Part shown: piece after piece, positions 1-64,000 of the stretch
Numbering within the stretch: position 1 is the first letter of the stretch
Layout of the letters: every line of letters starts with the position of its first letter
DNA from: Psychrobacter glacincola
Lineage (GTDB): Bacteria > Pseudomonadota > Gammaproteobacteria > Pseudomonadales > Moraxellaceae
Assembly (NCBI RefSeq): GCF_904846215.1
Contig: NZ_CAJGZK010000019.1
Location: 1 to 64,000, forward strand
Length of the DNA stretch: 64,000 bases
Reading direction: 5' to 3'
Position numbers and translations under genes: made by a program
Notes under the pieces: generated by a model
Seen by the model: the letters and a program-made list of their open reading frames with translations, nothing else
Databases searched by the model: none
Told to the model about the DNA's origin: nothing

Positions 1-125
1 GTGATGATGAGATACAGCACATTGAGAACAAACTAAACAACAGACCGAGAAAACGGCTGGGATTCAAGACGCCCAATCAGGTGTTCTATAATATCAATTA
101 GCGTTGCACTTGGTGTGTTAATCTA
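1..125 (+). mobile_element. 3' remnant of an IS30-family insertion sequence
   Basis: Bases 3-101 read in one frame as the C-terminal end of an IS30-type transposase: acidic DDEIQ, then NNRPRKRLGFKTPNQVF, then a stop at 99-101. The LNNRPRKRLG.KTP..VF block is the hallmark C-terminal end of IS30-family DDE transposases. The 24 bases after the stop (GTTGCACTTGG...) resemble the terminal inverted repeat of such elements. The 5' part lies outside the window, so I cannot tell an intact element from a fragment. Confidence 0.75.
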
Positions 126-147
126 AGAAATATGAAAGAGAGTTCGT

Positions 148-876
148 ATGTGGGAGTTGGTAAAAGCGGGTGGTTGGCTGATGACACCTATCGTGTTGTG
201 CTCTATTTTGGCATTAGTGATTATTATAGAGCGTAGTCATACTTTACAGTTTAACAAAGTTGCCCCAAATAGATTGCGTGAGCAGCTGATAACACGTCTT
301 CGTGAAAATGGCGATATTGGTCGTACGCAGCTAATGAATGTCAAAGAAAAGACAGCATTGGGTGATATCCTAGCGACGGGTTTGCTTTATCGTCAATACG
401 GCTTAGAGTCGATGACGATGCATATGCAAAACCGCGCCAGTGTACAGGTGCATCAATTAGAAAAAAACATCAATATGCTTGGTACGATCGGAGCGATTGC
501 GCCTCTGCTTGGCTTATTGGGTACGGTACTAGGTATTATCTCTTCGTTTTTGGCCATTACTGATGGCGCCATGCAAGACCCGACGATGCTTGCTGCAGGG
601 GTGTCGCAAGCCCTGATTACCACAGCAGCTGGTATGATAGTTGCTATCCCAGCGCTGGTAGCCTATCGATATTTCCAGCGCCGTATCATCGATATCAATG
701 CACAGTTTGAAACCCAAGCAGGACTGATGGTTCAAGAGCTGTATGACTATCAATTGTTAGAGCATAATTATGCGCTCAATACGCCTGTGCAAAATATAGT
801 GGTTGATGATTTTGTAGAAGGCGAGCGTTCAATTGATGGCTTAGGTTTAGATAAAGCCGCGACCGCTATTTTATAG
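148..876 (+). CDS. exbB: ExbB/TolQ-family proton channel subunit
   Basis: Inner-membrane stator protein that with ExbD converts proton-motive force into energy for TonB-dependent outer-membrane transport. It has 242 residues, the usual length. A membrane segment lies near residues 12-28, then a cytoplasmic domain, then two conserved helices near 111-137 (LGTIGAIAPLLGLLGTVLG) and 155-176 (ALITTAAGMIVAIPALVAY), the MotA/TolQ/ExbB core. An AGAGAG-like ribosome site precedes the ATG. An exbD gene follows about 100 bases later on the same strand, and lipid A export genes come next, an arrangement common in Moraxellaceae and pseudomonads. TolQ is the alternative, but no tolR/tolA follows. Confidence 0.9.
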   Translation: MWELVKAGGWLMTPIVLCSILALVIIIERSHTLQFNKVAPNRLREQLITRLRENGDIGRTQLMNVKEKTALGDILATGLLYRQYGLESMTMHMQNRASVQVHQLEKNINMLGTIGAIAPLLGLLGTVLGIISSFLAITDGAMQDPTMLAAGVSQALITTAAGMIVAIPALVAYRYFQRRIIDINAQFETQAGLMVQELYDYQLLEHNYALNTPVQNIVVDDFVEGERSIDGLGLDKAATAIL

Positions 877-982
877 TTATTTTTTTGAGTATCCTTTACA
901 TCAAGATATTAGCGTTATGAGAATCATGTATCGAGCACATGAGCATTGAGTGTCGAATATCAAGTATATTGAAGAGAGTGAT

Positions 983-1414
983 ATGCGCTTTAGAAAACCG
1001 ACTGTTGAGCCGCTTGAAATTAATCTGACCCCGATGATTGATTGTTTATTATTTTTAATCGTGTTTTTGCTACTGGCAACCTCATTCAATCACTTTAGCC
1101 GCTTAAACATTATTTTGCCTGAAGCTGAAGGGGTGGCGCTGACTGAAGACAAAAACAGTATCGAGGTAGCTGTGCAAGAAGATGGCAGCTATTTGGTCAA
1201 TGGTATTACCCTTGCCAGTAGCAATGAAGCGGAACTCACCAGTATTTTGCAGCAAGAGGCGGGCAGTAATCGTGATATGCTGTTTGTGATTGCCGCCGAT
1301 GCCAACGCCACGCATCAGTCAGTGGTAAGGGTCATGGATATCGCTGGAAAATTGGGCTTTTTAAATATAAACATCAGTACCGTTGTGCCACTTGGTCAGG
1401 CATTACCGCAATAA
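983..1414 (+). CDS. exbD: ExbD/TolR-family biopolymer transport protein
   Basis: Partner of ExbB, with one N-terminal membrane helix and a periplasmic domain. I chose the ATG at 983 (143 residues) over an upstream GTG at 950 because GAAGAGAG sits just before 983 and MRFRKPTVEPLEINLTPMID is the normal family start. The helix near residues 18-37 carries the conserved proton-pathway aspartate, Asp20, in the LTPMID motif. The periplasmic part runs to residue 143. No tonB gene is next to the pair. Confidence 0.9.
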   Translation: MRFRKPTVEPLEINLTPMIDCLLFLIVFLLLATSFNHFSRLNIILPEAEGVALTEDKNSIEVAVQEDGSYLVNGITLASSNEAELTSILQQEAGSNRDMLFVIAADANATHQSVVRVMDIAGKLGFLNINISTVVPLGQALPQ

Positions 1415-1427
1415 ATCTGAGTGGTGC

Positions 1428-1567
1428 TATAGTGAGTTTATTACAAAAGTGTTATAGCGCTATTGGTATGAATTTTGCGCAGCCTCTGGGAACGGCAGCA
1501 CGCCAGTAAAATTTATACCAATAGCGCGTTTAGATTTTCATAACATTTTTATTTTCATCTGACTATA
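1428..1567 (+). repeat. Correia-like palindromic repeat, copy 1
   Basis: It starts TATAGTGA and ends TGACTATA. The inner stem GCGCTATTGGTAT (1457-1469) pairs perfectly with ATACCAATAGCGC (1515-1527). The loop keeps GCAGCCTCTG and is otherwise shortened. It lies in the exbD-msbA gap. Strand is given by the GCAGCCTCTG loop. Confidence 0.85.
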
Positions 1568-1688
1568 TAGACTGCTCTAAGTATTAAGCGCTATCACTTT
1601 TTTATGGTCATATACCTCATACATCACTACACGTTACTGCTTTATCAGTGCCATTTACTCTTGTTCTTATACCTAAATTGAGGCTTTT

Positions 1689-3476
1689 ATGAGCCAAGCT
1701 TATCAACCTGACTCTACAAAAACTTCTGCTAAAATAGCAACAGCAGCGACGTTGAATCTGCCTAAAAGCAAGACCCTCATGCGTTTATTGGCTTATTTAA
1801 AACCATACTGGTGGGCAATATTGCTTACCATTATTGGTTTTGCTATCAATGCCGCAACCGAGATTTGGATTGCCAGATTATTACAGTACATCACCGATGC
1901 CATCAATCAGAATGACCAAAGTAAGCAAGATTTATTTCCGTTTATTATTGTGATGTTGTTCTTTGTGCGCGGTGTGGGCAGCTTTTTGGGTAATTACTAT
2001 ACGGCATTGGTGTCACGAAATTTGGTCTATGAGCTACGGGTAGAGGTGTTTAATAAGCTGCTGCGTCTGCCAAGCTCGTTCTATTTGGCCAATCCGGCAG
2101 GGACGATTTCATCGAAGCTTATTTTTGATGTTGAACAGGTGACCGCTGCTAGCACCGATTCGATGAAAACGTTATTACGTGACGGTCTGACCGTGGTTGC
2201 CTTGATGGGCTTTTTGCTTTATAGCAACTGGCGTTTGACGTTGATTTTATTTGTCGTGCTGCCACCGATTTTATGGCTTATCCGTGTGGCGTCAAAGCGT
2301 TATCTGAAGCTTTCCAAAGGCATCCAGGAAACGATGGGGGATGTCAGTCATATCACCAATGAAGTCATCAATGGCTATCAGGTCGTCAAGAATTATGGCG
2401 GACAAGCCTACGAATCTAAACGCTTTGATATAACGTCTAAGAAAAACCTTCGCCAAGGCATGAAAGTGGTTGTCACCAATAGTATCAATACCCCAGCGGT
2501 ACAGTTATTGATGGCGATAGCAATGGCAGTGGTGGTTTGGTTAGCACTACGTCCTGCGGTCATAGACGATATCTCAGCAGGTCAGTTTATCTCTTATATC
2601 GCTGCGGCGGGACTCTTGAGTAAGCCTGTGCGTTCATTGACGGATGTCAATCAAAAGCTGCAAAAAGGGCTTGCGGCCGGCGAGTCGATATTTGCTTTAT
2701 TAGATGAGCCGGAAGAGGAAGACACTGGTGTGCTTAGTCCTGCTTTGGCAGGTGAGATTAAACTGGATAACGTCAGCTTGGTTTATCCAGACTCAACCGT
2801 GGCACTACGTAACTTTAATTTGGATATACGTGCAGGTGAGACAGTGGCGCTCGTTGGACGTAGTGGCGCAGGTAAGTCATCTTTAGTCAATTTGCTCACG
2901 CGTACGTTAACCACTTCTTCAGGGCAGATTACACTAGACGGTATGCCCATCGAAGACATTAAGCTCGAAAGCTTGCGTGCTCAGATTGCGATGGTCAATC
3001 AGCAAGTGGTGCTTTTTAATACCACCGTTTTTAATAATATTGCTTATGGCAGTTTGGCTCACAAAACACCAGCTGAAGTTGAGCAAGCAGCAAAAGATGC
3101 CTTTGCTCATGACTTTATTATGCAAATGCCAAAGGGTTATCAAAGTGAAATCGGTGCTGAAGGTCTGCAGCTCTCTGGCGGTCAGCGTCAGCGTTTATCG
3201 ATTGCACGTGCTCTGCTAAAAGATGCGCCAATTCTGATATTGGATGAAGCCACCAGTGCTTTGGATAATGAGTCGGAGTACTACATTCAAAAAGCGCTTG
3301 ATAATATTATGAGAAATCGCACGACACTGGTTATTGCGCACCGATTGACGACGATTGAGTCCGCTGATCGCATAGCTGTACTAGATGGTGGTCAGATTGT
3401 TGAGCTTGGCACTCATGCTGAGCTGATGCAATTGCATGGTCATTATGCGCAGATGTATGCGCGTGATTTTGAGTAA
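1689..3476 (+). CDS. msbA: Lipid A export ATP-binding/permease protein MsbA
   Basis: ABC half-transporter that flips core-lipid A across the inner membrane. It has 595 residues: a six-helix membrane domain (about 30-330) fused to a nucleotide-binding domain. Walker A GRSGAGKSS lies near 389-397, signature LSGGQRQR near 495-502 and Walker B ILILDEA near 515-521, followed by the switch His in IAHRL. lpxK begins 9 bases after the stop and kdsB follows, forming a lipid A/Kdo cluster that supports MsbA over a generic exporter. ATG at 1689 gives the full N-terminus; ribosome-site spacing is weak (TTGAGGC upstream). Confidence 0.95.
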   Translation: MSQAYQPDSTKTSAKIATAATLNLPKSKTLMRLLAYLKPYWWAILLTIIGFAINAATEIWIARLLQYITDAINQNDQSKQDLFPFIIVMLFFVRGVGSFLGNYYTALVSRNLVYELRVEVFNKLLRLPSSFYLANPAGTISSKLIFDVEQVTAASTDSMKTLLRDGLTVVALMGFLLYSNWRLTLILFVVLPPILWLIRVASKRYLKLSKGIQETMGDVSHITNEVINGYQVVKNYGGQAYESKRFDITSKKNLRQGMKVVVTNSINTPAVQLLMAIAMAVVVWLALRPAVIDDISAGQFISYIAAAGLLSKPVRSLTDVNQKLQKGLAAGESIFALLDEPEEEDTGVLSPALAGEIKLDNVSLVYPDSTVALRNFNLDIRAGETVALVGRSGAGKSSLVNLLTRTLTTSSGQITLDGMPIEDIKLESLRAQIAMVNQQVVLFNTTVFNNIAYGSLAHKTPAEVEQAAKDAFAHDFIMQMPKGYQSEIGAEGLQLSGGQRQRLSIARALLKDAPILILDEATSALDNESEYYIQKALDNIMRNRTTLVIAHRLTTIESADRIAVLDGGQIVELGTHAELMQLHGHYAQMYARDFE

Positions 3477-3485
3477 TTATGAGTC

Positions 3486-4610
3486 ATGAATATTGAAACG
3501 ACTATAACGCGTGCATGGCAACGTCAAGCCATTTGGCTTTGGTTACTGCTGCCTATTAGTTGGCTATATGCACTGCTGATGCTACTGCGCCGTCAAGCTT
3601 ATACGTCAGGTGTTTTTGCCAGTTACCGTGCGCCTATTCCAGTCATGGTCATCGGTAATATCACTGTGGGTGGCAGCGGAAAGACACCACTGATCATTGC
3701 TTTGGTCCGTCATTTACAGCAGCAAGGTATAAAAGTAGGGGTCATTAGCCGTGGTTATGGTGGCGATAGCAGCCAGATGCCAGCATTGGTTAATACAAAG
3801 AGCGTCCCTAATGTCGTCGGTGATGAGCCATGCCTCATTGTCAATATGACAGGGGCTGCAATGGCCGTATGTCCGAATCGTCAGCAAGCGATTGCTATTT
3901 TGCTAGAGGCTTATCCTGACCTACAATTGATTATCGCTGATGATGGCTTACAGCATTATGCACTGCAACGTGATATCGAATGGGTGGTGGTAGATGCGGC
4001 GCGAGGGTTTGGTAATAAACAGTTGCTACCGGCAGGGTTTTTACGTGAACCCATATCACGCCTAAAGGATGCAAATGTCATTTATCATAAAAAGCCAAAC
4101 GCATCATCAATACATAATGAATATGACTCTGTAGCTGAGCGTTTAACGATGCACCTAAAGCCAGATGATTTGGCACTGTTATGGTCAGGTCATGATCAAA
4201 TAGGTGGTTTTATAATAAAGGCTATGCCACCTGAGAAAGGCACTCAGGTACACGCGGTAAGTGGTATTGGCTATCCTCAGCGTTTTTTTGATACTTTAAT
4301 ATCGATTGGCTTCGATGTCGATGGTCATGCTTATCCTGATCATTATGATTTTAGTTTATCTGAGCTTTTACAATATACGGAGCATCCTATTATTGTAACC
4401 AGTAAAGATGCCGTGAAAATAAGCACTTTGATAATGCAAGCGACTGTCCATCAAACGCTGAGTGATGAGTATAGAAAGCTGCTCAGTAGATTATGGGTAT
4501 TGCCAGTAACAGCAGTACTATCCGATAGTTGCTATCACCAATTACAGCAGCAATTAAAAGCTGTGAATATTGCTATGAATAGCAGAAATCCCGGAAGAGC
4601 AAACGTCTAA
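3486..4610 (+). CDS. lpxK: Tetraacyldisaccharide 4'-kinase LpxK
   Basis: Phosphorylates the 4' position of the lipid A disaccharide-1-phosphate precursor at the inner membrane. The protein has 374 residues, longer than the roughly 330 of E. coli. An N-terminal hydrophobic stretch lies near residues 17-34. The P-loop VGGSGKTP is at 61-68, with the family motifs VISRGYGG and ADDGLQHY downstream. It starts 9 bases after msbA, so it is very likely co-transcribed and translationally linked with it. The C-terminal third (about 215-374) is less conserved to my eye and holds most of the extra length. Confidence 0.95.
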   Translation: MNIETTITRAWQRQAIWLWLLLPISWLYALLMLLRRQAYTSGVFASYRAPIPVMVIGNITVGGSGKTPLIIALVRHLQQQGIKVGVISRGYGGDSSQMPALVNTKSVPNVVGDEPCLIVNMTGAAMAVCPNRQQAIAILLEAYPDLQLIIADDGLQHYALQRDIEWVVVDAARGFGNKQLLPAGFLREPISRLKDANVIYHKKPNASSIHNEYDSVAERLTMHLKPDDLALLWSGHDQIGGFIIKAMPPEKGTQVHAVSGIGYPQRFFDTLISIGFDVDGHAYPDHYDFSLSELLQYTEHPIIVTSKDAVKISTLIMQATVHQTLSDEYRKLLSRLWVLPVTAVLSDSCYHQLQQQLKAVNIAMNSRNPGRANV

Positions 4611-4653
4611 AGCTTATAATTAAAAACTTTGGATAATTTTTTAGGAATCAATC

Positions 4654-5460
4654 ATGTCATCAGCCCTTATGCCTGTCAAAACTCATATTGTCATTCCCGC
4701 ACGGCTCAAAAGTACGCGATTACCTGACAAGCCATTGTTAAATATTCATGGTAAACCTATGATACTTTGGGTGGCTGAAAAAGCGCAATTAGCAGATTTT
4801 GCTGATGATATGTGTATTGCTACTGACGATGAGACGATTGCCAAAATTTGTACGGATGCAGGCTTTGATGTGGTGATGACTAGTAGCGAGCACGCTTCAG
4901 GTACTGATCGTTTGGCTGAAGTGGCTGCTATTAAAGGCTGGTCCGCGCATGATATTGTGGTCAATATGCAAGGTGATGAGCCACTGGTGCCGCCGCTATT
5001 GTTAGAGCAAGTCAAAGCATTGTTGGTCCAAGATACTGATAGCGTGATGGCAACCTTATGTGAACCGATTGAAGACTACGATACTTTTATGCGTCCATCG
5101 GTCGTCAAAGTGGTCAGTCAGACTTCTAATAGCCTGCAGCGGGCACTTTATTTTAGTCGGGCAGCGATTCCTTGCGACCGTGATGTCGTATTAGCAACTG
5201 ACAGTAATAAACAGCCACCAAAAAATGCCTTTCGACATTTAGGGCTATACGCTTATCGCGTCAGTCTATTACAGAAGTTTGTCCATTGGCCACAAACGCC
5301 GCTTGAGATACTAGAGAGTCTAGAGCAATTACGGGTGTTGGAAAATGGTGGACATATTGCGATTGCTAAAGCTGCCTGCCCATTACCAGCAGGTGTTGAT
5401 ACACAAGAAGATTTGGATCGCTTGAATGCCATGAGTTTGTCAGCTTTCAAACATAGCTGA
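4654..5460 (+). CDS. kdsB: 3-deoxy-manno-octulosonate cytidylyltransferase (CMP-Kdo synthetase)
   Basis: Activates Kdo with CTP to CMP-Kdo for the inner core of lipooligosaccharide. It has 268 residues, close to the family length. The N-terminal nucleotide-binding signature [15 protein letters not shown] lies at about 14-28. QGDEP at 106-110 supplies the metal-binding aspartate, and the [10 protein letters not shown] motif follows. A TAGGAA ribosome site precedes the ATG. Third gene of the msbA-lpxK-kdsB run. Confidence 0.95.
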
Positions 5461-5539
5461 TATCAAATAGCCTAAGTAAAAATAACATGGTTTTTGGTTA
5501 AGTACTAAATTATTATTCCTTATTCAAAAGTATTGAGCG

Positions 5540-6655
5540 ATGGCTATGAGTGACATGACAGATGATATTTATTTTGCACCGCTATTACCATGGCAACACG
5601 GACTTTGGTCGCAGCTGACAATGCGAGTATCAACGCCGCAGCAGTCTTTGCCTCACGCGCTATTGGCAGCTGGTATGCAAGGCATGGGCAAGCGTGCTTT
5701 TGTATGGCGTTTGGTCGCATGGTTATTATGCCGCACGCGTGATGAGCATCCACTCGGCGCTTGCGGTCATTGTGAGAGCTGCCAATGGCTCAGATCGGGT
5801 ACGCATCCGAGCTTACAAGTTTTACCAATCGTCAGTATGCCAGTCAGTGCTGATAGTGCTCATCATAAAGAAGCGGCCAGCAGCACGGCTAAAGAAAAAA
5901 AATCTGCCAAAGCAGCTAGTAACGCAGCGCTAAAAATAAAAGTCGATGATATCCGTGCCTTACAGCCTTTTATTTATCAAGGTGGACAAGGTATGCGGAT
6001 TTGTGTGCTCGATCATGCTGAAAAAATGACGATTGCTGCCGCCAATGCGCTACTTAAAACCTTAGAAGAACCACAATCACAAGTGTATTTATTATTGATT
6101 AGTGATGTACCTGCGCAGTTGCTACCGACGATTAAAAGCCGCGTTCAGCAACTGGCATTACAAACGATAGACCGGGCTATTTCATTAGACTATGTAACCG
6201 AGACGTTGGGTAGTACAGCCAATCGTGAGGCGGTTGGTACGGATGCGATTAAGCAGCTCATACAATTAGCGAATGGCGCACCTTTAGCGGCAATAGCGCT
6301 TGCTCAGGCGTCGTGGTATAGCAAGCGTGCGCTGTGGCTCACGACATGGCAGGCATTACGTAGTGGCAAGCGTAGTAGCGTGGCAGCAAGCGATTATTGG
6401 CAAACACAGCTCAGTATCGCAGAATTTATCGAGCTGTCTGAACTCATGATAATCGATATGCGCCGTGTTGGTGTGGGCTTTGGAGCACAGCAAAAAGACA
6501 TTAATTTTTTGACAGCTTTGAACGATTACAAACCCATCGATACTGCGTTAGAGGCATTTGCGCATAGTTTGCAACAGACAAAAATAGCGCTACAACAAAA
6601 TGTGCAAGAAAAATTTGCCTATGATAAGCTGATGCAAGAGTTGGCTGATTTATAA
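5540..6655 (+). CDS. holB: DNA polymerase III subunit delta'
   Basis: Clamp-loader subunit that helps load the beta clamp. It has 371 residues. The zinc module is visible as Cys64, Cys75, Cys78 and Cys81. The P-loop position reads GMQGMGKRA (45-53). LLKTLEEPQ near 171-179 and the following TIKSR are typical of the AAA+ sensor region. A lysine/alanine/serine-rich insert near residues 108-132 separates the zinc module from VDDIR. Start choice is uncertain: ATG at 5540 or 5546, neither with a strong ribosome site. pilZ follows, as in pseudomonads and acinetobacters; tmk is not adjacent here. Confidence 0.92.
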   Translation: MAMSDMTDDIYFAPLLPWQHGLWSQLTMRVSTPQQSLPHALLAAGMQGMGKRAFVWRLVAWLLCRTRDEHPLGACGHCESCQWLRSGTHPSLQVLPIVSMPVSADSAHHKEAASSTAKEKKSAKAASNAALKIKVDDIRALQPFIYQGGQGMRICVLDHAEKMTIAAANALLKTLEEPQSQVYLLLISDVPAQLLPTIKSRVQQLALQTIDRAISLDYVTETLGSTANREAVGTDAIKQLIQLANGAPLAAIALAQASWYSKRALWLTTWQALRSGKRSSVAASDYWQTQLSIAEFIELSELMIIDMRRVGVGFGAQQKDINFLTALNDYKPIDTALEAFAHSLQQTKIALQQNVQEKFAYDKLMQELADL

Positions 6656-6783
6656 CAGTTAGCAAACCCAAAAAATACAATTAGCGGTGTCAAATTCATG
6701 TTTAAAATTTATGGTTTGCGCTCAAATACTATTAACGATGTATTGGAAAATACAGTAAACCTCATTGATAAAGGAAGCTGACT

Positions 6784-7131
6784 ATGGCAATGCCAGGACG
6801 TGGCGGGATTTTAACCTGTCATATTGAAAGTATGGAGATGTTATATGCAAGCTATCTATCCTTTGTTACCAATGGCGCGTTGTTTGTGTCCTCTGAGCGA
6901 GTACAGAAACTGGGTGATGAAGTTTTTATTGCCGTGACTTTGCCCAATTCTAGCGAGCGTCTACCCATGAATGGCAAGGTAGTTTGGGTTAATTCCAAAG
7001 CCCAAAGTGGTCGACCAGCAGGTTTTGCCGTACAGATTGGCACTGATATGTCTGGACTCAGAATCAAAAATGAAGTCGAACGTTTATTGGCGGGTAAGAT
7101 TGATAGCTTACAGTCTACTTATACCATGTAG
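6784..7131 (+). CDS. pilZ: Type IV pilus assembly protein PilZ
   Basis: Small PilZ-domain protein needed for type IV pilus biogenesis. It has 115 residues, the length of the pilus-type PilZ. The N-terminal RxxxR and the D/NxSxxG motif that bind cyclic-di-GMP are not seen; the equivalent region reads TNGALFVSS. That is as expected for the non-binding pilus-assembly PilZ rather than a c-di-GMP effector. AAGGAAG ends about seven bases before the ATG. It lies downstream of holB and is closed by a strong terminator at 7188-7237. Confidence 0.88.
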   Translation: MAMPGRGGILTCHIESMEMLYASYLSFVTNGALFVSSERVQKLGDEVFIAVTLPNSSERLPMNGKVVWVNSKAQSGRPAGFAVQIGTDMSGLRIKNEVERLLAGKIDSLQSTYTM

Positions 7132-7187
7132 CTTCTATATTTGGCAGCAATAACAACCATACAGGTAGTAGTCAGTATCATAATAAC

Positions 7188-7237
7188 CAGATAATAAAAA
7201 AAGCCTTATGAATTCATAAGGCTTTTTTTATTATCTG
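7188..7237. terminator. 50-bp perfect palindrome, bidirectional terminator
   Basis: Perfect inverted repeat with 25-base arms and an EcoRI site (GAATTC) at the axis. The core AAAAAAAGCCTTATGAA is mirrored by TTCATAAGGCTTTTTTT, so both strands carry a GC stem followed by a T run. It sits between convergent pilZ and ppk2. Confidence 0.9.
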
Positions 7238-7253
7238 TAATCTCCAGGCAATA

Positions 7254-7409
7254 TATAGTCAAAATACTCTAAAAACGCTACGGTACTGCTGGTACAAATT
7301 TTTTCCAGTCTCTGTCTGCATTGTCTGCATTGTCTGCATGGGCACAGCAAGCAAGAAAAATTGATACCAGCAGTGCATAATGTGTCGATATGACTTTTCA
7401 CTGACTATA
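7254..7409 (+). repeat. Correia-like palindromic repeat, copy 2
   Basis: Ends are TATAGTCA and TGACTATA. The inner stem ACTGCTGGTA (7285-7294) pairs with TACCAGCAGT (7365-7374). The loop carries three tandem TGTCTGCAT units at 7313-7339 in place of one, making this the longest copy. It lies between the pilZ terminator and the 3' end of ppk2. Confidence 0.92.
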
Positions 7410-7413
7410 ACTG

Positions 7414-8493
7414 CTAATAACGCGGCGGTACATACATATCATCTGGGATAGGCTCGCGATAGTATTCATCATCGCGCTTGCGATCAGGCAGTTCTACTTC
7501 ATCGCGCGGCACTTCTTTATAGGGAATTTGTTCGAGTAAATGGGCAATACAATTGAGACGCGCACGTTTCTTATTATTGCCCTCGACTACCCACCAGGGG
7601 GCTTCAGGAATATGGGTACGCTCAAACATGGTCTCTTTCGCCTTAGTGTAATCCTCCCAGCGTCGCCGTGACTGTAAGTCCATCGGCGAGAGTTTCCACT
7701 GCTTAAGCGGATCATGAATCCGGCTCATAAAGCGCGAATGTTGCTCACCATCAGTAATCGAAAACCAATATTTTACCAAACGAATGCCTGAGCGTACTAG
7801 CATGCGCTCAAACTCTGGTACTGACTGAAAAAACTCCTCGTACTGCGCATCGGTACAAAAACCCATCACTCGCTCAACGCCCCCGCGGTTATACCAGCTA
7901 CGATCAAATAACACAATCTCGCCAGCCGCAGGTAAATGCGCCACATAACGCTGAAAATACCATTGTGATTGCTCACGTTCAGTAGGTGCGGGTAGAGCAG
8001 CAACTCGACACACACGAGGGTTTAATCGCTGAGTAATACGTTTAATAGCGCCACCTTTACCCGCAGAATCACGGCCTTCAAATATGACAACAATACGTTC
8101 ACCGCGATCAACCACCCAATCTTGTAATTTGATGAGCTCGCGTTGCAAGCGCACCAACTCTTGAAAATAAGTACGCCGATCGAGCTTTTCTTGCTCAGTC
8201 ATCTCACGGCCATCAAAACGAAAATCGCGCATATAATCATCAATCTCGTTTTCAAGCTCTTCATCATAGGTATCAATTAAGTCTTCATGCATTTTGCGAC
8301 GCAACTCATCGTCAAAGACTTCTTTGTCGATACGTTCAACAATAATGGTCTGTTCTAGCTGGTTCTGATCACTGCGTTCTTCCGTTCTTAAAGGTTGGGG
8401 GTCAATCGTTAAGAATGTTTTTGTCACATTAAATTCCTCAGGGCTAAAAATGGCTTGCTTAAGCTTTTGTAACCAATACTTTATTATACCCAT
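7414..8493 (-). CDS. ppk2: Polyphosphate kinase 2 family protein
   Basis: PPK2-type kinase transferring phosphate between polyphosphate and nucleoside di- or monophosphates. Numbering from the upstream ATG at 8499, Walker A EGRDSAGKGG is at 141-150 and the Walker B/lid motif LFDRSWYNR at 197-205. The single PPK2 domain occupies roughly 100-340, after a charged N-terminal region. I prefer the ATG at 8493, which has AAAGG eight bases upstream; from 8499 the gap would be only two. The 3' end abuts repeat copy 2. The nucleotide preference (ADP, GDP or AMP) cannot be read with confidence. Confidence 0.9.
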   Translation of the reverse strand: MGIIKYWLQKLKQAIFSPEEFNVTKTFLTIDPQPLRTEERSDQNQLEQTIIVERIDKEVFDDELRRKMHEDLIDTYDEELENEIDDYMRDFRFDGREMTEQEKLDRRTYFQELVRLQRELIKLQDWVVDRGERIVVIFEGRDSAGKGGAIKRITQRLNPRVCRVAALPAPTEREQSQWYFQRYVAHLPAAGEIVLFDRSWYNRGGVERVMGFCTDAQYEEFFQSVPEFERMLVRSGIRLVKYWFSITDGEQHSRFMSRIHDPLKQWKLSPMDLQSRRRWEDYTKAKETMFERTHIPEAPWWVVEGNNKKRARLNCIAHLLEQIPYKEVPRDEVELPDRKRDDEYYREPIPDDMYVPPRY

Positions 8494-8573
8494 AAACATT
8501 ACCTTTGATCGGCTAAATGGTTTTTTCAGAACCTTGTTATTAGAGCTTCCTTATAATAACAAATACAATCGAC

Positions 8574-8613
8574 AAAAAAACACCCTTTAATTTATTAATT
8601 AAAGGGTGTTTTT
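8574..8613 (-). terminator. Rho-independent terminator after the thiolase gene
   Basis: ACACCCTTTAATT pairs with AATTAAAGGGTGT around a four-base loop. The flanking A and T runs mean it could work in either direction. It lies just beyond the 3' end of the thiolase gene on the minus strand. Confidence 0.85.
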
Positions 8614-8688
8614 ATTGAAGTTGATGTGTTGGCTGAACGGATCAACCAGCGCACTTATTGCACATGGCTATTCTTGATATTTTTAAGA

Positions 8689-10353
8689 TTACTTCTCTAG
8701 AATACAAGTCACACCTTGACCACCAGCAGCGCAGATAGAGATTAGCGCACGACCTGAACCTTTTTGATCTAATAGTTTTGCAGCAGTAGCTAGGATACGA
8801 CCACCCGTTGCAGCAAATGGATGTCCGGCAGCAAGTGATGAGCCATTGACGTTTAACTTGCTACGATCGATAGAGCCTAGTGGCGCATCAAGACCTAAAC
8901 GCTCTTGGCAGAAAGAGTCATCTTCCCATGCAGCAAGCGTTGACAATACTTGTGAGGCAAAAGCTTCATGGATTTCATAAAAATCGAAATCCTGTAACGT
9001 CAAACCAGCGCGCTCAAGCATACGTGGTACAGCATAAGCTGGTGCCATGAGCAAGCCTTCTGTATCGCCAGACTTACCAATGAAGTCGACAGCAGCTGTT
9101 TCTTGATGAACGATATATGCCAATGGTTTTAGGCCATGTGCTGCAGCCCACTCATCAGTACCCAATAGGATGCAAGATGCACCATCTGTTAACGGGGTAG
9201 AGTTAGCAGCGGTCATGGTTGGCTTAGCATTCTTTTTACCAAATACAGGCTTTAGCTTAGCAAGTTTTTCCAAAGTGGTGTCTGGACGCAAGTTATTATC
9301 ACGGGTCAGACCTTTATATGGCGTAATTAGGTCATCAAAGAAACCTTCTTCATAAGCGCGTGCTAGGTTTTGATGACTGTTAAAGGCAAGTTCGTCTTGT
9401 GCTTCACGGCTGATGTTCCACTCAAGCGTGGTAATCGCTTGATGGTCACCCATTGATAAACCAGTACGTGGCTCACCATTTTTCGGGCTATCAAGCAAGT
9501 CTTTTGGATTTAGACCCATCAATGCTTTTAGGCGTTGTTTGTTGTTTTTAGCCGCGCCCAATTTGATCAATACTTTACGTAAGCCATCGCCGACCGCGAT
9601 AGGAGCGTCAGAGGTTGTATCAACCCCGCCAGTAATGGCTGAATCAATAATGCCAAGGGCGATTTTATTGGCAGAGGCAAATGTTGCTTGCAAGCCAGTA
9701 CCACAAGCTTGTGAGATATCATAAGTTGGAGTATGTGGGTTAAGCGCCGTGTTTAGTGTCGCTTCACGAGTTAGGTTGATGTCGCGGCTTAATTTCATAA
9801 CGGCACCAGCCACCACTTCACCGACTTTTTCGTCTTGTAGATTAAAGCGCTCAATCAGACCATCTAACGCAGCCGTTAGCATATCAGTGTTGCTAACATC
9901 AGCGTATGAGCCGTTTGAGCGTGCAAATGGAATACGGTTACCGCCTAAGATAGCCACGCGATGCTGACCTGAGCTAGGCTTGGTCGTACTGGCTTTTTTA
10001 GCCGTGGTGTTTGTTTTCTTAGCAGGTGCCGCTTCAGGCTTTTTAGTCGCTTCTTTTTTCTCACTACTATTTTGTGCTGCATTTTCTTTAGATACGTTAT
10101 CATCTTTAGTAGCAGTGGTTTCAGTGACTTTAGCTGGCGTTTCTTTTTTAGTGCTGGCAGCTTTTGGCTCTACTGCTTTGGTATCTGTTTTTTTAGCATC
10201 AGTGGCGTTTGATTTTACAGCAGTATCAGATACAGTCGGCTTACTTGCTTCTTCAGTGGCGGCTTTAGCAGTATCTGTAGTTTTTGCATCACTGGCTTTT
10301 ACTACAGTGGTTTCGATAACAGGACTATCTGGATGATTGTTTTTGTTACTCAT
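8689..10353 (-). CDS. Acetyl-CoA acyltransferase (thiolase, FadI-like) with Ala/Lys/Thr-rich N-terminal tail
   Basis: Thiolase that cleaves or forms 3-ketoacyl-CoA. It has 554 residues. Residues 131-554 form a complete thiolase of about 424 residues. The nucleophilic cysteine Cys217 is in SQACGTGLQA, the active-site His511 in GHPFAATGGR, and Cys541 in CAAGGQG. Residues 1-130 are a low-complexity tail of Ala, Lys, Thr, Glu and Pro (for example KKPEAAPAKKTNTTAKKAST), resembling histone H1/AlgP-like tails. The start is well supported: AAGGAT lies seven bases before the ATG and there is no good internal start. It is divergent from a FabG/MaoC pair, which suggests shared acyl-CoA metabolism. The role of the tail is unknown. 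Confidence 0.88.
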   Translation of the reverse strand: MSNKNNHPDSPVIETTVVKASDAKTTDTAKAATEEASKPTVSDTAVKSNATDAKKTDTKAVEPKAASTKKETPAKVTETTATKDDNVSKENAAQNSSEKKEATKKPEAAPAKKTNTTAKKASTTKPSSGQHRVAILGGNRIPFARSNGSYADVSNTDMLTAALDGLIERFNLQDEKVGEVVAGAVMKLSRDINLTREATLNTALNPHTPTYDISQACGTGLQATFASANKIALGIIDSAITGGVDTTSDAPIAVGDGLRKVLIKLGAAKNNKQRLKALMGLNPKDLLDSPKNGEPRTGLSMGDHQAITTLEWNISREAQDELAFNSHQNLARAYEEGFFDDLITPYKGLTRDNNLRPDTTLEKLAKLKPVFGKKNAKPTMTAANSTPLTDGASCILLGTDEWAAAHGLKPLAYIVHQETAAVDFIGKSGDTEGLLMAPAYAVPRMLERAGLTLQDFDFYEIHEAFASQVLSTLAAWEDDSFCQERLGLDAPLGSIDRSKLNVNGSSLAAGHPFAATGGRILATAAKLLDQKGSGRALISICAAGGQGVTCILEK

Positions 10354-10947
10354 AATATTATCCTTAAAAAGTATGGGTAGAAGAAAAGGGAGATATCAAT
10401 AAAAGAGACACTTAAAATATTTCTATCAAGCTCAAATTATCTTAAAAAAGTATGCATATATTATCATTTATTGCCGTACATATTACATAACATCGTCGCT
10501 TATCATAAGGCGCTTTTTATAGCCTTACTGTATATCTTTAGCAAACGCGGTGACGCTTAACTGTGGAGATTGCAGCATTTAAAGGGATAAATACAAGCTT
10601 TATAAACTGGCTAGTATTGATTAAAAGCATTGCATAACCGCGCGTTTGATAATATATTGTTATCAATAAATGAGTTTGCCATAACTTATAGGTCTGATTC
10701 TAGCACAAGCTAAGGCTTTTTGACGCTAGAAAAAATCACTATCTTGTATACTGGCTTGTTTACAGATTTTTGTAGACATTAGTGGCTTTTGGACTTGTTT
10801 AGCACGGACGTGTATAGTTAAAGCCGCTTTATACTTATTTACTAAATACTAATAATTTTTATCGATGACAATGACGATGAGCCTTTATAATAGGCGCATT
10901 GCATTTTTATTGACTATCATTTTACCCGTTAATTATAGGATTATATT
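10354..10947. other. 594-base divergent intergenic region between thiolase and fabG
   Basis: No coding sequence was recognised. It is AT-rich and must hold both divergent promoters. A palindrome lies at 10646-10666. TTGACG (near 10718) and TATACT (near 10748) are visible, but the spacing is too wide for a confident sigma-70 call. No repeat copy is present. Confidence 0.5.
10646..10666. promoter_or_regulatory. Palindrome TTGATAA-N7-TTATCAA, candidate operator
   Basis: Perfect 7-base arms with a 7-base AT-rich spacer, placed centrally in the divergent thiolase/fabG region where a shared regulator would bind. The function is inferred from position and symmetry only. AT-rich palindromes can occur by chance. 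Confidence 0.3.
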
Positions 10948-12348
10948 ATGTCAGACCGTTATGGTGATTTTGTTCAGTCTTCTATTGGCAAAAAAGTGGC
11001 GAAGAATTTAGGCTTGCCTATGCCAGTAGATCTTGATCGTTTTGATAGTGGTCAACCTTTGGTACGCGGTAGTGTATTGGTTGGTCGCGCTAATGGTGAC
11101 GATAATGCAGTTAGTGCGTCAGTGGCTCGTATTTTGGCAGAACTTCACGCCGAGGTATTTGTGAACAGCCGCGATGACGTAAAAGATGCGCTCTCTGCTG
11201 CTGGCGTTAAAGCAAAAGCCAATACTGGTGGTGATGATAAATTCAAGGTTTTATTGTTTGATGCCAGTAATATCAGTAATGCTGATGAGCTTAAACAGAT
11301 GTATGAATTCTTCCATACAGTCGCTCGCCGTGTAGAAAAATCGGGCCGAGTAATCGTGATTGGTCGTCCACCAGAAGCGTTGACTGATATCGAAGAAGCA
11401 TTGGCTCAGCGTGCGCTTGAAGGGTTTGTGAAATCTGTCGGTAAAGAGTTTAAGCGCGGTATTACCGCACAGCTTATCTATGTTGAAGAAGGCGCAGAGC
11501 AAAACCTAGATTCAACGTTACGCTTTTTCACCTCAGCACGTTCAGCGTATGTTTCAGGACAGGTTGTACGTGTTAGTAAAGGTGACTCAGTTGATGTTGA
11601 TTGGACACAACCTTTAGGCGGGAAAACCATGTTGGTCACTGGTGCAAGTCGCGGCATTGGTGAAGCAATCGCCCGTGTCTTAGCTCGTGAAGGCGCGCAT
11701 GTGATTTGTTTGGATGTACCGCAGCAGCAAGCGGACTTGCAAAAAGTGGCTAGCGAGATCAGTGGTTCTGCTTTGACAGTAGATATCACCAGTGAAGAGG
11801 CAGGCGCAGAAATCGCAGAAGCGGCGAAAAAACGTGGTGGTCTAGATTCAATTGTCCATAACGCTGGCGTGACTCGTGATAAGACGCTTGCCAATATGGA
11901 TGAGCAGAAGTGGGATATGGTTATCAATATCAACTTGGGCAGTATTGCCAAGCTTAACCGCTACTTGCTCGATAATGACGTGTTAAAAGACAACGCTCGT
12001 ATTGTCTGTGTGTCATCGATCTCAGGTATCGCTGGTAACTTGGGTCAGACCAACTATGCGACCTCAAAAGCTGGTGTCATTGGTTTAGTCAATGCAACTG
12101 CCAAGCATTTAGAAGACAATGCAAAAGGCATGACGATCAACGCCGTTGCTCCAGGATTTATCGAAACACAAATGACTGAAGCGATTCCATTTGCCATTCG
12201 TGAAGCGGGTCGCCGTATGAACTCAATGAGCCAAGGTGGCTTACCAGTAGACGTCGCAGAAACCATCGCATGGTTTGCATCACCGGCTTCTGGTGGTCTA
12301 AATGGCAATACAGTTCGCGTTTGTGGTCAAAGCTTACTAGGCGCATAA
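10948..12348 (+). CDS. 3-oxoacyl-ACP/CoA reductase, high-molecular-weight FabG (FabG4-like)
   Basis: NAD(P)H-dependent reductase of 3-ketoacyl thioesters. It has 466 residues, almost twice a classical FabG. The N-terminal half (1-215) is a flavodoxin-like domain typical of FabG4/HMwFabG proteins. The C-terminal half is a complete short-chain dehydrogenase: TGASRGIG at 231-238, NAG in VHNAGVT, a catalytic serine in CVSSISG, and Tyr370/Lys374 in YATSK. TAGGAT stands eight bases before the ATG. A MaoC-type hydratase follows and a thiolase is divergent, giving most of a beta-oxidation or fatty-acyl elongation cycle in one place. Confidence 0.92.
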   Translation: MSDRYGDFVQSSIGKKVAKNLGLPMPVDLDRFDSGQPLVRGSVLVGRANGDDNAVSASVARILAELHAEVFVNSRDDVKDALSAAGVKAKANTGGDDKFKVLLFDASNISNADELKQMYEFFHTVARRVEKSGRVIVIGRPPEALTDIEEALAQRALEGFVKSVGKEFKRGITAQLIYVEEGAEQNLDSTLRFFTSARSAYVSGQVVRVSKGDSVDVDWTQPLGGKTMLVTGASRGIGEAIARVLAREGAHVICLDVPQQQADLQKVASEISGSALTVDITSEEAGAEIAEAAKKRGGLDSIVHNAGVTRDKTLANMDEQKWDMVININLGSIAKLNRYLLDNDVLKDNARIVCVSSISGIAGNLGQTNYATSKAGVIGLVNATAKHLEDNAKGMTINAVAPGFIETQMTEAIPFAIREAGRRMNSMSQGGLPVDVAETIAWFASPASGGLNGNTVRVCGQSLLGA

Positions 12349-12474
12349 TCATCATAATGCCGAGTGACAGCTAGGTATCTGTGACCAGTAAAGTCTATGG
12401 TAAATAGCTGTTATTAACGATGACATGAAATTTACTTCACATATGCTTACGAAAAAATTGCTAATAAATTGTAA

Positions 12475-12500
12475 TAAAGCTGCCCATGGGTGGCTTTTTT
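12475..12500 (+). terminator. Probable terminator after fabG
   Basis: AAAGC.GCCC pairs with GGGTGGCTTT, with two G-T wobbles, and is followed by a run of six T. It lies 126 bases after the fabG stop. The rest of 12349-12677 is AT-rich with no coding sequence recognised and presumably holds the maoC promoter. Confidence 0.6.
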
Positions 12501-12677
12501 ATGATAAAAACACAGTAACTGGAAATTAAATATTTTTTCGCTTTATTGGATTGCTGTTATGTTGATTAAAATTTACACTTATTTGATTGTTTGATCATAC
12601 ATTTTATTTCAATCAACAAATTTATAACTTTTTAGATGCAGCCATAAAATTTGCTCAAGCCCCACTTAGGATTTATT

Positions 12678-13595
12678 ATGTCAGACAAACATTATGATGC
12701 GTTGCCAAAAGCGCATACCACTTACGCCAATATTGTCAAAAGTTTATTGCCTATCGGTAATAGTGGTAAAGTCAGTCGCGATCAGTTGCCGCAAGCGACT
12801 TATTATGTGGATGACTTGCACATCGAACAAAACAATCTAAACGACTATCGTAAAATTTGTGGCTTTGCTGATAACGGCAAAGTGCCTATTACGTATTTTT
12901 CTGTACTATCACAGACTTTGCAGATGAATATGATGGTCAAAGAGCCGTTTCCATTTGCCATGCTAGGTCTTGTACATGTGGATAATAGCGTCACCCAGTA
13001 TCGTCCTATTGGTGAGGGTGAAACGGTTGCCATGTCAGTGACGTTTGATAATTTACGTGACCATGCTCAAGGTCAACAGTTTGATTTTGTGACTACTGTT
13101 AAATCAAAAGATGAGATTGTTTGGGAAGGGACATCTACGTATTTATCACGTGGCAAAAAACCTGCCAGCACTAAGGATAAAAAAAGCAGCCCGCGTCCAG
13201 TGACGGTTAAGCCAACAGTCAATGAAGAAGGCGTACATAGCATCTTTGAAGTACCAGAAGATATCGGTCGTCGTTATGCGTTTGTCTCTGGTGACTTTAA
13301 CCTAATTCATCTACATCCACTATCAGCGCGTGCCTTTGGTTTTCCAAAAGCCATCGCTCATGGTATGTGGTCAAAAGCCAAGTGTTTGGCAATGATGGAC
13401 GAGCTACCGGATGCCTGTACGGTTGAGGTGTCCTTTAAGCTGCCTATCTTTTTGCCATCTGAGGTAGAGCTTATCGCTGATCCGCTCGCGCAGTTAGAAA
13501 ACGCAGAAGATACTTGCGAGTTCGGGTTATTCAGTGCTAAAAATGACAAGCCGCATCTTGCAGGAGTGATTACATTGCAGGATGAGAACAAATAA
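12678..13595 (+). CDS. MaoC-like hot-dog domain dehydratase
   Basis: Likely (R)-specific enoyl-CoA or 3-hydroxyacyl-thioester hydratase. It has 305 residues. The C-terminal half carries the MaoC signature: SGDFNLIHLHP, with the catalytic Asp/His of the D-x-N-x-x-H hydratase motif, and FGFPKAIAHGMW. The N-terminal half looks like a degenerate second hot-dog fold. I moved the start from a TTG at 12651 to the ATG at 12678, which has TTAGGA eight bases upstream. It pairs with the FabG upstream, but a terminator-like hairpin and 329 bases separate them, so it may have its own promoter. Confidence 0.85.
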   Translation: MSDKHYDALPKAHTTYANIVKSLLPIGNSGKVSRDQLPQATYYVDDLHIEQNNLNDYRKICGFADNGKVPITYFSVLSQTLQMNMMVKEPFPFAMLGLVHVDNSVTQYRPIGEGETVAMSVTFDNLRDHAQGQQFDFVTTVKSKDEIVWEGTSTYLSRGKKPASTKDKKSSPRPVTVKPTVNEEGVHSIFEVPEDIGRRYAFVSGDFNLIHLHPLSARAFGFPKAIAHGMWSKAKCLAMMDELPDACTVEVSFKLPIFLPSEVELIADPLAQLENAEDTCEFGLFSAKNDKPHLAGVITLQDENK

Positions 13596-13647
13596 ATCAC
13601 GACATCCTTTATCTTAACCAGCATAGCTAACGAACAAATTTATAATT

Positions 13648-14214
13648 ATGATTTTACCTGAAAATGCAAAAAGTATCGTGCCCTCTGATAACTCAGCCGT
13701 TATAGAACAAACAGCGGCTAATGATACCAATGACCATAAAGACATTGACGTTACTGTCTCTGATAATGGCATCAATCTAGCAACCATTTTTGAACCTTAT
13801 TTTCGTCCTGATGAAAATACCATCGTGTGCGGCGCGCTTAATAATGAAAAGGTGACTGCATTGGCTGCCGCTGGGGTTGAATTGGTGCTTAACTTACAAC
13901 CTGATGATGAATTGAGCTTTGATGAAAGAGCGGCTGTAGAGCGCGCAGGTATGCATTATGAGCAGTTGCCCATAAGCGGTACTCAAGATTTAAAGCAGCT
14001 TAAAATCTTGGCATTTGATAATATGTTGCGTCAATATCATGGCAAAAAAATAGCTATGCATTGTGGCTCTGGTAATCGCGTTGGTGCGGCAATGGCACTG
14101 CGCGCCGGTTGGTTACGTGGACGTAAAATGGATACGGCCATGGAACGTGGACGCAGTCATGGTTTGACTAAGCTTGCAGAAGAGGTTCATAATCGTTTAT
14201 TAGTACCGCGTTAA
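13648..14214 (+). CDS. DUF442/BLH-type protein tyrosine phosphatase-like protein
   Basis: It has 188 residues. After about 45 polar residues it shows the fold of beta-lactamase-hydrolase-like (DUF442, TIGR01244) phosphatases. IFEPYFRPDENTIVCGAL is followed by LVLNLQPDDEL and the active-site loop MHCGSGNRVG. Cys139 and Arg144 form the C-x4-R pocket also seen as HCRSGTRS in relatives. The substrate is unknown; relatives are tied to sulfide/persulfide metabolism or dual-specificity phosphatases. No clear ribosome site precedes the ATG. A very strong terminator begins three bases after the stop. Confidence 0.78.
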   Translation: MILPENAKSIVPSDNSAVIEQTAANDTNDHKDIDVTVSDNGINLATIFEPYFRPDENTIVCGALNNEKVTALAAAGVELVLNLQPDDELSFDERAAVERAGMHYEQLPISGTQDLKQLKILAFDNMLRQYHGKKIAMHCGSGNRVGAAMALRAGWLRGRKMDTAMERGRSHGLTKLAEEVHNRLLVPR

Positions 14215-14216
14215 AT

Positions 14217-14284
14217 TATAAATATCTTTAGCAATAAAAAAGGCGACCATGGAGTTGCCTTTTTTATTGCTAAAGATATTTATA
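14217..14284 (+). terminator. 68-nt hairpin terminator with 28-base perfect arms
   Basis: TATAAATATCTTTAGC and AATAAAAAAGGC form a 28-base left arm (14217-14244) exactly matched by the right arm (14257-14284). Three further pairs can close the loop around CATGGA. The T run lies inside the right arm. Confidence 0.9.
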
Positions 14285-14328
14285 GATGCCTATTAGGCTG
14301 ATAGCATGACGCATGACAGTGTTTAATA

Positions 14329-14472
14329 TATAGTCAGGGAAAAGTAATATCGATATATCAAGTACTGCTGATATTCATTTTTCTTGCTTGCTGTGCCTAC
14401 GTAGACAGAGGCTGCAAAAAATTTATACCAGCAGCACTGTAGGGTTTTTGAGATATTTTAACTGTAGATAGT
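14329..14472 (-). repeat. Correia-like palindromic repeat, copy 3
   Basis: It starts TATAGTCA; the other end is degraded to GTAGATAGT. The inner stem is CTGCTGATAT against ATACCAGCAG, with one G-T pair. The loop, read on the minus strand, is GCAGCCTCTGTCTACG. It ends 30 bases before the serine hydrolase gene. Confidence 0.88.
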
Positions 14473-14502
14473 CCCATAAATATAGAATCAAGTAGAGCAC
14501 TT

Positions 14503-15960
14503 ATGATAAATAATAATGAAGATAACTATCAAGCCAATCATCAAACCCCTCATCAAAACACTGCCGCAGAGACTGATATTCAACATCGCTTGCAGCAGTT
14601 GCTAACAGAGTTACAGCTTGATGATGCGCCAGCAGGTGGCGCGTTGGTGGTTTACCAAGCTGGTCACTGTATCGCAAAAGCAAGTGTGGGACTGGCACGT
14701 GCCGACTTATCATGGAGTCCGGATACTTTGTCTTTGAACTTTTCGACCGGTAAAGGTATTTTGGCGACACTGGTTCATGTATTGGTTTCACAGCAGTTAC
14801 TTGATTATGACCTACCGATTGCGCATTACTGGTCAGCATTTGCTGCACAAAATAAGGATAAGATAACTTTACGCAGTGTGATGTCGCATCAAGCCAATTT
14901 ATTTTCGATTCAGAGTATCGATGCCGATAATGAAACCGTGCTTGACTGGGATATTATGCTAGAGAAAATTGCTGCAATGTCGATTACTATGCCTGAACAG
15001 GCGCAGTTATACGACAGTGCTTATAGTGCCTTGGTCTATGGTTGGGTACTAGGCGGTGTGATAGAAGCCGTCACTGCTATGCCACTGGCTCAAGCATTAC
15101 GCCATTATCTTACGGAGCCGTTAGGTATTGCAGACAGCTGCTCTTTTGGCGTACCAGACAATCAGGTCAACAAGGTTGCGCGATTGGTCAAAAACTTTGA
15201 GCCGGCAGAAGAAGCACCAGAGAATGTACAACCGCAGCCAGGCTCTCGTCGCCATAAACCAGTTTTAAAACCAGATTCCTTAAATACCCTGCAGACTTAT
15301 AGCCGTTTACCGAGCTATGCTTGCTGGCAACAACAAGTAGCCAATCAGTCCGCAAGCCAATCAGAAACAGATGATAACAATCAAGTAGTTGAAGCATTGC
15401 CAACATTGGATACGGCACAAATCAACCGTTTGTACTTCGATAACAGCCAGCTTAATCTTAAAAACTACAAAGCAGCTCTGCTACTTGCGAGCAAAGAGCC
15501 GATCGACTATTACCATCAGCAGACCTTACAAGCGGCTATCCCTGCCGCCAATGGCGTCGCATCAGCACATGCACTGGCGACAATTTATGCGATGCTGGCT
15601 AATGGTGGCGTGTGGCAAGGGCAGACGCTTATTAATGAAGCAACCTTTAAGCAGTTATCAACGCCGCAACTCACGGGTATGGATGCTGTCATGCCCGCTC
15701 ATATGGAATGGCGCTTGGGTTATCATCGTCGCTTTAGCATTTGTGATAATGAGAGTTCTGAGGTAAGTGCTAAAGATACCAAATCTTGGATGTCGCAAAG
15801 TTTTGGGCATATGGGCTATAACGGCTCGGTTGCTTGGTGTGATCCTGCGCGTCAATTGTCATTTGCCTTTATTCATAACTTTGATGTGACCATGCTCAAT
15901 GATATTCGTCAGTTTGCGCTGACGGAAGCGGTATTAGGTTTGATTGATGCTGAGATGTAA
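14503..15960 (+). CDS. Beta-lactamase-family serine hydrolase/esterase
   Basis: Penicillin-binding-protein-like serine hydrolase (PF00144; EstB/class C beta-lactamase fold). It has 485 residues. The S-x-x-K motif is Ser81-Thr-Gly-Lys84 in NFSTGKGI. The tyrosine motif is Y174-S-A in YDSAYSALVYGW. The third motif is HMGYNGS near the C-terminus. No signal peptide is visible, so it is probably cytoplasmic. A polar Gln/Asp/Ser-rich insert covers roughly 230-305. The Y-S-A in place of Y-A-N suggests an esterase or EstB-type enzyme rather than a true beta-lactamase. Confidence 0.82.
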   Translation: MINNNEDNYQANHQTPHQNTAAETDIQHRLQQLLTELQLDDAPAGGALVVYQAGHCIAKASVGLARADLSWSPDTLSLNFSTGKGILATLVHVLVSQQLLDYDLPIAHYWSAFAAQNKDKITLRSVMSHQANLFSIQSIDADNETVLDWDIMLEKIAAMSITMPEQAQLYDSAYSALVYGWVLGGVIEAVTAMPLAQALRHYLTEPLGIADSCSFGVPDNQVNKVARLVKNFEPAEEAPENVQPQPGSRRHKPVLKPDSLNTLQTYSRLPSYACWQQQVANQSASQSETDDNNQVVEALPTLDTAQINRLYFDNSQLNLKNYKAALLLASKEPIDYYHQQTLQAAIPAANGVASAHALATIYAMLANGGVWQGQTLINEATFKQLSTPQLTGMDAVMPAHMEWRLGYHRRFSICDNESSEVSAKDTKSWMSQSFGHMGYNGSVAWCDPARQLSFAFIHNFDVTMLNDIRQFALTEAVLGLIDAEM

Positions 15961-16008
15961 TAGGCATAAATTTTTATAAGTATCAGTTTTTATACAAAAC
16001 ATATGTCA

Positions 16009-17256
16009 TCAATGTGGCTTATTTGGTGTCATTTTAAGCAACCATGGTGCACTTAAGCCATGGACAAAGATAGAAGCTAAAATCACAATTGAGCACACTA
16101 TCCAAAGTTTAAGAGCATCTTCATCATTAAAAAATCCTTGGTTGAGCGCATAAGACAAATAGTATAAGGTGCCAATGCCACGAATGCCCAATGCGGAAAT
16201 AGCATATTTTTCAGTATGATGCATTTTGAGGCCAGATAGGGCAACCATCGCGCCAAGCGGACGTATCAGCAATAAGAAAGTAAAGCTGACAATATAAACG
16301 CGCCATGTCAGCTCGACGCCAGCTTGTAGACCTTGACCAAGAAACATACCAAATATGACGAGTACCAACGACATCAGTAGCCCTTCTGACTGTTCAGCGA
16401 AGTCATGTAACTTCGCATGATAGGTGTGCTCACACTCTGAGCGCCGAAATGCAAATGCGGCGACGAATACCGCAATAAAGCCATAGCTATGCACATATTC
16501 TGCCAGTCCATATGCCAGCAGGGTAATGGCAATAACGACATAGCCTTGAGAAATAGTCGTCTCACGGCTGTATTTTGAAAATACCAGTTTTGCCATCACT
16601 TTACCAACGATAACTCCAACCACTAAACCTGCACCAATTTTCCATAGTACATCGTGGGTGAACCATGACCAAAGCATCTCGCCCGTAAAACGCTGTCCTC
16701 CACTATAGGCTTCCGCTATCTTAATCGCGAGATAGACAAAAGGAAACGCCAAACCATCATTCAATCCAGCTTCTGACGTTAACGTAAAGCGTGTCGTATC
16801 TTCGCCACCAGTGTTAGGTGGTCCAACTTGGATGCTTGAAGCCAGCACGGGATCGGTCGGCGCAAGTACAGCACCTAGCAAAATTGCCGCGCCCAGCGTC
16901 ATACCAAAGGCGTAGTAGCCTAACATTGCCATCGCAAAAATGCCGACCGGCATAGTGATGAGCAATAGACGCATCGTTGGGCGCCATAGTTGCCACGATA
17001 GTCCGGTATCAATCTTTATGCCAGCACCAACCAAAGAAACCAATACCACAATTTCTGTCAGTTTTTCGATAATCAGTCCATTATCGATAGGGTTCAAAAA
17101 TGCCAAACTTGTCCAAAAATAGCCCATCAGCAAACCAAAGCTTAATTGCAGCATGGGCAAGGAGATGGGCGTGCGTTTAAAGATAATCGGAAACAGCGCA
17201 CCAAATAAAAAGGCAATGCCGCAGACCAATAAGAATAAATTATAATTTTCAATCAT
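16009..17256 (-). CDS. CPA1-type Na+/H+ antiporter
   Basis: Polytopic cation:proton antiporter of 415 residues with about 12 hydrophobic segments. The conserved APTDPVLAS and SEAGLNDGLAFP motifs are present; the ND dipeptide marks the CPA1/NhaP-type ion site. No soluble C-terminal regulatory domain follows the membrane part, which ends at LKMTPNKPH. The ATG at 17256 lacks a clear ribosome site. It is monocistronic, bounded by repeat copy 4 upstream. Confidence 0.88.
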   Translation of the reverse strand: MIENYNLFLLVCGIAFLFGALFPIIFKRTPISLPMLQLSFGLLMGYFWTSLAFLNPIDNGLIIEKLTEIVVLVSLVGAGIKIDTGLSWQLWRPTMRLLLITMPVGIFAMAMLGYYAFGMTLGAAILLGAVLAPTDPVLASSIQVGPPNTGGEDTTRFTLTSEAGLNDGLAFPFVYLAIKIAEAYSGGQRFTGEMLWSWFTHDVLWKIGAGLVVGVIVGKVMAKLVFSKYSRETTISQGYVVIAITLLAYGLAEYVHSYGFIAVFVAAFAFRRSECEHTYHAKLHDFAEQSEGLLMSLVLVIFGMFLGQGLQAGVELTWRVYIVSFTFLLLIRPLGAMVALSGLKMHHTEKYAISALGIRGIGTLYYLSYALNQGFFNDEDALKLWIVCSIVILASIFVHGLSAPWLLKMTPNKPH

Positions 17257-17274
17257 AAGGTTGGTGCACGCTGT

Positions 17275-17405
17275 TATATGGTCAGTTTAAAGAAAGTATA
17301 AGTTAAGCAGTGCGCTACTAGGATTAATTTCTCAAAGCCTCTTGTCTACACAGTGAGCAAAATTCATCCTAGCAGCACGGTATTTTTAAGGTGTATTCAT
17401 TATAT
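17275..17405 (+). repeat. Correia-like palindromic repeat, copy 4 (diverged, inverted core)
   Basis: Outer ends are TATATGGTCA and ATTCATTATAT. The inner stem CTACTAGGAT pairs with ATCCTAGCAG, closed by GTGC/GCAC. The loop reads AAGCCTCTTGTCTACACAG in the plus sense, but the outer arms match the minus-sense copies. It stands 19 bases upstream of the antiporter start. Confidence 0.75.
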
Positions 17406-17531
17406 TTGGCTGCAGAGGTTAAAATAATCTCATATGTAATAGCCATTTATAATGACGGTAAATCCATATAAATATCGCAAAAAATCGTTATCAGACAGTG
17501 ATTAAATAGACAGATACGTTGTTTTTTGGTG

Positions 17532-17558
17532 AAAAAAAAGCCTGCATCGCGCAGGCTT
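17532..17558 (-). terminator. Rho-independent terminator after ilvD
   Basis: Read on the minus strand, AGCCTGC and GCAGGCT form a 7-base stem with a 5-base loop followed by eight T. It lies about 65 bases past the ilvD stop. Confidence 0.85.
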
Positions 17559-17621
17559 AGTAGAATATGCTAGATATCGTTTGATAGATTTGGCTTAAGA
17601 GCGGTAATTAAGAACTAACGT

Positions 17622-19532
17622 TTAACGCTCAACTTGGCTGACATCACGTACGGCACCCGTATCGGCACTGGTGGTCATTGCTGCATAGGCACGTAGAGCC
17701 GGAGAGACATGACGCTCACGGTTGACGGGTTTCCAAGCGTCACGACCACGATTTTCCATTTCTGCGCGGCGAGCGGCTAACTCTTCGGTGCTGACTTGCA
17801 TATTGATGGTACGGTTTGGGATATCAATATGAATAGTATCGCCTTCTTGCACCAGACCAATGGCACCGCCTTCAGCGGCTTCAGGGCTGGCATGACCAAT
17901 CGATAGACCTGAGGTACCACCAGAGAAGCGGCCATCGGTGAGCAGCGCACATTCTTTACCCAAACCTTTTGATTTTAGATAAGTGGTTGGATAGAGCATC
18001 TCTTGCATACCAGGACCGCCTTTTGGACCCTCAAAACGAATGATAACCACATCGCCTGCGACGATTTGATCGTCAAGTACCGCTGCTACCGCATCGTCTT
18101 GTGATTCAAATATGCGTGCACGTCCAGTGAAAACTAGAATGCTGTCATCAACGCCGGCGGTTTTGACCACACAGCCGCGCTCAGCAATATTACCGTATAG
18201 TACGGCAAGACCGCCATCTGTTGAATAAGCATGCTGGGCACTACGGATACAACCTGACTCACGGTTCACATCCAGATTTGACCACTCTTTTGATTGTGAA
18301 AACGCCTCAGTCGTCCGTACGCCACCAGGCGCTGCGATATAGCGTGCTCGTGCTTCAAGATTGTCAGGATTCATAATATCCCATTTATCAATCGCTTCTT
18401 TCATCGTGGCACTATGAATAGTCGGCAAATCGGTGTGCAGCAAGCCAGCACGGTCAAGCTCGGCCAATAGCGCAAAGACACCGCCAGCACGATGCACATC
18501 TTCCATATGATACTTTTGTGACGCAGGGGCAACTTTAGCCAAACAAGGGACGCCACGGCTTAGACGGTCAATATCATGCATTTTAAAATCAACTTCAGCT
18601 TCATGTGCAGCAGCAAGCAGATGCAAAATAGTGTTGGTCGAGCCTCCCATGGCGATGTCTAAAGTCATGGCGTTTTCAAAGGCGGCTTTAGTGGCGATAG
18701 AGCGCGGTAGTACCGAATCGTCATCTTGCTCGTAGCGGCGTTTGGCTAGTGACACAATCGTGCGACCCGCTTCTAAGAATAGCTCGCGGCGCAGTGAGTG
18801 AGTTGCCAACAGCGAGCCATTACCCGGTAATGCCAATCCTAATGCTTCGGTCAAGCAGTTCATAGAGTTGGCGGTGAACATACCAGAGCACGACCCACAG
18901 GTAGGACAGGCTGAGGCTTCAATAGCGGCAACATCTTCATCACTAATGCTGTCATCAGCGGCATCCATCATCGCATCGACGAGGTCAAGCTTGCGAATGG
19001 CATTGCCTTTACTGTCAGTGCTATGGACGTCGCTACCACCATCATTATTATGGCTGTGTGCCACGGTACTGGCGATAATTTTGCCCGCTTCCATCGGTCC
19101 ACCTGAAATAAATACTACCGGAATATTGAGGCGCAGAGCTGCCATTAACATACCAGGGGTGATTTTATCGCAGTTAGAAATACATACTAGCGCATCGGCG
19201 CAGTGGGCATTGACCATATACTCAACAGAATCAGCAATCAAATCGCGACTCGGCAAGGAGTACAACATGCCGCTATGACCCATGGCAATACCATCATCAA
19301 CGGCAATAGTATTAAACTCTTTTGCAACGCCGCCTGCTTTTTCAATTTCACGTGCAACCATTTGCCCCAAGTCTTTTAGATGCACATGGCCGGGTACAAA
19401 CTGAGTAAAGGAGTTGGCAATGGCAATAATCGGTTTGCCAAAGTCGCCATCAGTCATGCCGGTTGCGCGCCATAAGGCACGAGCACCTGCCATATTGCGA
19501 CCGCCGGTAGAGGTTTTTGAATTATAATCCAT
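17622..19532 (-). CDS. ilvD: Dihydroxy-acid dehydratase
   Basis: Fe-S enzyme of valine/isoleucine/leucine and pantothenate synthesis, converting 2,3-dihydroxy-3-methyl acids to 2-keto acids. It has 636 residues, longer than the E. coli enzyme. Cluster-binding cysteines are visible in [12 protein letters not shown] and [32 protein letters not shown] near the C-terminus binds substrate. The insertion [18 protein letters not shown] (residues about 160-177) accounts for part of the extra length. AAGGAAT precedes the ATG. The other ilv genes are not adjacent. Confidence 0.96.
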
Positions 19533-19724
19533 GTGGTATTCCTTACAAATGAGCGAGATTTATTAATATGTGCAGCATCCGCTGCGATAGTGGTTGTGAT
19601 AATGATAGTGTGCTTTTTATACCAGGAGAGTACTAGTGAATAATACTAAGTCGTTACCATACCATTAGATATGAGTAACTGAAAATAATTAACCTATAAC
19701 GAGCAAGACTTAAGGGTCAATAAT

Positions 19725-20510
19725 TTATGCAATGCGCTCCAAAATAGCGCTTTCAAACCAAGGGAGCTCGCCTTTATCGGCTTCTAGCTTGGCAATCACG
19801 ACTAAGGCATGAGTTGCTGGTAGGTATTGATAGTCGATATCGGCCTGTATCGTCAATGGCAGCGGCTTATTGGTTTCTGTATCAATGCTTTGTTCGTCAA
19901 TACTAATCAGTGGTTGGTTGTTGTTTTTATATAGGATATCAATACGACCAAAGAACTGCCAGTCTTTAAAGGCGGCAACAACAGCATCGTCTTTATCTTG
20001 GGTATAAATTTGCTGCGTCTCTTTGCCGGTATTGGTCCAATGCAAGCGGACAGCGAGTTGTAATGCTTCGCTAAACACCACCAATGAGCCAACCACCTTG
20101 ACATGCCACGGTATTGATAATAACGCCTCGTCAATACCAATTAGCTTGGCAGCTTCTTGCGCTGTCATCAGCGTATTAAATTGTGCCAGTAGCTTTGGCG
20201 TCAAAGGATGGGCCTGCTTAATGGCATCTTCTAAGCTGTCATAGTGATATAAAAACGGCAGCGGCAAGTCTTGGGTAACGGTCTTTTGACTGATTTTACA
20301 GTTATGAATATGCCAACTGATTGCCTTATCGGTCAGTGCGTGCGCCAAAATAATGGCATTTGGGGCAATCGTTGTCGGGCTGCTCTTCCCAAGTGTTTGC
20401 TGATGCTCACCATGGTTTGCAGTAGCATTATGGGTCATAGCGTCATTGATAGACTGTGTATCAGTATCAGTATTATTCGATAATTGAGTTGGCAAGGCAG
20501 TCAAATCCAT
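19725..20510 (-). CDS. Conserved protein of unknown function
   Basis: About 262 residues from the ATG I prefer (MDLTALPTQLS). The frame stays open to a TTG at 20618, but that extra stretch contains promoter-like AT-rich DNA. I do not recognise the family. There is no signal peptide or membrane helix. Residues 10-45 are polar and low in complexity. The rest looks globular, with MTAQEAAKLIGIDEALLSI suggesting a helical segment and a C-terminal LPATHALVVIAKLEADKGEL. It lies between ilvD and repeat copy 5, with no obvious partner. Confidence 0.6.
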   Translation of the reverse strand: MDLTALPTQLSNNTDTDTQSINDAMTHNATANHGEHQQTLGKSSPTTIAPNAIILAHALTDKAISWHIHNCKISQKTVTQDLPLPFLYHYDSLEDAIKQAHPLTPKLLAQFNTLMTAQEAAKLIGIDEALLSIPWHVKVVGSLVVFSEALQLAVRLHWTNTGKETQQIYTQDKDDAVVAAFKDWQFFGRIDILYKNNNQPLISIDEQSIDTETNKPLPLTIQADIDYQYLPATHALVVIAKLEADKGELPWFESAILERIA

Positions 20511-20725
20511 AAATATGAGGTCATTAAGAGAGTAGATTAATATAACATTTATCGCGCGTGGCTCGTCAATAAATTCATCATCAATGAAAGCAGCGGGTTG
20601 GTGATTAAGATGAATCAATGATTATCCGGTACTTGTACTTAAAGCAGATTTCGTCCACTATATTTTCTGATGTAAGTATCCGTTTAATACTTGCTATCCA
20701 CTTAATACTAACTTCGATTCGATAC

Positions 20726-20873
20726 TATAATAGTTGATCTACTTTTAAAAGAGTACAGCACTACCGGGGTTAATGATTCGCAGCCTCTGTCTGCGTAGAC
20801 ACAGCAAGCAAGAAAAATTAACCCCAGTAGTGCTTGATGATATTCGTATTTCTTTTATTTAGGGCTGACTATC
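20726..20873 (+). repeat. Correia-like palindromic repeat, copy 5
   Basis: The right end is intact (CTGACTAT); the left end is degraded (TATAATAGTT). The inner stem CACTAC.GGGGTTAA (20759-20773) pairs with TTAACCCC.GTAGTG (20818-20832) with one mismatch. The loop GCAGCCTCTGTCTGCG is intact. It ends 23 bases before the HIT gene start, so it probably forms part of that gene's leader or promoter. Confidence 0.88.
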
Positions 20874-20896
20874 ATAAACGTTTAAGGAATAAAATA

Positions 20897-21343
20897 ATGA
20901 GCCAAGCCAATCAGCAAACTACTTATAAAGACGATAATATTTTTGCCAAAATGCTCGATGGCGATATCCCTTATCATAAAGTTTATGAAGATGACAAGAC
21001 TCTTGCTTTTATGGATATTATGCCGCAAGCAGCAGGACATGTTTTGGTCATTCCTAAGCAAAAAGCGGTGGATTTGGCTGAGCTTGAACCTGAGTACGCT
21101 TCTGCTGTACTGATGACGGCCAAAAAAGTCATGCAAGCCCAGCGTCAAGTATTTGAGCGAGAAGGCATTATTCAAATGCAGCTCAATGGCGCAGAAGCCG
21201 GGCAAACGGTATTCCATTACCATGTGCATCTGATTCCTTCGAGCATCCATGAGCTTGGTCGCCATGCCGTCACCCAAGCAGATCATGCAGAGCTTGCAAA
21301 AACAGCTGCGCAATTGGCAGCGATTATTAATGCGGAATTTTGA
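20897..21343 (+). CDS. HIT-family protein (histidine triad nucleotide-binding)
   Basis: Small nucleotide hydrolase/transferase of the histidine triad superfamily, 148 residues. The triad is HYHVHLIP near residues 113-120. IFAKMLDGDIP and VLVIPKQ are typical of bacterial Hint-like proteins. The frame opens earlier at 20834, inside repeat copy 5. AAGGAAT seven bases before the ATG at 20897 and the normal family N-terminus fix the start here. Confidence 0.9.
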   Translation: MSQANQQTTYKDDNIFAKMLDGDIPYHKVYEDDKTLAFMDIMPQAAGHVLVIPKQKAVDLAELEPEYASAVLMTAKKVMQAQRQVFEREGIIQMQLNGAEAGQTVFHYHVHLIPSSIHELGRHAVTQADHAELAKTAAQLAAIINAEF

Positions 21344-21555
21344 GAGAGCTGATTGGCGTTCTGAGTCAAAATAATAAATATCAGTTATGTTTTAAATAAC
21401 AATAAAAGAGCAACTAACAAGGTGCCTTTTTTGTTTTTAGGTAATAGTGCTGTAACAATAGTTCAAGTAATGTGACAAATGAGCAGCAATGCTGGGGTTT
21501 GTAAGGCGTTTATGATAAACAGTAGCTCTACTTGCTCGTTAATAAGAATCTGCTT

Positions 21556-23604
21556 ATGAAGAACAAATCCTCCCGTTCTACTATTTTATTGCCAGTCTTT
21601 GTGCCGGCAGCAGTCATTATGCTGCTATTAGTGATTGGTACAGCTATTAATCCGGAGTCTGCTGGTGAGTTGTTTAGCACTGTTCTGAATTTTACCACCG
21701 AAACCTTCGGTTGGTTCTATATGTTGGCAGTGGCCATATTTTTGATGTTTATTATTGTCTTGGCGTTCTCGTCTTATGGCAGTATCAAGCTGGGTCCAGA
21801 TCATGCGGTGGCAGAGTATAATTTTCTTGAATGGTTTGCCATGCTGTTTTCAGCAGGGTACGGCATCGCTTTACTATTTTACGGCGTAGCAGAGCCAGTG
21901 ATACACTTTGCCAGTCCGCCACTCTCAACGCCGCAGACTATCGAGGCCGCCAAAGAAGCAATGCAAATTGCCTATTTCCACTGGGGCTTTCATATTTGGG
22001 CGATTTATGGTGTGGTCGGTTTGTCACTGGCGTACTTCTCTTTTCGTCATGGCTTACCCCTGTCAATGCGCTCAACACTATATCCGTTAATTGGTGATAA
22101 AATTTATGGCCCGATTGGACACACTGTTGATGTATTTGCCATTGTGGGCACGATGTTCGGTATCGCAACCAGTTTAGGGATTTCTGTATCGCAAATCAAC
22201 GCAGGCCTAAATTATCTACTACCAAATACGGTACCGGTCAGCATGACAGTTCAGGTGATTATTATTGCGCTGGTGACACTAGCAGCTTTAGTATCCGTCC
22301 TCGCTGGCATGGACAAAGGCGTAAAGCGACTGTCGATTTTAAACATGCTGTTAGCAACGGGGCTGATGCTGTTTGTCTTTATTGTGGGTCCGACCATATT
22401 TATTCTCAATGCCTTTATGGAAAATACAGGCAGCTATTTAGGCAATATCGTTGAGCGTACTTTTAGCTTGCAAGCCTATCAGTCGAGTGATTGGATTGGC
22501 AGTTGGACGCTCTTTATCTTTGCATGGACGATTGCTTGGGCACCCTTTGTCGGATTGTTTATTGCCAAAATCAGTCGGGGCCGTACTATCCGTGAATTCG
22601 TATTGGGCGTAATGTTGGTGCCAACATTCTTTACGTTCTTTTGGTTCGCAGTTTTTGGTGATACTGCACTACATATGATTATGGTTGATGGTTACGATGG
22701 GCTCATCACTGAGGTACAAAATAACCAAGCAATTGCGTTATTTAAATTATTGGAGAACTTGCCTTTCACTCAGATAGTGTCGTCATTGACCGTATTATTG
22801 ATTATTACCTTTTTTGTGACCTCGTCAGATTCAGGTTCGCTGGTTATTGATTCTCTTGCAGCGGGTGGACGTAGTGATACGCCATGGTGGCAACGTACGT
22901 TTTGGGTAGTGACCGAAGGCGCGGTTGCCGCGGCTCTACTGGTAGCTGGTGGACTGACTGCTTTGCAAACTGCCGCTATTGTCAGCGCTTTACCCTTTGC
23001 TGTTATTATATTGATTTCGATATTTGGCATGTGGCGTGCGCTACGTATTGAAGGGCATCGCAATCAGAGCTTAGCCAATGACAATCACCTACCACCACAT
23101 TTATTAAAGTTAGACGCATGGCGTGATCGTATTGACTATATGACCAATCAACCAACGCGCGACAAAGTGCTAAGTTATATCAAAGGCACAGTTTTATCAT
23201 CGATGAATGAAGTGGCCGCAAAATTTGCCGAAACGGGCTGGCTGCCGGATGTTAATTATGATGAGGTCAATAACCGTGCTGTATTGGAATTAAGACGTGG
23301 CGATAATGTTGAATTTTGGTATGAAGTGCGTTTGTCAGAGCATGAGGTTCCTGACTATTATACGAATGATAAAGCCAGTGAATTACCACAAGAGCACCAT
23401 TATCGTGCTGAGGTATATTTGCGCCGTGGTGGTCAAACTTATGATTTATATGGTTATCAACCAGAGTCAATCATCAATGACATTATTGATCAGTTTGAGA
23501 AATATCTACACTTTGTCAATGTCTCGCCAAATATTTTGCCATGGCGTATGCAGGAGCATGATGAAGATATAACGCTAGAGCAGGGCAGTGTGTTTGATAA
23601 ATAA
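21556..23604 (+). CDS. BCCT-family choline/betaine transporter (BetT-like)
   Basis: Sodium- or proton-coupled uptake of choline, betaine or carnitine. About 682 residues from the ATG at 21556; an in-frame TTG lies at 21532. Twelve membrane segments cover residues 15-510. The family motif FAWTIAWAPFVGLFIAKISR is near 315-335. A soluble tail of about 170 residues follows, as in BetT (E. coli BetT is 677 residues), which argues for choline. No betA/betB/betI genes are adjacent. A fused ABC choline/betaine system lies 9 kb downstream. Confidence 0.88.
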   Translation: MKNKSSRSTILLPVFVPAAVIMLLLVIGTAINPESAGELFSTVLNFTTETFGWFYMLAVAIFLMFIIVLAFSSYGSIKLGPDHAVAEYNFLEWFAMLFSAGYGIALLFYGVAEPVIHFASPPLSTPQTIEAAKEAMQIAYFHWGFHIWAIYGVVGLSLAYFSFRHGLPLSMRSTLYPLIGDKIYGPIGHTVDVFAIVGTMFGIATSLGISVSQINAGLNYLLPNTVPVSMTVQVIIIALVTLAALVSVLAGMDKGVKRLSILNMLLATGLMLFVFIVGPTIFILNAFMENTGSYLGNIVERTFSLQAYQSSDWIGSWTLFIFAWTIAWAPFVGLFIAKISRGRTIREFVLGVMLVPTFFTFFWFAVFGDTALHMIMVDGYDGLITEVQNNQAIALFKLLENLPFTQIVSSLTVLLIITFFVTSSDSGSLVIDSLAAGGRSDTPWWQRTFWVVTEGAVAAALLVAGGLTALQTAAIVSALPFAVIILISIFGMWRALRIEGHRNQSLANDNHLPPHLLKLDAWRDRIDYMTNQPTRDKVLSYIKGTVLSSMNEVAAKFAETGWLPDVNYDEVNNRAVLELRRGDNVEFWYEVRLSEHEVPDYYTNDKASELPQEHHYRAEVYLRRGGQTYDLYGYQPESIINDIIDQFEKYLHFVNVSPNILPWRMQEHDEDITLEQGSVFDK

Positions 23605-23688
23605 GGGCTTACTGTTCAAAAAGAAGGGTTTATCAATGCAAGTTATTCACGTTAATCGCTTGCATTATACGTACGAATCCTTAGAATA

Positions 23689-23731
23689 ACGGCTTGTTTT
23701 TATTGACTAATTTTAATCAACAGCAAGCCGT
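23689..23731 (+). promoter_or_regulatory. Inverted repeat directly before dusB start
   Basis: ACGGCTTG (23689-23696) pairs perfectly with CAAGCCGT (23724-23731). The loop contains TTGA...TCAA, which could extend the fold. It is followed by CTTTT and then the ATG of dusB at 23737. It may be a betT terminator or a leader hairpin covering the ribosome site. Confidence 0.5.
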
Positions 23732-23736
23732 CTTTT

Positions 23737-24768
23737 ATGTCTACTAATTCTCCAGTTTCACCTTCGAATTTTCTAGCGTCTGACCATCCTCTATTGCAAC
23801 CATTAATGATTGGCGGCTTGACGATTGAAAACCGTCTGATAGTCGCGCCGATGGCAGGGGTCACTGACAATCCTTTTCGCAGGTTATGTAAATCCTTTGG
23901 TGCAGGTCATGCCGTCAGTGAGATGATTATCGCTGATACGGCATTGTATGCGCGCAAAAAATCGCTTTATCGTGCCAATTTCGATAATGAGATTGCGCCT
24001 ATTTCTGCACAGATAGCGGGCGCAGAACCTGATAAATTGGCAGCAGCGGCCCGTTATCAGATTGATAATGGTGCACAGATTATTGATATTAATATGGGCT
24101 GCCCTGCCAAAAAGGTTTGTCGTAAGCTGGCAGGCTCTGCATTACTACAAGATGAGGATTTAGTGGCGCGCTTGCTAGATGCTGCGGTGAATGCCGTCGA
24201 TGCGCCTGTGACGTTAAAAACACGATTGGGCTATGAGAATGGGCGTGAGAACATTTTGCGCGTTGCAAAGCGAGCAGAACAAGCGGGCATTGCTGCTATT
24301 GCTATACATGGTCGCACGCGCGAAGATATGTACACTGGCGAGGCGCGTTATGAGCTGATACGTGAGGTCAAAGAAAGTATTAGCATTCCAGTTATCGCAA
24401 ATGGCGACATCGATAGTGCACAAAAAGCGCAGCGCGTCTATGAGCTGACCGGTTGCGATGCGGTAATGATTGGACGTGCGGCACAAGGACAACCATGGAT
24501 ATTTCGTGATATTGAGCATTTTTTGCGCACAGGGGAGACGCTGGCGCACCCAAGTGTTAGCGAGATAAAAAAGATTGTACTGACGCATTTAGAGGAGCTG
24601 TATGAGTTTTATGGTGAATATTCAGGCTGCCGTATTGCGCGCAAGCATATCGCTTGGTATACCACCGGTATTCCGAACTCTAATGCCTTTCGTCAAGCCA
24701 TGTATGGCGAGGAGAGTACCGCTGGACAGTTTCGCGTGGTTGAAGCTTTTTTGCAGGCTCATGAGTAA
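23737..24768 (+). CDS. dusB: tRNA-dihydrouridine synthase B
   Basis: FMN enzyme reducing uridines in the tRNA D-loop. It has 343 residues. VAPMAGVTDNPFRRLC near residues 31-46 binds FMN, and DINMGCPAKKV holds the catalytic cysteine. IAIHGRTR and VIANGDIDS follow. The C-terminal helical domain contains RIARKHIAWYT. No ribosome site is visible before the ATG, where an inverted repeat ends five bases upstream. fis, the usual partner in enterics, is not next to it. Confidence 0.93.
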   Translation: MSTNSPVSPSNFLASDHPLLQPLMIGGLTIENRLIVAPMAGVTDNPFRRLCKSFGAGHAVSEMIIADTALYARKKSLYRANFDNEIAPISAQIAGAEPDKLAAAARYQIDNGAQIIDINMGCPAKKVCRKLAGSALLQDEDLVARLLDAAVNAVDAPVTLKTRLGYENGRENILRVAKRAEQAGIAAIAIHGRTREDMYTGEARYELIREVKESISIPVIANGDIDSAQKAQRVYELTGCDAVMIGRAAQGQPWIFRDIEHFLRTGETLAHPSVSEIKKIVLTHLEELYEFYGEYSGCRIARKHIAWYTTGIPNSNAFRQAMYGEESTAGQFRVVEAFLQAHE

Positions 24769-24780
24769 GGCATGAATAGC

Positions 24781-24918
24781 TATAGTCAGAGAAAAGTAAT
24801 ATCGATACATCAAGTACTGCTGATATTAATTTTTCTTGCTTGCTGTGCCTATGCAGACAGAGGCTGCAAAAAATTTATACCAGCAGCACTGTAGCGTTTT
24901 TGAGATATTTTAACTATA
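24781..24918 (-). repeat. Correia-like palindromic repeat, copy 6
   Basis: It begins TATAGTCA 13 bases after the dusB stop and ends TTAACTATA. The inner stem CTGCTGATAT is opposite ATACCAGCAG. The loop on the minus strand is GCAGCCTCTGTCTGCAT. It is nearly identical to copies 8 and 11, so it fills the gap between convergent dusB and the DUF1622 gene. Confidence 0.93.
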
Positions 24919-24936
24919 TTTACAATGAAACACATA

Positions 24937-25326
24937 TTACAACTCATCAGCATGCTCGGCTTTCGACTTTTGTTCAGGCGCAGATTTGGGGTGTTGCCAA
25001 GGAAAGCGGCCTTCTAGTTCAACTTGTAAAGACAAGCTTAAAAAAGTTCGAATGAGTACAATAAATCCCAAGACCAAAACGCTACGCAACGTGGGCTCTG
25101 TGACTACGGTAGCCATAATATCAGCAGCGATGAGCACTTCGAGCCCTAATAAAATAGACTTACCAACCGTCTGCCGGATTTCGACATAGGAGTCATGGGT
25201 AAAGCGACCCGTTAAACGAATGGCTCTATAAAAAGCATAAAATAGTCCAAAAAGCATAATAAGAACACCAACGACTTCAACGAATTTGGCAATCAGATCA
25301 ACATAATGAGCTAGCATTTCTATCAA
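24937..25326 (-). CDS. DUF1622 family membrane protein
   Basis: It has 129 residues with three hydrophobic segments, near 10-35, 55-75 and 82-100. The layout and sequence (LGLEVLIAADIMATVV, VLGFIVLIRTFLSLSLQVELEG) match DUF1622. The function is unknown. The polar C-terminal tail is KSAPEQKSKAEHADEL. I take the TTG at 25326 as start because AAAGGAG lies eight bases before it; the next ATG (25317) is 17 bases away. Confidence 0.8.
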   Translation of the reverse strand: MIEMLAHYVDLIAKFVEVVGVLIMLFGLFYAFYRAIRLTGRFTHDSYVEIRQTVGKSILLGLEVLIAADIMATVVTEPTLRSVLVLGFIVLIRTFLSLSLQVELEGRFPWQHPKSAPEQKSKAEHADEL

Positions 25327-25538
25327 AAGACATTCTCCTTTAAGAGGCGTAACCTATAAAGGCAATTATAGCTAAAAAACTGGGCATAGCAGCAGGGAAG
25401 ATTTGCTGCCCCTTTGTTATCGGTTCGCAATATTATTTTTATAAAATTTTACTGATAATTTTTCGAGTAATTACAATGTAATTTTGCTACTCTAGAGCTG
25501 CACATTATTGGGAATATAATAAACAAAAAGGATGTTTT

Positions 25539-26426
25539 ATGGCTAACCCCTCAAAAAAAGCAATCAATAAAGCAGTTCAAGACAAGAATATCATTATAAC
25601 GGGGGCATCAAGCGGTATTGGTGAGCGGACTGCCTATTTACTCAGTGAATGCGGCGCTCATGTCATTTTATTAGCACGAACTGAAGATAAGCTAAAAGCC
25701 GTTAAAGAAAGTATTGAGGAGCTTGGTGGTAAGGCCAGTTATTACCCTTGTGATTTGACCAACATGGATGAAATTGAAAAAGTCAGCACGCAAATTTTGG
25801 CGGATTTTGGTCATGTTGATGTATTGGTAAATAATGCGGGGCGTTCAATTCGACGCTCGGTTCATGAGTCTACTGAGCGCTTCCATGATTTTGAGCGCAC
25901 CATGGATATCAATTACTTTGGCGCAGTCAAAATCGTCCTTGGATTTTTGCCGACGATGATTGAACGTCAAACAGGTCAAATTGTTAATATCTCATCGATT
26001 GGTGTATTGGCAAACAGTCCGCGTTTTGCCGCGTATGTCGCCTCAAAATCGGCATTAGATGCTTTTAGTCGTTGTTTAGCTGCTGAAGTCAAAGGCGATA
26101 ATGTGACGATAACCAATATCTTTATGCCATTGGTACGCACGCCTATGATTGAGCCGACTAAGTTATACCGTTACATGCCGGCGCTTATGCCAGATGAGGC
26201 AGCAATGATGGTCGCCAAAGCGATTGTTCATAAACCAAACAGTATTGCCAGCAACATGGGTAAATTTGCCTCAGCTACTTATTCATTGGCACCAGCGATT
26301 AACGTTGGTATTCAATCGATAGGTTATCGTATTTTTCCAAGCACTCGTGCTGGACTGACTACTGATAAAAAACCAAACCTTGCCCAGCGTGCCTTTGCTA
26401 GAATCTTACCGGGTGAGCATCACTAG
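25539..26426 (+). CDS. Short-chain dehydrogenase/reductase
   Basis: NAD(P)-dependent oxidoreductase of 295 residues. The cofactor motif TGASSGIG lies near 22-29 and NAGRS near 98-102. The catalytic serine is in NISSIGVL and Tyr/Lys in YVASKSA near 166-172. The C-terminal 60 residues extend beyond the classical SDR core. AAAAGGAT precedes the ATG. The substrate cannot be told. It is monocistronic and ended by a terminator at 26457-26484. Confidence 0.88.
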   Translation: MANPSKKAINKAVQDKNIIITGASSGIGERTAYLLSECGAHVILLARTEDKLKAVKESIEELGGKASYYPCDLTNMDEIEKVSTQILADFGHVDVLVNNAGRSIRRSVHESTERFHDFERTMDINYFGAVKIVLGFLPTMIERQTGQIVNISSIGVLANSPRFAAYVASKSALDAFSRCLAAEVKGDNVTITNIFMPLVRTPMIEPTKLYRYMPALMPDEAAMMVAKAIVHKPNSIASNMGKFASATYSLAPAINVGIQSIGYRIFPSTRAGLTTDKKPNLAQRAFARILPGEHH

Positions 26427-26456
26427 AATAGTATTCTATTAGCTTTGATCTAAAAT

Positions 26457-26484
26457 AAAAGAGGATACTACGGTATCCTTTTTT
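26457..26484 (+). terminator. Rho-independent terminator after the SDR gene
   Basis: AGGATAC pairs with GTATCCT around a four-base loop, with A and T runs on either side. Confidence 0.88.
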
Positions 26485-26641
26485 AATGCATAAAAGATTA
26501 CTGATACTCATGTAAATAGGTAGGAAGTGGATTTCTATTTACCATAAAGCCCGTTATGGGAATAGCAGACAGTGGCAAAACCTCAATAGCAGGCGCATCT
26601 TTGCTGCGCTCGGCGCCAAAAACGCATAGTTAATTAACTTG

Positions 26642-28030
26642 TTATATTTCATCAAACTTCTGTTTTAGCTTGTAGTTATTACTCAGTATTCTTTGAATAT
26701 CAAGCTCTTCGAAACCCAACTGCTGTAGAAGATGAAGCTGAAAGACAGCTTCCATTTTTTGACATAGTCTCCATAGTTCCGAGCCTTTAAGAGAGTCTTT
26801 TTCAAGATCCTCACTATAGTGAGTAAGATAATTTCTAGTGTTGACTACGTTTCTAATAAACTTATTTCGCTGCTTTGAACTTCCGATATAAGACTTGTAA
26901 GGCTCAATAATCCGTTTAATCCTTTGACCAAGATTAATTTCATTGCCATGATACAACCGCCCCCGCAACCATCTCCTATGTTGTTTTGGGCAATTCCATA
27001 GAATAGATGCGATCATTGCCCTAAACTCTGCTTCATCTTTCAAGGTCTCATTTGATGTTCTTCTATGATACGTTTCTAGAGCTTGTGCAAGTGCCAAGAA
27101 TTTTCCATCCAAGTACTTGTAGTCTCCAGATACTGCAGAGAAATACAGCCCAAGAGACGGGCGTATTATCGAGTAGGTACTAAACCATTGATTAAATACA
27201 TGTTCAGCATTTTCATGAATGTCTGCAAAACGAAATAGCATTTTATGTGTGTCAATTTTTGGTACATTATCTGAAAAAGGTAGACTGGGGTAGTATAGTT
27301 TCATAGTCACAGGTATTGTTTTCCCTTGTGAAATTTCCCTGACTATCTCATTTGATGTTGCAGATACGTCACTAATCGTGACTGTAGAATCAACCGCAAA
27401 ACCAAGTAAATACGTAAGTTGATGTATAATCTTGCTGAACTCTACAAACTCCTTTGCATCATCAGATGATAATCTGAAGTACGTTCGATGAGTTATTTTA
27501 GCTTCTGTTGTATTACCAGATCCTGGAAGCGTATATCCGAAAAGGATATGCAACTTAAATCCTGTTTGTAAGTTGTAGACTATTTCTTCCTGAGGAACAT
27601 AACTTATAGTTGCTGTTTTGTAGTCGCTGCTATAGGAAATTCCTATTCCGGTTATCCCTACCCACTCGTTTATACCTTCTACTGTGAAAGTAACAGTATT
27701 AAATGTAATAGCTTCGTCTTTACCATAGCGAACCCCGCTAATGACTTTATTGACATGAACTGTTGATTTGCTTATACCGCCAAATGCAAAATTCTTCTTT
27801 CTGTAGAAACAGTTCTCTAGAGTAACAAAACCATCTTTTTCTACGTGACCAACAATTCTTCTTAGATCATCATTTCCATTAAGAGCTTCAATACTTTCAT
27901 CAAATAGGCCAACTACCTCAAGTTCAATTTCTCCACCATCTAGTATAGATAAGTTTCCTGGAATTTTTTTATCTTCGTTTTCAGGAAGCAAAAAGTAACC
28001 AGATTTTTTCAATTCTTCTTTAATTCTCAT
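26642..28030 (-). CDS. ApeA-like HEPN-domain anti-phage protein
   Basis: It has 462 residues. The N-terminal two thirds (about 1-300) resemble the ApeA N-terminal domain: GNLSILDGGEIELEVVG, then ENCFYRKKNF, KITHRTYFRLSS and LYYPSLPF. The C-terminal region is an Apea-like HEPN domain with the RNase motif R-x4-H at Arg399-His404 in RNYLTHYSED. ApeA proteins are single-gene abortive-infection systems; HEPN domains of this type are RNases. AAGGAAG lies before the ATG. Codon use differs from the neighbours (AGA, ATA and GGA are frequent), it is AT-rich, and no housekeeping partner is nearby, all suggesting transfer. The role rests on recognition, not on a search. Confidence 0.8.
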   Translation of the reverse strand: MRIKEELKKSGYFLLPENEDKKIPGNLSILDGGEIELEVVGLFDESIEALNGNDDLRRIVGHVEKDGFVTLENCFYRKKNFAFGGISKSTVHVNKVISGVRYGKDEAITFNTVTFTVEGINEWVGITGIGISYSSDYKTATISYVPQEEIVYNLQTGFKLHILFGYTLPGSGNTTEAKITHRTYFRLSSDDAKEFVEFSKIIHQLTYLLGFAVDSTVTISDVSATSNEIVREISQGKTIPVTMKLYYPSLPFSDNVPKIDTHKMLFRFADIHENAEHVFNQWFSTYSIIRPSLGLYFSAVSGDYKYLDGKFLALAQALETYHRRTSNETLKDEAEFRAMIASILWNCPKQHRRWLRGRLYHGNEINLGQRIKRIIEPYKSYIGSSKQRNKFIRNVVNTRNYLTHYSEDLEKDSLKGSELWRLCQKMEAVFQLHLLQQLGFEELDIQRILSNNYKLKQKFDEI

Positions 28031-28153
28031 TTGACTTCCTTGTAAAAACTAATGCCTCGTTAAGAAGCTAAAATAATCATTCAAATTAAGCAACGGAGTA
28101 ACATACCAATTGTTATCTGTCCTATAATTATTGTAAAATTTTAGGTATACCCC

Positions 28154-28228
28154 AAGGGAACCAGTTATTTTACCCTCTAAACCTATTAATAGACCACTTA
28201 AAACAGACTGGTATAATGGAACCACTTA
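28154..28228 (-). promoter_or_regulatory. Three spaced direct-repeat motifs upstream of the ApeA-like gene
   Basis: Read on the minus strand, TAAGTGGTTCC, TAAGTGGTCT and TAACTGGTTCC occur at 28228-28218, 28200-28191 and 28164-28154 (approximate edges), 28-36 bases apart. They lie 125-200 bases upstream of the gene start. They could be operator half-sites or the remains of an element end. Confidence 0.4.
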
Positions 28229-28235
28229 TAATAGA

Positions 28236-28700
28236 CTAGCCAAACACACGCCATAATATCCAAAATAACCCTGCCATGATGATAGCAATGATGAGTAGTC
28301 GCTTTGCCCAGTAGGGCAGTAAGGGTTTTTTATAGCCCAAATCATTAAGCTGATTATCAAGACCATCTTGTAAGCTTTGAAAGCCTTGTTCGGACGGTGT
28401 GCTTTTGACTTTACTCTTAATTAAGCGCTCAGTATCGTCCTCGGCCTGTTCTCTGTCAAAGCTAAATGCTTGACTGGGAATCCCTTGTTTATTGGCGATA
28501 CTGTTTAATTTTTGCTGCTGTTCGTTTTTGATAGCAAGCTCGTACGCATCTATACGAGATTTTGCAGCATCCATGCTGATATTTTCATCAGTGGCTAACG
28601 TCTTAATCGCCATGACCAGATTGCCTTTTTCGACCATCATAATAACGGTCTTTGGTAATCTTATTTTGGCAGGCTTTGAGCCTGAATCAGAGTCAAACAT
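28236..28700 (-). CDS. Small tail-anchored membrane protein with an L7/L12 C-terminal-like segment
   Basis: 154 residues from the ATG at 28700, which has AAGGAC six bases upstream (an upstream open stretch to 28775 lacks one). Residues about 10-45 (KTVIMMVEKGNLVMAIKTL, then SMDAAKSRIDAYE) resemble the ribosomal L7/L12 C-terminal motif I..L..G.K..AIK..R...GL.L.EAK. A polar middle follows. The end is one hydrophobic helix (RLLIIAIIMAGLFWILWRVF), so it is probably anchored by its tail with the body in the cytoplasm. The function is unknown. Confidence 0.7.
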   Translation of the reverse strand: MFDSDSGSKPAKIRLPKTVIMMVEKGNLVMAIKTLATDENISMDAAKSRIDAYELAIKNEQQQKLNSIANKQGIPSQAFSFDREQAEDDTERLIKSKVKSTPSEQGFQSLQDGLDNQLNDLGYKKPLLPYWAKRLLIIAIIMAGLFWILWRVFG

Positions 28701-28773
28701 GACGGTCCTTATTTGAGCATAATAATAAGTAGATTTGGGTATTATAACCCTGTTATGCAGGCAAAATTCAAGC

Positions 28774-28809
28774 AAAAAAATACCGCAGTCATCATGTCTG
28801 CGGTATTTT
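28774..28809 (-). terminator. Rho-independent terminator after ppa
   Basis: AAAATACCGCAG pairs with CTGCGGTATTTT around a nine-base loop. The T run on the minus strand follows the stem. Confidence 0.88.
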
Positions 28810-28832
28810 CATTAATGTTACTTTGCTTTAAT

Positions 28833-29363
28833 TTATAGATCTTTCCAGCGCTGGATAGACTCTTTAATCACTTCTTTGGCCTCGCTCACATCACCCCAAG
28901 ATTCAACCACCGTCGTCCCTGGTTTTTTAAGGTCTTTATAATGGCTAAAATGGAACTGTAACTGGTTGATCAGCTGCTTTGGTAAGTCCGCCAGACTGTT
29001 ATAAGCATTGCCTGTATCACGGTCGTCAGCAGGTACGACGACGATTTTGTCATCGACTTCGCCATCATCAACGAACTTCATCACACCGATGACTTTCGCT
29101 TTTAAGAAAATACCAGTCGGCAAAGGCTGTTCAGTGAGGATTAGGGCATCAAGCTCATCACCATCTTCATCAAGGGTTTGCGGGATAAAACCATAGTTGC
29201 AAGGCTTGGCAAAAATCTGTGGGTCAACACGATCAAGCTCAAATACGGCCAACTCGCGATTCCACTCAATTTTATGGCTACTACCAGCTGGGATTTCTAT
29301 TACGACATTGATGATGCCGCCGTCGACATCGCCTGCGTCCAAAATTTTGTTAAAATCTGCCAT
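28833..29363 (-). CDS. ppa: Inorganic pyrophosphatase (family I)
   Basis: Hydrolyses pyrophosphate to drive biosynthesis. 176 residues from the ATG at 29363, chosen because GGAG stands six bases before it; an upstream ATG at 29375 has no site. Metal-binding aspartates are in DEDGDELDALIL. The E-x7-K type element EIPAGSSHKIEWN and YGFIPQT are also present. Length matches the E. coli-type enzyme (176). Confidence 0.96.
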   Translation of the reverse strand: MADFNKILDAGDVDGGIINVVIEIPAGSSHKIEWNRELAVFELDRVDPQIFAKPCNYGFIPQTLDEDGDELDALILTEQPLPTGIFLKAKVIGVMKFVDDGEVDDKIVVVPADDRDTGNAYNSLADLPKQLINQLQFHFSHYKDLKKPGTTVVESWGDVSEAKEVIKESIQRWKDL

Positions 29364-29550
29364 AAAATACTCCAATTTACTTTTGTTATGAATGTTTGAG
29401 TCGTAAAGGGTTAAAGTCGGCGTACAAGGTTTGTTACTGCGCCCAATTTGTGCCGTTTTCGATTATAACAAGTTTGAATCAAATTTTCTCACAATGCTTA
29501 AGTCTAAGCGCGCACGATATTATGCAAAAAAGGATTATGCAAAAAAAGAC

Positions 29551-30417
29551 TCAACGATCCTGTTTTGGCGCTAACTCACGCAGTGGGATTTCTCCTGCAT
29601 GACGCTGTGCAATATTGTCAATGAGCTGTTGCGTAAATTGCTCATAGGTAAGTGTTTTTTTGTCATCGGTAAGCGGCAAATTGTTTGGCTGTGTATTGGT
29701 CGCTTGGTTCATATTAACAAAGTCCGCCAAACGCAACATTTGCATGCCAGCATAACCGCAAGGATTGATGGCGTTAAATGCCGATAAATCACAATCTAAA
29801 TTAATAGCAATACCATGGTAGCTAAAACCATGCTTGATTTTAAAGCCAAGCGATGCAATTTTGCCAATCATAATGGTATTGTCAATTTCTATCTCATCAG
29901 TAGAAGTAGCGCTGTCAATTTCTGCAGCCGTATCAGCATATAGATAGACACCAGGCGCATCACGGCGGGCACGGGCGCTGATATGGATGGTATCATTCGA
30001 TGCTGTGCTCTTGAGGCAGTCATTGACCACATCCTCAATCGCTTGCTCAGCGTGAGAGACCATATTGCGCACACTCCAGCCGATACTGTCCAAATCAAAC
30101 AGCCAATACATCACCAATTGACCATGTCCATGCCACGTCACCTGACCACCCCGATCTGTTTTGATGATAGGGGTATTGGTACGCTGCAATATATGCTCTT
30201 CTTTACCTGCTTGCCCAAGGGTATAAACGTCATTGTGATCGACAATCCATAGCTCATCAGGCGTACGCAGCCCTTGCTCTTTTTTGAGAGCGATGCGCGC
30301 TAATGTACGTGATAGCATGGCATCGAGGGTAGGCACATAGTCAGCGGCTATGATTGATTTTGTGATGATGGCATCATTGAGCGGTGGCGTATTAAGCGCC
30401 TGCATAGTATTTGGCAT
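29551..30417 (-). CDS. lipB: Octanoyltransferase LipB
   Basis: Moves octanoyl from acyl carrier protein to lipoyl domains. It has 288 residues, about 75 more than E. coli. The RGGQVTWHGHGQ motif lies at 89-100. The catalytic Lys186 is in IGKIASLGFK and the catalytic Cys220 in NPCGYAGM. An acidic/threonine-rich insert occupies about 162-181. lipA is not adjacent. Downstream, TATGCAAAAAAGGAT is repeated almost exactly near 29521-29548; no classical terminator is seen. Confidence 0.94.
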   Translation of the reverse strand: MPNTMQALNTPPLNDAIITKSIIAADYVPTLDAMLSRTLARIALKKEQGLRTPDELWIVDHNDVYTLGQAGKEEHILQRTNTPIIKTDRGGQVTWHGHGQLVMYWLFDLDSIGWSVRNMVSHAEQAIEDVVNDCLKSTASNDTIHISARARRDAPGVYLYADTAAEIDSATSTDEIEIDNTIMIGKIASLGFKIKHGFSYHGIAINLDCDLSAFNAINPCGYAGMQMLRLADFVNMNQATNTQPNNLPLTDDKKTLTYEQFTQQLIDNIAQRHAGEIPLRELAPKQDR

Positions 30418-30867
30418 GAGAGTGGCTGTCTTATATTTTTGTTATGTAGAAAGGGCTATCTATTGTTAATATTGCTGTCCTTGAGTGTAGCAGTTTTCAT
30501 ATTGTCGCCCAAATTTTAATTTTGATTATCTTAAGTTGTAAGAGTATTGAGAGATAAAATATCCAAAAAAAGCCACCTTGCACTGAGCAGATACGCATCG
30601 TATACAAACCCATGGGTGCATCAAAGATGCTGTTCATTCAGAGATTGATGCGCTACATTAAATGGCACTAAACAAAAGTAATATGTAAGAGAGTGGTATT
30701 CTATAATATGGAGTTTTGGCTGTTTTCTCTATTAGGTTTTATTGTATAAATAGTACGTTTATACCGATAATAAGGGATATTAGAGGCGGTTTAGCATCTA
30801 ATAATAGCTATAGAGTCTTAAATTTAACGAAGCGTGCCGACTCTCACGTATATGACAAGGAAGATAT
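30418..30867. other. 450-base divergent gap between lipB and the aldehyde dehydrogenase gene
   Basis: No coding sequence or repeat copy was recognised. Small inverted repeats occur (GATACG-CAT-CGTATA near 30590-30605; GCATC-AAA-GATGC near 30620-30632). The remainder is AT-rich promoter-like DNA for both genes. Confidence 0.5.
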
Positions 30868-32340
30868 ATGACAGACAGCGATCAAAACAATCAGCTTCAA
30901 ACGATACATCCTAGATACGATGAGCACGAAGGGCTCAGTATCATTAAAACCGTGGCAGATATGCAGTCACAGTTTTCACGTATGCAAAATTTAAGCCGTA
31001 CTCAGCCGATTAATGATTGGGCAACGCGTAAAGACCAACTCGACAATCTAGAGCTGATGCTGAGTGACAATCAACAGCTGCTTGCTAATGCTATCAGCGC
31101 TGATTTTGGCTATCGTAGTGAATCAGAAACCCAATTTGCCGAGCTGTTTCCGAGCTTTACGGGTATCAGCCATGCCAAAAAGCACGGTAAAAGATGGATG
31201 AAGGCGCAGCGAGTATCAATCTCAGCACTATATATGCCAGCACATAATGAGATTTTGCCGCAGCCACTGGGTGTGGTCGGTATTATGGTGCCTTGGAACT
31301 ATCCTTTGTTTTTAGCGATAGGACCGATGATTGATGCGCTTACCGCTGGCAACCGCATCATGGTTAAAATGAGTGAAGCGGCGCCGCAATTTGCGCAAAC
31401 CTTTGCAGAAACCATTTCGCGCTATTTTTCACCAGATATGGTTTGTGTGGTCACAGGTGAAGTTGAGATTGCAGCAGCCTTCAGTGAGCTGCCCTTTGAT
31501 CACCTGCTCTATACCGGCTCTACCGCCGTTGGCAAAAAGGTGATGGCAGCGGCAGCACCGAATCTGACACCGGTCACGCTTGAGCTCGGTGGCAAGTCAC
31601 CAGTCATAGTACTAGAGGGTGCTAACCTAGAAAATGCTGTCAATCGTGTGATGATGGGCAAGACCTTGAATGCTGGTCAGACTTGTATCGCGCCTGACTA
31701 TGTACTGATTCAGCGCCAATATCATGATGAATTTGTTCGTCTGGCAAGAGAGTGGATGCAGAAACACTATCCCAATATTGAAAGCAATACTGATTACTCG
31801 CGCATTATTAACGTTCAGCAGTTCAAGCGTGTCAAAGGCTATTTGGACAGTTTGTCAGGCGAGGGTATCCACCGCTTAACGGATGCAGAAGCCAGTATTG
31901 AAACTCGCCTTATGCCACCGGTCATCATCAGCGAGCCTGCGCCTGAGAGTGATGTGATGCAAAACGAGATATTTGCACCCGTTTTACCGCTCATGCACTA
32001 TGACACTCTTGATAATGCGATTGCGTTTGTTAACGCCCGTCCACGCCCATTGGCATTATATGTCTTTGGCGATAATAACCGTGATATCGACAAGGTACGC
32101 ACCAATACGGTATCGGGCGGTCTATGTATTAATGAGGTTATTATGCATGTGGCGCAGCATGACTTGCCATTCGGCGGTGTTGGTGATTCAGGTACAGGTG
32201 CTTACCATGGTAAAGCTGGCTTTGAGCGTTTGAGCCATATGAAACCTATCTTTGTACAATCAAAATTGAATGGTCTAAATATCTTGCTACCGCCCTATGG
32301 TGGCTTGTTTAAAAAGGCGATGGCGCTGTTTTTGAAATAG
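30868..32340 (+). CDS. Coniferyl aldehyde dehydrogenase-type aldehyde dehydrogenase
   Basis: NAD(P)-dependent aldehyde oxidation. It has 490 residues. Glu239 is in LELGGKSP and the nucleophile Cys273 in LNAGQTCIAPDY. The proline in TCIAPDYVL and the C-terminal hydrophobic stretch (LLPPYGGLFKKAMALFLK) place it with the coniferyl-aldehyde/fatty-aldehyde class 3 group rather than betaine-aldehyde dehydrogenase. AAGGAAG precedes the ATG. The position before a choline/betaine transporter is suggestive, but the motifs do not support BetB. Confidence 0.85.
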   Translation: MTDSDQNNQLQTIHPRYDEHEGLSIIKTVADMQSQFSRMQNLSRTQPINDWATRKDQLDNLELMLSDNQQLLANAISADFGYRSESETQFAELFPSFTGISHAKKHGKRWMKAQRVSISALYMPAHNEILPQPLGVVGIMVPWNYPLFLAIGPMIDALTAGNRIMVKMSEAAPQFAQTFAETISRYFSPDMVCVVTGEVEIAAAFSELPFDHLLYTGSTAVGKKVMAAAAPNLTPVTLELGGKSPVIVLEGANLENAVNRVMMGKTLNAGQTCIAPDYVLIQRQYHDEFVRLAREWMQKHYPNIESNTDYSRIINVQQFKRVKGYLDSLSGEGIHRLTDAEASIETRLMPPVIISEPAPESDVMQNEIFAPVLPLMHYDTLDNAIAFVNARPRPLALYVFGDNNRDIDKVRTNTVSGGLCINEVIMHVAQHDLPFGGVGDSGTGAYHGKAGFERLSHMKPIFVQSKLNGLNILLPPYGGLFKKAMALFLK

Positions 32341-32380
32341 CAGTTTAAAATATTTGCCTTATTGAAGAGATCGTATTTAA

Positions 32381-32417
32381 TCAATAGCATCTACTAGGGT
32401 AGGTGCTATTTTTTTGT
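32381..32417 (+). terminator. Rho-independent terminator after the aldehyde dehydrogenase gene
   Basis: AATAGCATCTA pairs with TAGGTGCTATT, with one wobble pair, followed by seven T. Confidence 0.85.
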
Positions 32418-32589
32418 CTAAAGAATCATTTGTTATCAGTGTTATAAATCGCTACACTTTGTCATGACACTAAACGATAGTTTTGTTCATTTTAGATAAA
32501 AATCAGTAGTAGATGCTAGGCTTATTCATTGCTTAGATGAGGTTAAAGACAGCCATTTCCATAATAAAGACAATAAATAGGATAACGCC

Positions 32590-34533
32590 GTGCGCCAATG
32601 GATTGCATTTAGCTTATTGCTCATAAGCTCGCTATTACTGTCGTTGCCAGTATCAGCTGCCGTGCCAATGTGTCAATCGCCGATTAAATTTGGGGCATTG
32701 ACATGGGAGAGTGGTCAGTTTACAAGCGGTGTTTTAAAGTACATTATTGAGAGCGGCTACGGCTGTCAGGTAGAGGAGGTGCCAGGAGCAGGTCCTGCAC
32801 TTGAAACGGCATTGTCGCAAGATGATATCCAAGTCATTGGAGAGCAGTGGGTAGGGCGCTCGCCCATCATGACACAAGCTATTGAGCAGAATAAAGTCGC
32901 TGTCATTGGTGACACGCTTAAGGGCGGTGCAACCCAAGGTTGGTATGTTCCTCAATATGTACTGGACGAAAACCCGGGTCTACGCCGTTATCAAGACCTG
33001 CCTAAATACGCTGAGCTGTTTAAAGACCCTGAAAACCCCAGTAAGTCACGCTTTATGAACTGTCCATCTGGTTGGACTTGTGAGATTTTTAATACGCGAT
33101 TGCTTAAAAATACGGGCTTGGAGAGTGTTTTTAATAATGCTCATCCTGGCACAGGTGCTGCCCTTGATGCTGAGATTGCTTCCGCTTTTGAGCAGCATAA
33201 GCCACTCCTATTTTATTACTGGCAGCCGACAGGTTTGATGGCAAAATACGATTTTGCCGCATTAGAGTTTCCTGCCCATGATGACGCTTGTTGGCAAGAT
33301 TTACTACTCGCTGATGGCACAGCTGATTGCGTGTCTGGATTCCCCGTATCCCCTTTAGGTATCGCAGTATCTACCCCATTTATCGATGCCAATCCTGAGC
33401 TTGCAGATGTTTTCAAAAAAATCCAATTTAGCCCTGCTGAGCTAAACGGTGCTATCTTAGAGATGAGTGAAAGCAAACGTAGCGGGGAAGAGCAAGCGTT
33501 GGCGTTTTTACGTGAAAACCCGAATGTGTGGCAAGAATGGGTATCCGATGAAGCGGCGACGAATCTTGCGGCTAAGTTAGGTATTAGTCTAACAGGCGCT
33601 ACTATTGCGACTGATACAACAGCATCTAGTAAGAATTCATTAGGTTTATCATCAAATTTTTTCCCTTCATGGTCACTTGAATCGCCACTAAATGATAGCT
33701 TAGCCAGTGTCGTTCGCAATTATGGCGACGTATTCCGTGCTATTAGTACCGTCGCCTTAACGTATTTATTGCTTCCTATTGAGCGTTTATTAACGCTTAT
33801 TCCACCATGGCTCATCATTGCACTTGTGACGGTATTGGCATGGTTTGCTGTACGCAAGATTTGGTTTGCTTTAGCATGCGGCGCTGGGTTGTTCTTGATT
33901 GGGGCATTTGGATTATGGGGCGCGTTAATTGATACCTTGGCACTGCTCATCGTTTCAGTATGGGTGACGATAGTTATTGGTATTCCTATCGGCATTGCCA
34001 TGTCAGGAAGTAAGCTATTGCGTAAGGTTGTGACGCCTATATTAGATGTGATGCAAACCATGCCAAGCTTTGTCTATCTGATACCGGTACTGATGCTGTT
34101 TGGAATCGGTAAAGTGCCAGCGCTGTTTGCCACCATTATTTATGCATTACCGCCGCTTATTCGTCTGACGACCTTGGGTATTACTCAAGTGAATCATGAG
34201 ATGGTGGAAGCAGGGCGCTCGTTTGGCAGTACGCATCTGCAATTGCTTATTTGGATTAAGCTACCACAAGCACTGCCCAGTATCATGGCGGGGGTAAATC
34301 AAGCTATCATGATGTCGCTCTCTATGGTGGTATTGGCGTCCATGATTGGGGCGCCAGGTCTTGGCGAAGACGTATTGCAATCTATTCAAACGCTCAATAT
34401 TGGTCAAGGCTTACAAGCGGGTACGGCGATTGTCATTGTGGCGATTATCATTGACCGCATCACTCAAGCGTTTGGGCAAGGCAAGCGTGCGCGCCAAAAA
34501 ACTATTGAAGCTGGTAGACGCCCGATTGGTTAG
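32590..34533 (+). CDS. Fused choline/glycine betaine ABC substrate-binding protein and permease (ProX-ProW type)
   Basis: It has 647 residues and starts at GTG with AGGATAA four bases upstream. Residues 1-24 form a signal peptide ending VSAA. Residues about 25-310 are an OpuAC-type binding domain (LTWESGQFTSGVLKYIIE, then aromatic-rich QPTGLMAKY). After a linker (about 311-375) come at least seven hydrophobic segments. The permease motif EAGRSFGSTHLQLLIWIKLP is near 536-555. The binding domain precedes the permease, so the domain would be exported at the outer face. The ATPase gene follows 109 bases later. Confidence 0.88.
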   Translation: MRQWIAFSLLLISSLLLSLPVSAAVPMCQSPIKFGALTWESGQFTSGVLKYIIESGYGCQVEEVPGAGPALETALSQDDIQVIGEQWVGRSPIMTQAIEQNKVAVIGDTLKGGATQGWYVPQYVLDENPGLRRYQDLPKYAELFKDPENPSKSRFMNCPSGWTCEIFNTRLLKNTGLESVFNNAHPGTGAALDAEIASAFEQHKPLLFYYWQPTGLMAKYDFAALEFPAHDDACWQDLLLADGTADCVSGFPVSPLGIAVSTPFIDANPELADVFKKIQFSPAELNGAILEMSESKRSGEEQALAFLRENPNVWQEWVSDEAATNLAAKLGISLTGATIATDTTASSKNSLGLSSNFFPSWSLESPLNDSLASVVRNYGDVFRAISTVALTYLLLPIERLLTLIPPWLIIALVTVLAWFAVRKIWFALACGAGLFLIGAFGLWGALIDTLALLIVSVWVTIVIGIPIGIAMSGSKLLRKVVTPILDVMQTMPSFVYLIPVLMLFGIGKVPALFATIIYALPPLIRLTTLGITQVNHEMVEAGRSFGSTHLQLLIWIKLPQALPSIMAGVNQAIMMSLSMVVLASMIGAPGLGEDVLQSIQTLNIGQGLQAGTAIVIVAIIIDRITQAFGQGKRARQKTIEAGRRPIG

Positions 34534-34642
34534 CAGTTATGTGCAGACGTAATGATGCCTTGTGTTGGTTTTAAAATAACTCGGCTACATCAATCAACTT
34601 TGATAAATAACAATTCTAAAAATAAAAACAAAGAGAACGACA

Positions 34643-35557
34643 ATGAATCATATCCAGCTCGAAAGTATCAGTAAGATATATAACGCCAGTCACGCGCAAG
34701 CAAAAACAGCATTGGCATTGCTGGCTGAAGGTATGGATAGTATTGCGGTAAAGGAACAAACCGGCTACTCGGTCGGACTTTATGATATTAACTTAGCGGT
34801 CAAAGCGGGTGAGCTGCATTGTATCATGGGGTTGTCAGGCTCCGGCAAGTCAACCTTGATACGTCATATCAATCGTTTGATTGACCCAAGTATCGGTAAG
34901 ATATGGGTAGATACGGCTATCAATGCTAAAGGCTCTGTGACCAAAACAGCATTTAACTCAGGGGTTACAGATAAAGAGGCACTGCCGATAGAGAAAGGAA
35001 AACCATCTTCTGCTATCAATATCTTAGCGCTCAATGATCAAGAGCTTCAGCACTATCGTCAGCAAACGGTCAGTATGGTGTTTCAGCATTTTGGTCTGGT
35101 GCCTCATATGACTGTCATCCAAAACGTCGCCTACGGCTTGCGGGTGCGAAAAATGAGTCTCAAGGAGCGTCATGAGGTGGCTCGGCACTGGCTCAATGAA
35201 GTTGGTCTATCCAATCTAGAGCGTAGCTATCCTGATGAGCTGTCAGGCGGTATGCAGCAGCGCGTTGGGCTGGCACGTGCTTTGGCAATGGACAATCCTA
35301 TATTGCTCATGGATGAAGCCTTTTCGGCGCTCGATCCTTTGATTCGCGCTCAGCTACAGGATCAGTTATTAGAGCTACAAGCACGATTGAATAAGACGAT
35401 CGTGTTTATTACCCATGATATTGACGAAGCTATCAAGGTAGGTCAGCGTATTAGTATTTTGAATGGTGGACGTTTGGTGCAAACAGGCACGCCAAGCGAC
35501 TTACGTCATAATCCCGCTGATGAGTATGTCGCGAGATTTATAGGTGCTAAGCAGTAG
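34643..35557 (+). CDS. Glycine betaine/choline ABC transporter ATP-binding protein (ProV type)
   Basis: Energises the fused permease upstream. It has 304 residues. Walker A GLSGSGKST is at 63-71, the signature LSGGMQQR starts at 200, and Walker B ILLMDEAFSALDP starts at 220, with Asp224 and Glu225. It lacks the C-terminal CBS domains of E. coli ProV (400 residues), so osmotic gating through CBS pairs is not expected. A polar insert of about 35 residues (about 92-126) lies between Walker A and the Q-loop. AAAGAGAA precedes the ATG. Confidence 0.9.
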   Translation: MNHIQLESISKIYNASHAQAKTALALLAEGMDSIAVKEQTGYSVGLYDINLAVKAGELHCIMGLSGSGKSTLIRHINRLIDPSIGKIWVDTAINAKGSVTKTAFNSGVTDKEALPIEKGKPSSAINILALNDQELQHYRQQTVSMVFQHFGLVPHMTVIQNVAYGLRVRKMSLKERHEVARHWLNEVGLSNLERSYPDELSGGMQQRVGLARALAMDNPILLMDEAFSALDPLIRAQLQDQLLELQARLNKTIVFITHDIDEAIKVGQRISILNGGRLVQTGTPSDLRHNPADEYVARFIGAKQ

Positions 35558-35562
35558 GTATA

Positions 35563-35710
35563 TATAGTCGATTCATTTTAAAAACGATACAGTGCTATTG
35601 GCTATAAATTTTTTGCAGCCTCTGTCATGCCTGCGAACAGCAAGCCAGAAAAAATTATAGCCAATAGCACGTTATTACAATCGTATCGCTTTTATTTTGA
35701 ACTGACTATA
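35563..35710 (+). repeat. Correia-like palindromic repeat, copy 7
   Basis: Starts TATAGTCGATTC and ends TGACTATA. The inner stem is 16 bases and perfect: GTGCTATTGGCTATAA (35592-35607) with TTATAGCCAATAGCAC (35655-35670). The outer arms also pair in part (AAAACGATAC with GTATCG.TTTT). It follows the ProV stop by six bases. Confidence 0.92.
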
Positions 35711-36128
35711 TAGCGACTTATGTCATCGTTCTTATTTTCTAAAAGGTAGGTTTTTGCTAAAGTAATCTATCACTCTACTGTTTCCATGCTGTTAAAAAAG
35801 TGTAGCAGGGCGCCTTTTACTATTAAAAAAAACTCCATCATCGGTATATACTATTAAGATGCTCTAATATGGAAGTAATGCTTAGAGCAGTGTCTCTTCT
35901 ATAAATACAGCCACTGCAAGTATAAATACCGCATGAGGTTTTAACTCTCGCCTCTAGTGCTGTTAGGATTTTGCCTTATTACTTTTAATAAGCCTAGCTC
36001 GCCCTTTTACAGTATGTTTATCTCTTCAAAATCTTTACTCATTCACTTTACTCAATAGCGCAAGAAGAGCATAAGCTGCCCTATAATCTTTAGCTTATGG
36101 TCGTAAGACTTCGTAAAAAGGATATCTC
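35711..36128. other. Promoter region upstream of msrAB, no gene seen
   Basis: 418 AT-rich bases between repeat copy 7 and the methionine sulfoxide reductase fusion. No coding sequence or terminator was recognised. AAAAGGATATCTC at its end is the ribosome site of the next gene. Confidence 0.45.
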
Positions 36129-37979
36129 ATGCCACATAAAAAAAACCACCATGACACTAATAATCATGACACTAATAGTTATAACGCTAATAGTCATGAA
36201 AATAAGAACGCTAATGATTTAGCGACAGCCTCACCGCATGCTGCGTCACGTTGGCTCAAGAATATCAGTGCGTTTGGCGTCACAACGGTCTTGAGTGCCG
36301 GTATATTGGTCGCTTGTGGGCAGATGAGTAGTGCAGAGAATAACGTCAGTAGTAGCACAAGCAAGCAAAATAGTGGCGTGAAAAGCTCACGTGATATGTT
36401 GCCATCCGATATGCTCAAAACAATGCAAGCATTGCCGCAGTTGACTAAAGGTTTGGGCAAAAATGGCGCTGCTGTGATTGACCCTAGTAAACCCACCTTG
36501 GTTAAGTTTTGGGCGAGCTGGTGCCCACTATGCTTAGGGACGCTAGCAGAAACTGAAGAATGGCGCACTGATCCTAAATTTTCTGGTTTAAATGTCGTCA
36601 CTGTGGCAAGCCCCGGTCATCTGAATGAAAAAGCTGATGGCGAATTCAGCACTTGGTATGCTGGCGTGCAAGCCGATTATCCTAAGCTGCCAGTATTGAT
36701 TGATGCCTCAGGCGAGTTGATTAATAAGCTTGGCGTGCAAGTTTATCCAAGTTGGGCCATACTCGATAAAAACGGTAATTTGGTACATTTGGTCAAAGGT
36801 AATATGTCAGCAGAGCAAGCCTATGCCCTCGCTGAGAATGCCGATAATGGTTTTGCTGAACTCAAAGCTGGCAGTGCTAAGCCTGCAAATGTGCAAACAT
36901 TGGATAACAACAGTAAAATTGAAACCATTAAGCAAAAAGATGGCGTTTATTATAATGACAAAGGTAAAGCGATTAATACCCGCTCAATCTACCTAGCAGG
37001 TGGCTGTTTCTGGGGCGTAGAAGCCTATATGGAACGGGTCGATGGTGTCGTAGATGCTGTATCAGGTTATGCCAATGGCGACACAGTCAACCCAAGCTAT
37101 GAGCAAGTGATTCGTGGCTCAGGGCATGCCGAAGCAGTCAAAGTCACTTATGATGCTGATAAAACGGATCTGGATACGATTTTAAAGTATTATTTCCGCG
37201 TGGTTGATCCAACCAGTTTAAACAAGCAAGGTAATGATCGCGGTGTACAGTATCGTTCAGGCGTTTATTACACGGACAAAGCAGATAAAGCGGTAGTTGA
37301 TGCCGCAATCAAGCGTGTGCAAAGTCAATATAAGCAAAAGGTAGTCGTTGAAAACAAAATATTGGACAACTTCTACTTAGCTGAGATGTATCATCAAGAT
37401 TATCTAGCGAAAAATCCAAATGGCTATTGTCATGTGGATTTAAGCCTTGCTGATGATAAGCCTGAAGACACGGTACGTACTAAGCTTGCACCGGTAACTA
37501 CTGTTGCTGAGACGTTGGATCCTAAACGTTATGCTGGGTTTGATAAAGGCGCGCTGAAAAACACTTTGACCAAAGCACAATATGATATCACTCAAGATGC
37601 AGGCACTGAGCGGGCGTTCAGTCATGAATATGACAACCTGTTTGCACCCGGTGTGTATGTCGATGTGGTCAGCGGTGAGCCTTTATTCTTATCAACCGAT
37701 AAATATGCCTCAGGCTGCGGTTGGCCAAGTTTTACCAAGCCAATTGATAAGCAAGTGATTACTCAGCATGACGATACGGCATTTAATATGGTACGTACTG
37801 AGATTCGTTCACGAGTGGCGGATTCGCATCTGGGTCATGTATTCCCTGATGGTCCAAAAGACCGTGGCGGTCTGCGTTACTGTATCAATGGCGGCGCATT
37901 GCAATTTATTCCAGTCAGTGTGATGCCGCAATCAGGCTATGCGCCATTGGTCAAACTGGTCAAACCTGCGAAACTTTAG
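36129..37979 (+). CDS. msrAB: Thioredoxin-MsrA-MsrB fusion, envelope methionine sulfoxide reductase (PilB-like)
   Basis: Repairs oxidised methionine in envelope proteins. It has 616 residues. A TlpA-like thioredoxin domain carries Cys132-Pro-Leu-Cys135. MsrA has the GCFWG nucleophile Cys293. MsrB has SGCGWPSF and the catalytic Cys585 in RYCINGG. The order matches neisserial PilB. A lipobox LVAC (60-63) follows a hydrophobic stretch at 48-62, so Cys63 may be lipidated and the protein anchored in the envelope. Residues 1-45 are unusually long and rich in Asn and His ([20 protein letters not shown]). AAGGAT six bases upstream supports this start. Closed by a terminator at 38004-38042. Confidence 0.93.
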
Positions 37980-38003
37980 TAAATAATAGGGTTTAATAGT
38001 TTT

Positions 38004-38042
38004 ATAAAAAGACGTTAAGAATATTCCTAGCGTCTTTTTTAT
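38004..38042 (+). terminator. Rho-independent terminator after msrAB
   Basis: ATAAAAAGACGTTA pairs with TAGCGTCTTTTTTAT around a 10-base loop, with one wobble pair. Confidence 0.85.
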
Positions 38043-38048
38043 AGGTGA

Positions 38049-38186
38049 TATAGTTAAAATATCTCAAAAACGCTACAGTGCTGCTGGTATAAATTTTTTG
38101 CAGCCTCTGTCTGCATAGGCACAGCAAGCAAGAAAAATTAATATCAGCAGTACTTGATGTATCGATATTACTTTTCTCTGACTATA
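38049..38186 (+). repeat. Correia-like palindromic repeat, copy 8
   Basis: Ends are TATAGTTA and TGACTATA. The inner stem CTGCTGGTAT lies opposite ATATCAGCAG. The loop is GCAGCCTCTGTCTGCAT. It begins six bases after the msrAB terminator and is almost identical in reverse to copies 6 and 11. Confidence 0.93.
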
Positions 38187-38313
38187 GGCGGCTAATCATG
38201 TGATGAATACTGCTATGAAGCGTAGTAATTTTGCTGCAATCCATAGTGAACTCTGAAAAATAATCTAAAGTTCGTTATACTCAAACGCTTGTGATTTATC
38301 TATCAGTAATATA

Positions 38314-38451
38314 TATAGTCAAAATACTCTAGAAACGCTACGGTACTGTTGGTACAAATTTTTTGCAGCCTCTGTCTGCGTAGGCACAGCAAGCAAGAAA
38401 AATTGATACCAACAGTACATAATGTGTCGATATTACTTTTCATTGACTATA
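38314..38451 (+). repeat. Correia-like palindromic repeat, copy 9
   Basis: Ends are TATAGTCA and TGACTATA. The inner stem ACTGTTGGTA (38345-38354) pairs perfectly with TACCAACAGT (38407-38416), a compensated change relative to copy 2. Same orientation as copy 8, 127 bases apart. It ends 69 bases before pncB. Confidence 0.93.
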
Positions 38452-38520
38452 TCGTTATGTCCACCTATTTGTCGCTTGCTTCGTTTAGCGATTTTTCATT
38501 TTTGTATTTAAGGCTGTAAC

Positions 38521-39762
38521 ATGACCGTTACCCATACTTCTACCACTTTTGAGCCTATTATCACCTCGTTACTTGATAACGACTTGTACAAATTTACCAT
38601 GCTGCAAGCCATGCTACATCAGTTTCCGCAGACCCATGGTGTCTATCGCTTTCGCTGCCGTAATAATAAAGATGCCGCTTATTCACTTGCTGATATCAAA
38701 GAGCAATTAGAGCAGCAACTAGACAGCTTATGTGAATTGCGATTTTTAGAAGATGAATTAGAATACCTGCGTGGCTTGCGCTTTATGCGGTCAGATTTCG
38801 TTGATTACTTGGAGTTATTTAAGTTAAAACGTCGTTTTATCACGGTGACTACCGATGACAAAGGTCGTCTATTTATCGATATCGAAGGTCCGATGATTCA
38901 GGCGATGTTCTTCGAAGTATTTGTATTAGCCATTGTCAATGAGCTATATTTCAAAGCATTAACGGATGCTAGTGTGCTTGAAGAGGGGCAGCGCCGCTTA
39001 GATAAAAAGGTTGAATTATTGCATCGTTATGCTGCCGAACAAGCAGGCAACAGCCATGATATTCCACCTTTTATCGTCGCTGATTTTGGTACACGTAGAC
39101 GGTTTAATAAAGACTGGCAAGCCCATGTGGTTGAGACTTTGCACAAAGCTGAGCCAAATATAGTGGGCGGCACGTCCAACGTATATTTGGCAAAAAAGCT
39201 TGGCATGACCCCAATTGGTACGATGGCACATGAGTTTATGCAGGCATTTCAAGCATTGGATGTGCGCCTACGTGATTCACAAAAAGCGGCGCTTGAGGCT
39301 TGGGTACACGAGTATCGCGGTGATTTGGGTATTGCGCTGACCGATGTCGTTGGCATGGATGCGTTTTTACGCGATTTTGACTTGTACTTTGCCAAGCTCT
39401 TTGATGGTCTGCGCCATGATAGCGGCGACCCGTATCTTTGGGGTGATAAGGCGATTGCCCATTATAAAAAGCTAAAAATAGACCCAAGAACCAAGGTATT
39501 GACCTTTAGTGATGGCTTAGATCTGAATAAGGCGTGGGATTTGCATCAGTATTTTAAAGGTCAAATCAAAACCAGCTTTGGTATTGGCACCAATCTCACC
39601 AATGACATGGGCATTACACCGTTAAATATTGTCCTAAAACTGGTTGAATGTAACGGTCAGCCAGTCGCTAAGCTGTCTGATAGCCCAGGCAAGACGATGA
39701 TCAATAATGACACCTATCTTGCCTATCTGCGCCAAGTGTTTGACGTCGATGAGCCAGAGTAG
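38521..39762 (+). CDS. pncB: Nicotinate phosphoribosyltransferase
   Basis: Converts nicotinate and PRPP to nicotinate mononucleotide in NAD salvage. It has 413 residues, the usual length. Family motifs are [16 protein letters not shown] near 16-31, FGTRRRF, the phosphohistidine region [23 protein letters not shown], and the C-terminal GIGTNLTND. No strong ribosome site precedes the ATG (AAGGCTGTAAC). The 5' flank is dominated by repeat copies 8 and 9. Confidence 0.95.
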
Positions 39763-39771
39763 AAAAATAGC

Positions 39772-40017
39772 TTAGCTGTGGGTGTTTTCGGTTTTATCTT
39801 CTTCAGCAAAGGCGGCATCTAATGCTTGTTGTACCGCCTTGATACGAGTCTCGCAAATACGATAAGCGGCAATCGACTCTTCAACGGTGGTCATTAGATT
39901 ATCAATATCAGGTTCATCTTGTTGCTGCAATTGCGCCGCATTGGTTTTTAAAATATCATAAGCCGCCTTAAAAGTTTTTGGGGCGGCTTTTTTGCGTTTG
40001 CGAGTAGGGGTGCTCAT
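39772..40017 (-). CDS. xseB: Exodeoxyribonuclease VII small subunit
   Basis: Small helical subunit that forms a coat on XseA. It has 81 residues. FKAAYDILKTNAAQLQQQ replaces the usual F...L..LE..V..LE, and the C-terminal EESIAAYRICETRIKAVQQA fits the family. A lysine-rich N-terminus (TRKRKKAAPK) precedes the domain. AGGAAAC stands before the ATG. It is downstream of xseA on the same strand, with a deleted repeat (copy 10) between them. Confidence 0.82.
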   Translation of the reverse strand: MSTPTRKRKKAAPKTFKAAYDILKTNAAQLQQQDEPDIDNLMTTVEESIAAYRICETRIKAVQQALDAAFAEEDKTENTHS

Positions 40018-40071
40018 AAGGTTTCCTAATATCTAAAGTGAAAGTAAGTAGCTAAGTAATTGTGCAATATC

Positions 40072-40128
40072 ATAGTTAGTGAAAAGTAATATCGATACCG
40101 TAGCGTTTTTAGGGCATTTTAACTATAT
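40072..40128 (-). repeat. Correia-like repeat, copy 10 (internal deletion, outer arms only)
   Basis: 57 bases: the left arm ATAGTTAGTGAAAAGTAATA runs through TCGATA straight into CCGTAGCGTTTTTAG and ends TTAACTATAT. The inner stem and the conserved loop are missing. It sits between xseA and xseB. Confidence 0.85.
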
Positions 40129-40135
40129 TATGGTG

Positions 40136-41695
40136 TTAGGTCGAAACGTCTGCCGATGCTATGGTTTTCTCATTAATATTAACATCAATAATCTGCGCTT
40201 TTGCTTTACCGTCTTTTAAGACGATATGAACGGTTTGCTGAGGATGCAGCTGATGACTACTGGTCAGTATTTGTTTGTCTTGTTCATCAGTCAGCATACT
40301 ATAACCTTGCTTCAGTACGTGAGACGGTCGATGCAAAAGTACGATATCACGCAGATGTGCGCTGTCGCGCTGCGCTTGTATCACTTGTTGCTGAGCACTT
40401 TGCATGATCGCTTTTTTGTTTTTTTCACAGCCGTTAGCAGCTACTGTGAACTGTTGATAGGCAAAGGCTTGAATTTGTGTGCGCAGCTCGCTTGTTTGCC
40501 TTGCAGCTTGCTTTACTTGGCGCTGAGTACTTTGCTGAATACTACGCCATGCATAAGCACTGTCTTTTTGTAGCGCCGTTAATTGACCAATGGTTTGTGA
40601 CTGTATTTGGCTCAATTGGCGCGCAGTTTGTTGTTCAGCGCTATTTAATTGACGCTGAGACGCTTGTTTGATTTGCGCTTGATATTGCAGTGTCTGAGTG
40701 ACCAGCTGTGCTAAATGTGCCATGATAGCCGCAATGACTTTTGATGGCGTATCAAAGCTAGTATGAGCCACCTCATCTAAGATAACTTTGTCACGCTCAT
40801 GACCAATCCCAACCCAAACAGGGATAGGCTGTTCAGCAACCAAAGCGGCAAGCTCATAATCGTTAAGATAAGCCAAGTCACCGACAGCGCCGCCACCACG
40901 AATAATCACTAACAAATCTGGTAGACGCTGATAGGTAGCTTCAAACTGCTGCTGGGCACTGATGATGGCTTGGCGTATTTCTGCGGGGGCATGATTGCCT
41001 TGAAAAGTGGCGTTATGATAATGGAAATGACAAGCGCCTGTACTAGCGAGTCTATCGGCATCAGCTTGAAAATCGCCTAGCCCTGCGGCTTTTTCAGGCG
41101 CGATGACCAATACATGCTCGATATCAAACGGTATCGGCAGCTGCTGATTCAGGTGCAATAGTCCTTCACCTGCCAAGCGGTCGACCATTTCAGCATATTG
41201 ACGCGCCAAATCGCCTAAGGTATAGCTGGGGTCAATATCCTCAATCGTGAGCGAGAAGCCATATTGAGCGTGGAAGCCTGCCGATACTTTTAATAAAACC
41301 GTTAAATCACGATCCAGTGGCATACCCGTCGCCCGCTCAAACTTGGCTAAGACGCGCGCGGCTTTAAAGCGCCATAGATTGCCACGGCAGCTGGCAATGA
41401 CTTTACCGTCGTCATCTTTTTCCGCTAACTCAAAGTAATAGTGCCCACCTTTGCTGGATAAATTTCGAATCTCAGCTTTGACCCAAACACGGTGATTAAA
41501 GGTTTGCTTGATCACCATATCGACCGCTGATAAGTAATCACTAAGTCGCAGGACGGTATCTTCTAAGTTGCCCTCTAGACTGTTTTCTTGCTCTGCCAAC
41601 TCCGCCTCCAAGGTCGCTAAATCTTTGGCAGGCGCTAATACCTTAGATTTTTCAGTGCTCGCTTGTTTAATATTTGACAGGTTGGGTTTGCGCAT
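40136..41695 (-). CDS. xseA: Exodeoxyribonuclease VII large subunit
   Basis: Catalytic subunit of the nuclease that degrades single-stranded DNA to oligonucleotides. 519 residues from the ATG at 41695; the frame is open to a TTG at 41752. An OB-fold N-terminal domain (VWVKAEIRNLSSKGGHYYFEL) is followed by the catalytic region (LLVIIRGGGAVGDLAYLNDY, IPVWVGIGHERD). A long Gln-rich coiled coil covers about 320-460, and the C-terminal VLKQGYSML motif is present. An extra 30-residue acidic stretch precedes the OB fold. No clear ribosome site before either start. Confidence 0.93.
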   Translation of the reverse strand: MRKPNLSNIKQASTEKSKVLAPAKDLATLEAELAEQENSLEGNLEDTVLRLSDYLSAVDMVIKQTFNHRVWVKAEIRNLSSKGGHYYFELAEKDDDGKVIASCRGNLWRFKAARVLAKFERATGMPLDRDLTVLLKVSAGFHAQYGFSLTIEDIDPSYTLGDLARQYAEMVDRLAGEGLLHLNQQLPIPFDIEHVLVIAPEKAAGLGDFQADADRLASTGACHFHYHNATFQGNHAPAEIRQAIISAQQQFEATYQRLPDLLVIIRGGGAVGDLAYLNDYELAALVAEQPIPVWVGIGHERDKVILDEVAHTSFDTPSKVIAAIMAHLAQLVTQTLQYQAQIKQASQRQLNSAEQQTARQLSQIQSQTIGQLTALQKDSAYAWRSIQQSTQRQVKQAARQTSELRTQIQAFAYQQFTVAANGCEKNKKAIMQSAQQQVIQAQRDSAHLRDIVLLHRPSHVLKQGYSMLTDEQDKQILTSSHQLHPQQTVHIVLKDGKAKAQIIDVNINEKTIASADVST

Positions 41696-41871
41696 AATAG
41701 TAGACCAAAGATAATGAGGACTTAGAGACCGGCTAGGTGACGTAAAAGACAAGATAGGGTAGTTTAACCCAAAAGGCTCTGCACAAAAAGCAAAGCCAAC
41801 AAGCAGCGATTGATATTGTATCTTTATCGCAAGCTTATTGGCTCTAGATTGTCGTCAATACACTGCCTATC

Positions 41872-42023
41872 TATAGTCAGGGAAAAGTAATATAGATACA
41901 TCAAGTACTGCTGATATTAATTTTTCTTGCTTGCTGTGCCTACTCAGATGTGCCTACGCAGACAGAGGCTACAAAAAATTTATACCAGCAGCACTGTAGC
42001 GTTTTTGAGATATTTTAACTATA
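41872..42023 (-). repeat. Correia-like palindromic repeat, copy 11 (loop duplication)
   Basis: Ends are TATAGTCA and TTAACTATA. The inner stem CTGCTGATAT is opposite ATACCAGCAG. The loop contains a 14-base tandem duplication, TGTGCCTACTCAGA then TGTGCCTACGCAGA (41935-41962). It lies between xseA and the lipoprotein gene. Confidence 0.93.
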
Positions 42024-42046
42024 TAATTGCAGCTTTACGCCATAAC

Positions 42047-42415
42047 TTACTGACAGCGGAAACTGATCATGTATTCATAGTCATCATCACGTGATAAATT
42101 CGGTGAGCCCGTACCAAGGATGGTGCCGAGAACGGCAGTCGCTTGACCAATCATACGCCCTGTACTCTCATTTAAAATGCCATTATATTTCACTTGGTCC
42201 TCAACGATAATGACTTGTTTGCTTCGGCAAGTATTCTTAGCGCTATCCAGTGCATTTTTCTGAGCTTCTACTTTAGTCTTAGCGATACCGGTCGTCTCAT
42301 AAAGAGAGTTGGCACGCTGGATAACTGGTGAGGAAGGCGTTGATTGACAGGCGCTTAACGCAAGTGCTGCGACTAAAGTTGCCGCTAAAGTGGCGGTTTT
42401 ATTAAAAGTCTTCAT
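42047..42415 (-). CDS. Small lipoprotein of unknown function
   Basis: It has 122 residues. The signal peptide ends in the lipobox LSAC (about 20-23), predicting lipidation of Cys23 and outer-membrane placement. The mature part has two further cysteines, one in NTCRSK and one in the C-terminal FRCQ, which could form a disulfide. The segment RMIGQATAVLGTILGTGSP is Gly/Ala-rich and may touch the membrane. AGGAATC precedes the ATG. I do not recognise a named family. Confidence 0.75.
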   Translation of the reverse strand: MKTFNKTATLAATLVAALALSACQSTPSSPVIQRANSLYETTGIAKTKVEAQKNALDSAKNTCRSKQVIIVEDQVKYNGILNESTGRMIGQATAVLGTILGTGSPNLSRDDDYEYMISFRCQ

Positions 42416-42779
42416 AAATGATTCCTAATGACAATAAATTAAAAATGAAAGCGTGAACCTAAAAGTGACAGATAGATACGTTAAAACTTTTATCAATCGA
42501 TGAATTTACCCTATTCAAGTATTGAGTGTCTAGGCGGTTATTGTGTTCGATATTGCGCTTGTATTACCTACCGCGATAGAGGGTCATAGAGGTCAAGGGT
42601 CATAGAGGTCGAGTTTGCCCAAAAGTCATAACCAATGTCTGTCTACTATATTTTGCTGACAGTTTTCTATCATTAAGCATACAAAATCTAATAGATGGTG
42701 GCAATACACAGCAAATCACTTGAAATATAAACCATATCTAGGATAATTGAATTATTCATCCTTAATAAATAAGTATTAT
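42416..42779. other. 364-base divergent gap with a tandem duplication
   Basis: No coding sequence was recognised. A 16-base unit, GGGTCATAGAGGTCAA, is present twice in tandem at 42581-42612 (the last base of the second copy differs). The rest is AT-rich. Confidence 0.55.
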
Positions 42780-43439
42780 ATGCAATTGATTCCCGCTCCT
42801 GCTGGCGTGTTAGAAGTTGACGCGCTGTGGCAACAAGACAATCCTAATGACCCAAATACGGATACTGTGGCGCTGCTTTGTCATCCCAATCCGTTGTTCG
42901 ATGGCACGATGAATAATAAAGTGGTGACGACCATGTACCGCTTTGCTCGTGACAATGGTATGCACGTGGTCCGTTTTAACTTTCGCGGTGTAGGGCAGTC
43001 GACTGGGGAGCATGATTATGCTGATGGGGAAGTAGTCGATGCAATGACCGTGCTACAATGGATTGCTGAGCAAACTTCTGCACGAAAATTGTGGCTTGGT
43101 GGCTTCTCCTTTGGCGGTTATGTGACGGCGCGAGTGGCTGAGCAAGTGCTGGTGTCGCCGCACATATGGGGACTGGATGATTTTGAGATATCAAAGATTG
43201 CTCTGATTGCTCCATCAGTTGAAAAAAATGACAGCAGTGATATAGATTTACCCGCTGATAAAACCTTTGAGATTTATGGTAATGCAGATGAGGTCATCGA
43301 CCCAAGCAATATGCAAGATTTTGCGGAGCGCTTAGGGATCGATGTCAGTATCGTTGATGGTGCTGGGCACTTTTTTCATGGGCGCTTGTCTGAGCTGAAA
43401 AAGCTTTTGGAGCAGCATACGTATAACGGCGATACATAG
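42780..43439 (+). CDS. Alpha/beta hydrolase
   Basis: 219 residues from the ATG at 42780. A TTG at 42747 has AGGA only three bases away and was not chosen. LLCHPNPLFDGTMNNKVV carries the oxyanion HP motif. RFNFRGVGQSTG and the nucleophile elbow GGFSFGGYV (the Ser of G-x-S-x-G) follow. The acidic residue is probably in YGNADEVID and the histidine in GAGHFFHGR. It is a dienelactone-hydrolase-like or KANL3/Tex30-type hydrolase. The substrate is unknown. zapE lies 237 bases downstream. Confidence 0.82.
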   Translation: MQLIPAPAGVLEVDALWQQDNPNDPNTDTVALLCHPNPLFDGTMNNKVVTTMYRFARDNGMHVVRFNFRGVGQSTGEHDYADGEVVDAMTVLQWIAEQTSARKLWLGGFSFGGYVTARVAEQVLVSPHIWGLDDFEISKIALIAPSVEKNDSSDIDLPADKTFEIYGNADEVIDPSNMQDFAERLGIDVSIVDGAGHFFHGRLSELKKLLEQHTYNGDT

Positions 43440-43676
43440 TATCAGCGAGAAAGTGCTTGATAAGTCTCAATCTGATCAAGCTAGCTTTTAACTAAGCAGC
43501 ATTCAACTATTTTGATAGATTTAACAGATTATTTGTACGACCTTAAGCTGTGTTAACCTAAAGAATGATCGCGATAAGCCATTCTGATAAACCAGTTACT
43601 ACTATCTCAGTGTAAAAATCATAAGTTAGTAATGATTGTCGGTATCAACACTTTATTCTGATATTTATTTCGTTTA

Positions 43677-44798
43677 ATGATGAGTCGTATTATGAGTTTA
43701 TCTCCCTTACAGCGTTATGAGCAAGCCATCAGCACGGACGAGTTTACTCGTGATGAGCAGCAATATCTGGCGATGAGCTACTTAGATGGTCTTTACCATC
43801 AGCTTAATGATAGCGCGGTACAAAAAAAAGGCTTTTTTAGTTTTTTGAAAGCAAAGCCTGTTGCACCCAAAGGTTTGTATATGTGGGGCGGGGTAGGACG
43901 TGGTAAAACATGGATGATGGACATGTTTTATGATTCATTGACCATTGAGCGCAAGATGCGCCAACATTTTCATCATTTTATGCAGCGGGTACATCAAGAG
44001 TTACATAAGCTGCACGGCGAGAGCGATCCGTTAGAAAAAGTCGCTGATATCATCTATGCTGAAGCAGTGATTATCTGTTTCGATGAGTTTTTTGTCTCTA
44101 ATGTCTCTGATGCCATGATTTTAGGTGATTTATTCACCATGCTGTTTAATCGCGGTATTACCTTGGTGGCGACGTCAAATATTGAGCCATCAGGACTCTA
44201 TAAAGATGGTTTGCATCGTGATCGTTTTATGCCGGCTATCGCTGAAGTTGAGAATCATACCAGCGTTATGAATATAGACTCTGGTATTGATTATCGCTTG
44301 CGTGTACTGCAACAAGCGGAGCTATACGAGTCGCCCATGACCAAGGCCAATCATCACTGGCTTGCCAACCGTTTTGCCAGCTTGTCTAATAATCAAAAAT
44401 TCAGCAATGAGCCTATCACTGTCAATGGTCGTGAAATCAGGATTAATGCGCGTACCGATGATATTTTATTCTGCGATTTCCGTCATTTATGTATGGAGCC
44501 GCGGTCGGCATCAGACTTTATCGAAATTGCCAAGCAGTTCAGCACTGTACTAATCAATGCAGTACCAGCCTTAGATGATGATTTGCGTGACCCCACACGG
44601 CGCTTTATTTATCTGGTTGATGAGTTTTATGATCGCCGTGTCAAATTACTGGTGCGCGCGCAGCAGCCGATTCTTGAGCTATATCAAGGACAAAAACTGG
44701 CGTTTGAGATTGAGCGTACCCGTTCGCGCCTGCTTGAGATGCAATCAGAAGATTATCTAAAAATGGAGCATCGTACTGAAGATTCGGATGCAGCATAG
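43677..44798 (+). CDS. zapE: Cell division protein ZapE (AFG1-like ATPase)
   Basis: ATPase that acts on the Z ring during constriction. It has 373 residues. Walker A is GGVGRGKTWMMD near 66-77. FFSFLK and PKGLYMWGG precede it, and CFDEFFVSNVSDAMIL supplies Walker B. TSNIEPSGLYKDGL and the C-terminal RTRSRLLEMQSEDYL are typical. Possible starts are ATG 43677, 43680 and 43692; none has a convincing ribosome site. Confidence 0.9.
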   Translation: MMSRIMSLSPLQRYEQAISTDEFTRDEQQYLAMSYLDGLYHQLNDSAVQKKGFFSFLKAKPVAPKGLYMWGGVGRGKTWMMDMFYDSLTIERKMRQHFHHFMQRVHQELHKLHGESDPLEKVADIIYAEAVIICFDEFFVSNVSDAMILGDLFTMLFNRGITLVATSNIEPSGLYKDGLHRDRFMPAIAEVENHTSVMNIDSGIDYRLRVLQQAELYESPMTKANHHWLANRFASLSNNQKFSNEPITVNGREIRINARTDDILFCDFRHLCMEPRSASDFIEIAKQFSTVLINAVPALDDDLRDPTRRFIYLVDEFYDRRVKLLVRAQQPILELYQGQKLAFEIERTRSRLLEMQSEDYLKMEHRTEDSDAA

Positions 44799-44860
44799 CT
44801 TGTATTCGATCCTAAAATAGTAAAAACCAGTTGTTATGTAATAATGAATAAGGATAGACC

Positions 44861-45520
44861 ATGAGTACCTCTAAAAAGAGTCATAACCATAAAAACGATG
44901 AGCCAAACAATACCGAAAGCCCGATAGTAACCAACTCACAAGTGACCGATGAACAACTGATCAATTGGATCAAATCGAGGCGCAGTATCGGTAATCTGAG
45001 TATCCCTGCGCCGACAGAAAGCCAAATAAAAGCCGCTATCGATTGCGCAGTAACCGCTCCGGATCATAAGAAGCTACAACCGTGGCGCTTTATCGTCACA
45101 CAGGGTAATGCTCGTCATGAATTGGGCCGCGCCTTTTTGGCAGCAACTGAAGCCCAAGCGGCAGCTGAGGGCGAGACTCTGTCTGAAAAAGACCGACAAA
45201 AAACGTATAACATGCCATTACGTGCACCCGTTATTATTACTGTCGTCACACAGATGCAAGCGCATAAAAAAGTGCCGCCCTTTGAGCAGATGCTCAGTGC
45301 GGGTGCGGCGGTGCAGAACCTTATTTTAGCGCTAAAAGCACAGGGTTTTAGCACGGTTTGGCGTACTGGGTTACTCTGTAATGAGCCTGCTGTTAAAGCG
45401 TATTTCGATGTGGGCGCAGATGATTATGTCACGGCTTTTGTTTATACCGGCAGCAGTCCTTGTGATATGCCAACGCGTAAGCCAATTGATATTCAACCAT
45501 TGATGCGCTTTGAGCAATAA
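44861..45520 (+). CDS. Nitroreductase family protein (YdjA-like)
   Basis: FMN-dependent oxidoreductase of 219 residues. IKSRRSIGNLSIPAPTE and APDHKKLQPWRFIV match the short YdjA-type nitroreductases, preceded by a polar N-terminal extension of about 30 residues. AQGFSTVWRTG lines the flavin site. AAGGAT precedes the ATG. The stop codon lies inside an 8-base perfect hairpin (GCAATAAA-AGTC-TTTATTGC, 45514-45533), which is not followed by a T run. The substrate is unknown. Confidence 0.85.
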   Translation: MSTSKKSHNHKNDEPNNTESPIVTNSQVTDEQLINWIKSRRSIGNLSIPAPTESQIKAAIDCAVTAPDHKKLQPWRFIVTQGNARHELGRAFLAATEAQAAAEGETLSEKDRQKTYNMPLRAPVIITVVTQMQAHKKVPPFEQMLSAGAAVQNLILALKAQGFSTVWRTGLLCNEPAVKAYFDVGADDYVTAFVYTGSSPCDMPTRKPIDIQPLMRFEQ

Positions 45521-45718
45521 AAGTCTTTATTGCGTAATATAGTGGGCAACCAAGAGCATAGCTAAGTAATGACTTAACGAAAACGGTTATTTGGCAGAGC
45601 GAGTAGCGTAAAGAATACTGCTAGTTTGTACAAATAATTGTTCATACATTTTGCTGCGCTCACTGTATACTCAGCATAAATCAATTTATCACAAAGTCAG
45701 TCAATACGGATAAAGCAT

Positions 45719-47002
45719 ATGACAAGCGCTAATGACAAAAGCACAGATACCAATGTAGACAGTACTCAAGCTGAGCAAAAAATGGCTGAAAAACAAAATA
45801 AATTGTTGTCTGGTATCATTGAACGTGCCACCAAATCTGGCATTGGGCGTAAAAAGTTAAATCCAAATCCGGTGGAATCTGCCGTGGCAAAAAACATGGC
45901 AGAGATTCATAATAATCCAACTAAGATACGTTTGGTGGTATTAGGCGGTGGCAGCTTTGGTACGGCAATGGCAAACTTAGCGGCGCGTAATGGCTGCGAT
46001 ACCACGCTGTGGGTACGCAACAAGCGTACGGTTAAAGCGATGGCAAAATCGCAGATGAATAAAAAATACCTGCCAGGTCATAAGCTTGATGACCGCCTAA
46101 AATACAGTCACGATTTGCAAGCCGCCGTCAAAGATACGGATATTATCTTCATTGCCGTACCGGGATTGGCATTTCGTGAAACGCTTAAAAGTATTGCCCC
46201 TTTTATTAGTGGGCAATCTATTGTTTCTTTGACCAAAGGGATGGAAAAAGACACCTTTGCCTTAATGAGTGACATCATCAAAGACGAGCTACCTGAAGTG
46301 AATTTTGGGGTTATGTCGGGTCCGAATCTTGCTATAGAAATCATGAAAAACATGCCGTCTGCCACGGTAATCGCCAGCGAATCTGAGCCACTCCGTCATG
46401 CCGTACAAGCGGCTTTACACAGTGCGTTCTTTAGAGTGTTTGCTAGTGACGATATCCGCGGCGTTGAGCTTGGCGGTGCGCTAAAGAATATTTATGCCAT
46501 TGCCATGGGTATGGCGGCCGCTTACGAGGTTGGTGAAAATACCAAAGCGATGATATTGACCCGCGGCTTGGCAGAGATGAGTCGCTTTGGTGTCCACGCT
46601 GGTGCCAATCCGTTGACCTTTTTAGGGCTATCAGGTGTGGGGGATTTATATGCTACTTGTAGCTCGGAGTTAAGTCGTAACTATCGCATCGGTAATATGC
46701 TTGGTCGCGGTATGACGATTGACGCGGCGGTCAAAAAATTGGGACAAACCGCTGAAGGGGTGAATACCATTCAGCAAGTACACGAAAAAGCCACCAAAGA
46801 AGGCATCTATATGCCTATTACTCATGCGCTACATGCCGTTATTTATGAAGACAAAGCAGCGCTTGGTGTTGCTTTGCATTTGATGGAAGCAGGTTTCCGT
46901 AGTGATGTTGAATTTGTCATGGAGCATGACCATAGCAATGCTGCACTGACCGCGCAAATGCAAAGCGCAAACAATCAGGCAAAAGATGATAACAGTAAGT
47001 AG
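45719..47002 (+). CDS. gpsA: Glycerol-3-phosphate dehydrogenase [NAD(P)+] with N-terminal extension
   Basis: Makes sn-glycerol-3-phosphate for phospholipids. It has 427 residues, about 90 more than E. coli. The nucleotide-binding motif GGGSFGTAMA begins at 76. SLTKGME, SGPNLA, LGGALKNIYAIAMGMA and GLSGVGDLYATC follow in family order. Residues 1-68 are polar and charged with no domain I recognise, and a short Asn/Gln/Lys tail ends the protein. GGATAAAG precedes the ATG. sixA follows 121 bases later on the same strand. Confidence 0.93.
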   Translation: MTSANDKSTDTNVDSTQAEQKMAEKQNKLLSGIIERATKSGIGRKKLNPNPVESAVAKNMAEIHNNPTKIRLVVLGGGSFGTAMANLAARNGCDTTLWVRNKRTVKAMAKSQMNKKYLPGHKLDDRLKYSHDLQAAVKDTDIIFIAVPGLAFRETLKSIAPFISGQSIVSLTKGMEKDTFALMSDIIKDELPEVNFGVMSGPNLAIEIMKNMPSATVIASESEPLRHAVQAALHSAFFRVFASDDIRGVELGGALKNIYAIAMGMAAAYEVGENTKAMILTRGLAEMSRFGVHAGANPLTFLGLSGVGDLYATCSSELSRNYRIGNMLGRGMTIDAAVKKLGQTAEGVNTIQQVHEKATKEGIYMPITHALHAVIYEDKAALGVALHLMEAGFRSDVEFVMEHDHSNAALTAQMQSANNQAKDDNSK

Positions 47003-47123
47003 GGTAATAAATAGTAAGAGGTTGTTATCGCATATTGGCGCAATAGCAATAGCGTGTCACTAAAAGAAAGTTACTTATATTTTGCATTGGTGATATAACA
47101 ATAATAAAAAAGGCTGATATCTT

Positions 47124-47582
47124 ATGAAAATTATTTTGATGCGCCATGGTCAAGCAGAAGACGAGACGCGTCCTGATAGCGCCCGCCAGCTGACAGATTT
47201 TGGTCAGCAGCAAGCAAAGCAAACGGCAGAATATATCAGCAACCACTATCATCCGGATTATTTCTTGGTCAGCCCTTACGTGAGAGCGCAGCAGACACTG
47301 GCAGAACTACAGGCGCGATTGCCTAATGTGCCAGCGAGCATACAAGACAATCTCACGCCGTCTGATGAGGCGCGTCAAGCGTTAAATGAGATTGCTGATA
47401 TTGAAGCCGAGTGTCTGGTGGTGGTTTGTCATATGTCTATTATTGCTTATATTGCAGGGTTACTGACCAACGACTATCCTGAGTCTTTTTCTTTAGCAGA
47501 AGCACGGGTGTTTGAGATGGATTTTGTGATGGCAGGTATGGCACGCGAGATTGCGCGCTTTGTACCGGATCAGCCTTATTAA
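47124..47582 (+). CDS. sixA: Phosphohistidine phosphatase SixA
   Basis: Removes phosphate from phosphohistidine in signalling or PTS-type proteins. It has 152 residues. The catalytic motif LMRHGQAE is at 5-12 with the nucleophile His8, and the second histidine is in VVVCHMSIIAYIAG. The length and the short RHG domain fit SixA rather than phosphoglycerate mutase. AAAGG is nine bases before the ATG. Confidence 0.88.
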   Translation: MKIILMRHGQAEDETRPDSARQLTDFGQQQAKQTAEYISNHYHPDYFLVSPYVRAQQTLAELQARLPNVPASIQDNLTPSDEARQALNEIADIEAECLVVVCHMSIIAYIAGLLTNDYPESFSLAEARVFEMDFVMAGMAREIARFVPDQPY

Positions 47583-47716
47583 CCTAAGTGATTATTATTA
47601 ACCTAAGTGATTATTGATGGTTAATAATAGCGCTACTATCGATGCTCATAGACTATCTGCATTTTAGCTAAACGCTAGCTTTGATATTATGGCTTTAATA
47701 ATTGAGGACACATTTG

Positions 47717-49048
47717 GTGTTACATGTTTGGTTAAGAGCGCAGCACAGTCCACTAGCAGTCTGGCATGAAGACAGTCGACACTGGCAATTCGTCGATGGT
47801 TGGCAGCAGCTACAGGATACCTATAGTCGCTATAAAGCAAATAGCCAAAAAGCCATTTGTCTTTATTTCCCATCTACTCATATGTTACAGGTCGATACGG
47901 AGTTAAATAGCACTCAGCTTAAGCAGTTGGGCAGTAGTGGCAAACAGTACTTGTTTGAAGAGACGTCTTTAACGCCTGTTGAGCAATTAGCCATTCGGCA
48001 AATGAGTCATAACAACACGCACCATCTATATGCGCTGGCACAAAGTGATATCGAGTTATGGCAACAGAGCGCAAAGCTTGCTGGCATGAACATCGTCGCC
48101 TTGCTGCCTGATTTTCTATTGTTGCCACTACCAGAAGAAGGGGCTGGACAGCAAATCACCCTATATCAAGACAAAGAAACGGTGTTGCTTCGCCAATCCT
48201 TGTATCAAGGGATGGCAGTCAGCTATTTACCGTTAATCTTTGAGCGTTTTCCGCATTTAAGCGAGGTCTTGATAGTACCTGCCATTGATAACGCTGTTTA
48301 CGTTACCAGCGACGTTTCTGATGCCATTGCTACTGATGCTAATGCTACTGATGTCATTACGACTGATAATGAGTTTGCTACTCTAACTGAGGTCGAACAA
48401 CCTAGTATATCAGCAGGCACCTTTACTGCTATTACAGCGGAGATGATAGCGGAGCATCAACTGTTACTCACCACACTAGCGATGACGCCAAAACCCCTTG
48501 ATAATCCTGAGCGTCATGCGCTGAACTTTTTCGTTAAGTCAGCAGATTCGCAGTTGTCGCCTTATCTTCGTGTGGCGTTGATGGTGGCGCTATCGGCACT
48601 GGTATTGCAGATGGCGACCGATGCGGTGCAGTGGTATCAATATAATGAGGCAACGGCTGCGACTAAGACTGAGATTGCCACACAATATCGGTCTTGGTTT
48701 CCAAATGAGCCACTTAGCACACGCACCAAACTACAAGTTCAACTGCAACCAAAATTGCGCAGCGATAGCCAAGCACCGGCGTCACACATGGCAGTGCTTT
48801 CGCGTATATCCCCTTTGATTAAACAGTCGTCATTAAAGGCGCAAGCATTGGTTATGCAGCCTTCGGCACTTAGCTTTACGTTGATTGCTCCTGATCGCGG
48901 CAGTCTTGATCAGTTTACTGCCACACTTGTCGCGCAAGGTCTAACGGCAAAACTAGAGCAAGTGACTGGCAATGAGCAAGGGCAGTTTAGCGGTCAAGTA
49001 ACGGTCAGTATCGTAGACAATAACAGCAATGTCGGCAATAAAGGGTAA
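47717..49048 (+). CDS. gspL: Type II secretion system protein L
   Basis: Inner-membrane component linking the GspE ATPase to the periplasmic complex. 443 residues from the GTG at 47717, chosen because GAGGA lies eight bases upstream (TTG 47714 and 47702 are in frame). An actin-like cytoplasmic domain covers about 1-270. One membrane helix is near 285-305 (VALMVALSALVLQMATDA) and a ferredoxin-like periplasmic domain ends the protein. An Asp/Thr/Ala microrepeat (SDAIATDANATDVITTD) lies near 202-218. It overlaps gspM by one base. Confidence 0.85.
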   Translation: MLHVWLRAQHSPLAVWHEDSRHWQFVDGWQQLQDTYSRYKANSQKAICLYFPSTHMLQVDTELNSTQLKQLGSSGKQYLFEETSLTPVEQLAIRQMSHNNTHHLYALAQSDIELWQQSAKLAGMNIVALLPDFLLLPLPEEGAGQQITLYQDKETVLLRQSLYQGMAVSYLPLIFERFPHLSEVLIVPAIDNAVYVTSDVSDAIATDANATDVITTDNEFATLTEVEQPSISAGTFTAITAEMIAEHQLLLTTLAMTPKPLDNPERHALNFFVKSADSQLSPYLRVALMVALSALVLQMATDAVQWYQYNEATAATKTEIATQYRSWFPNEPLSTRTKLQVQLQPKLRSDSQAPASHMAVLSRISPLIKQSSLKAQALVMQPSALSFTLIAPDRGSLDQFTATLVAQGLTAKLEQVTGNEQGQFSGQVTVSIVDNNSNVGNKG

Positions 49049-49611
49049 TGATGAAAATACTACAGCGCCGTACCAAACGTAGCACAACGATGCTGCAGAC
49101 AAGTGCATTATCAGTGCGAATGACAGGCTATCAAAACCTGCTATTTATACGCTGGCAAGCATTGTCTTCCCGTGACCAGTTGGCCTTACTATTACTGTCT
49201 GCTTTTTTACTGTTATTTATTGGCGGTTATGGCGGTTATAGTATTCATCAGGCAGCCAATAATAGCAAAAGCGAGTACCAAGAGCAGGTTGCTGATTATT
49301 TTTGGTTGCGTGCTCAAGCAGGCAATATCGATAGTAATGCGTTAGCGGCTGCCAATACTGCTGATGGTGCAGAGGTGATACCTGCTGCTAGTAGTGTCAA
49401 CGCGCTGCTAACTAACTCAGGTATTGTAGATGCGCAAGTGATTGCTAATGGTGATACGGTACAACTAAGCTTTAACAATCCGAGTCAAGCAGTGGTGAGT
49501 GCTGCCCTTGGTAAGCTCGAACAGCAAGGCTGGCAATTCACTCAGCTGTCTATGCAGCAAGATTTGCTCACTAAAGCGATTCAGGTTCAGGCTACCGTTA
49601 CCTCATCATAA
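49048..49611 (+). CDS. gspM: Type II secretion system protein M
   Basis: Bitopic inner-membrane partner of GspL. It has 187 residues. A basic cytoplasmic start and the FIRWQALSSRDQLALLLLSA motif lead into a helix near 45-66. A periplasmic ferredoxin-like domain follows (VNALLTNSGIVDAQVI, ALGKLEQQGWQFTQLSM). The ATG overlaps the gspL stop as TAATG; a second ATG follows at once (49051). No other gsp gene is in this window. Confidence 0.85.
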   Translation: MMKILQRRTKRSTTMLQTSALSVRMTGYQNLLFIRWQALSSRDQLALLLLSAFLLLFIGGYGGYSIHQAANNSKSEYQEQVADYFWLRAQAGNIDSNALAAANTADGAEVIPAASSVNALLTNSGIVDAQVIANGDTVQLSFNNPSQAVVSAALGKLEQQGWQFTQLSMQQDLLTKAIQVQATVTSS

Positions 49612-49828
49612 AGTGGCAAGGGCATTGGGATGAATTTTACTCAAAAGTAGCCAATAGCTTTTATGCTAACAAACATACTTGTACAGCCGACCTTATTGAA
49701 AAAGTGCTTCTTAGACACCATAAACCAGCTATAACAAATGATTCACGTTAAAAAATAACGCCCCATCTGCGTATGGGATTGTACGATAAGCATAATATGC
49801 CGCAACTGGTGATCAGATAAACAACGCT

Positions 49829-50245
49829 ATGGGTAATAATATGAATAATAATAATCAGCGCAGCGCTTTAGCAACTTATAACCACATCACCTATTTATTA
49901 TATATACTCAGTTATTTTACTGCCGGTTTGCTGTGGATTGTGCCTATTTTTATGAATTATGCCAAACGTCGTGAAGCTGATGGCACATGGCTTGCCACGC
50001 ATTTTGACTGGCAGATTAAAACGTTTTGGTACAGTATTGTGTGGTTCGTCGTTGGCATCGGCATCATCACCTTTGCCCTTGGTAGCTTTGGCGTTAGTAT
50101 GATGGCAGACAGTGGCAATATCGCTGTTGGTTCAGTATTACTAGCCAGTCTTGGTTTTATCATTATGGGCGTTACCTTTATTTGGCATTTATACCGTATC
50201 GTGCGTGGTTGGATCGCTTTGGCTGATAGTCGACCTGTCCCTTAA
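49829..50245 (+). CDS. DUF4870-like small membrane protein
   Basis: 138 residues with three hydrophobic segments, near 24-44, 66-90 and 98-122. HFDWQIKTFWYSIV and WHLYRIVRGWIAL match the DUF4870/Tic20-like layout. The function is unknown. The ATG at 49829 and a second at 49841 are both possible; the ribosome site is weak. Confidence 0.75.
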   Translation: MGNNMNNNNQRSALATYNHITYLLYILSYFTAGLLWIVPIFMNYAKRREADGTWLATHFDWQIKTFWYSIVWFVVGIGIITFALGSFGVSMMADSGNIAVGSVLLASLGFIIMGVTFIWHLYRIVRGWIALADSRPVP

Positions 50246-50281
50246 TAATTGAGCTACATCTTATTGTAGAGAGTAGCTATC

Positions 50282-50433
50282 TATAGTCGATTCCAAATAA
50301 AATAGATACGCTATATTGCAACGCGGGACTGGAATAAATTTTTCTGGCGTGCTGTGTCTACGCCGACAGAGGCTGCGTAAAATTTATTCCAGTCCCGCTG
50401 TATCGTTATCGTTTTAATACTGAATTCACTATA
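50282..50433 (-). repeat. Correia-like palindromic repeat, copy 12
   Basis: It starts TATAGTCGATTCC and ends GAATTCACTATA, so the outer ends themselves pair. The inner stem is 18 bases and perfect: GCGGGACTGGAATAAATT (50323-50340) with AATTTATTCCAGTCCCGC (50381-50398). The loop on the minus strand is GCAGCCTCTGTCGGCGTAG. It is the most symmetric copy. It lies between the DUF4870 gene and pyrD. Confidence 0.93.
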
Positions 50434-50559
50434 TATTCTCTATAGTAAAATTGGCTGATGAAACTTTGGTCTTATTTCTACTAAGCTGATATAATCGCTG
50501 CGCTTGACCACATTGGTTTTTTTATTTATTTTCACTTTCAAGCAAGGTCTGTCATTACT

Positions 50560-51594
50560 ATGTCTTATGCCTTACTTCGCCCTTTTTTGTTTAATATGGA
50601 CCCTGAACACGCGCACGAAATGACTTTATCGTTATTGGATAAAGCTCATAAAGCGCGTGTTTTAGGTTTGGTCTATGGTCAATCTATGCAGCCAACGGAT
50701 TGCATGGGTTTGCAGTTTTCTAACCCTGTTGGGCTCGCTGCCGGACTGGATAAAAACGGCGATTATATTGACGCCTTAGCTGAGCTTGGTTTTGGCTTTA
50801 TAGAAGTGGGTACGGTCACGCCAAAGCCACAAGCTGGTAATGATAGACCGCGCCTGTTTCGACTTAAGCAAGCAGATGCCATTATTAACCGTATGGGTTT
50901 TAATAATGAAGGGGTTGATTATCTGATTGAAAACGTGAAGCGCTGTAAGTATAAAGGCAACATCGGTATTAATATCGGCAAAAATGCTGCGACGCCAGTT
51001 GAGCAGGCGGCTGATGATTATGTTTACTGCTTAGAGCGTGTTTACCCGCATGCCTCTTATGTCACTGTTAATATCTCCTCACCAAATACTAAAAACTTAC
51101 GTGACTTGCAAAGCGGAGAGGCGTTAACCCATCTATTAGATGCGATCAAAAATCGTCACAGTCAGTTGGCGACAGAATATGGCTTTTATGTGCCGCTGGT
51201 ATTGAAAGTTGCGCCTGACTTAGATCCGCTACAGGTAGATTATATCTCTCAGCAGCTGCTGGATTTTGAGATTGATGGTTTGATTGCGACCAATACTACT
51301 TTGAGCCGAGTTGGTGTCGAAGATTTACCTGATGGCGAACAAGCAGGCGGGCTATCAGGTCGCCCTGTCAGCCACATTAGCACCCAAATTTTACAACAAT
51401 TCTCTGATCAGCTGAATGGTAAAGTGGCGTTAATTGGTGTGGGCGGTATCGACAGTGGCGCTAAAGCGGTCAAAAAGATTGAAGCAGGCGCAGAGTTGGT
51501 TCAGCTTTATTCGGGGCTTATCTATCGCGGTCCTGGACTTGTGCAGTCTTGCATTCAATCTATTGGCGGCTATTATGATGCTATGGAAGGTTAA
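50560..51594 (+). CDS. pyrD: Dihydroorotate dehydrogenase (quinone), class 2
   Basis: Membrane-associated FMN enzyme of pyrimidine synthesis using quinones. It has 344 residues. The amphipathic N-terminal helix typical of class 2 ([19 protein letters not shown]) is present. Then come [32 protein letters not shown], the catalytic serine region [14 protein letters not shown], and GVGGIDSG for FMN phosphate. Confidence 0.96.
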
Positions 51595-51687
51595 GCGAAG
51601 CGAATTCAATTAAGAATATAATGGCTTTTCATTCAATACTTAATCCAGCGTTTGACACGGCAGATGTAAAGTAACGAGGCGGTAAAT

Positions 51688-52185
51688 ATGAGTGGTTTAG
51701 ACATTGTCATTGCTGTTGTGGTTTTGATTGGCTTATGGCGCGGCTTTCAAGTGGGCTTGATTAAGACGGCAGTTGGTCTGGTTGGTTGGTTTATTGCGCT
51801 TATTGCAGCGAGCAGGTTGGCAGCTTCTGTGGCTCCGCAGTTATCAGGTATTGTGCAAAACCCTGTATTACAGATGGCAAGTGCTTTTTTACTGGTGGTC
51901 ATTGCTATATTGGCTATCATGCATTTGGTGGCTTTTGTCTTTTCAGGTGTGCTAAAAACTTTGCGTTTGGGTGTGCTTGATAAGATGGCAGGTGGCATAT
52001 TAGGCGCTGCTAAAAACGTGCTGATGGTGCTGGTTGTCCTGAGTATTAGTGCGCCACTATTGGTACAAATGCCGCAATGGCAGACATCAGTACTGGCACC
52101 TGAGCTATTACCTTATGCGCCCGTTGGCAAAGCCTTGGTTTCAGATATGTTTGGGATGGCTTGGGATCAAGTCAATCAGTCATAA
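51688..52185 (+). CDS. cvpA: CvpA family membrane protein
   Basis: Inner-membrane protein of 165 residues with four hydrophobic segments. The family start is LDIVIAVVVLIGLWRGFQVG, and GLLKTLRLGVLDK-like sequence (VLKTLRLGVLDKMAGG) is conserved. The molecular role is unclear; in other bacteria it is linked to envelope homeostasis. It precedes purF, as in most gammaproteobacteria, with 253 bases between. GAGGCGG precedes the ATG. Confidence 0.9.
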   Translation: MSGLDIVIAVVVLIGLWRGFQVGLIKTAVGLVGWFIALIAASRLAASVAPQLSGIVQNPVLQMASAFLLVVIAILAIMHLVAFVFSGVLKTLRLGVLDKMAGGILGAAKNVLMVLVVLSISAPLLVQMPQWQTSVLAPELLPYAPVGKALVSDMFGMAWDQVNQS

Positions 52186-52438
52186 AGGTTGAATAAAAAG
52201 CTATCCGGCCGCATCTCATATTCGTAAAATCTCACCCATCAATTATTAATGGTCAACTATTAACTCAACCATCAACCGTTTGTCTTATAGATAATTTTCT
52301 TCTCAATAAGATTGTAATCTCAGCAAACATCATCAGCTTGGCGGCATGTGACAAATCATAAACTAAAGCGATTCTGTCAGTAGTGATGCCGTTATTGTGT
52401 TTTTAATATGTGTTTCAAATTCAAAATAGGATACAACT

Positions 52439-53974
52439 ATGTGTGGAGTCGTTGGGGTCGCAGCTCATGAGCCGGTCAATCAAATTTTGTATGATGCCTT
52501 AACCATGTTGCAGCACCGCGGGCAAGATGCGGCAGGTATTGTGACTTTACAGGATGGACGTTTATATCTACGTAAAGAAAACGGCATGGTACGTGACGTC
52601 TTTATGAATCGCCATATGTTAAAGCTGGTCGGTAAGTTTGGTATCGGACATGTACGTTATCCCACTGCTGGAACCTCTAGCAGTGCTGAAGCGCAGCCCT
52701 TTTATGTCAATTCGCCTTACGGTATCACGCTGGCACATAATGGTAACTTGACCAATGCTGAGGGCTTAGCAAAATCGCTTTATCAAGAAGATCGCCGCCA
52801 TTTAAATACTGACTCAGATTCTGAAGTGTTGCTCAATGTGCTTGCGCATGAGATGCAAAATCTAGGCAAAACCCATCCAACACCTGCTGATATCTTTGAA
52901 GCAGTCACCGCCGTTTATGGTCGTGTTGAAGGCGCTTACGGTGTTGTTGCACTCATTACCGGTCATGGGTTGCTCGCATTTCGTGATCCGAACGGCATTC
53001 GTCCGCTTATCTTTGGTAAGCGTATGGCTGCCAATGGCGGTACAGAATACATGGTGGCATCAGAATCAGTTGCGCTAACAGGTTCAGGTTTTAGTATTGT
53101 CCGTGATGTTAAGCCCGGTGAGGCTATCTTTATTGACTTAGACCATAAACTGCATACGCATCAGTGTGTTGAGCAAAAAGAATACACGCCATGTATTTTT
53201 GAATACGTTTATTTTGCCCGTCCAGATTCGATTATGGATAATATTTCTGTCTACAAATCGCGCTTACGTATGGGCGAAAAATTGGCTGATAAAATTCTTG
53301 CTGAATGGGGTGAAGATCATGATATCGATGTGGTCATTCCTATTCCAGATACCTCGCGCACCTCAGCGATGGAGCTGGCGCTGAAGATGAATATCAAGTA
53401 CCGTGAAGGGTTTATGAAAAACCGCTATATCGGTCGTACCTTTATTATGCCAGGTCAGCAGCAGCGCAAAAAGTCAGTACGTCAAAAGCTCAGTGCAGTG
53501 CCATTAGAGTTTAAAGGTAAAAACGTACTCTTGGTTGATGACTCTATCGTTCGCGGTACGACCTGCCACGAGATTATCCAAATGGCACGCGATGCAGGCG
53601 CTCGCAAAGTATTCTTTGCCAGTGCAGCGCCGCCGGTTAAGTATCCAAACGTTTATGGTATTGATATGCCAGTACGTAGTGAGCTGATCGCGTCAGGGCA
53701 TAGCGTTGAAGAGGTGCGAGAAATTATTGGCGCTGATCGTTTAATCTTCCAAGATTTGGACGATTTGATTGAAGCGGTAAAAGATACCAAGCATAGCAAA
53801 GTTGAAGGCTTTGATTGTGCGGTATTCAATGGCTGCTATATCACCGGTCAAATCAACGAGGCTTATCTTGATCATCTACAAGAGCAACGTAGTGAAACGG
53901 CTAAAATAGGTAAGAAAGGGATGCAAATCGTTGCAGATACGCCAGTCGATATGATGGGTGTAGAAGAACTTTAA
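52439..53974 (+). CDS. purF: Amidophosphoribosyltransferase
   Basis: First committed step of purine synthesis, making phosphoribosylamine from PRPP and glutamine. It has 511 residues. Cys2 of MCGVVGV is the glutaminase nucleophile after Met removal. [11 protein letters not shown] and HNGNLTN line that site. The PRPP motif [13 protein letters not shown] lies near 363-375. AGGAT precedes the ATG. The terminator at 54004-54041 ends the cvpA-purF unit. Confidence 0.97.
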
Positions 53975-54003
53975 ATTACTTAATATCTTAAAATAAAGTA
54001 AGT

Positions 54004-54041
54004 AAAAAAAGGCTGGATTCTCAATGAGTTCAGCCTTTTTG
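54004..54041 (+). terminator. Rho-independent terminator after purF
   Basis: AAAAAAAGGCTG pairs with CAGCCTTTTT around a loop of about 14 bases, followed by GC. Confidence 0.85.
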
Positions 54042-54085
54042 CTATCAAATTTATTGTCGAAATATATAATTCTAAGAGTGATTTT

Positions 54086-54445
54086 TTAAATTAAAAAAGC
54101 ATTAAATAACCATAAAAAGCTATTAATCGCGGCGATACCGACCACCATGCTGACCAGTAATTGACGGCTGATATGATAGACAAACAATACCAATAATAAC
54201 GCGCCTATTTGTGCCATTAGTAAATGCATCTCCGCACTATTGATACCGGTACTTTGTGATAAATCTTGATAAGACAAGCTGGTCAAAATAAGCAGTACCA
54301 TGACCGATAACGGTAAGCTTTCATTTAATCGATGCAGCCAAGGCGTATCCAATATTTTTTTAGGTATTAAGGCGGGTAGGGCACGGGTAATAAAAGTCAC
54401 TGCTGCCATCGCGAACGTTGCAAAAATCAGATAACTACTACTCAT
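54086..54445 (-). CDS. azlD: AzlD-family branched-chain amino acid exporter subunit
   Basis: Small partner of AzlC in amino-acid export (LIV-E family). 119 residues with about four hydrophobic segments. TFITRALPALIP is the family motif. The start at 54445 is fixed by AAGGAGG five bases upstream; a longer frame to 54484 lies inside azlC and was rejected. The ATG overlaps the azlC stop by eight bases, so translation is coupled. Confidence 0.88.
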   Translation of the reverse strand: MSSSYLIFATFAMAAVTFITRALPALIPKKILDTPWLHRLNESLPLSVMVLLILTSLSYQDLSQSTGINSAEMHLLMAQIGALLLVLFVYHISRQLLVSMVVGIAAINSFLWLFNAFLI

Positions 54446-55166
54446 TACTGCCTCCTTGCACACTGTGCTGCACCCAAAATCCACGGACTAAAATCATCAG
54501 CATACAAATCGTAATCGCTACCAATAATAACCAGTTACTGGTAAAAAATGAGGCGATGACTAAAGCAATGACCGCGATAACAATAGGGAAGTAACGTTTG
54601 ATGCTTTGAAATTGTTCATACGCCAAAATCGCAAATAAACACACCAAGGCAAAATCTAAATGTGGCACTAAGTCGCTTAAAGCGCTGCCAATTAAAACGC
54701 CAATCGCACTCGCCAGTACCCACCAGCCTTGGTTGAATAAGCTTATGGGCACTATCAATGCTTGCCTCGATTCATTAGGTAAACTGGTCATCACCGAAAA
54801 AGTCTCATCGGTGAGAGCAAATAAGCAATAGGTTTTGGCTATTTTGTTTTTTGGTAGATATTGTAATAACGGCATGCCATAAAATACATGACGTAAGTTA
54901 ATGGCGGCGATGTTGGTCGCGATACTACCAATCGGTAATCCAGCACTCAGCATCGGTAGGCAGGCATATTGAGCGGCACCCGCATACAACACCAGACTGA
55001 GCATAATCGTTGCCCATACTGGTATACCAGCAACTTGTGCAAGCACACCAAAGGCAATGCCCGCTGGCAAATAACCCATGGCGACTGGTAAGCTTTTTTT
55101 AAAGCCTTCTGCCCAGTCATAGCCCTGTACCTGAGTTTGATTGATCTCATTTGATTGAGTATTCAC
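54438..55166 (-). CDS. azlC: AzlC-family branched-chain amino acid export permease
   Basis: 242 residues, polytopic. The family motif LPVAMGYLPAGIAFGVLA opens the first segment. NLRHVFYGMPLLQYLP and ALTDETFSVM are also conserved. It starts at GTG with AGGA six bases upstream. It forms a two-gene unit with azlD. No Lrp-type regulator is adjacent. Confidence 0.9.
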   Translation of the reverse strand: MNTQSNEINQTQVQGYDWAEGFKKSLPVAMGYLPAGIAFGVLAQVAGIPVWATIMLSLVLYAGAAQYACLPMLSAGLPIGSIATNIAAINLRHVFYGMPLLQYLPKNKIAKTYCLFALTDETFSVMTSLPNESRQALIVPISLFNQGWWVLASAIGVLIGSALSDLVPHLDFALVCLFAILAYEQFQSIKRYFPIVIAVIALVIASFFTSNWLLLVAITICMLMILVRGFWVQHSVQGGSNE

Positions 55167-55240
55167 GTCACGTCCTAGTGTTTACCATTTTTATTTATTA
55201 TTAAATGTTAAAGGCAGCTTAATAGTGTAACGCTGATCGG

Positions 55241-56659
55241 TCAATGGTCAAGCTGGAGTTTTTCATAGCTGCCTGTCCGATGAGCACGGTATAAGAACCC
55301 AGCGAGTATCAGCATTCTTAGTAATAATAAACACCATACGCTAAGCCAGATGCCCATCATATCCCACTGCTGATAAAGCAACCAACTCAGTGGGAAAAAG
55401 ATAACCGCTAAGATAACAGCGGCATTGCGAATGATACTACCTGCCGTTAAACCAAAAAATATCCCATCTAACCAATAAGCACCAACCCCAACGAGTGGTA
55501 GCAAAACGGCATACAGGTGATAGTCGTAGGCGAGCGTAAAGACGGGTTCAATATTGGTCATAAACTGTAAATATGTGGGCATGGCAAGCCACCATATCGC
55601 ACTTAGCAAGATAGCGAGACCGTAGCTCACGATGCCGGTACGCTGCACAACAATACGAAAGCGTGACCAATCTCGTCGACCTGCTGCTTGTCCACTTAAC
55701 GTCTCAGCAGAGACTGCCACCCCATCAAGGGCAAAGGCTGAGATGCTTAATACTTGTAATAAAATAGCATTGGCCGCCAGTATGACATCGCCGCTTTGGG
55801 CAGAGAGTCGAGTAATCCAAGCAAAGCTTAGGGTTAAAATAAGCGTACGAATAAAGATATCTTTATTTAATGAAAATAGCCTAAGCATATTACTCTTGCT
55901 AAAATGCTGCGGGTCAGCGGTAAATAACGCCTGCCAAGAGATTTTTAAATGTAGACGACTGAGCCATAATGCCAATACCACGCCCAGCCAAAAGGCAATC
56001 GTTGTACCCAATGCGACACCGATCAAGCCCATATCCATCACAAAGACAAAAAATAGCGTCAGAATGATATTAATTATGGCGATAAAACCTTGTTGATACA
56101 GCATATAACGGGTCTTGCCTTGACCGGCAAACCAGCCGATAAAAGCAAAGTTCATCAGCTCAGCAATCACACCCCAAAAACGCACATCTAAATACGTCTT
56201 TGCTGCCATACCGCTATTAGGGTTGGCGGATAGCGCCCGTAGACCAATATCAATGAGCCAAGGTTTTGTCAGTAGTAAAACCATGCCAATAATAAATGCC
56301 AAAGCCAATGCCCGCTGCAAGATGGACAACAGCGGTGATTGCTGACTAGGATTATTTTTTAGAGTATCGCTATGACTAGTGCTTTTATTAGCCAACTGTC
56401 CTAATGCTTGCGCCGAAAGTCCAGATGAGGCATATTGCAGAAAGTTAAAACTGACAAGCAATAGTGATAGCAGTTGTACTGCAAGCCCGATACCAGCAAG
56501 TTTTGCTGTGTCATTCATATTGCCAATAATCGCCGTATCAATGACGCTTTGTAGTGGCATTGCAAGATTTGCCAATAATACTGGCAATGCAATAGCGATA
56601 ATACGTGCATAGCGAGTGTCGATAGGCGGCATAGCACTTGGCGGTAGGGTAGATGACAT
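55241..56659 (-). CDS. MATE family efflux transporter (DinF-like)
   Basis: 472 residues with about 12 membrane segments in two related halves. IALPVLLANLAMPLQSVIDT and IIGNMNDTAKLAGIGLAVQL match the DinF branch of MATE exporters; ALDGVAVSAETLSGQAAGR is the second-half counterpart. It probably exports cations or drugs in exchange for Na+ or H+. Residues about 90-110 are a polar loop with Ser/Asn repeats. The ATG lacks a clear ribosome site. Confidence 0.87.
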   Translation of the reverse strand: MSSTLPPSAMPPIDTRYARIIAIALPVLLANLAMPLQSVIDTAIIGNMNDTAKLAGIGLAVQLLSLLLVSFNFLQYASSGLSAQALGQLANKSTSHSDTLKNNPSQQSPLLSILQRALALAFIIGMVLLLTKPWLIDIGLRALSANPNSGMAAKTYLDVRFWGVIAELMNFAFIGWFAGQGKTRYMLYQQGFIAIINIILTLFFVFVMDMGLIGVALGTTIAFWLGVVLALWLSRLHLKISWQALFTADPQHFSKSNMLRLFSLNKDIFIRTLILTLSFAWITRLSAQSGDVILAANAILLQVLSISAFALDGVAVSAETLSGQAAGRRDWSRFRIVVQRTGIVSYGLAILLSAIWWLAMPTYLQFMTNIEPVFTLAYDYHLYAVLLPLVGVGAYWLDGIFFGLTAGSIIRNAAVILAVIFFPLSWLLYQQWDMMGIWLSVWCLLLLRMLILAGFLYRAHRTGSYEKLQLDH

Positions 56660-56744
56660 AAGGCAATCGCTTAGATAGGCAGATTAAGAATGCTCATAGG
56701 TAGTGTTAAGGATAAGAACTTATAGCAGCGCTTAAATTTTTAGC

Positions 56745-56882
56745 TATAGTCAAAATACTCTAAAAACGCTACGGTGTTGCGGGTATAAATTTTTTGCAGC
56801 CTCTGTCTGCGTAGGCACAGCAAGCAAGAAAAATTGATACCCGCAGTACATAATGTGTCGATATTACTTTTCACTGACTATA
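56745..56882 (+). repeat. Correia-like palindromic repeat, copy 13
   Basis: Ends are TATAGTCA and TGACTATA. The inner stem TGCGGGTAT (56778-56786) pairs with ATACCCGCA (56837-56845), again changed on both sides. The loop is GCAGCCTCTGTCTGCG. The outer arms are nearly the same as copies 2 and 9. Confidence 0.93.
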
Positions 56883-56909
56883 TTGATTTGATCTTGACCA
56901 GCATATATA

Positions 56910-56942
56910 GACAAAAGCACCTAGAGTCTAGGTGCTTTTGTC
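56910..56942 (-). terminator. 33-bp perfect palindromic terminator after secF
   Basis: GACAAAAGCACCTAGA and TCTAGGTGCTTTTGTC flank a single G. In the folded RNA the loop would open to five bases. Either strand could terminate; on the minus strand it follows secF by 61 bases. Confidence 0.85.
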
Positions 56943-57002
56943 ATGATTACGCTTATCTACTCACTTAGTAGAGAATTTACCAAGTGAGCTGGGGTGCCAT
57001 TA

Positions 57003-58247
57003 TCAATCTTGTTCAAACATTTTTGGATCATTGAAAGTCACGATTTCTTCTTCAAACTCAGGTTTTACTTTGACGATAAAGTCATCACGTGACAGACCCA
57101 TCGCTAGAGGAATCGAGCTTGCAATATAAGTAGAGGAGTAAGTACCAGCAAGTAAACCAATAAACAGCGCCGCTGAGAACCAGAATAAGCCATCACCGCC
57201 TAAGAATAGCATCGCTAACACCACTAATAGTACGGTTGATATAGTCATAATCGTACGGCGTAGTGTCTCTGTCAATGACAAATCAATCGTTTGACGCGGA
57301 CTAATACCGCGGACACGGCGGAAGTTTTCACGGATACGGTCATAGACAACGATGGTATCGTTCAATGAATAACCAATCAATGCCAAGATGGCTGCTAGTA
57401 CCGTTAAGTCAAATGGGAAGCCAAATAAGGCAAAAACACCGATGGTCACGACAGCATCATGGAACAAGGACAACACCGCACCAATCGCCAGTTTGAACTG
57501 AAAGCGCAAGGCGACATATCCAAGCATACAGGCTAGTGCGAGTACAATCGACATGACTGAGCTTAGGTAGATCTCGTTACCAACTTGACTGCCGATAATA
57601 TTAACATTACTGATTTCAACATCATTATTAGGTAGCGCTAACGCTTCGCTCAGGCTGGTGTTAAGACCATCGATGTTATCAGATTGGGGTGGCAAGCGTA
57701 TTAGCAGCTCTTGCGAGGTGCCTAGATACTGCACGACTGCATCATCAAAGCCATTATCTGCTAACGCAGTGACCACATCACCTTGTTCAACAGATTGCTC
57801 ATAGCGCACATCTGCTGACACGCCACCCGTAAAATCAAGACCAAGGTTTAAGCCATTGACCGCAATCGCAATAATACTACCAATCACCAAAATGATTGAT
57901 AAAATGCCCATTGGCTTTTCTAGTTTCATAAAAGGGATGATACGCTGATCACCGACGGCTTTGATACCCCCTTCGGCATAGGCAGCAGCATCTTCAGCGG
58001 CATCACCTAATGCTAAGCTAGGATCAAGAGCAGTAGTCGCGAATACTTGACTGTCTTTATTAGCCCCTTTGCCAGTACGCTGAGTTTTACTGGCTGATTT
58101 CTTAGCAGTGGCGTTATTGGTTTGGGTATTGCTACCTTTGCCATCACGGCGCGGTTTTTTACGCCCACGCCCACTTGCTTCACTATTTGAGCCGTTGGGT
58201 TCAGGATTGTTCTGTTGTTCTAGAGGGTTGTTATTATCGATTGCCAT
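57003..58247 (-). CDS. secF: Protein translocase subunit SecF with long N-terminal extension
   Basis: With SecD it uses the proton gradient to assist Sec export. It has 414 residues against 323 in E. coli. The core begins about residue 105: first membrane helix 112-131, GLDFTGG at 136-142, then five further helices including SLNDTIVVYDRIREN. Residues 1-100 are hydrophilic and Asn/Gly/Lys-rich (GRGRKKPRRDGKGSNTQTNN), then Ala/Asp-rich, and would lie in the cytoplasm. AGGAGA precedes the ATG, supporting the long form. It starts 9 bases after secD. Confidence 0.93.
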   Translation of the reverse strand: MAIDNNNPLEQQNNPEPNGSNSEASGRGRKKPRRDGKGSNTQTNNATAKKSASKTQRTGKGANKDSQVFATTALDPSLALGDAAEDAAAYAEGGIKAVGDQRIIPFMKLEKPMGILSIILVIGSIIAIAVNGLNLGLDFTGGVSADVRYEQSVEQGDVVTALADNGFDDAVVQYLGTSQELLIRLPPQSDNIDGLNTSLSEALALPNNDVEISNVNIIGSQVGNEIYLSSVMSIVLALACMLGYVALRFQFKLAIGAVLSLFHDAVVTIGVFALFGFPFDLTVLAAILALIGYSLNDTIVVYDRIRENFRRVRGISPRQTIDLSLTETLRRTIMTISTVLLVVLAMLFLGGDGLFWFSAALFIGLLAGTYSSTYIASSIPLAMGLSRDDFIVKVKPEFEEEIVTFNDPKMFEQD

Positions 58248-58256
58248 AGTTTTCTC

Positions 58257-60134
58257 CTAACCGATGCTCAGACGTTTGATAGATTTACGCTTACCATAAG
58301 CAATTTGTATCAGTGCGCGGGTTACTAAAATTGCCGTAAACAGCGAGCTGACGATACCAATGGCCAAAGTAATCGCAAAGCCTTTAATCGGACCTGTACC
58401 AATCGCAAATAAGATAAAGGCGACCAGTAAGGTTGTGATATTGGCATCGAAAATACTACTATAAGCACGATCAAAACCTGCCACGATAGCTGATTTCGGT
58501 CTCACTCCATTTGCCAGCTCCTCACGGATACGCTCAAAAATCAGCACGTTGGCATCGACCGCCATACCAATGGTCAATACAATACCAGCGATACCAGGTA
58601 GCGTTAGCGATGAGCCTAAGATTGACATAATAGAGATAATGATAATAACGTTGAATGCTAGAGCGATATTAGCGATCACACCAAATAGACGATAGAAGAT
58701 AATCATAAACGCAAAAACTAATAAATAACCTACCTGCGTAGAGAATAAGCCTTTATCGATATTTTCCTGACCAAGTGATGGGCCAATGGTGCGCTCTTCA
58801 ACGAAATACATCGGTGCCGCTAACGCGCCTGAGCGTAGTAACAATGCAAGCTCGGCCGCTTCAGCACTACTGTCCAGACCAGTGATACGGAAAGATGAGC
58901 CTAGTACGGCTTGGATGTTGGCACGGTTAATGACTTTCGTTTCAGCATATGGCGTCCGAACTTCAGTCGTTTCGCCAGTAGCTGGGTCTTCTTCATAAGT
59001 GATTCGTTGTTTATTTTCAATGAATACTACCGCCATTTGCTTGCCAACCGCGGTACGGGTAGCGTTTTGCATGAGCTTACCACCAGCGCTATCTAAGGTA
59101 ATACTAACCTCAGGTGAGCCACTTTCATCAATACCTGTCTGAGCATTGGTGACTTTATCACCAGTGACGATCGATTGACGCTCCAGCAATACTGGCGGAC
59201 CATCAAGCGTTTCAAATGGGAAAGCTTCAGTACCAGCAGGAGGTATACCGCCCGTATAATTTTCGGCACCTTCAGCGACCATACGGAACTCAAGGTTGGC
59301 CGTACGACCAAGGACACGTTTTGCCTCAGCGGTATCTTGTACACCTGGCAGCTCAACGACGATACGGCTAGCACCTTGTGATTGCACCAAGGCTTCTGTC
59401 ACCCCAAGCTCAGCAATACGATTGCGTAGGGTAGTCAAGTTCTGGTTGACCGCATAGCTATTGATTTCATCAAGCGTAGCGTCGTTATACGCCAAAATCA
59501 GCGCAGGACCTTGCCCATCGATAGAAGATTGCAGCGTAAAAGTATTACTCATCGAGCTTTGCAAAACGTTTTGTGCGCGGTTACGAGTGTCTGTATCAGA
59601 AAAATGCAATACCACAGTACGCTTGTCGTTTTTGATACCTTTAACAGCAATACGCTCAGCTCTTAGATCTCGTCGAATATCACGACTGGCACTGATGAGA
59701 CGTTGTTCAAGCGCTTTGTCCATATCAACTTCTAAGACGAAACGGACACCACCGCGCAAATCAAGACCAAGTTTCATGGGCTTTGCGCCGATATCACGTA
59801 ACCACTGCGGTGTTGTCTGCGCCAAGTTCAGCGCGACCACATAGTTATCGCCCAAGTTCTTTCTCAATACTTCCTGAGCCTTGAGCTGATCGACTGGATT
59901 ATCAAGACGTACTAACGCACTGTTGCCTATAAACGTACCATCATGGTAGTTCAAGCCAGCTTCTTTTAACAAGCCTTGCGACTCGGTCAAGATGCCTTCA
60001 GACAACTGCGTGCCTGCTGCGGCACTGGTGATCTGTACGGCAGGTTCGTCAGGGTATAAGTTAGGAGCAGCGTATAGACCGGCAATGATTAGTACGACGA
60101 TGATGAGTAGGTATTTCCAAGCGGGATATTGCAT
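58257..60134 (-). CDS. secD: Protein translocase subunit SecD
   Basis: 625 residues from the ATG at 60134, which has AAAGAAG upstream; an upstream in-frame start at 60170 adds 12 poor residues. One N-terminal helix (WKYLLIIVVLIIAGLYAAP) is followed by periplasmic P1 with GLDLRGGVRFVLEVD. A C-terminal five-helix block contains GMAVDANVLIFERIREEL. Co-transcribed with secF. Confidence 0.96.
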   Translation of the reverse strand: MQYPAWKYLLIIVVLIIAGLYAAPNLYPDEPAVQITSAAAGTQLSEGILTESQGLLKEAGLNYHDGTFIGNSALVRLDNPVDQLKAQEVLRKNLGDNYVVALNLAQTTPQWLRDIGAKPMKLGLDLRGGVRFVLEVDMDKALEQRLISASRDIRRDLRAERIAVKGIKNDKRTVVLHFSDTDTRNRAQNVLQSSMSNTFTLQSSIDGQGPALILAYNDATLDEINSYAVNQNLTTLRNRIAELGVTEALVQSQGASRIVVELPGVQDTAEAKRVLGRTANLEFRMVAEGAENYTGGIPPAGTEAFPFETLDGPPVLLERQSIVTGDKVTNAQTGIDESGSPEVSITLDSAGGKLMQNATRTAVGKQMAVVFIENKQRITYEEDPATGETTEVRTPYAETKVINRANIQAVLGSSFRITGLDSSAEAAELALLLRSGALAAPMYFVEERTIGPSLGQENIDKGLFSTQVGYLLVFAFMIIFYRLFGVIANIALAFNVIIIISIMSILGSSLTLPGIAGIVLTIGMAVDANVLIFERIREELANGVRPKSAIVAGFDRAYSSIFDANITTLLVAFILFAIGTGPIKGFAITLAIGIVSSLFTAILVTRALIQIAYGKRKSIKRLSIG

Positions 60135-60304
60135 AATCACTTCTTTAAGTTGATAAACTACTGGCGACACAGGTCACAAGTTAGCCGATGGGAAGTTAGC
60201 GATAACAATGGTGAGGTACTTATTCAGCCGCTATAGCAGCCATAATAATATAGTACACCACTGCGATCATCCGCGATGATAGTAAAACATAAAACGGTAA
60301 AGTC

Positions 60305-60336
60305 AAAAATGACCGTAAATAATGTACGGTCATTTT
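60305..60336 (-). terminator. Terminator-like hairpin between yajC and secD
   Basis: AAAATGACCGTA and TACGGTCATTTT form a perfect 12-base stem with a 7-base loop. On the minus strand it is followed by T. It lies about 100 bases past the yajC stop. The rest of 60135-60437 has no gene that I see. Confidence 0.75.
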
Positions 60337-60437
60337 ATAGTCATTACAACTATTAATCGATACTGAAATAGTAATAGTAAGTCATTATCCGACAAGCCAT
60401 TATTCCAGTGATCAATTATCACAATCATAAGTAACGA

Positions 60438-60764
60438 TTAAACGCTTTCGATAGTACCAGCTGGCAATACTGAAATAACAGAAGCACGTTGTACTTTGAT
60501 GTCCGTATTATTATTTAAGCTGACCACTGCATAATCGCCTTCTAAATGTTTGATACGACCCATCAAACCACCAGCAAATATGATTTCACTGCCAACTGTC
60601 AAAGCACTTACCATAGCGCGATGCTCTTTAGTACGTTTTGATTGTGGACGAATCACCAAAAAGTAAAAAATAGCAAAAAAAGCAACTGGCAATAAGATTT
60701 GACCAAACAGTGAGGCGGCACCGGCAGTTTCAGCAGCATGAGCAGCTTGGATAAATAACAACAT
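60438..60764 (-). CDS. yajC: Preprotein translocase subunit YajC
   Basis: Small SecDF-associated membrane protein. 108 residues from the ATG at 60764, with GAGAAAA upstream; a TTG at 60779 is less likely. One membrane helix (LLPVAFFAIFYFLVIRPQ) is followed by the conserved RPQSKRTKEHRAMVSAL and a KOW-like soluble tail. tgt, commonly upstream, is absent here. A hairpin separates it from secD. Confidence 0.93.
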   Translation of the reverse strand: MLLFIQAAHAAETAGAASLFGQILLPVAFFAIFYFLVIRPQSKRTKEHRAMVSALTVGSEIIFAGGLMGRIKHLEGDYAVVSLNNNTDIKVQRASVISVLPAGTIESV

Positions 60765-61334
60765 AATTTTTCTCGACAAGTTATAGATAATAATTAATTT
60801 AGACGCATAGTAGCAAAAAATACCAGACTTGGTAACTGTTAATCATAAGCTGGGTATGTTTTTCTTAAGCTAAAGAGATGTTGATAGCGCGCTATTTTGC
60901 CTTTCTTCCTTTTTAAACTGTCTATACTATATAGAATCTATTAACTTACCAAATAAGCCTAATATTAACTAGTTACTATTTTAGCAAGGAAAATTGATAT
61001 TCTCTCATTCTCAAATGTATCGTGATTATTGAAATATATAGTGATTTATTGTGAAATAAGCGCATCAATGCTACTATCGAAAGCAAATAGTCATCAGTCT
61101 TTACAGTAAGATTCAAGCCACTGTACTGAGCGATAGTCGCTCATTTATATATCAAAAATCGACACTATATCCGATAATATTTTCTATCTGCTTGCCTCGG
61201 CTCATGATATATTGTGACTTCCTTTTTCTTTTTTATTTAGGTTACCTAACTTGTTCACCTCTTTTGTGTCTGTACTTCGTTTACATCGTTCGCGTGCTTG
61301 TCGTAAAGACGCTTCCGCCAAACCTCCCCCGACG
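60765..61334. other. Divergent gap between yajC and the CNNM gene
   Basis: AT-rich, no gene recognised. It contains a 17-base palindrome, TGAGCGA-TAG-TCGCTCA, at 61127-61143, a possible operator. The last 84 bases (61251-61334) are open in frame with the next gene and could belong to it if a TTG start is used. Confidence 0.45.
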
Positions 61335-62540
61335 ATGCGTGGCGATACTCGCTTGAGTATCAAATCCTTTCTGTTGTTATCTGGGATAACGTTGCTACCG
61401 CAAACTGTTTGGGCAGCTGAAGCATTGGCGGACCCAAGCGCAAGCAGCATACTACTGCTCATCTTATTTGTAGTAGTAGCGATTGGCATCTCTTTTATTT
61501 GTTCGTTGGCAGAGGCTGCACTACTCAGTATGACACCGTCATATATTGCTGACATTCAAGAGACTAATCCAAAAAGAGCCAATATGCTAAGACGTTTAAA
61601 GATTGATAATATCGATCAGTCTTTGGCAGCTATCTTGACGCTGAACACAGTGGCGCATACTTTGGGCTCTATTGGTGCTGGTGCGCAGGCAACGATTGTA
61701 TTTGGTAGTGCTTGGTTTGGATTATTTTCTGCAGTCATGACATTGGCGATTTTGTTCTTATCAGAAATCATGCCAAAAACTCTCGGGACGATATACTGGC
61801 GCCAATTAGGTGGTATGGTTGCTTATTTTGTACGAGGTATTATTTTACTGTTGTATCCACTTATTTGGATATCAGAAAAATTAACAAAGCTACTAGTGCG
61901 CGGAAAAGAACCACAGGCGTTTAGCCGTCGTGAGTTTGCCGCGCTTGCCAGTATCGGTGAAGAGTCAGGACAGATTGATCCATTAGAGTCGCGTATCATC
62001 CGTAACTTACTGGCATTTGGTGCTATTAAAGTTGAAGATATAATGACCCCGCGTTCAGTGATGCTCTCTTTTGAAGAAAATAAAACAGTCGCCGAGTTAT
62101 TGGTTGATCGCCCAAAGCTGACCTTTTCTAGACTACCGATTTATGATGGTGATTTGGATAATATTACAGGCTTTGTATTAAAAACCGACATGCTATTAGC
62201 AAAGGTCAATCACGCAGTAGACAAGCCGTTGACGCAGTTTAAACGTGACATCACCTTTGTATTCTCAAAAATGAAATTGTTTGATTTACTGGAGCTGATG
62301 CTCAAAAACCGACTCCATATTGCGATTACGGTTGGCGAATATGGTGAAGTCAAAGGCTTGGTTACTTTAGAGGATGTGTTTGAGACACTGTTGGGTCTTG
62401 AAATTGTTGATGAGATAGATCGTGTTGAAGACATGCAAGCATTGGCACGACAAATGATGGACAGACGTGTCGAGCGCTTGGGTATGAAGTTAAGCGATGA
62501 TGAGCATTATGAAGACTATACGGCTGACAATAAATCGTAA
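61335..62540 (+). CDS. CNNM/hemolysin-C-type transporter with CBS pair
   Basis: Likely divalent-cation (Mg2+/Co2+) transport or homeostasis protein. 401 residues from the ATG at 61335. That start gives a signal-peptide-like N-terminus (SFLLLSGITLLPQTVWA); a TTG at 61251 would add 28 residues. A CNNM (DUF21) membrane domain with SLAEAALLSMTPSYI and LFLSEIMPKTLGTIYWRQLG is followed by a CBS pair beginning VEDIMTPRSVML. It stops soon after the second CBS domain, so the CorC/HlyC C-terminal domain is missing. No clear ribosome site at either start. Confidence 0.82.
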   Translation: MRGDTRLSIKSFLLLSGITLLPQTVWAAEALADPSASSILLLILFVVVAIGISFICSLAEAALLSMTPSYIADIQETNPKRANMLRRLKIDNIDQSLAAILTLNTVAHTLGSIGAGAQATIVFGSAWFGLFSAVMTLAILFLSEIMPKTLGTIYWRQLGGMVAYFVRGIILLLYPLIWISEKLTKLLVRGKEPQAFSRREFAALASIGEESGQIDPLESRIIRNLLAFGAIKVEDIMTPRSVMLSFEENKTVAELLVDRPKLTFSRLPIYDGDLDNITGFVLKTDMLLAKVNHAVDKPLTQFKRDITFVFSKMKLFDLLELMLKNRLHIAITVGEYGEVKGLVTLEDVFETLLGLEIVDEIDRVEDMQALARQMMDRRVERLGMKLSDDEHYEDYTADNKS

Positions 62541-62938
62541 AAACTTAATAGGTCATGGCTGCGTAAACCATTATATAAGCATCATCATTTAATGTATGCT
62601 TTCTATAAGATAACCATCTTGCCTAAAGAGTATGCTTTACTGAAGTAGTCGCAATAATTACACAGGGTGTCACAAGGCTGTGAGAATTAAGTGATAGGCT
62701 AAAAACATCCTAACGAGGGCTGCTAAAAATCTCATATAAAATACTTGTTAGAAATGACGGTCAACAAAAACACTGCTTAACCACTTTTACTTTGTTGATT
62801 AAATATATCAGGTCATCAGTAACTATTGTTTCAATAGGTATAAGATTTATTGGATATAAATAGCATTCTATAATTAAATCGCAGCTATGTCATTGTCGTC
62901 TAATAACAATGATTATAAAGCCACTATTAAGGAATATC
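62541..62938. other. 398-base gap, no gene seen
   Basis: AT-rich with no repeat copy or strong terminator. It presumably holds the promoter of the exported protein gene that follows; AAGGAATATC at its end is that gene's ribosome site. Confidence 0.4.
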
Positions 62939-63433
62939 ATGAAACAACTATGGGGAACAGGGCTGCTGGCTCTATTGATAAAAGGTGCTAGCGTGGTGGC
63001 AATTGTTGCTGCCGTCAGCGCCATCACTGTCAGTGCGCAAGCGGCAACCATGACTGAAGCCTTGGTACAAAACTACGCAACTGCTATGAAAACTGCCGCA
63101 AATAATCAAAATATCAATCAGGTTGCGCGCTTGGTTTCTGATGAGGCATTGATTTCATTATCCAGAAAAGGCAAGTCTACCAGTTTGGATAAAGAGGCTT
63201 ATTTAAAGCTGTTGCAAAATAGCTGGGGCAATACCTCAAACTACCGCTATGATATCAATGTCGATAATATCGTGATTTCAGGTGGGCAAGCAAAAGCCAA
63301 TGTGACTACCAATGAAAGCTGGGTCAAAGATGGTCAAAAGGTCTCCTTTGCCACCACATCAAGAGTGACATTGGCTTTATCTACCGGCGACGCTATACTT
63401 CTGCGCGCTGTATCACAAGTTACGATTAATTAA
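62939..63433 (+). CDS. Exported NTF2/SnoaL-like protein of unknown function
   Basis: 164 residues from the ATG at 62939, chosen for AAGGAAT seven bases upstream (an open stretch to 62909 lacks one). The signal peptide ends TVSAQAA (cleavage near 37-40). The mature part (EALVQNYATAMKTAANNQN, DEALISLSRKGKSTSLDKE, NVTTNESWVKDGQKVSFAT) looks like an NTF2-like cone fold. Probably periplasmic. No partner gene is evident. Confidence 0.7.
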   Translation: MKQLWGTGLLALLIKGASVVAIVAAVSAITVSAQAATMTEALVQNYATAMKTAANNQNINQVARLVSDEALISLSRKGKSTSLDKEAYLKLLQNSWGNTSNYRYDINVDNIVISGGQAKANVTTNESWVKDGQKVSFATTSRVTLALSTGDAILLRAVSQVTIN

Positions 63434-63608
63434 TCTTCTTTCGATAATAAAGTCAGCTAGCAAGCAGAACCTTTAGCCATCAATGATAGAGCGCAGTAAA
63501 TTTTGTGCATTATCTTTTATATTGAGCTGGTCTTTGTTTGATATTGCATACTATACTGTCAATCAACTTTATTTCATCACTTTTTATTGTTAGGAAACTT
63601 TCATTATC

Positions 63609-64000
63609 ATGTCTACTGTGTCATCAAACTATCGCCCATTTATAGCTTTACCATTGACGCTTGCGGTGTCAACGCTCCTTATCAGTGCTTGTAGTAATAC
63701 ATCAGCGGTGAAAAATACGGGTGCGACTGGCAGCACAGCTGTGGTTAATAAGCGTCCGACCACGCAAGTTCAGGCAACGGGAAATGCAGATTATTCAACT
63801 GCATTTTTGGATGCTGAAAGTTTAGATGAGCTTGCTGATTTATTAGAAGCCAACGATATGACTATGGTTGAGGGCAACAAACTTGCCATTCAACAATATG
63901 GTGATTTGTGGAATCGCCTACGTGCTGGGTATCGGATGAACGGTGGACAGCCGGTTTACAATCAGCGTATTGAAGCACAAAAAGGCTGGTTTACCAGTAG
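63609..64000 (+). CDS. mltD: Membrane-bound lytic murein transglycosylase D (5' part only)
   Basis: Partial gene cut by the window edge, 130 codons visible. The lipoprotein signal peptide ends in the lipobox LISAC. DLWNRLRAGYRM followed by NQRIEAQKGWFTS is the conserved lead-in to the MltD catalytic domain; the catalytic Glu and LysM repeats would be outside the window. A Ser/Thr/Ala-rich linker follows the lipobox. AGGAAAC is about 14 bases before the ATG, a long spacing. Confidence 0.85.
   Translation, partial: MSTVSSNYRPFIALPLTLAVSTLLISACSNTSAVKNTGATGSTAVVNKRPTTQVQATGNADYSTAFLDAESLDELADLLEANDMTMVEGNKLAIQQYGDLWNRLRAGYRMNGGQPVYNQRIEAQKGWFTS

Follow-up and report, generated by a model that had tools for sequence, protein, structure and literature searches.

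ApeA is reportedly a defence system described by Gao et al. 2020, and the title of an ApeA preprint is said to state that deoxydinucleotides activate it. Deoxydinucleotides are end products of DNA breakdown. In the excerpted text of Anantharaman et al., ApeA-NTD1 is a mainly beta-stranded domain of about 300 aa to which HEPN is joined; in HEPN RNases, Rx4-6H, where helix 3 ends, forms the RNase active site, with R and H both used, and Ex3[KR] is described beside it (PMC3710099). HEPN RNases work as dimers, according to a passage of PMC13405049. Tha, found in S. aureus prophages, is described in the excerpted text of PMC11087260 as an infection-activated HEPN RNase with an R-x4-H motif that degrades RNA and loses protection when the His is mutated, and PDC-S58 is listed in Streptococcus thermophilus ST55 in a part of PMC11514479.

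We analysed a stretch of 64,000 nucleotides of Psychrobacter glacincola DNA (the window), in which an initial annotation had proposed a lone ApeA-like defence gene (Table 1). The open reading frame starts with ATG, and AAGGA, read from the sequence directly 5' of the start, is a plausible ribosome-binding site. The N-terminal region had been described as ApeA-like, and profile searches matched both ApeA Pfam families far above their cut-offs, ApeA_NTD1 with E = 3.6e-54 (184.5 bits against a gathering score of 25.5, profile positions 2–271 of 271) and HEPN_Apea with E = 1.6e-42 (145.6 bits against a gathering score of 24.4, positions 1–134 of 136), which disposes of the opposite outcome, a protein matching no ApeA family. 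The PADLOC model PDC-S58 covered residues 5–455 of 462 (E = 1.4e-89) and the PADLOC model Cas13-ApeA also matched (E = 5.2e-68), while NCBIfam gave no matches for the protein. These searches confirmed the predicted product as full-length ApeA with both domains in the known order and, judged by its sequence, the gene is a new intact standalone example of an already known kind of defence system. A limited literature search found no paper on ApeA in Psychrobacter.

Table 1. Coordinates of the ApeA locus and its flanks in the window, and of broken genus copies in the loci named.
Feature	Position	Strand	Basis or remark
SDR oxidoreductase, left flank	25539–26426	+	Pfam adh_short; 80/105 genus genomes at E ≤ 1e-60
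Terminator-like hairpin flanked by T runs, 3' of SDR	26462–26479		conserved left flank
Inserted segment, ~1.57 kb, absent from relatives' intervals	26563–28137		flank homology breaks; edges ± ~20 bp
ApeA gene, 462 aa, intact	26642–28030	-	ORF, Pfam ApeA_NTD1 and HEPN_Apea; PADLOC
HEPN_Apea domain, residues 312–442, predicted RNase	26705–27097	-	PF18739; helical in model
Catalytic motif R399-N-Y-L-T-H404	26819–26836	-	RNYLTH from residue 399; invariant 12/12
ApeA N-terminal domain 1, residues 9–282, mostly beta strands, putative sensor	27185–28006	-	PF18862
Conserved right-flank gene, 179 aa	28236–28775	-	TTG start; match in 68/68 intervals
ppa, inorganic pyrophosphatase	28833–29375	-	104/105 genus genomes; PDB pyrophosphatases matched
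Broken genus copies	L117 6001–6279; L110 14347–14555; L111 191–915		fragments

The catalytic motif R399-x4-H404, which the initial annotation had placed in the C-terminal HEPN domain, lies exactly there (Table 1). All 12 aligned sequences share R399, N400 and H404; they are the ApeA of the window and 11 relatives picked without the motif, from plasmids, genome contigs, a single E. coli record and the initial viral scan. The same residues are invariant in 17 of 17 sequences of a second alignment, partly by construction because 13 of its 16 relatives came from a scan with TRNYLTHY as one of two patterns (two of these 13 had also come from an earlier scan). N400 supplies the polar residue that must follow the motif R under the R-x4-6-H definition, as worded in the excerpted text of PMC3710099. 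Among the aligned ApeA relatives, E319 is invariant and R323 is conserved at 94%, and E319-x3-R323 fits the Ex3[KR] motif of HEPN RNases. It is highly likely that the ApeA of the window would act as an RNase with an abortive effect on infection.

The whole-protein structure model (pLDDT 86.3, pTM 0.83) is rich in beta strands in its N-terminal half and helical in its C-terminal half, and its helix 385–404 terminates at H404; the N-terminal domain was also modelled as residues 1–258 (pLDDT 82.3, pTM 0.79). PDB sequence searches with ApeA returned nothing relevant and matched no solved structure, and Foldseek gave no matches at E ≤ 0.001, whether whole ApeA was compared with the PDB or its N-terminal domain with viral models. 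Because neither kind of search gave a match, the putative sensor and its trigger rest on the preprint title. In VIA-align comparisons of the N-terminal domain, the best row was 5xeu_B (Z 5.1, rmsd 4.2 over 106) and YcgR 5y6f scored Z 4.1 (rmsd 4.2 over 82), with all rows under Z 8; a resemblance of the modelled domain to Hcp (Z 5.1), phage tail tube or PilZ (Z 4.1) barrels, with no row above Z 5.1, is a hint only and too weak to build on.

The initial annotation had set out a second finding that would speak against it, namely a gene conserved at this place across the genus with typical composition. Instead, only 3 of 105 genus genomes match ApeA, and the full-length gene occurs only in this genome. 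One of the other two matches, in G014, is a partial copy containing a run of N; the second, in G095, is a remnant of the last 48 residues that reads as adjoining a transposase-like end. In a genus search with the HEPN_Apea family, G014 and the own genome passed the cut-off, and G096 gave a weak match under it, with stops. A 36-kb Psychrobacter plasmid (YP14) carries the first 91 ApeA residues at 82%, in a copy that reads as interrupted by an IS3-type transposase sequence. Because the other genus copies seen are broken, such genes appear to be easily lost.

At higher ranks, ApeA matches were found in 3 of 390 genomes of the order and 5 of 369 of the class, the own genome being counted in both. 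Of the full-length relatives named, that of Marinobacterium weihaiense is nearest at 83%, followed by that of Salinicola halophilus at 72%, and a further genome of the class holds a full-length one at 69%; the scan of genome contigs gave only two relatives because it picks up close relatives only. When 5,426 E. coli genomes were searched for distant DNA matches, one partial match came up in one genome, falling in a HEPN gene between integrase-domain genes. ApeA relatives are also present on 56 plasmid records and in 15 viral-contig loci, and none of 50,697 phage records encodes one. Some relatives lie near restriction/modification genes and integrases, including two loci (L130 and L131) beside phage-type integrases. 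The Marinobacterium ApeA adjoins an E2-ThiF-JAB fusion (Prok-E2_A, ThiF and Prok-JAB; L113 7181–9511), a type of ubiquitin-like machinery that occurs near anti-phage systems.

Base and codon use had been said to differ from those of the surrounding genes, and among 45 non-overlapping ORFs of at least 150 aa within the window, ApeA is indeed the least typical, with the poorest synonymous-codon fit, a GC content of 36.1% against a median of 45.2%, and a GC3 of 29.2% against a median of 42.6%. The best eight listed of the lowest-GC 1575-bp stretches all begin at 26576–26801. Atypical codon use alone is not proof of acquisition, since the always-present 179-aa neighbour is the second most codon-atypical of the 45 ORFs. 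Homology of the left flank to the intervals of 67 relatives reaches ~26562–26564, and that of the right flank resumes at ~28126–28146. The segment in between has a GC content of 36.2% versus 43.0% for the window and carries ApeA alone, with no other ORF of at least 70 aa according to our own ORF picker. The DNA held in common with copies elsewhere spans 26611–28052 (Marinobacterium) and 26597–28029 (Salinicola), and that held in common with fragments spans 26580–26789 (G095) and 27765–28071 (YP14 plasmid); because the DNA common with copies elsewhere ends close by, the mobile unit is scarcely longer than the ApeA gene. The analysis shows ApeA to be a horizontal acquisition, received as a ~1.57-kb segment between two conserved convergent genes.

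A short GGCGC element lies 20–30 nt past the stop codon of ApeA in all four aligned copies (window 26600–26630, L113, L114 and L110) and is retained where the remaining flank sequence diverges; it could be a terminator or an edge of the mobile unit. Several vehicles and signals were considered and rejected. For a transposon-borne insertion, no direct repeat was found across both junctions among the repeat families listed, and 0 of 40 singly scanned cargo proteins from this interval in the genus is an integrase or transposase. For an integron cassette, the integron integrase model TIGR02249 was over the cut-off in 0 of 1 genome, with five weak matches below it, a result that speaks for the own genome only; the 3' flanks of four copies, aligned and inspected by eye only, contained no convincing attC. 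The hairpin at 28054–28068, 5' of the ApeA start and a candidate attenuator or terminator, is by eye absent from the YP14 copy and was put down to chance. Promoter-like sites in the region number 5 versus a mean of 7.2 in shuffles, i.e., fewer.

The still foreign composition of ApeA, and the reduction of the other genus copies to fragments (91 aa in YP14, 48 aa in G095 and a partial copy in G014), would also suit a decaying passenger, a recent arrival that is still unbroken and neither expressed nor useful in its host. However, the copy in the window is complete and retains its catalytic residues and a plausible ribosome-binding site, and its dN/dS is 0.14 versus the 83% Marinobacterium copy, an average that includes other hosts. 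The value versus the 72% relative is 0.07, a rough figure with a dS of 2.5 near saturation. We regard decay as extremely unlikely, and consider it very probable that this ApeA was acquired and works as a single-gene defence system, for which we infer phage protection.

A comparison of 20 ApeA loci, reaching as far as 4 kb to either side and less at contig ends, showed that any given neighbour family was shared by at most two loci; IstB, an HU-like protein, an integrase and three families of distant viral contigs account for those in two loci. Because no neighbour recurs in more than two of the 20, ApeA is standalone, and PADLOC gave no matches for ten window genes neighbouring it, so that the lone, single-gene character proposed at the outset holds. 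The same data bear on whether the protein could be the HEPN toxin of a toxin-antitoxin pair of the HEPN-MNT or RnlA-RnlB type, with its antitoxin next door and mainly an addiction or stress role. HEPN RNases are common as toxins in the excerpted account of PMC3710099, and plasmid ApeA genes are often near toxin-antitoxin genes, namely BrnTA (L121), PIN/Phd-type (L119) and RES-type (L122). The nearest candidate partner, the 179-aa neighbour, nevertheless has no match above the cut-off and occurs in each of the 67 other intervals, all without ApeA, and the insert offers no second ORF of at least 70 aa in its place. With the neighbour conserved without ApeA and no recurring partner, we rejected such a pair as most unlikely and retain the standalone reading.

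The gap between the SDR terminator and a gene at 28236–28700 had been said to look like an insertion site. That gene is real, although its ORF extends further, to a TTG start (Table 1). It gave no Pfam matches above the cut-off, no NCBIfam matches and no PADLOC matches, and it is always present yet diverging quickly (46–92% identity to relatives). The hairpin 3' of SDR, for which the minus-strand reading comes from the program listing and the plus-strand reading was made by eye, is conserved in relatives. We measured the SDR-ppa gap (window 26427–28235) in the 68 genomes, our own included (L043–L109 plus own), with SDR and ppa within 20 kb on one contig, leaving out 12 genomes in which the two genes are on different contigs (10) or far apart (2). 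The gap ranges from 768 to 15441 bp with a median of 4752.5, and is below 1 kb in 5 and above 4 kb in 37 of the 68 genomes. It is hypervariable relative to the narrow ppa-lipB control gap, which measures 161–380 bp in 66 genomes, G106 with its split ppa and G089 with its split lipB being excluded. All 68 intervals keep the 179-aa gene, and ApeA is found in the own interval only. The interval is more unusual than the ApeA gene itself.

The interval cargo comprises 297 ORFs of at least 70 aa in 115 clusters (own ORF picker), and a Pfam family was assigned to 32 of 40 cluster representatives scanned singly. A four-gene set of MesX, a methionine-synthase-like protein, a flavin reductase and TauE fills the site in 15 genomes (G099, G095, G069 and 12 more: L060, L061, L064, L065, L079, L083–L091 and L109), and a copper ATPase set is present in 10–11; other named cargo includes ars, MFS, TerC, cation efflux, two-partner secretion, SUKH, patatin and regulation. 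Such a wide interval next to a narrow control gap might specifically gather anti-phage systems in the genus, ApeA among them, and the initial annotation had suggested defence cargo in the SDR-to-ppa interval of relatives. This expectation was not borne out, since the named cargo is mainly metabolism, transport, metal resistance (copper ATPase and ars), regulation and two-partner secretion. PADLOC matched 105 families with 72 representatives, with many ATPase models among the 25 listed. Of ten cargo proteins run singly, 8 had no match, a patatin had a weak local match, and an ABC-type ATPase had many ATPase-model matches. No second clear defence system is among the PADLOC matches listed (25 of the 105 families, given without the proteins that matched them). 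With cargo families mostly non-defence, we consider a site dedicated to defence highly unlikely; the gap looks like a real insertion site for accessory genes generally, rather than for defence.

A tentative extension, which we consider possible if somewhat doubtful, is that the gap between SDR and the 179-aa gene and ppa is a genus-wide exchange site without its own integrase, where the conserved flanks would recombine transformed DNA and single cassettes would swap one by one, arriving or leaving. If this is true, defence genes could spread outside islands, prophages and integrons, and ApeA would have been caught as one swap.

The proposed mechanism is as follows. In healthy cells, ApeA would be inactive. 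DNA breakdown during infection would yield deoxydinucleotides, and the beta-rich N-terminal domain may bind them and so sense phage infection. The HEPN dimer, with its R399/H404 pairs as the active site, would then be switched on and cut RNA, whereupon growth would stop and the phage would fail to spread, i.e., abortive infection. Deoxydinucleotides, of the triggers reported so far the most concrete, are the reasonably probable trigger for the ApeA of the window; the trigger may differ because the HEPN protein Tha responds to tail proteins, not nucleotides.

The locus presents a full-length ApeA settled in a core-genome interval instead of a recognised defence island; the other traces found in the genus are all fragments. 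Its compact size and clear limits (an insert of 1.57 kb), its 83% relative and the clear catalytic control would make it suitable for asking whether ApeA proteins other than the published one are also activated by deoxydinucleotides, and the hypervariable SDR-ppa interval offers a ready site for studying single-gene exchange without an obvious integrase.

Among known systems, Csm6/Csm6' HEPN effectors aligned best in structure with the C-terminal portion of ApeA (8pe3_B, Z 4.9 and rmsd 4.6 across 101 residues), spanning model residues 289–441 with a Z below the level treated as telling, and the Csm6 sensor domain differs from that of ApeA. PDC-S58 matches residues 5–455 of the protein and differs in being a phage defence candidate label. 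Tha, compared by description, is likewise a single-protein HEPN RNase with R-x4-H, but in the excerpted text it has 301 aa and no recognisable N-terminal domain, and is triggered by phage tail proteins (PMC11087260). The likeness to ApeA, which belongs to the ApeA/BMEI1217 HEPN family, is drawn via Pfam and description and extends to both full-length domains in order, the R-x4-H motif, the single gene and a similar size, whereas the host and the locus are new.
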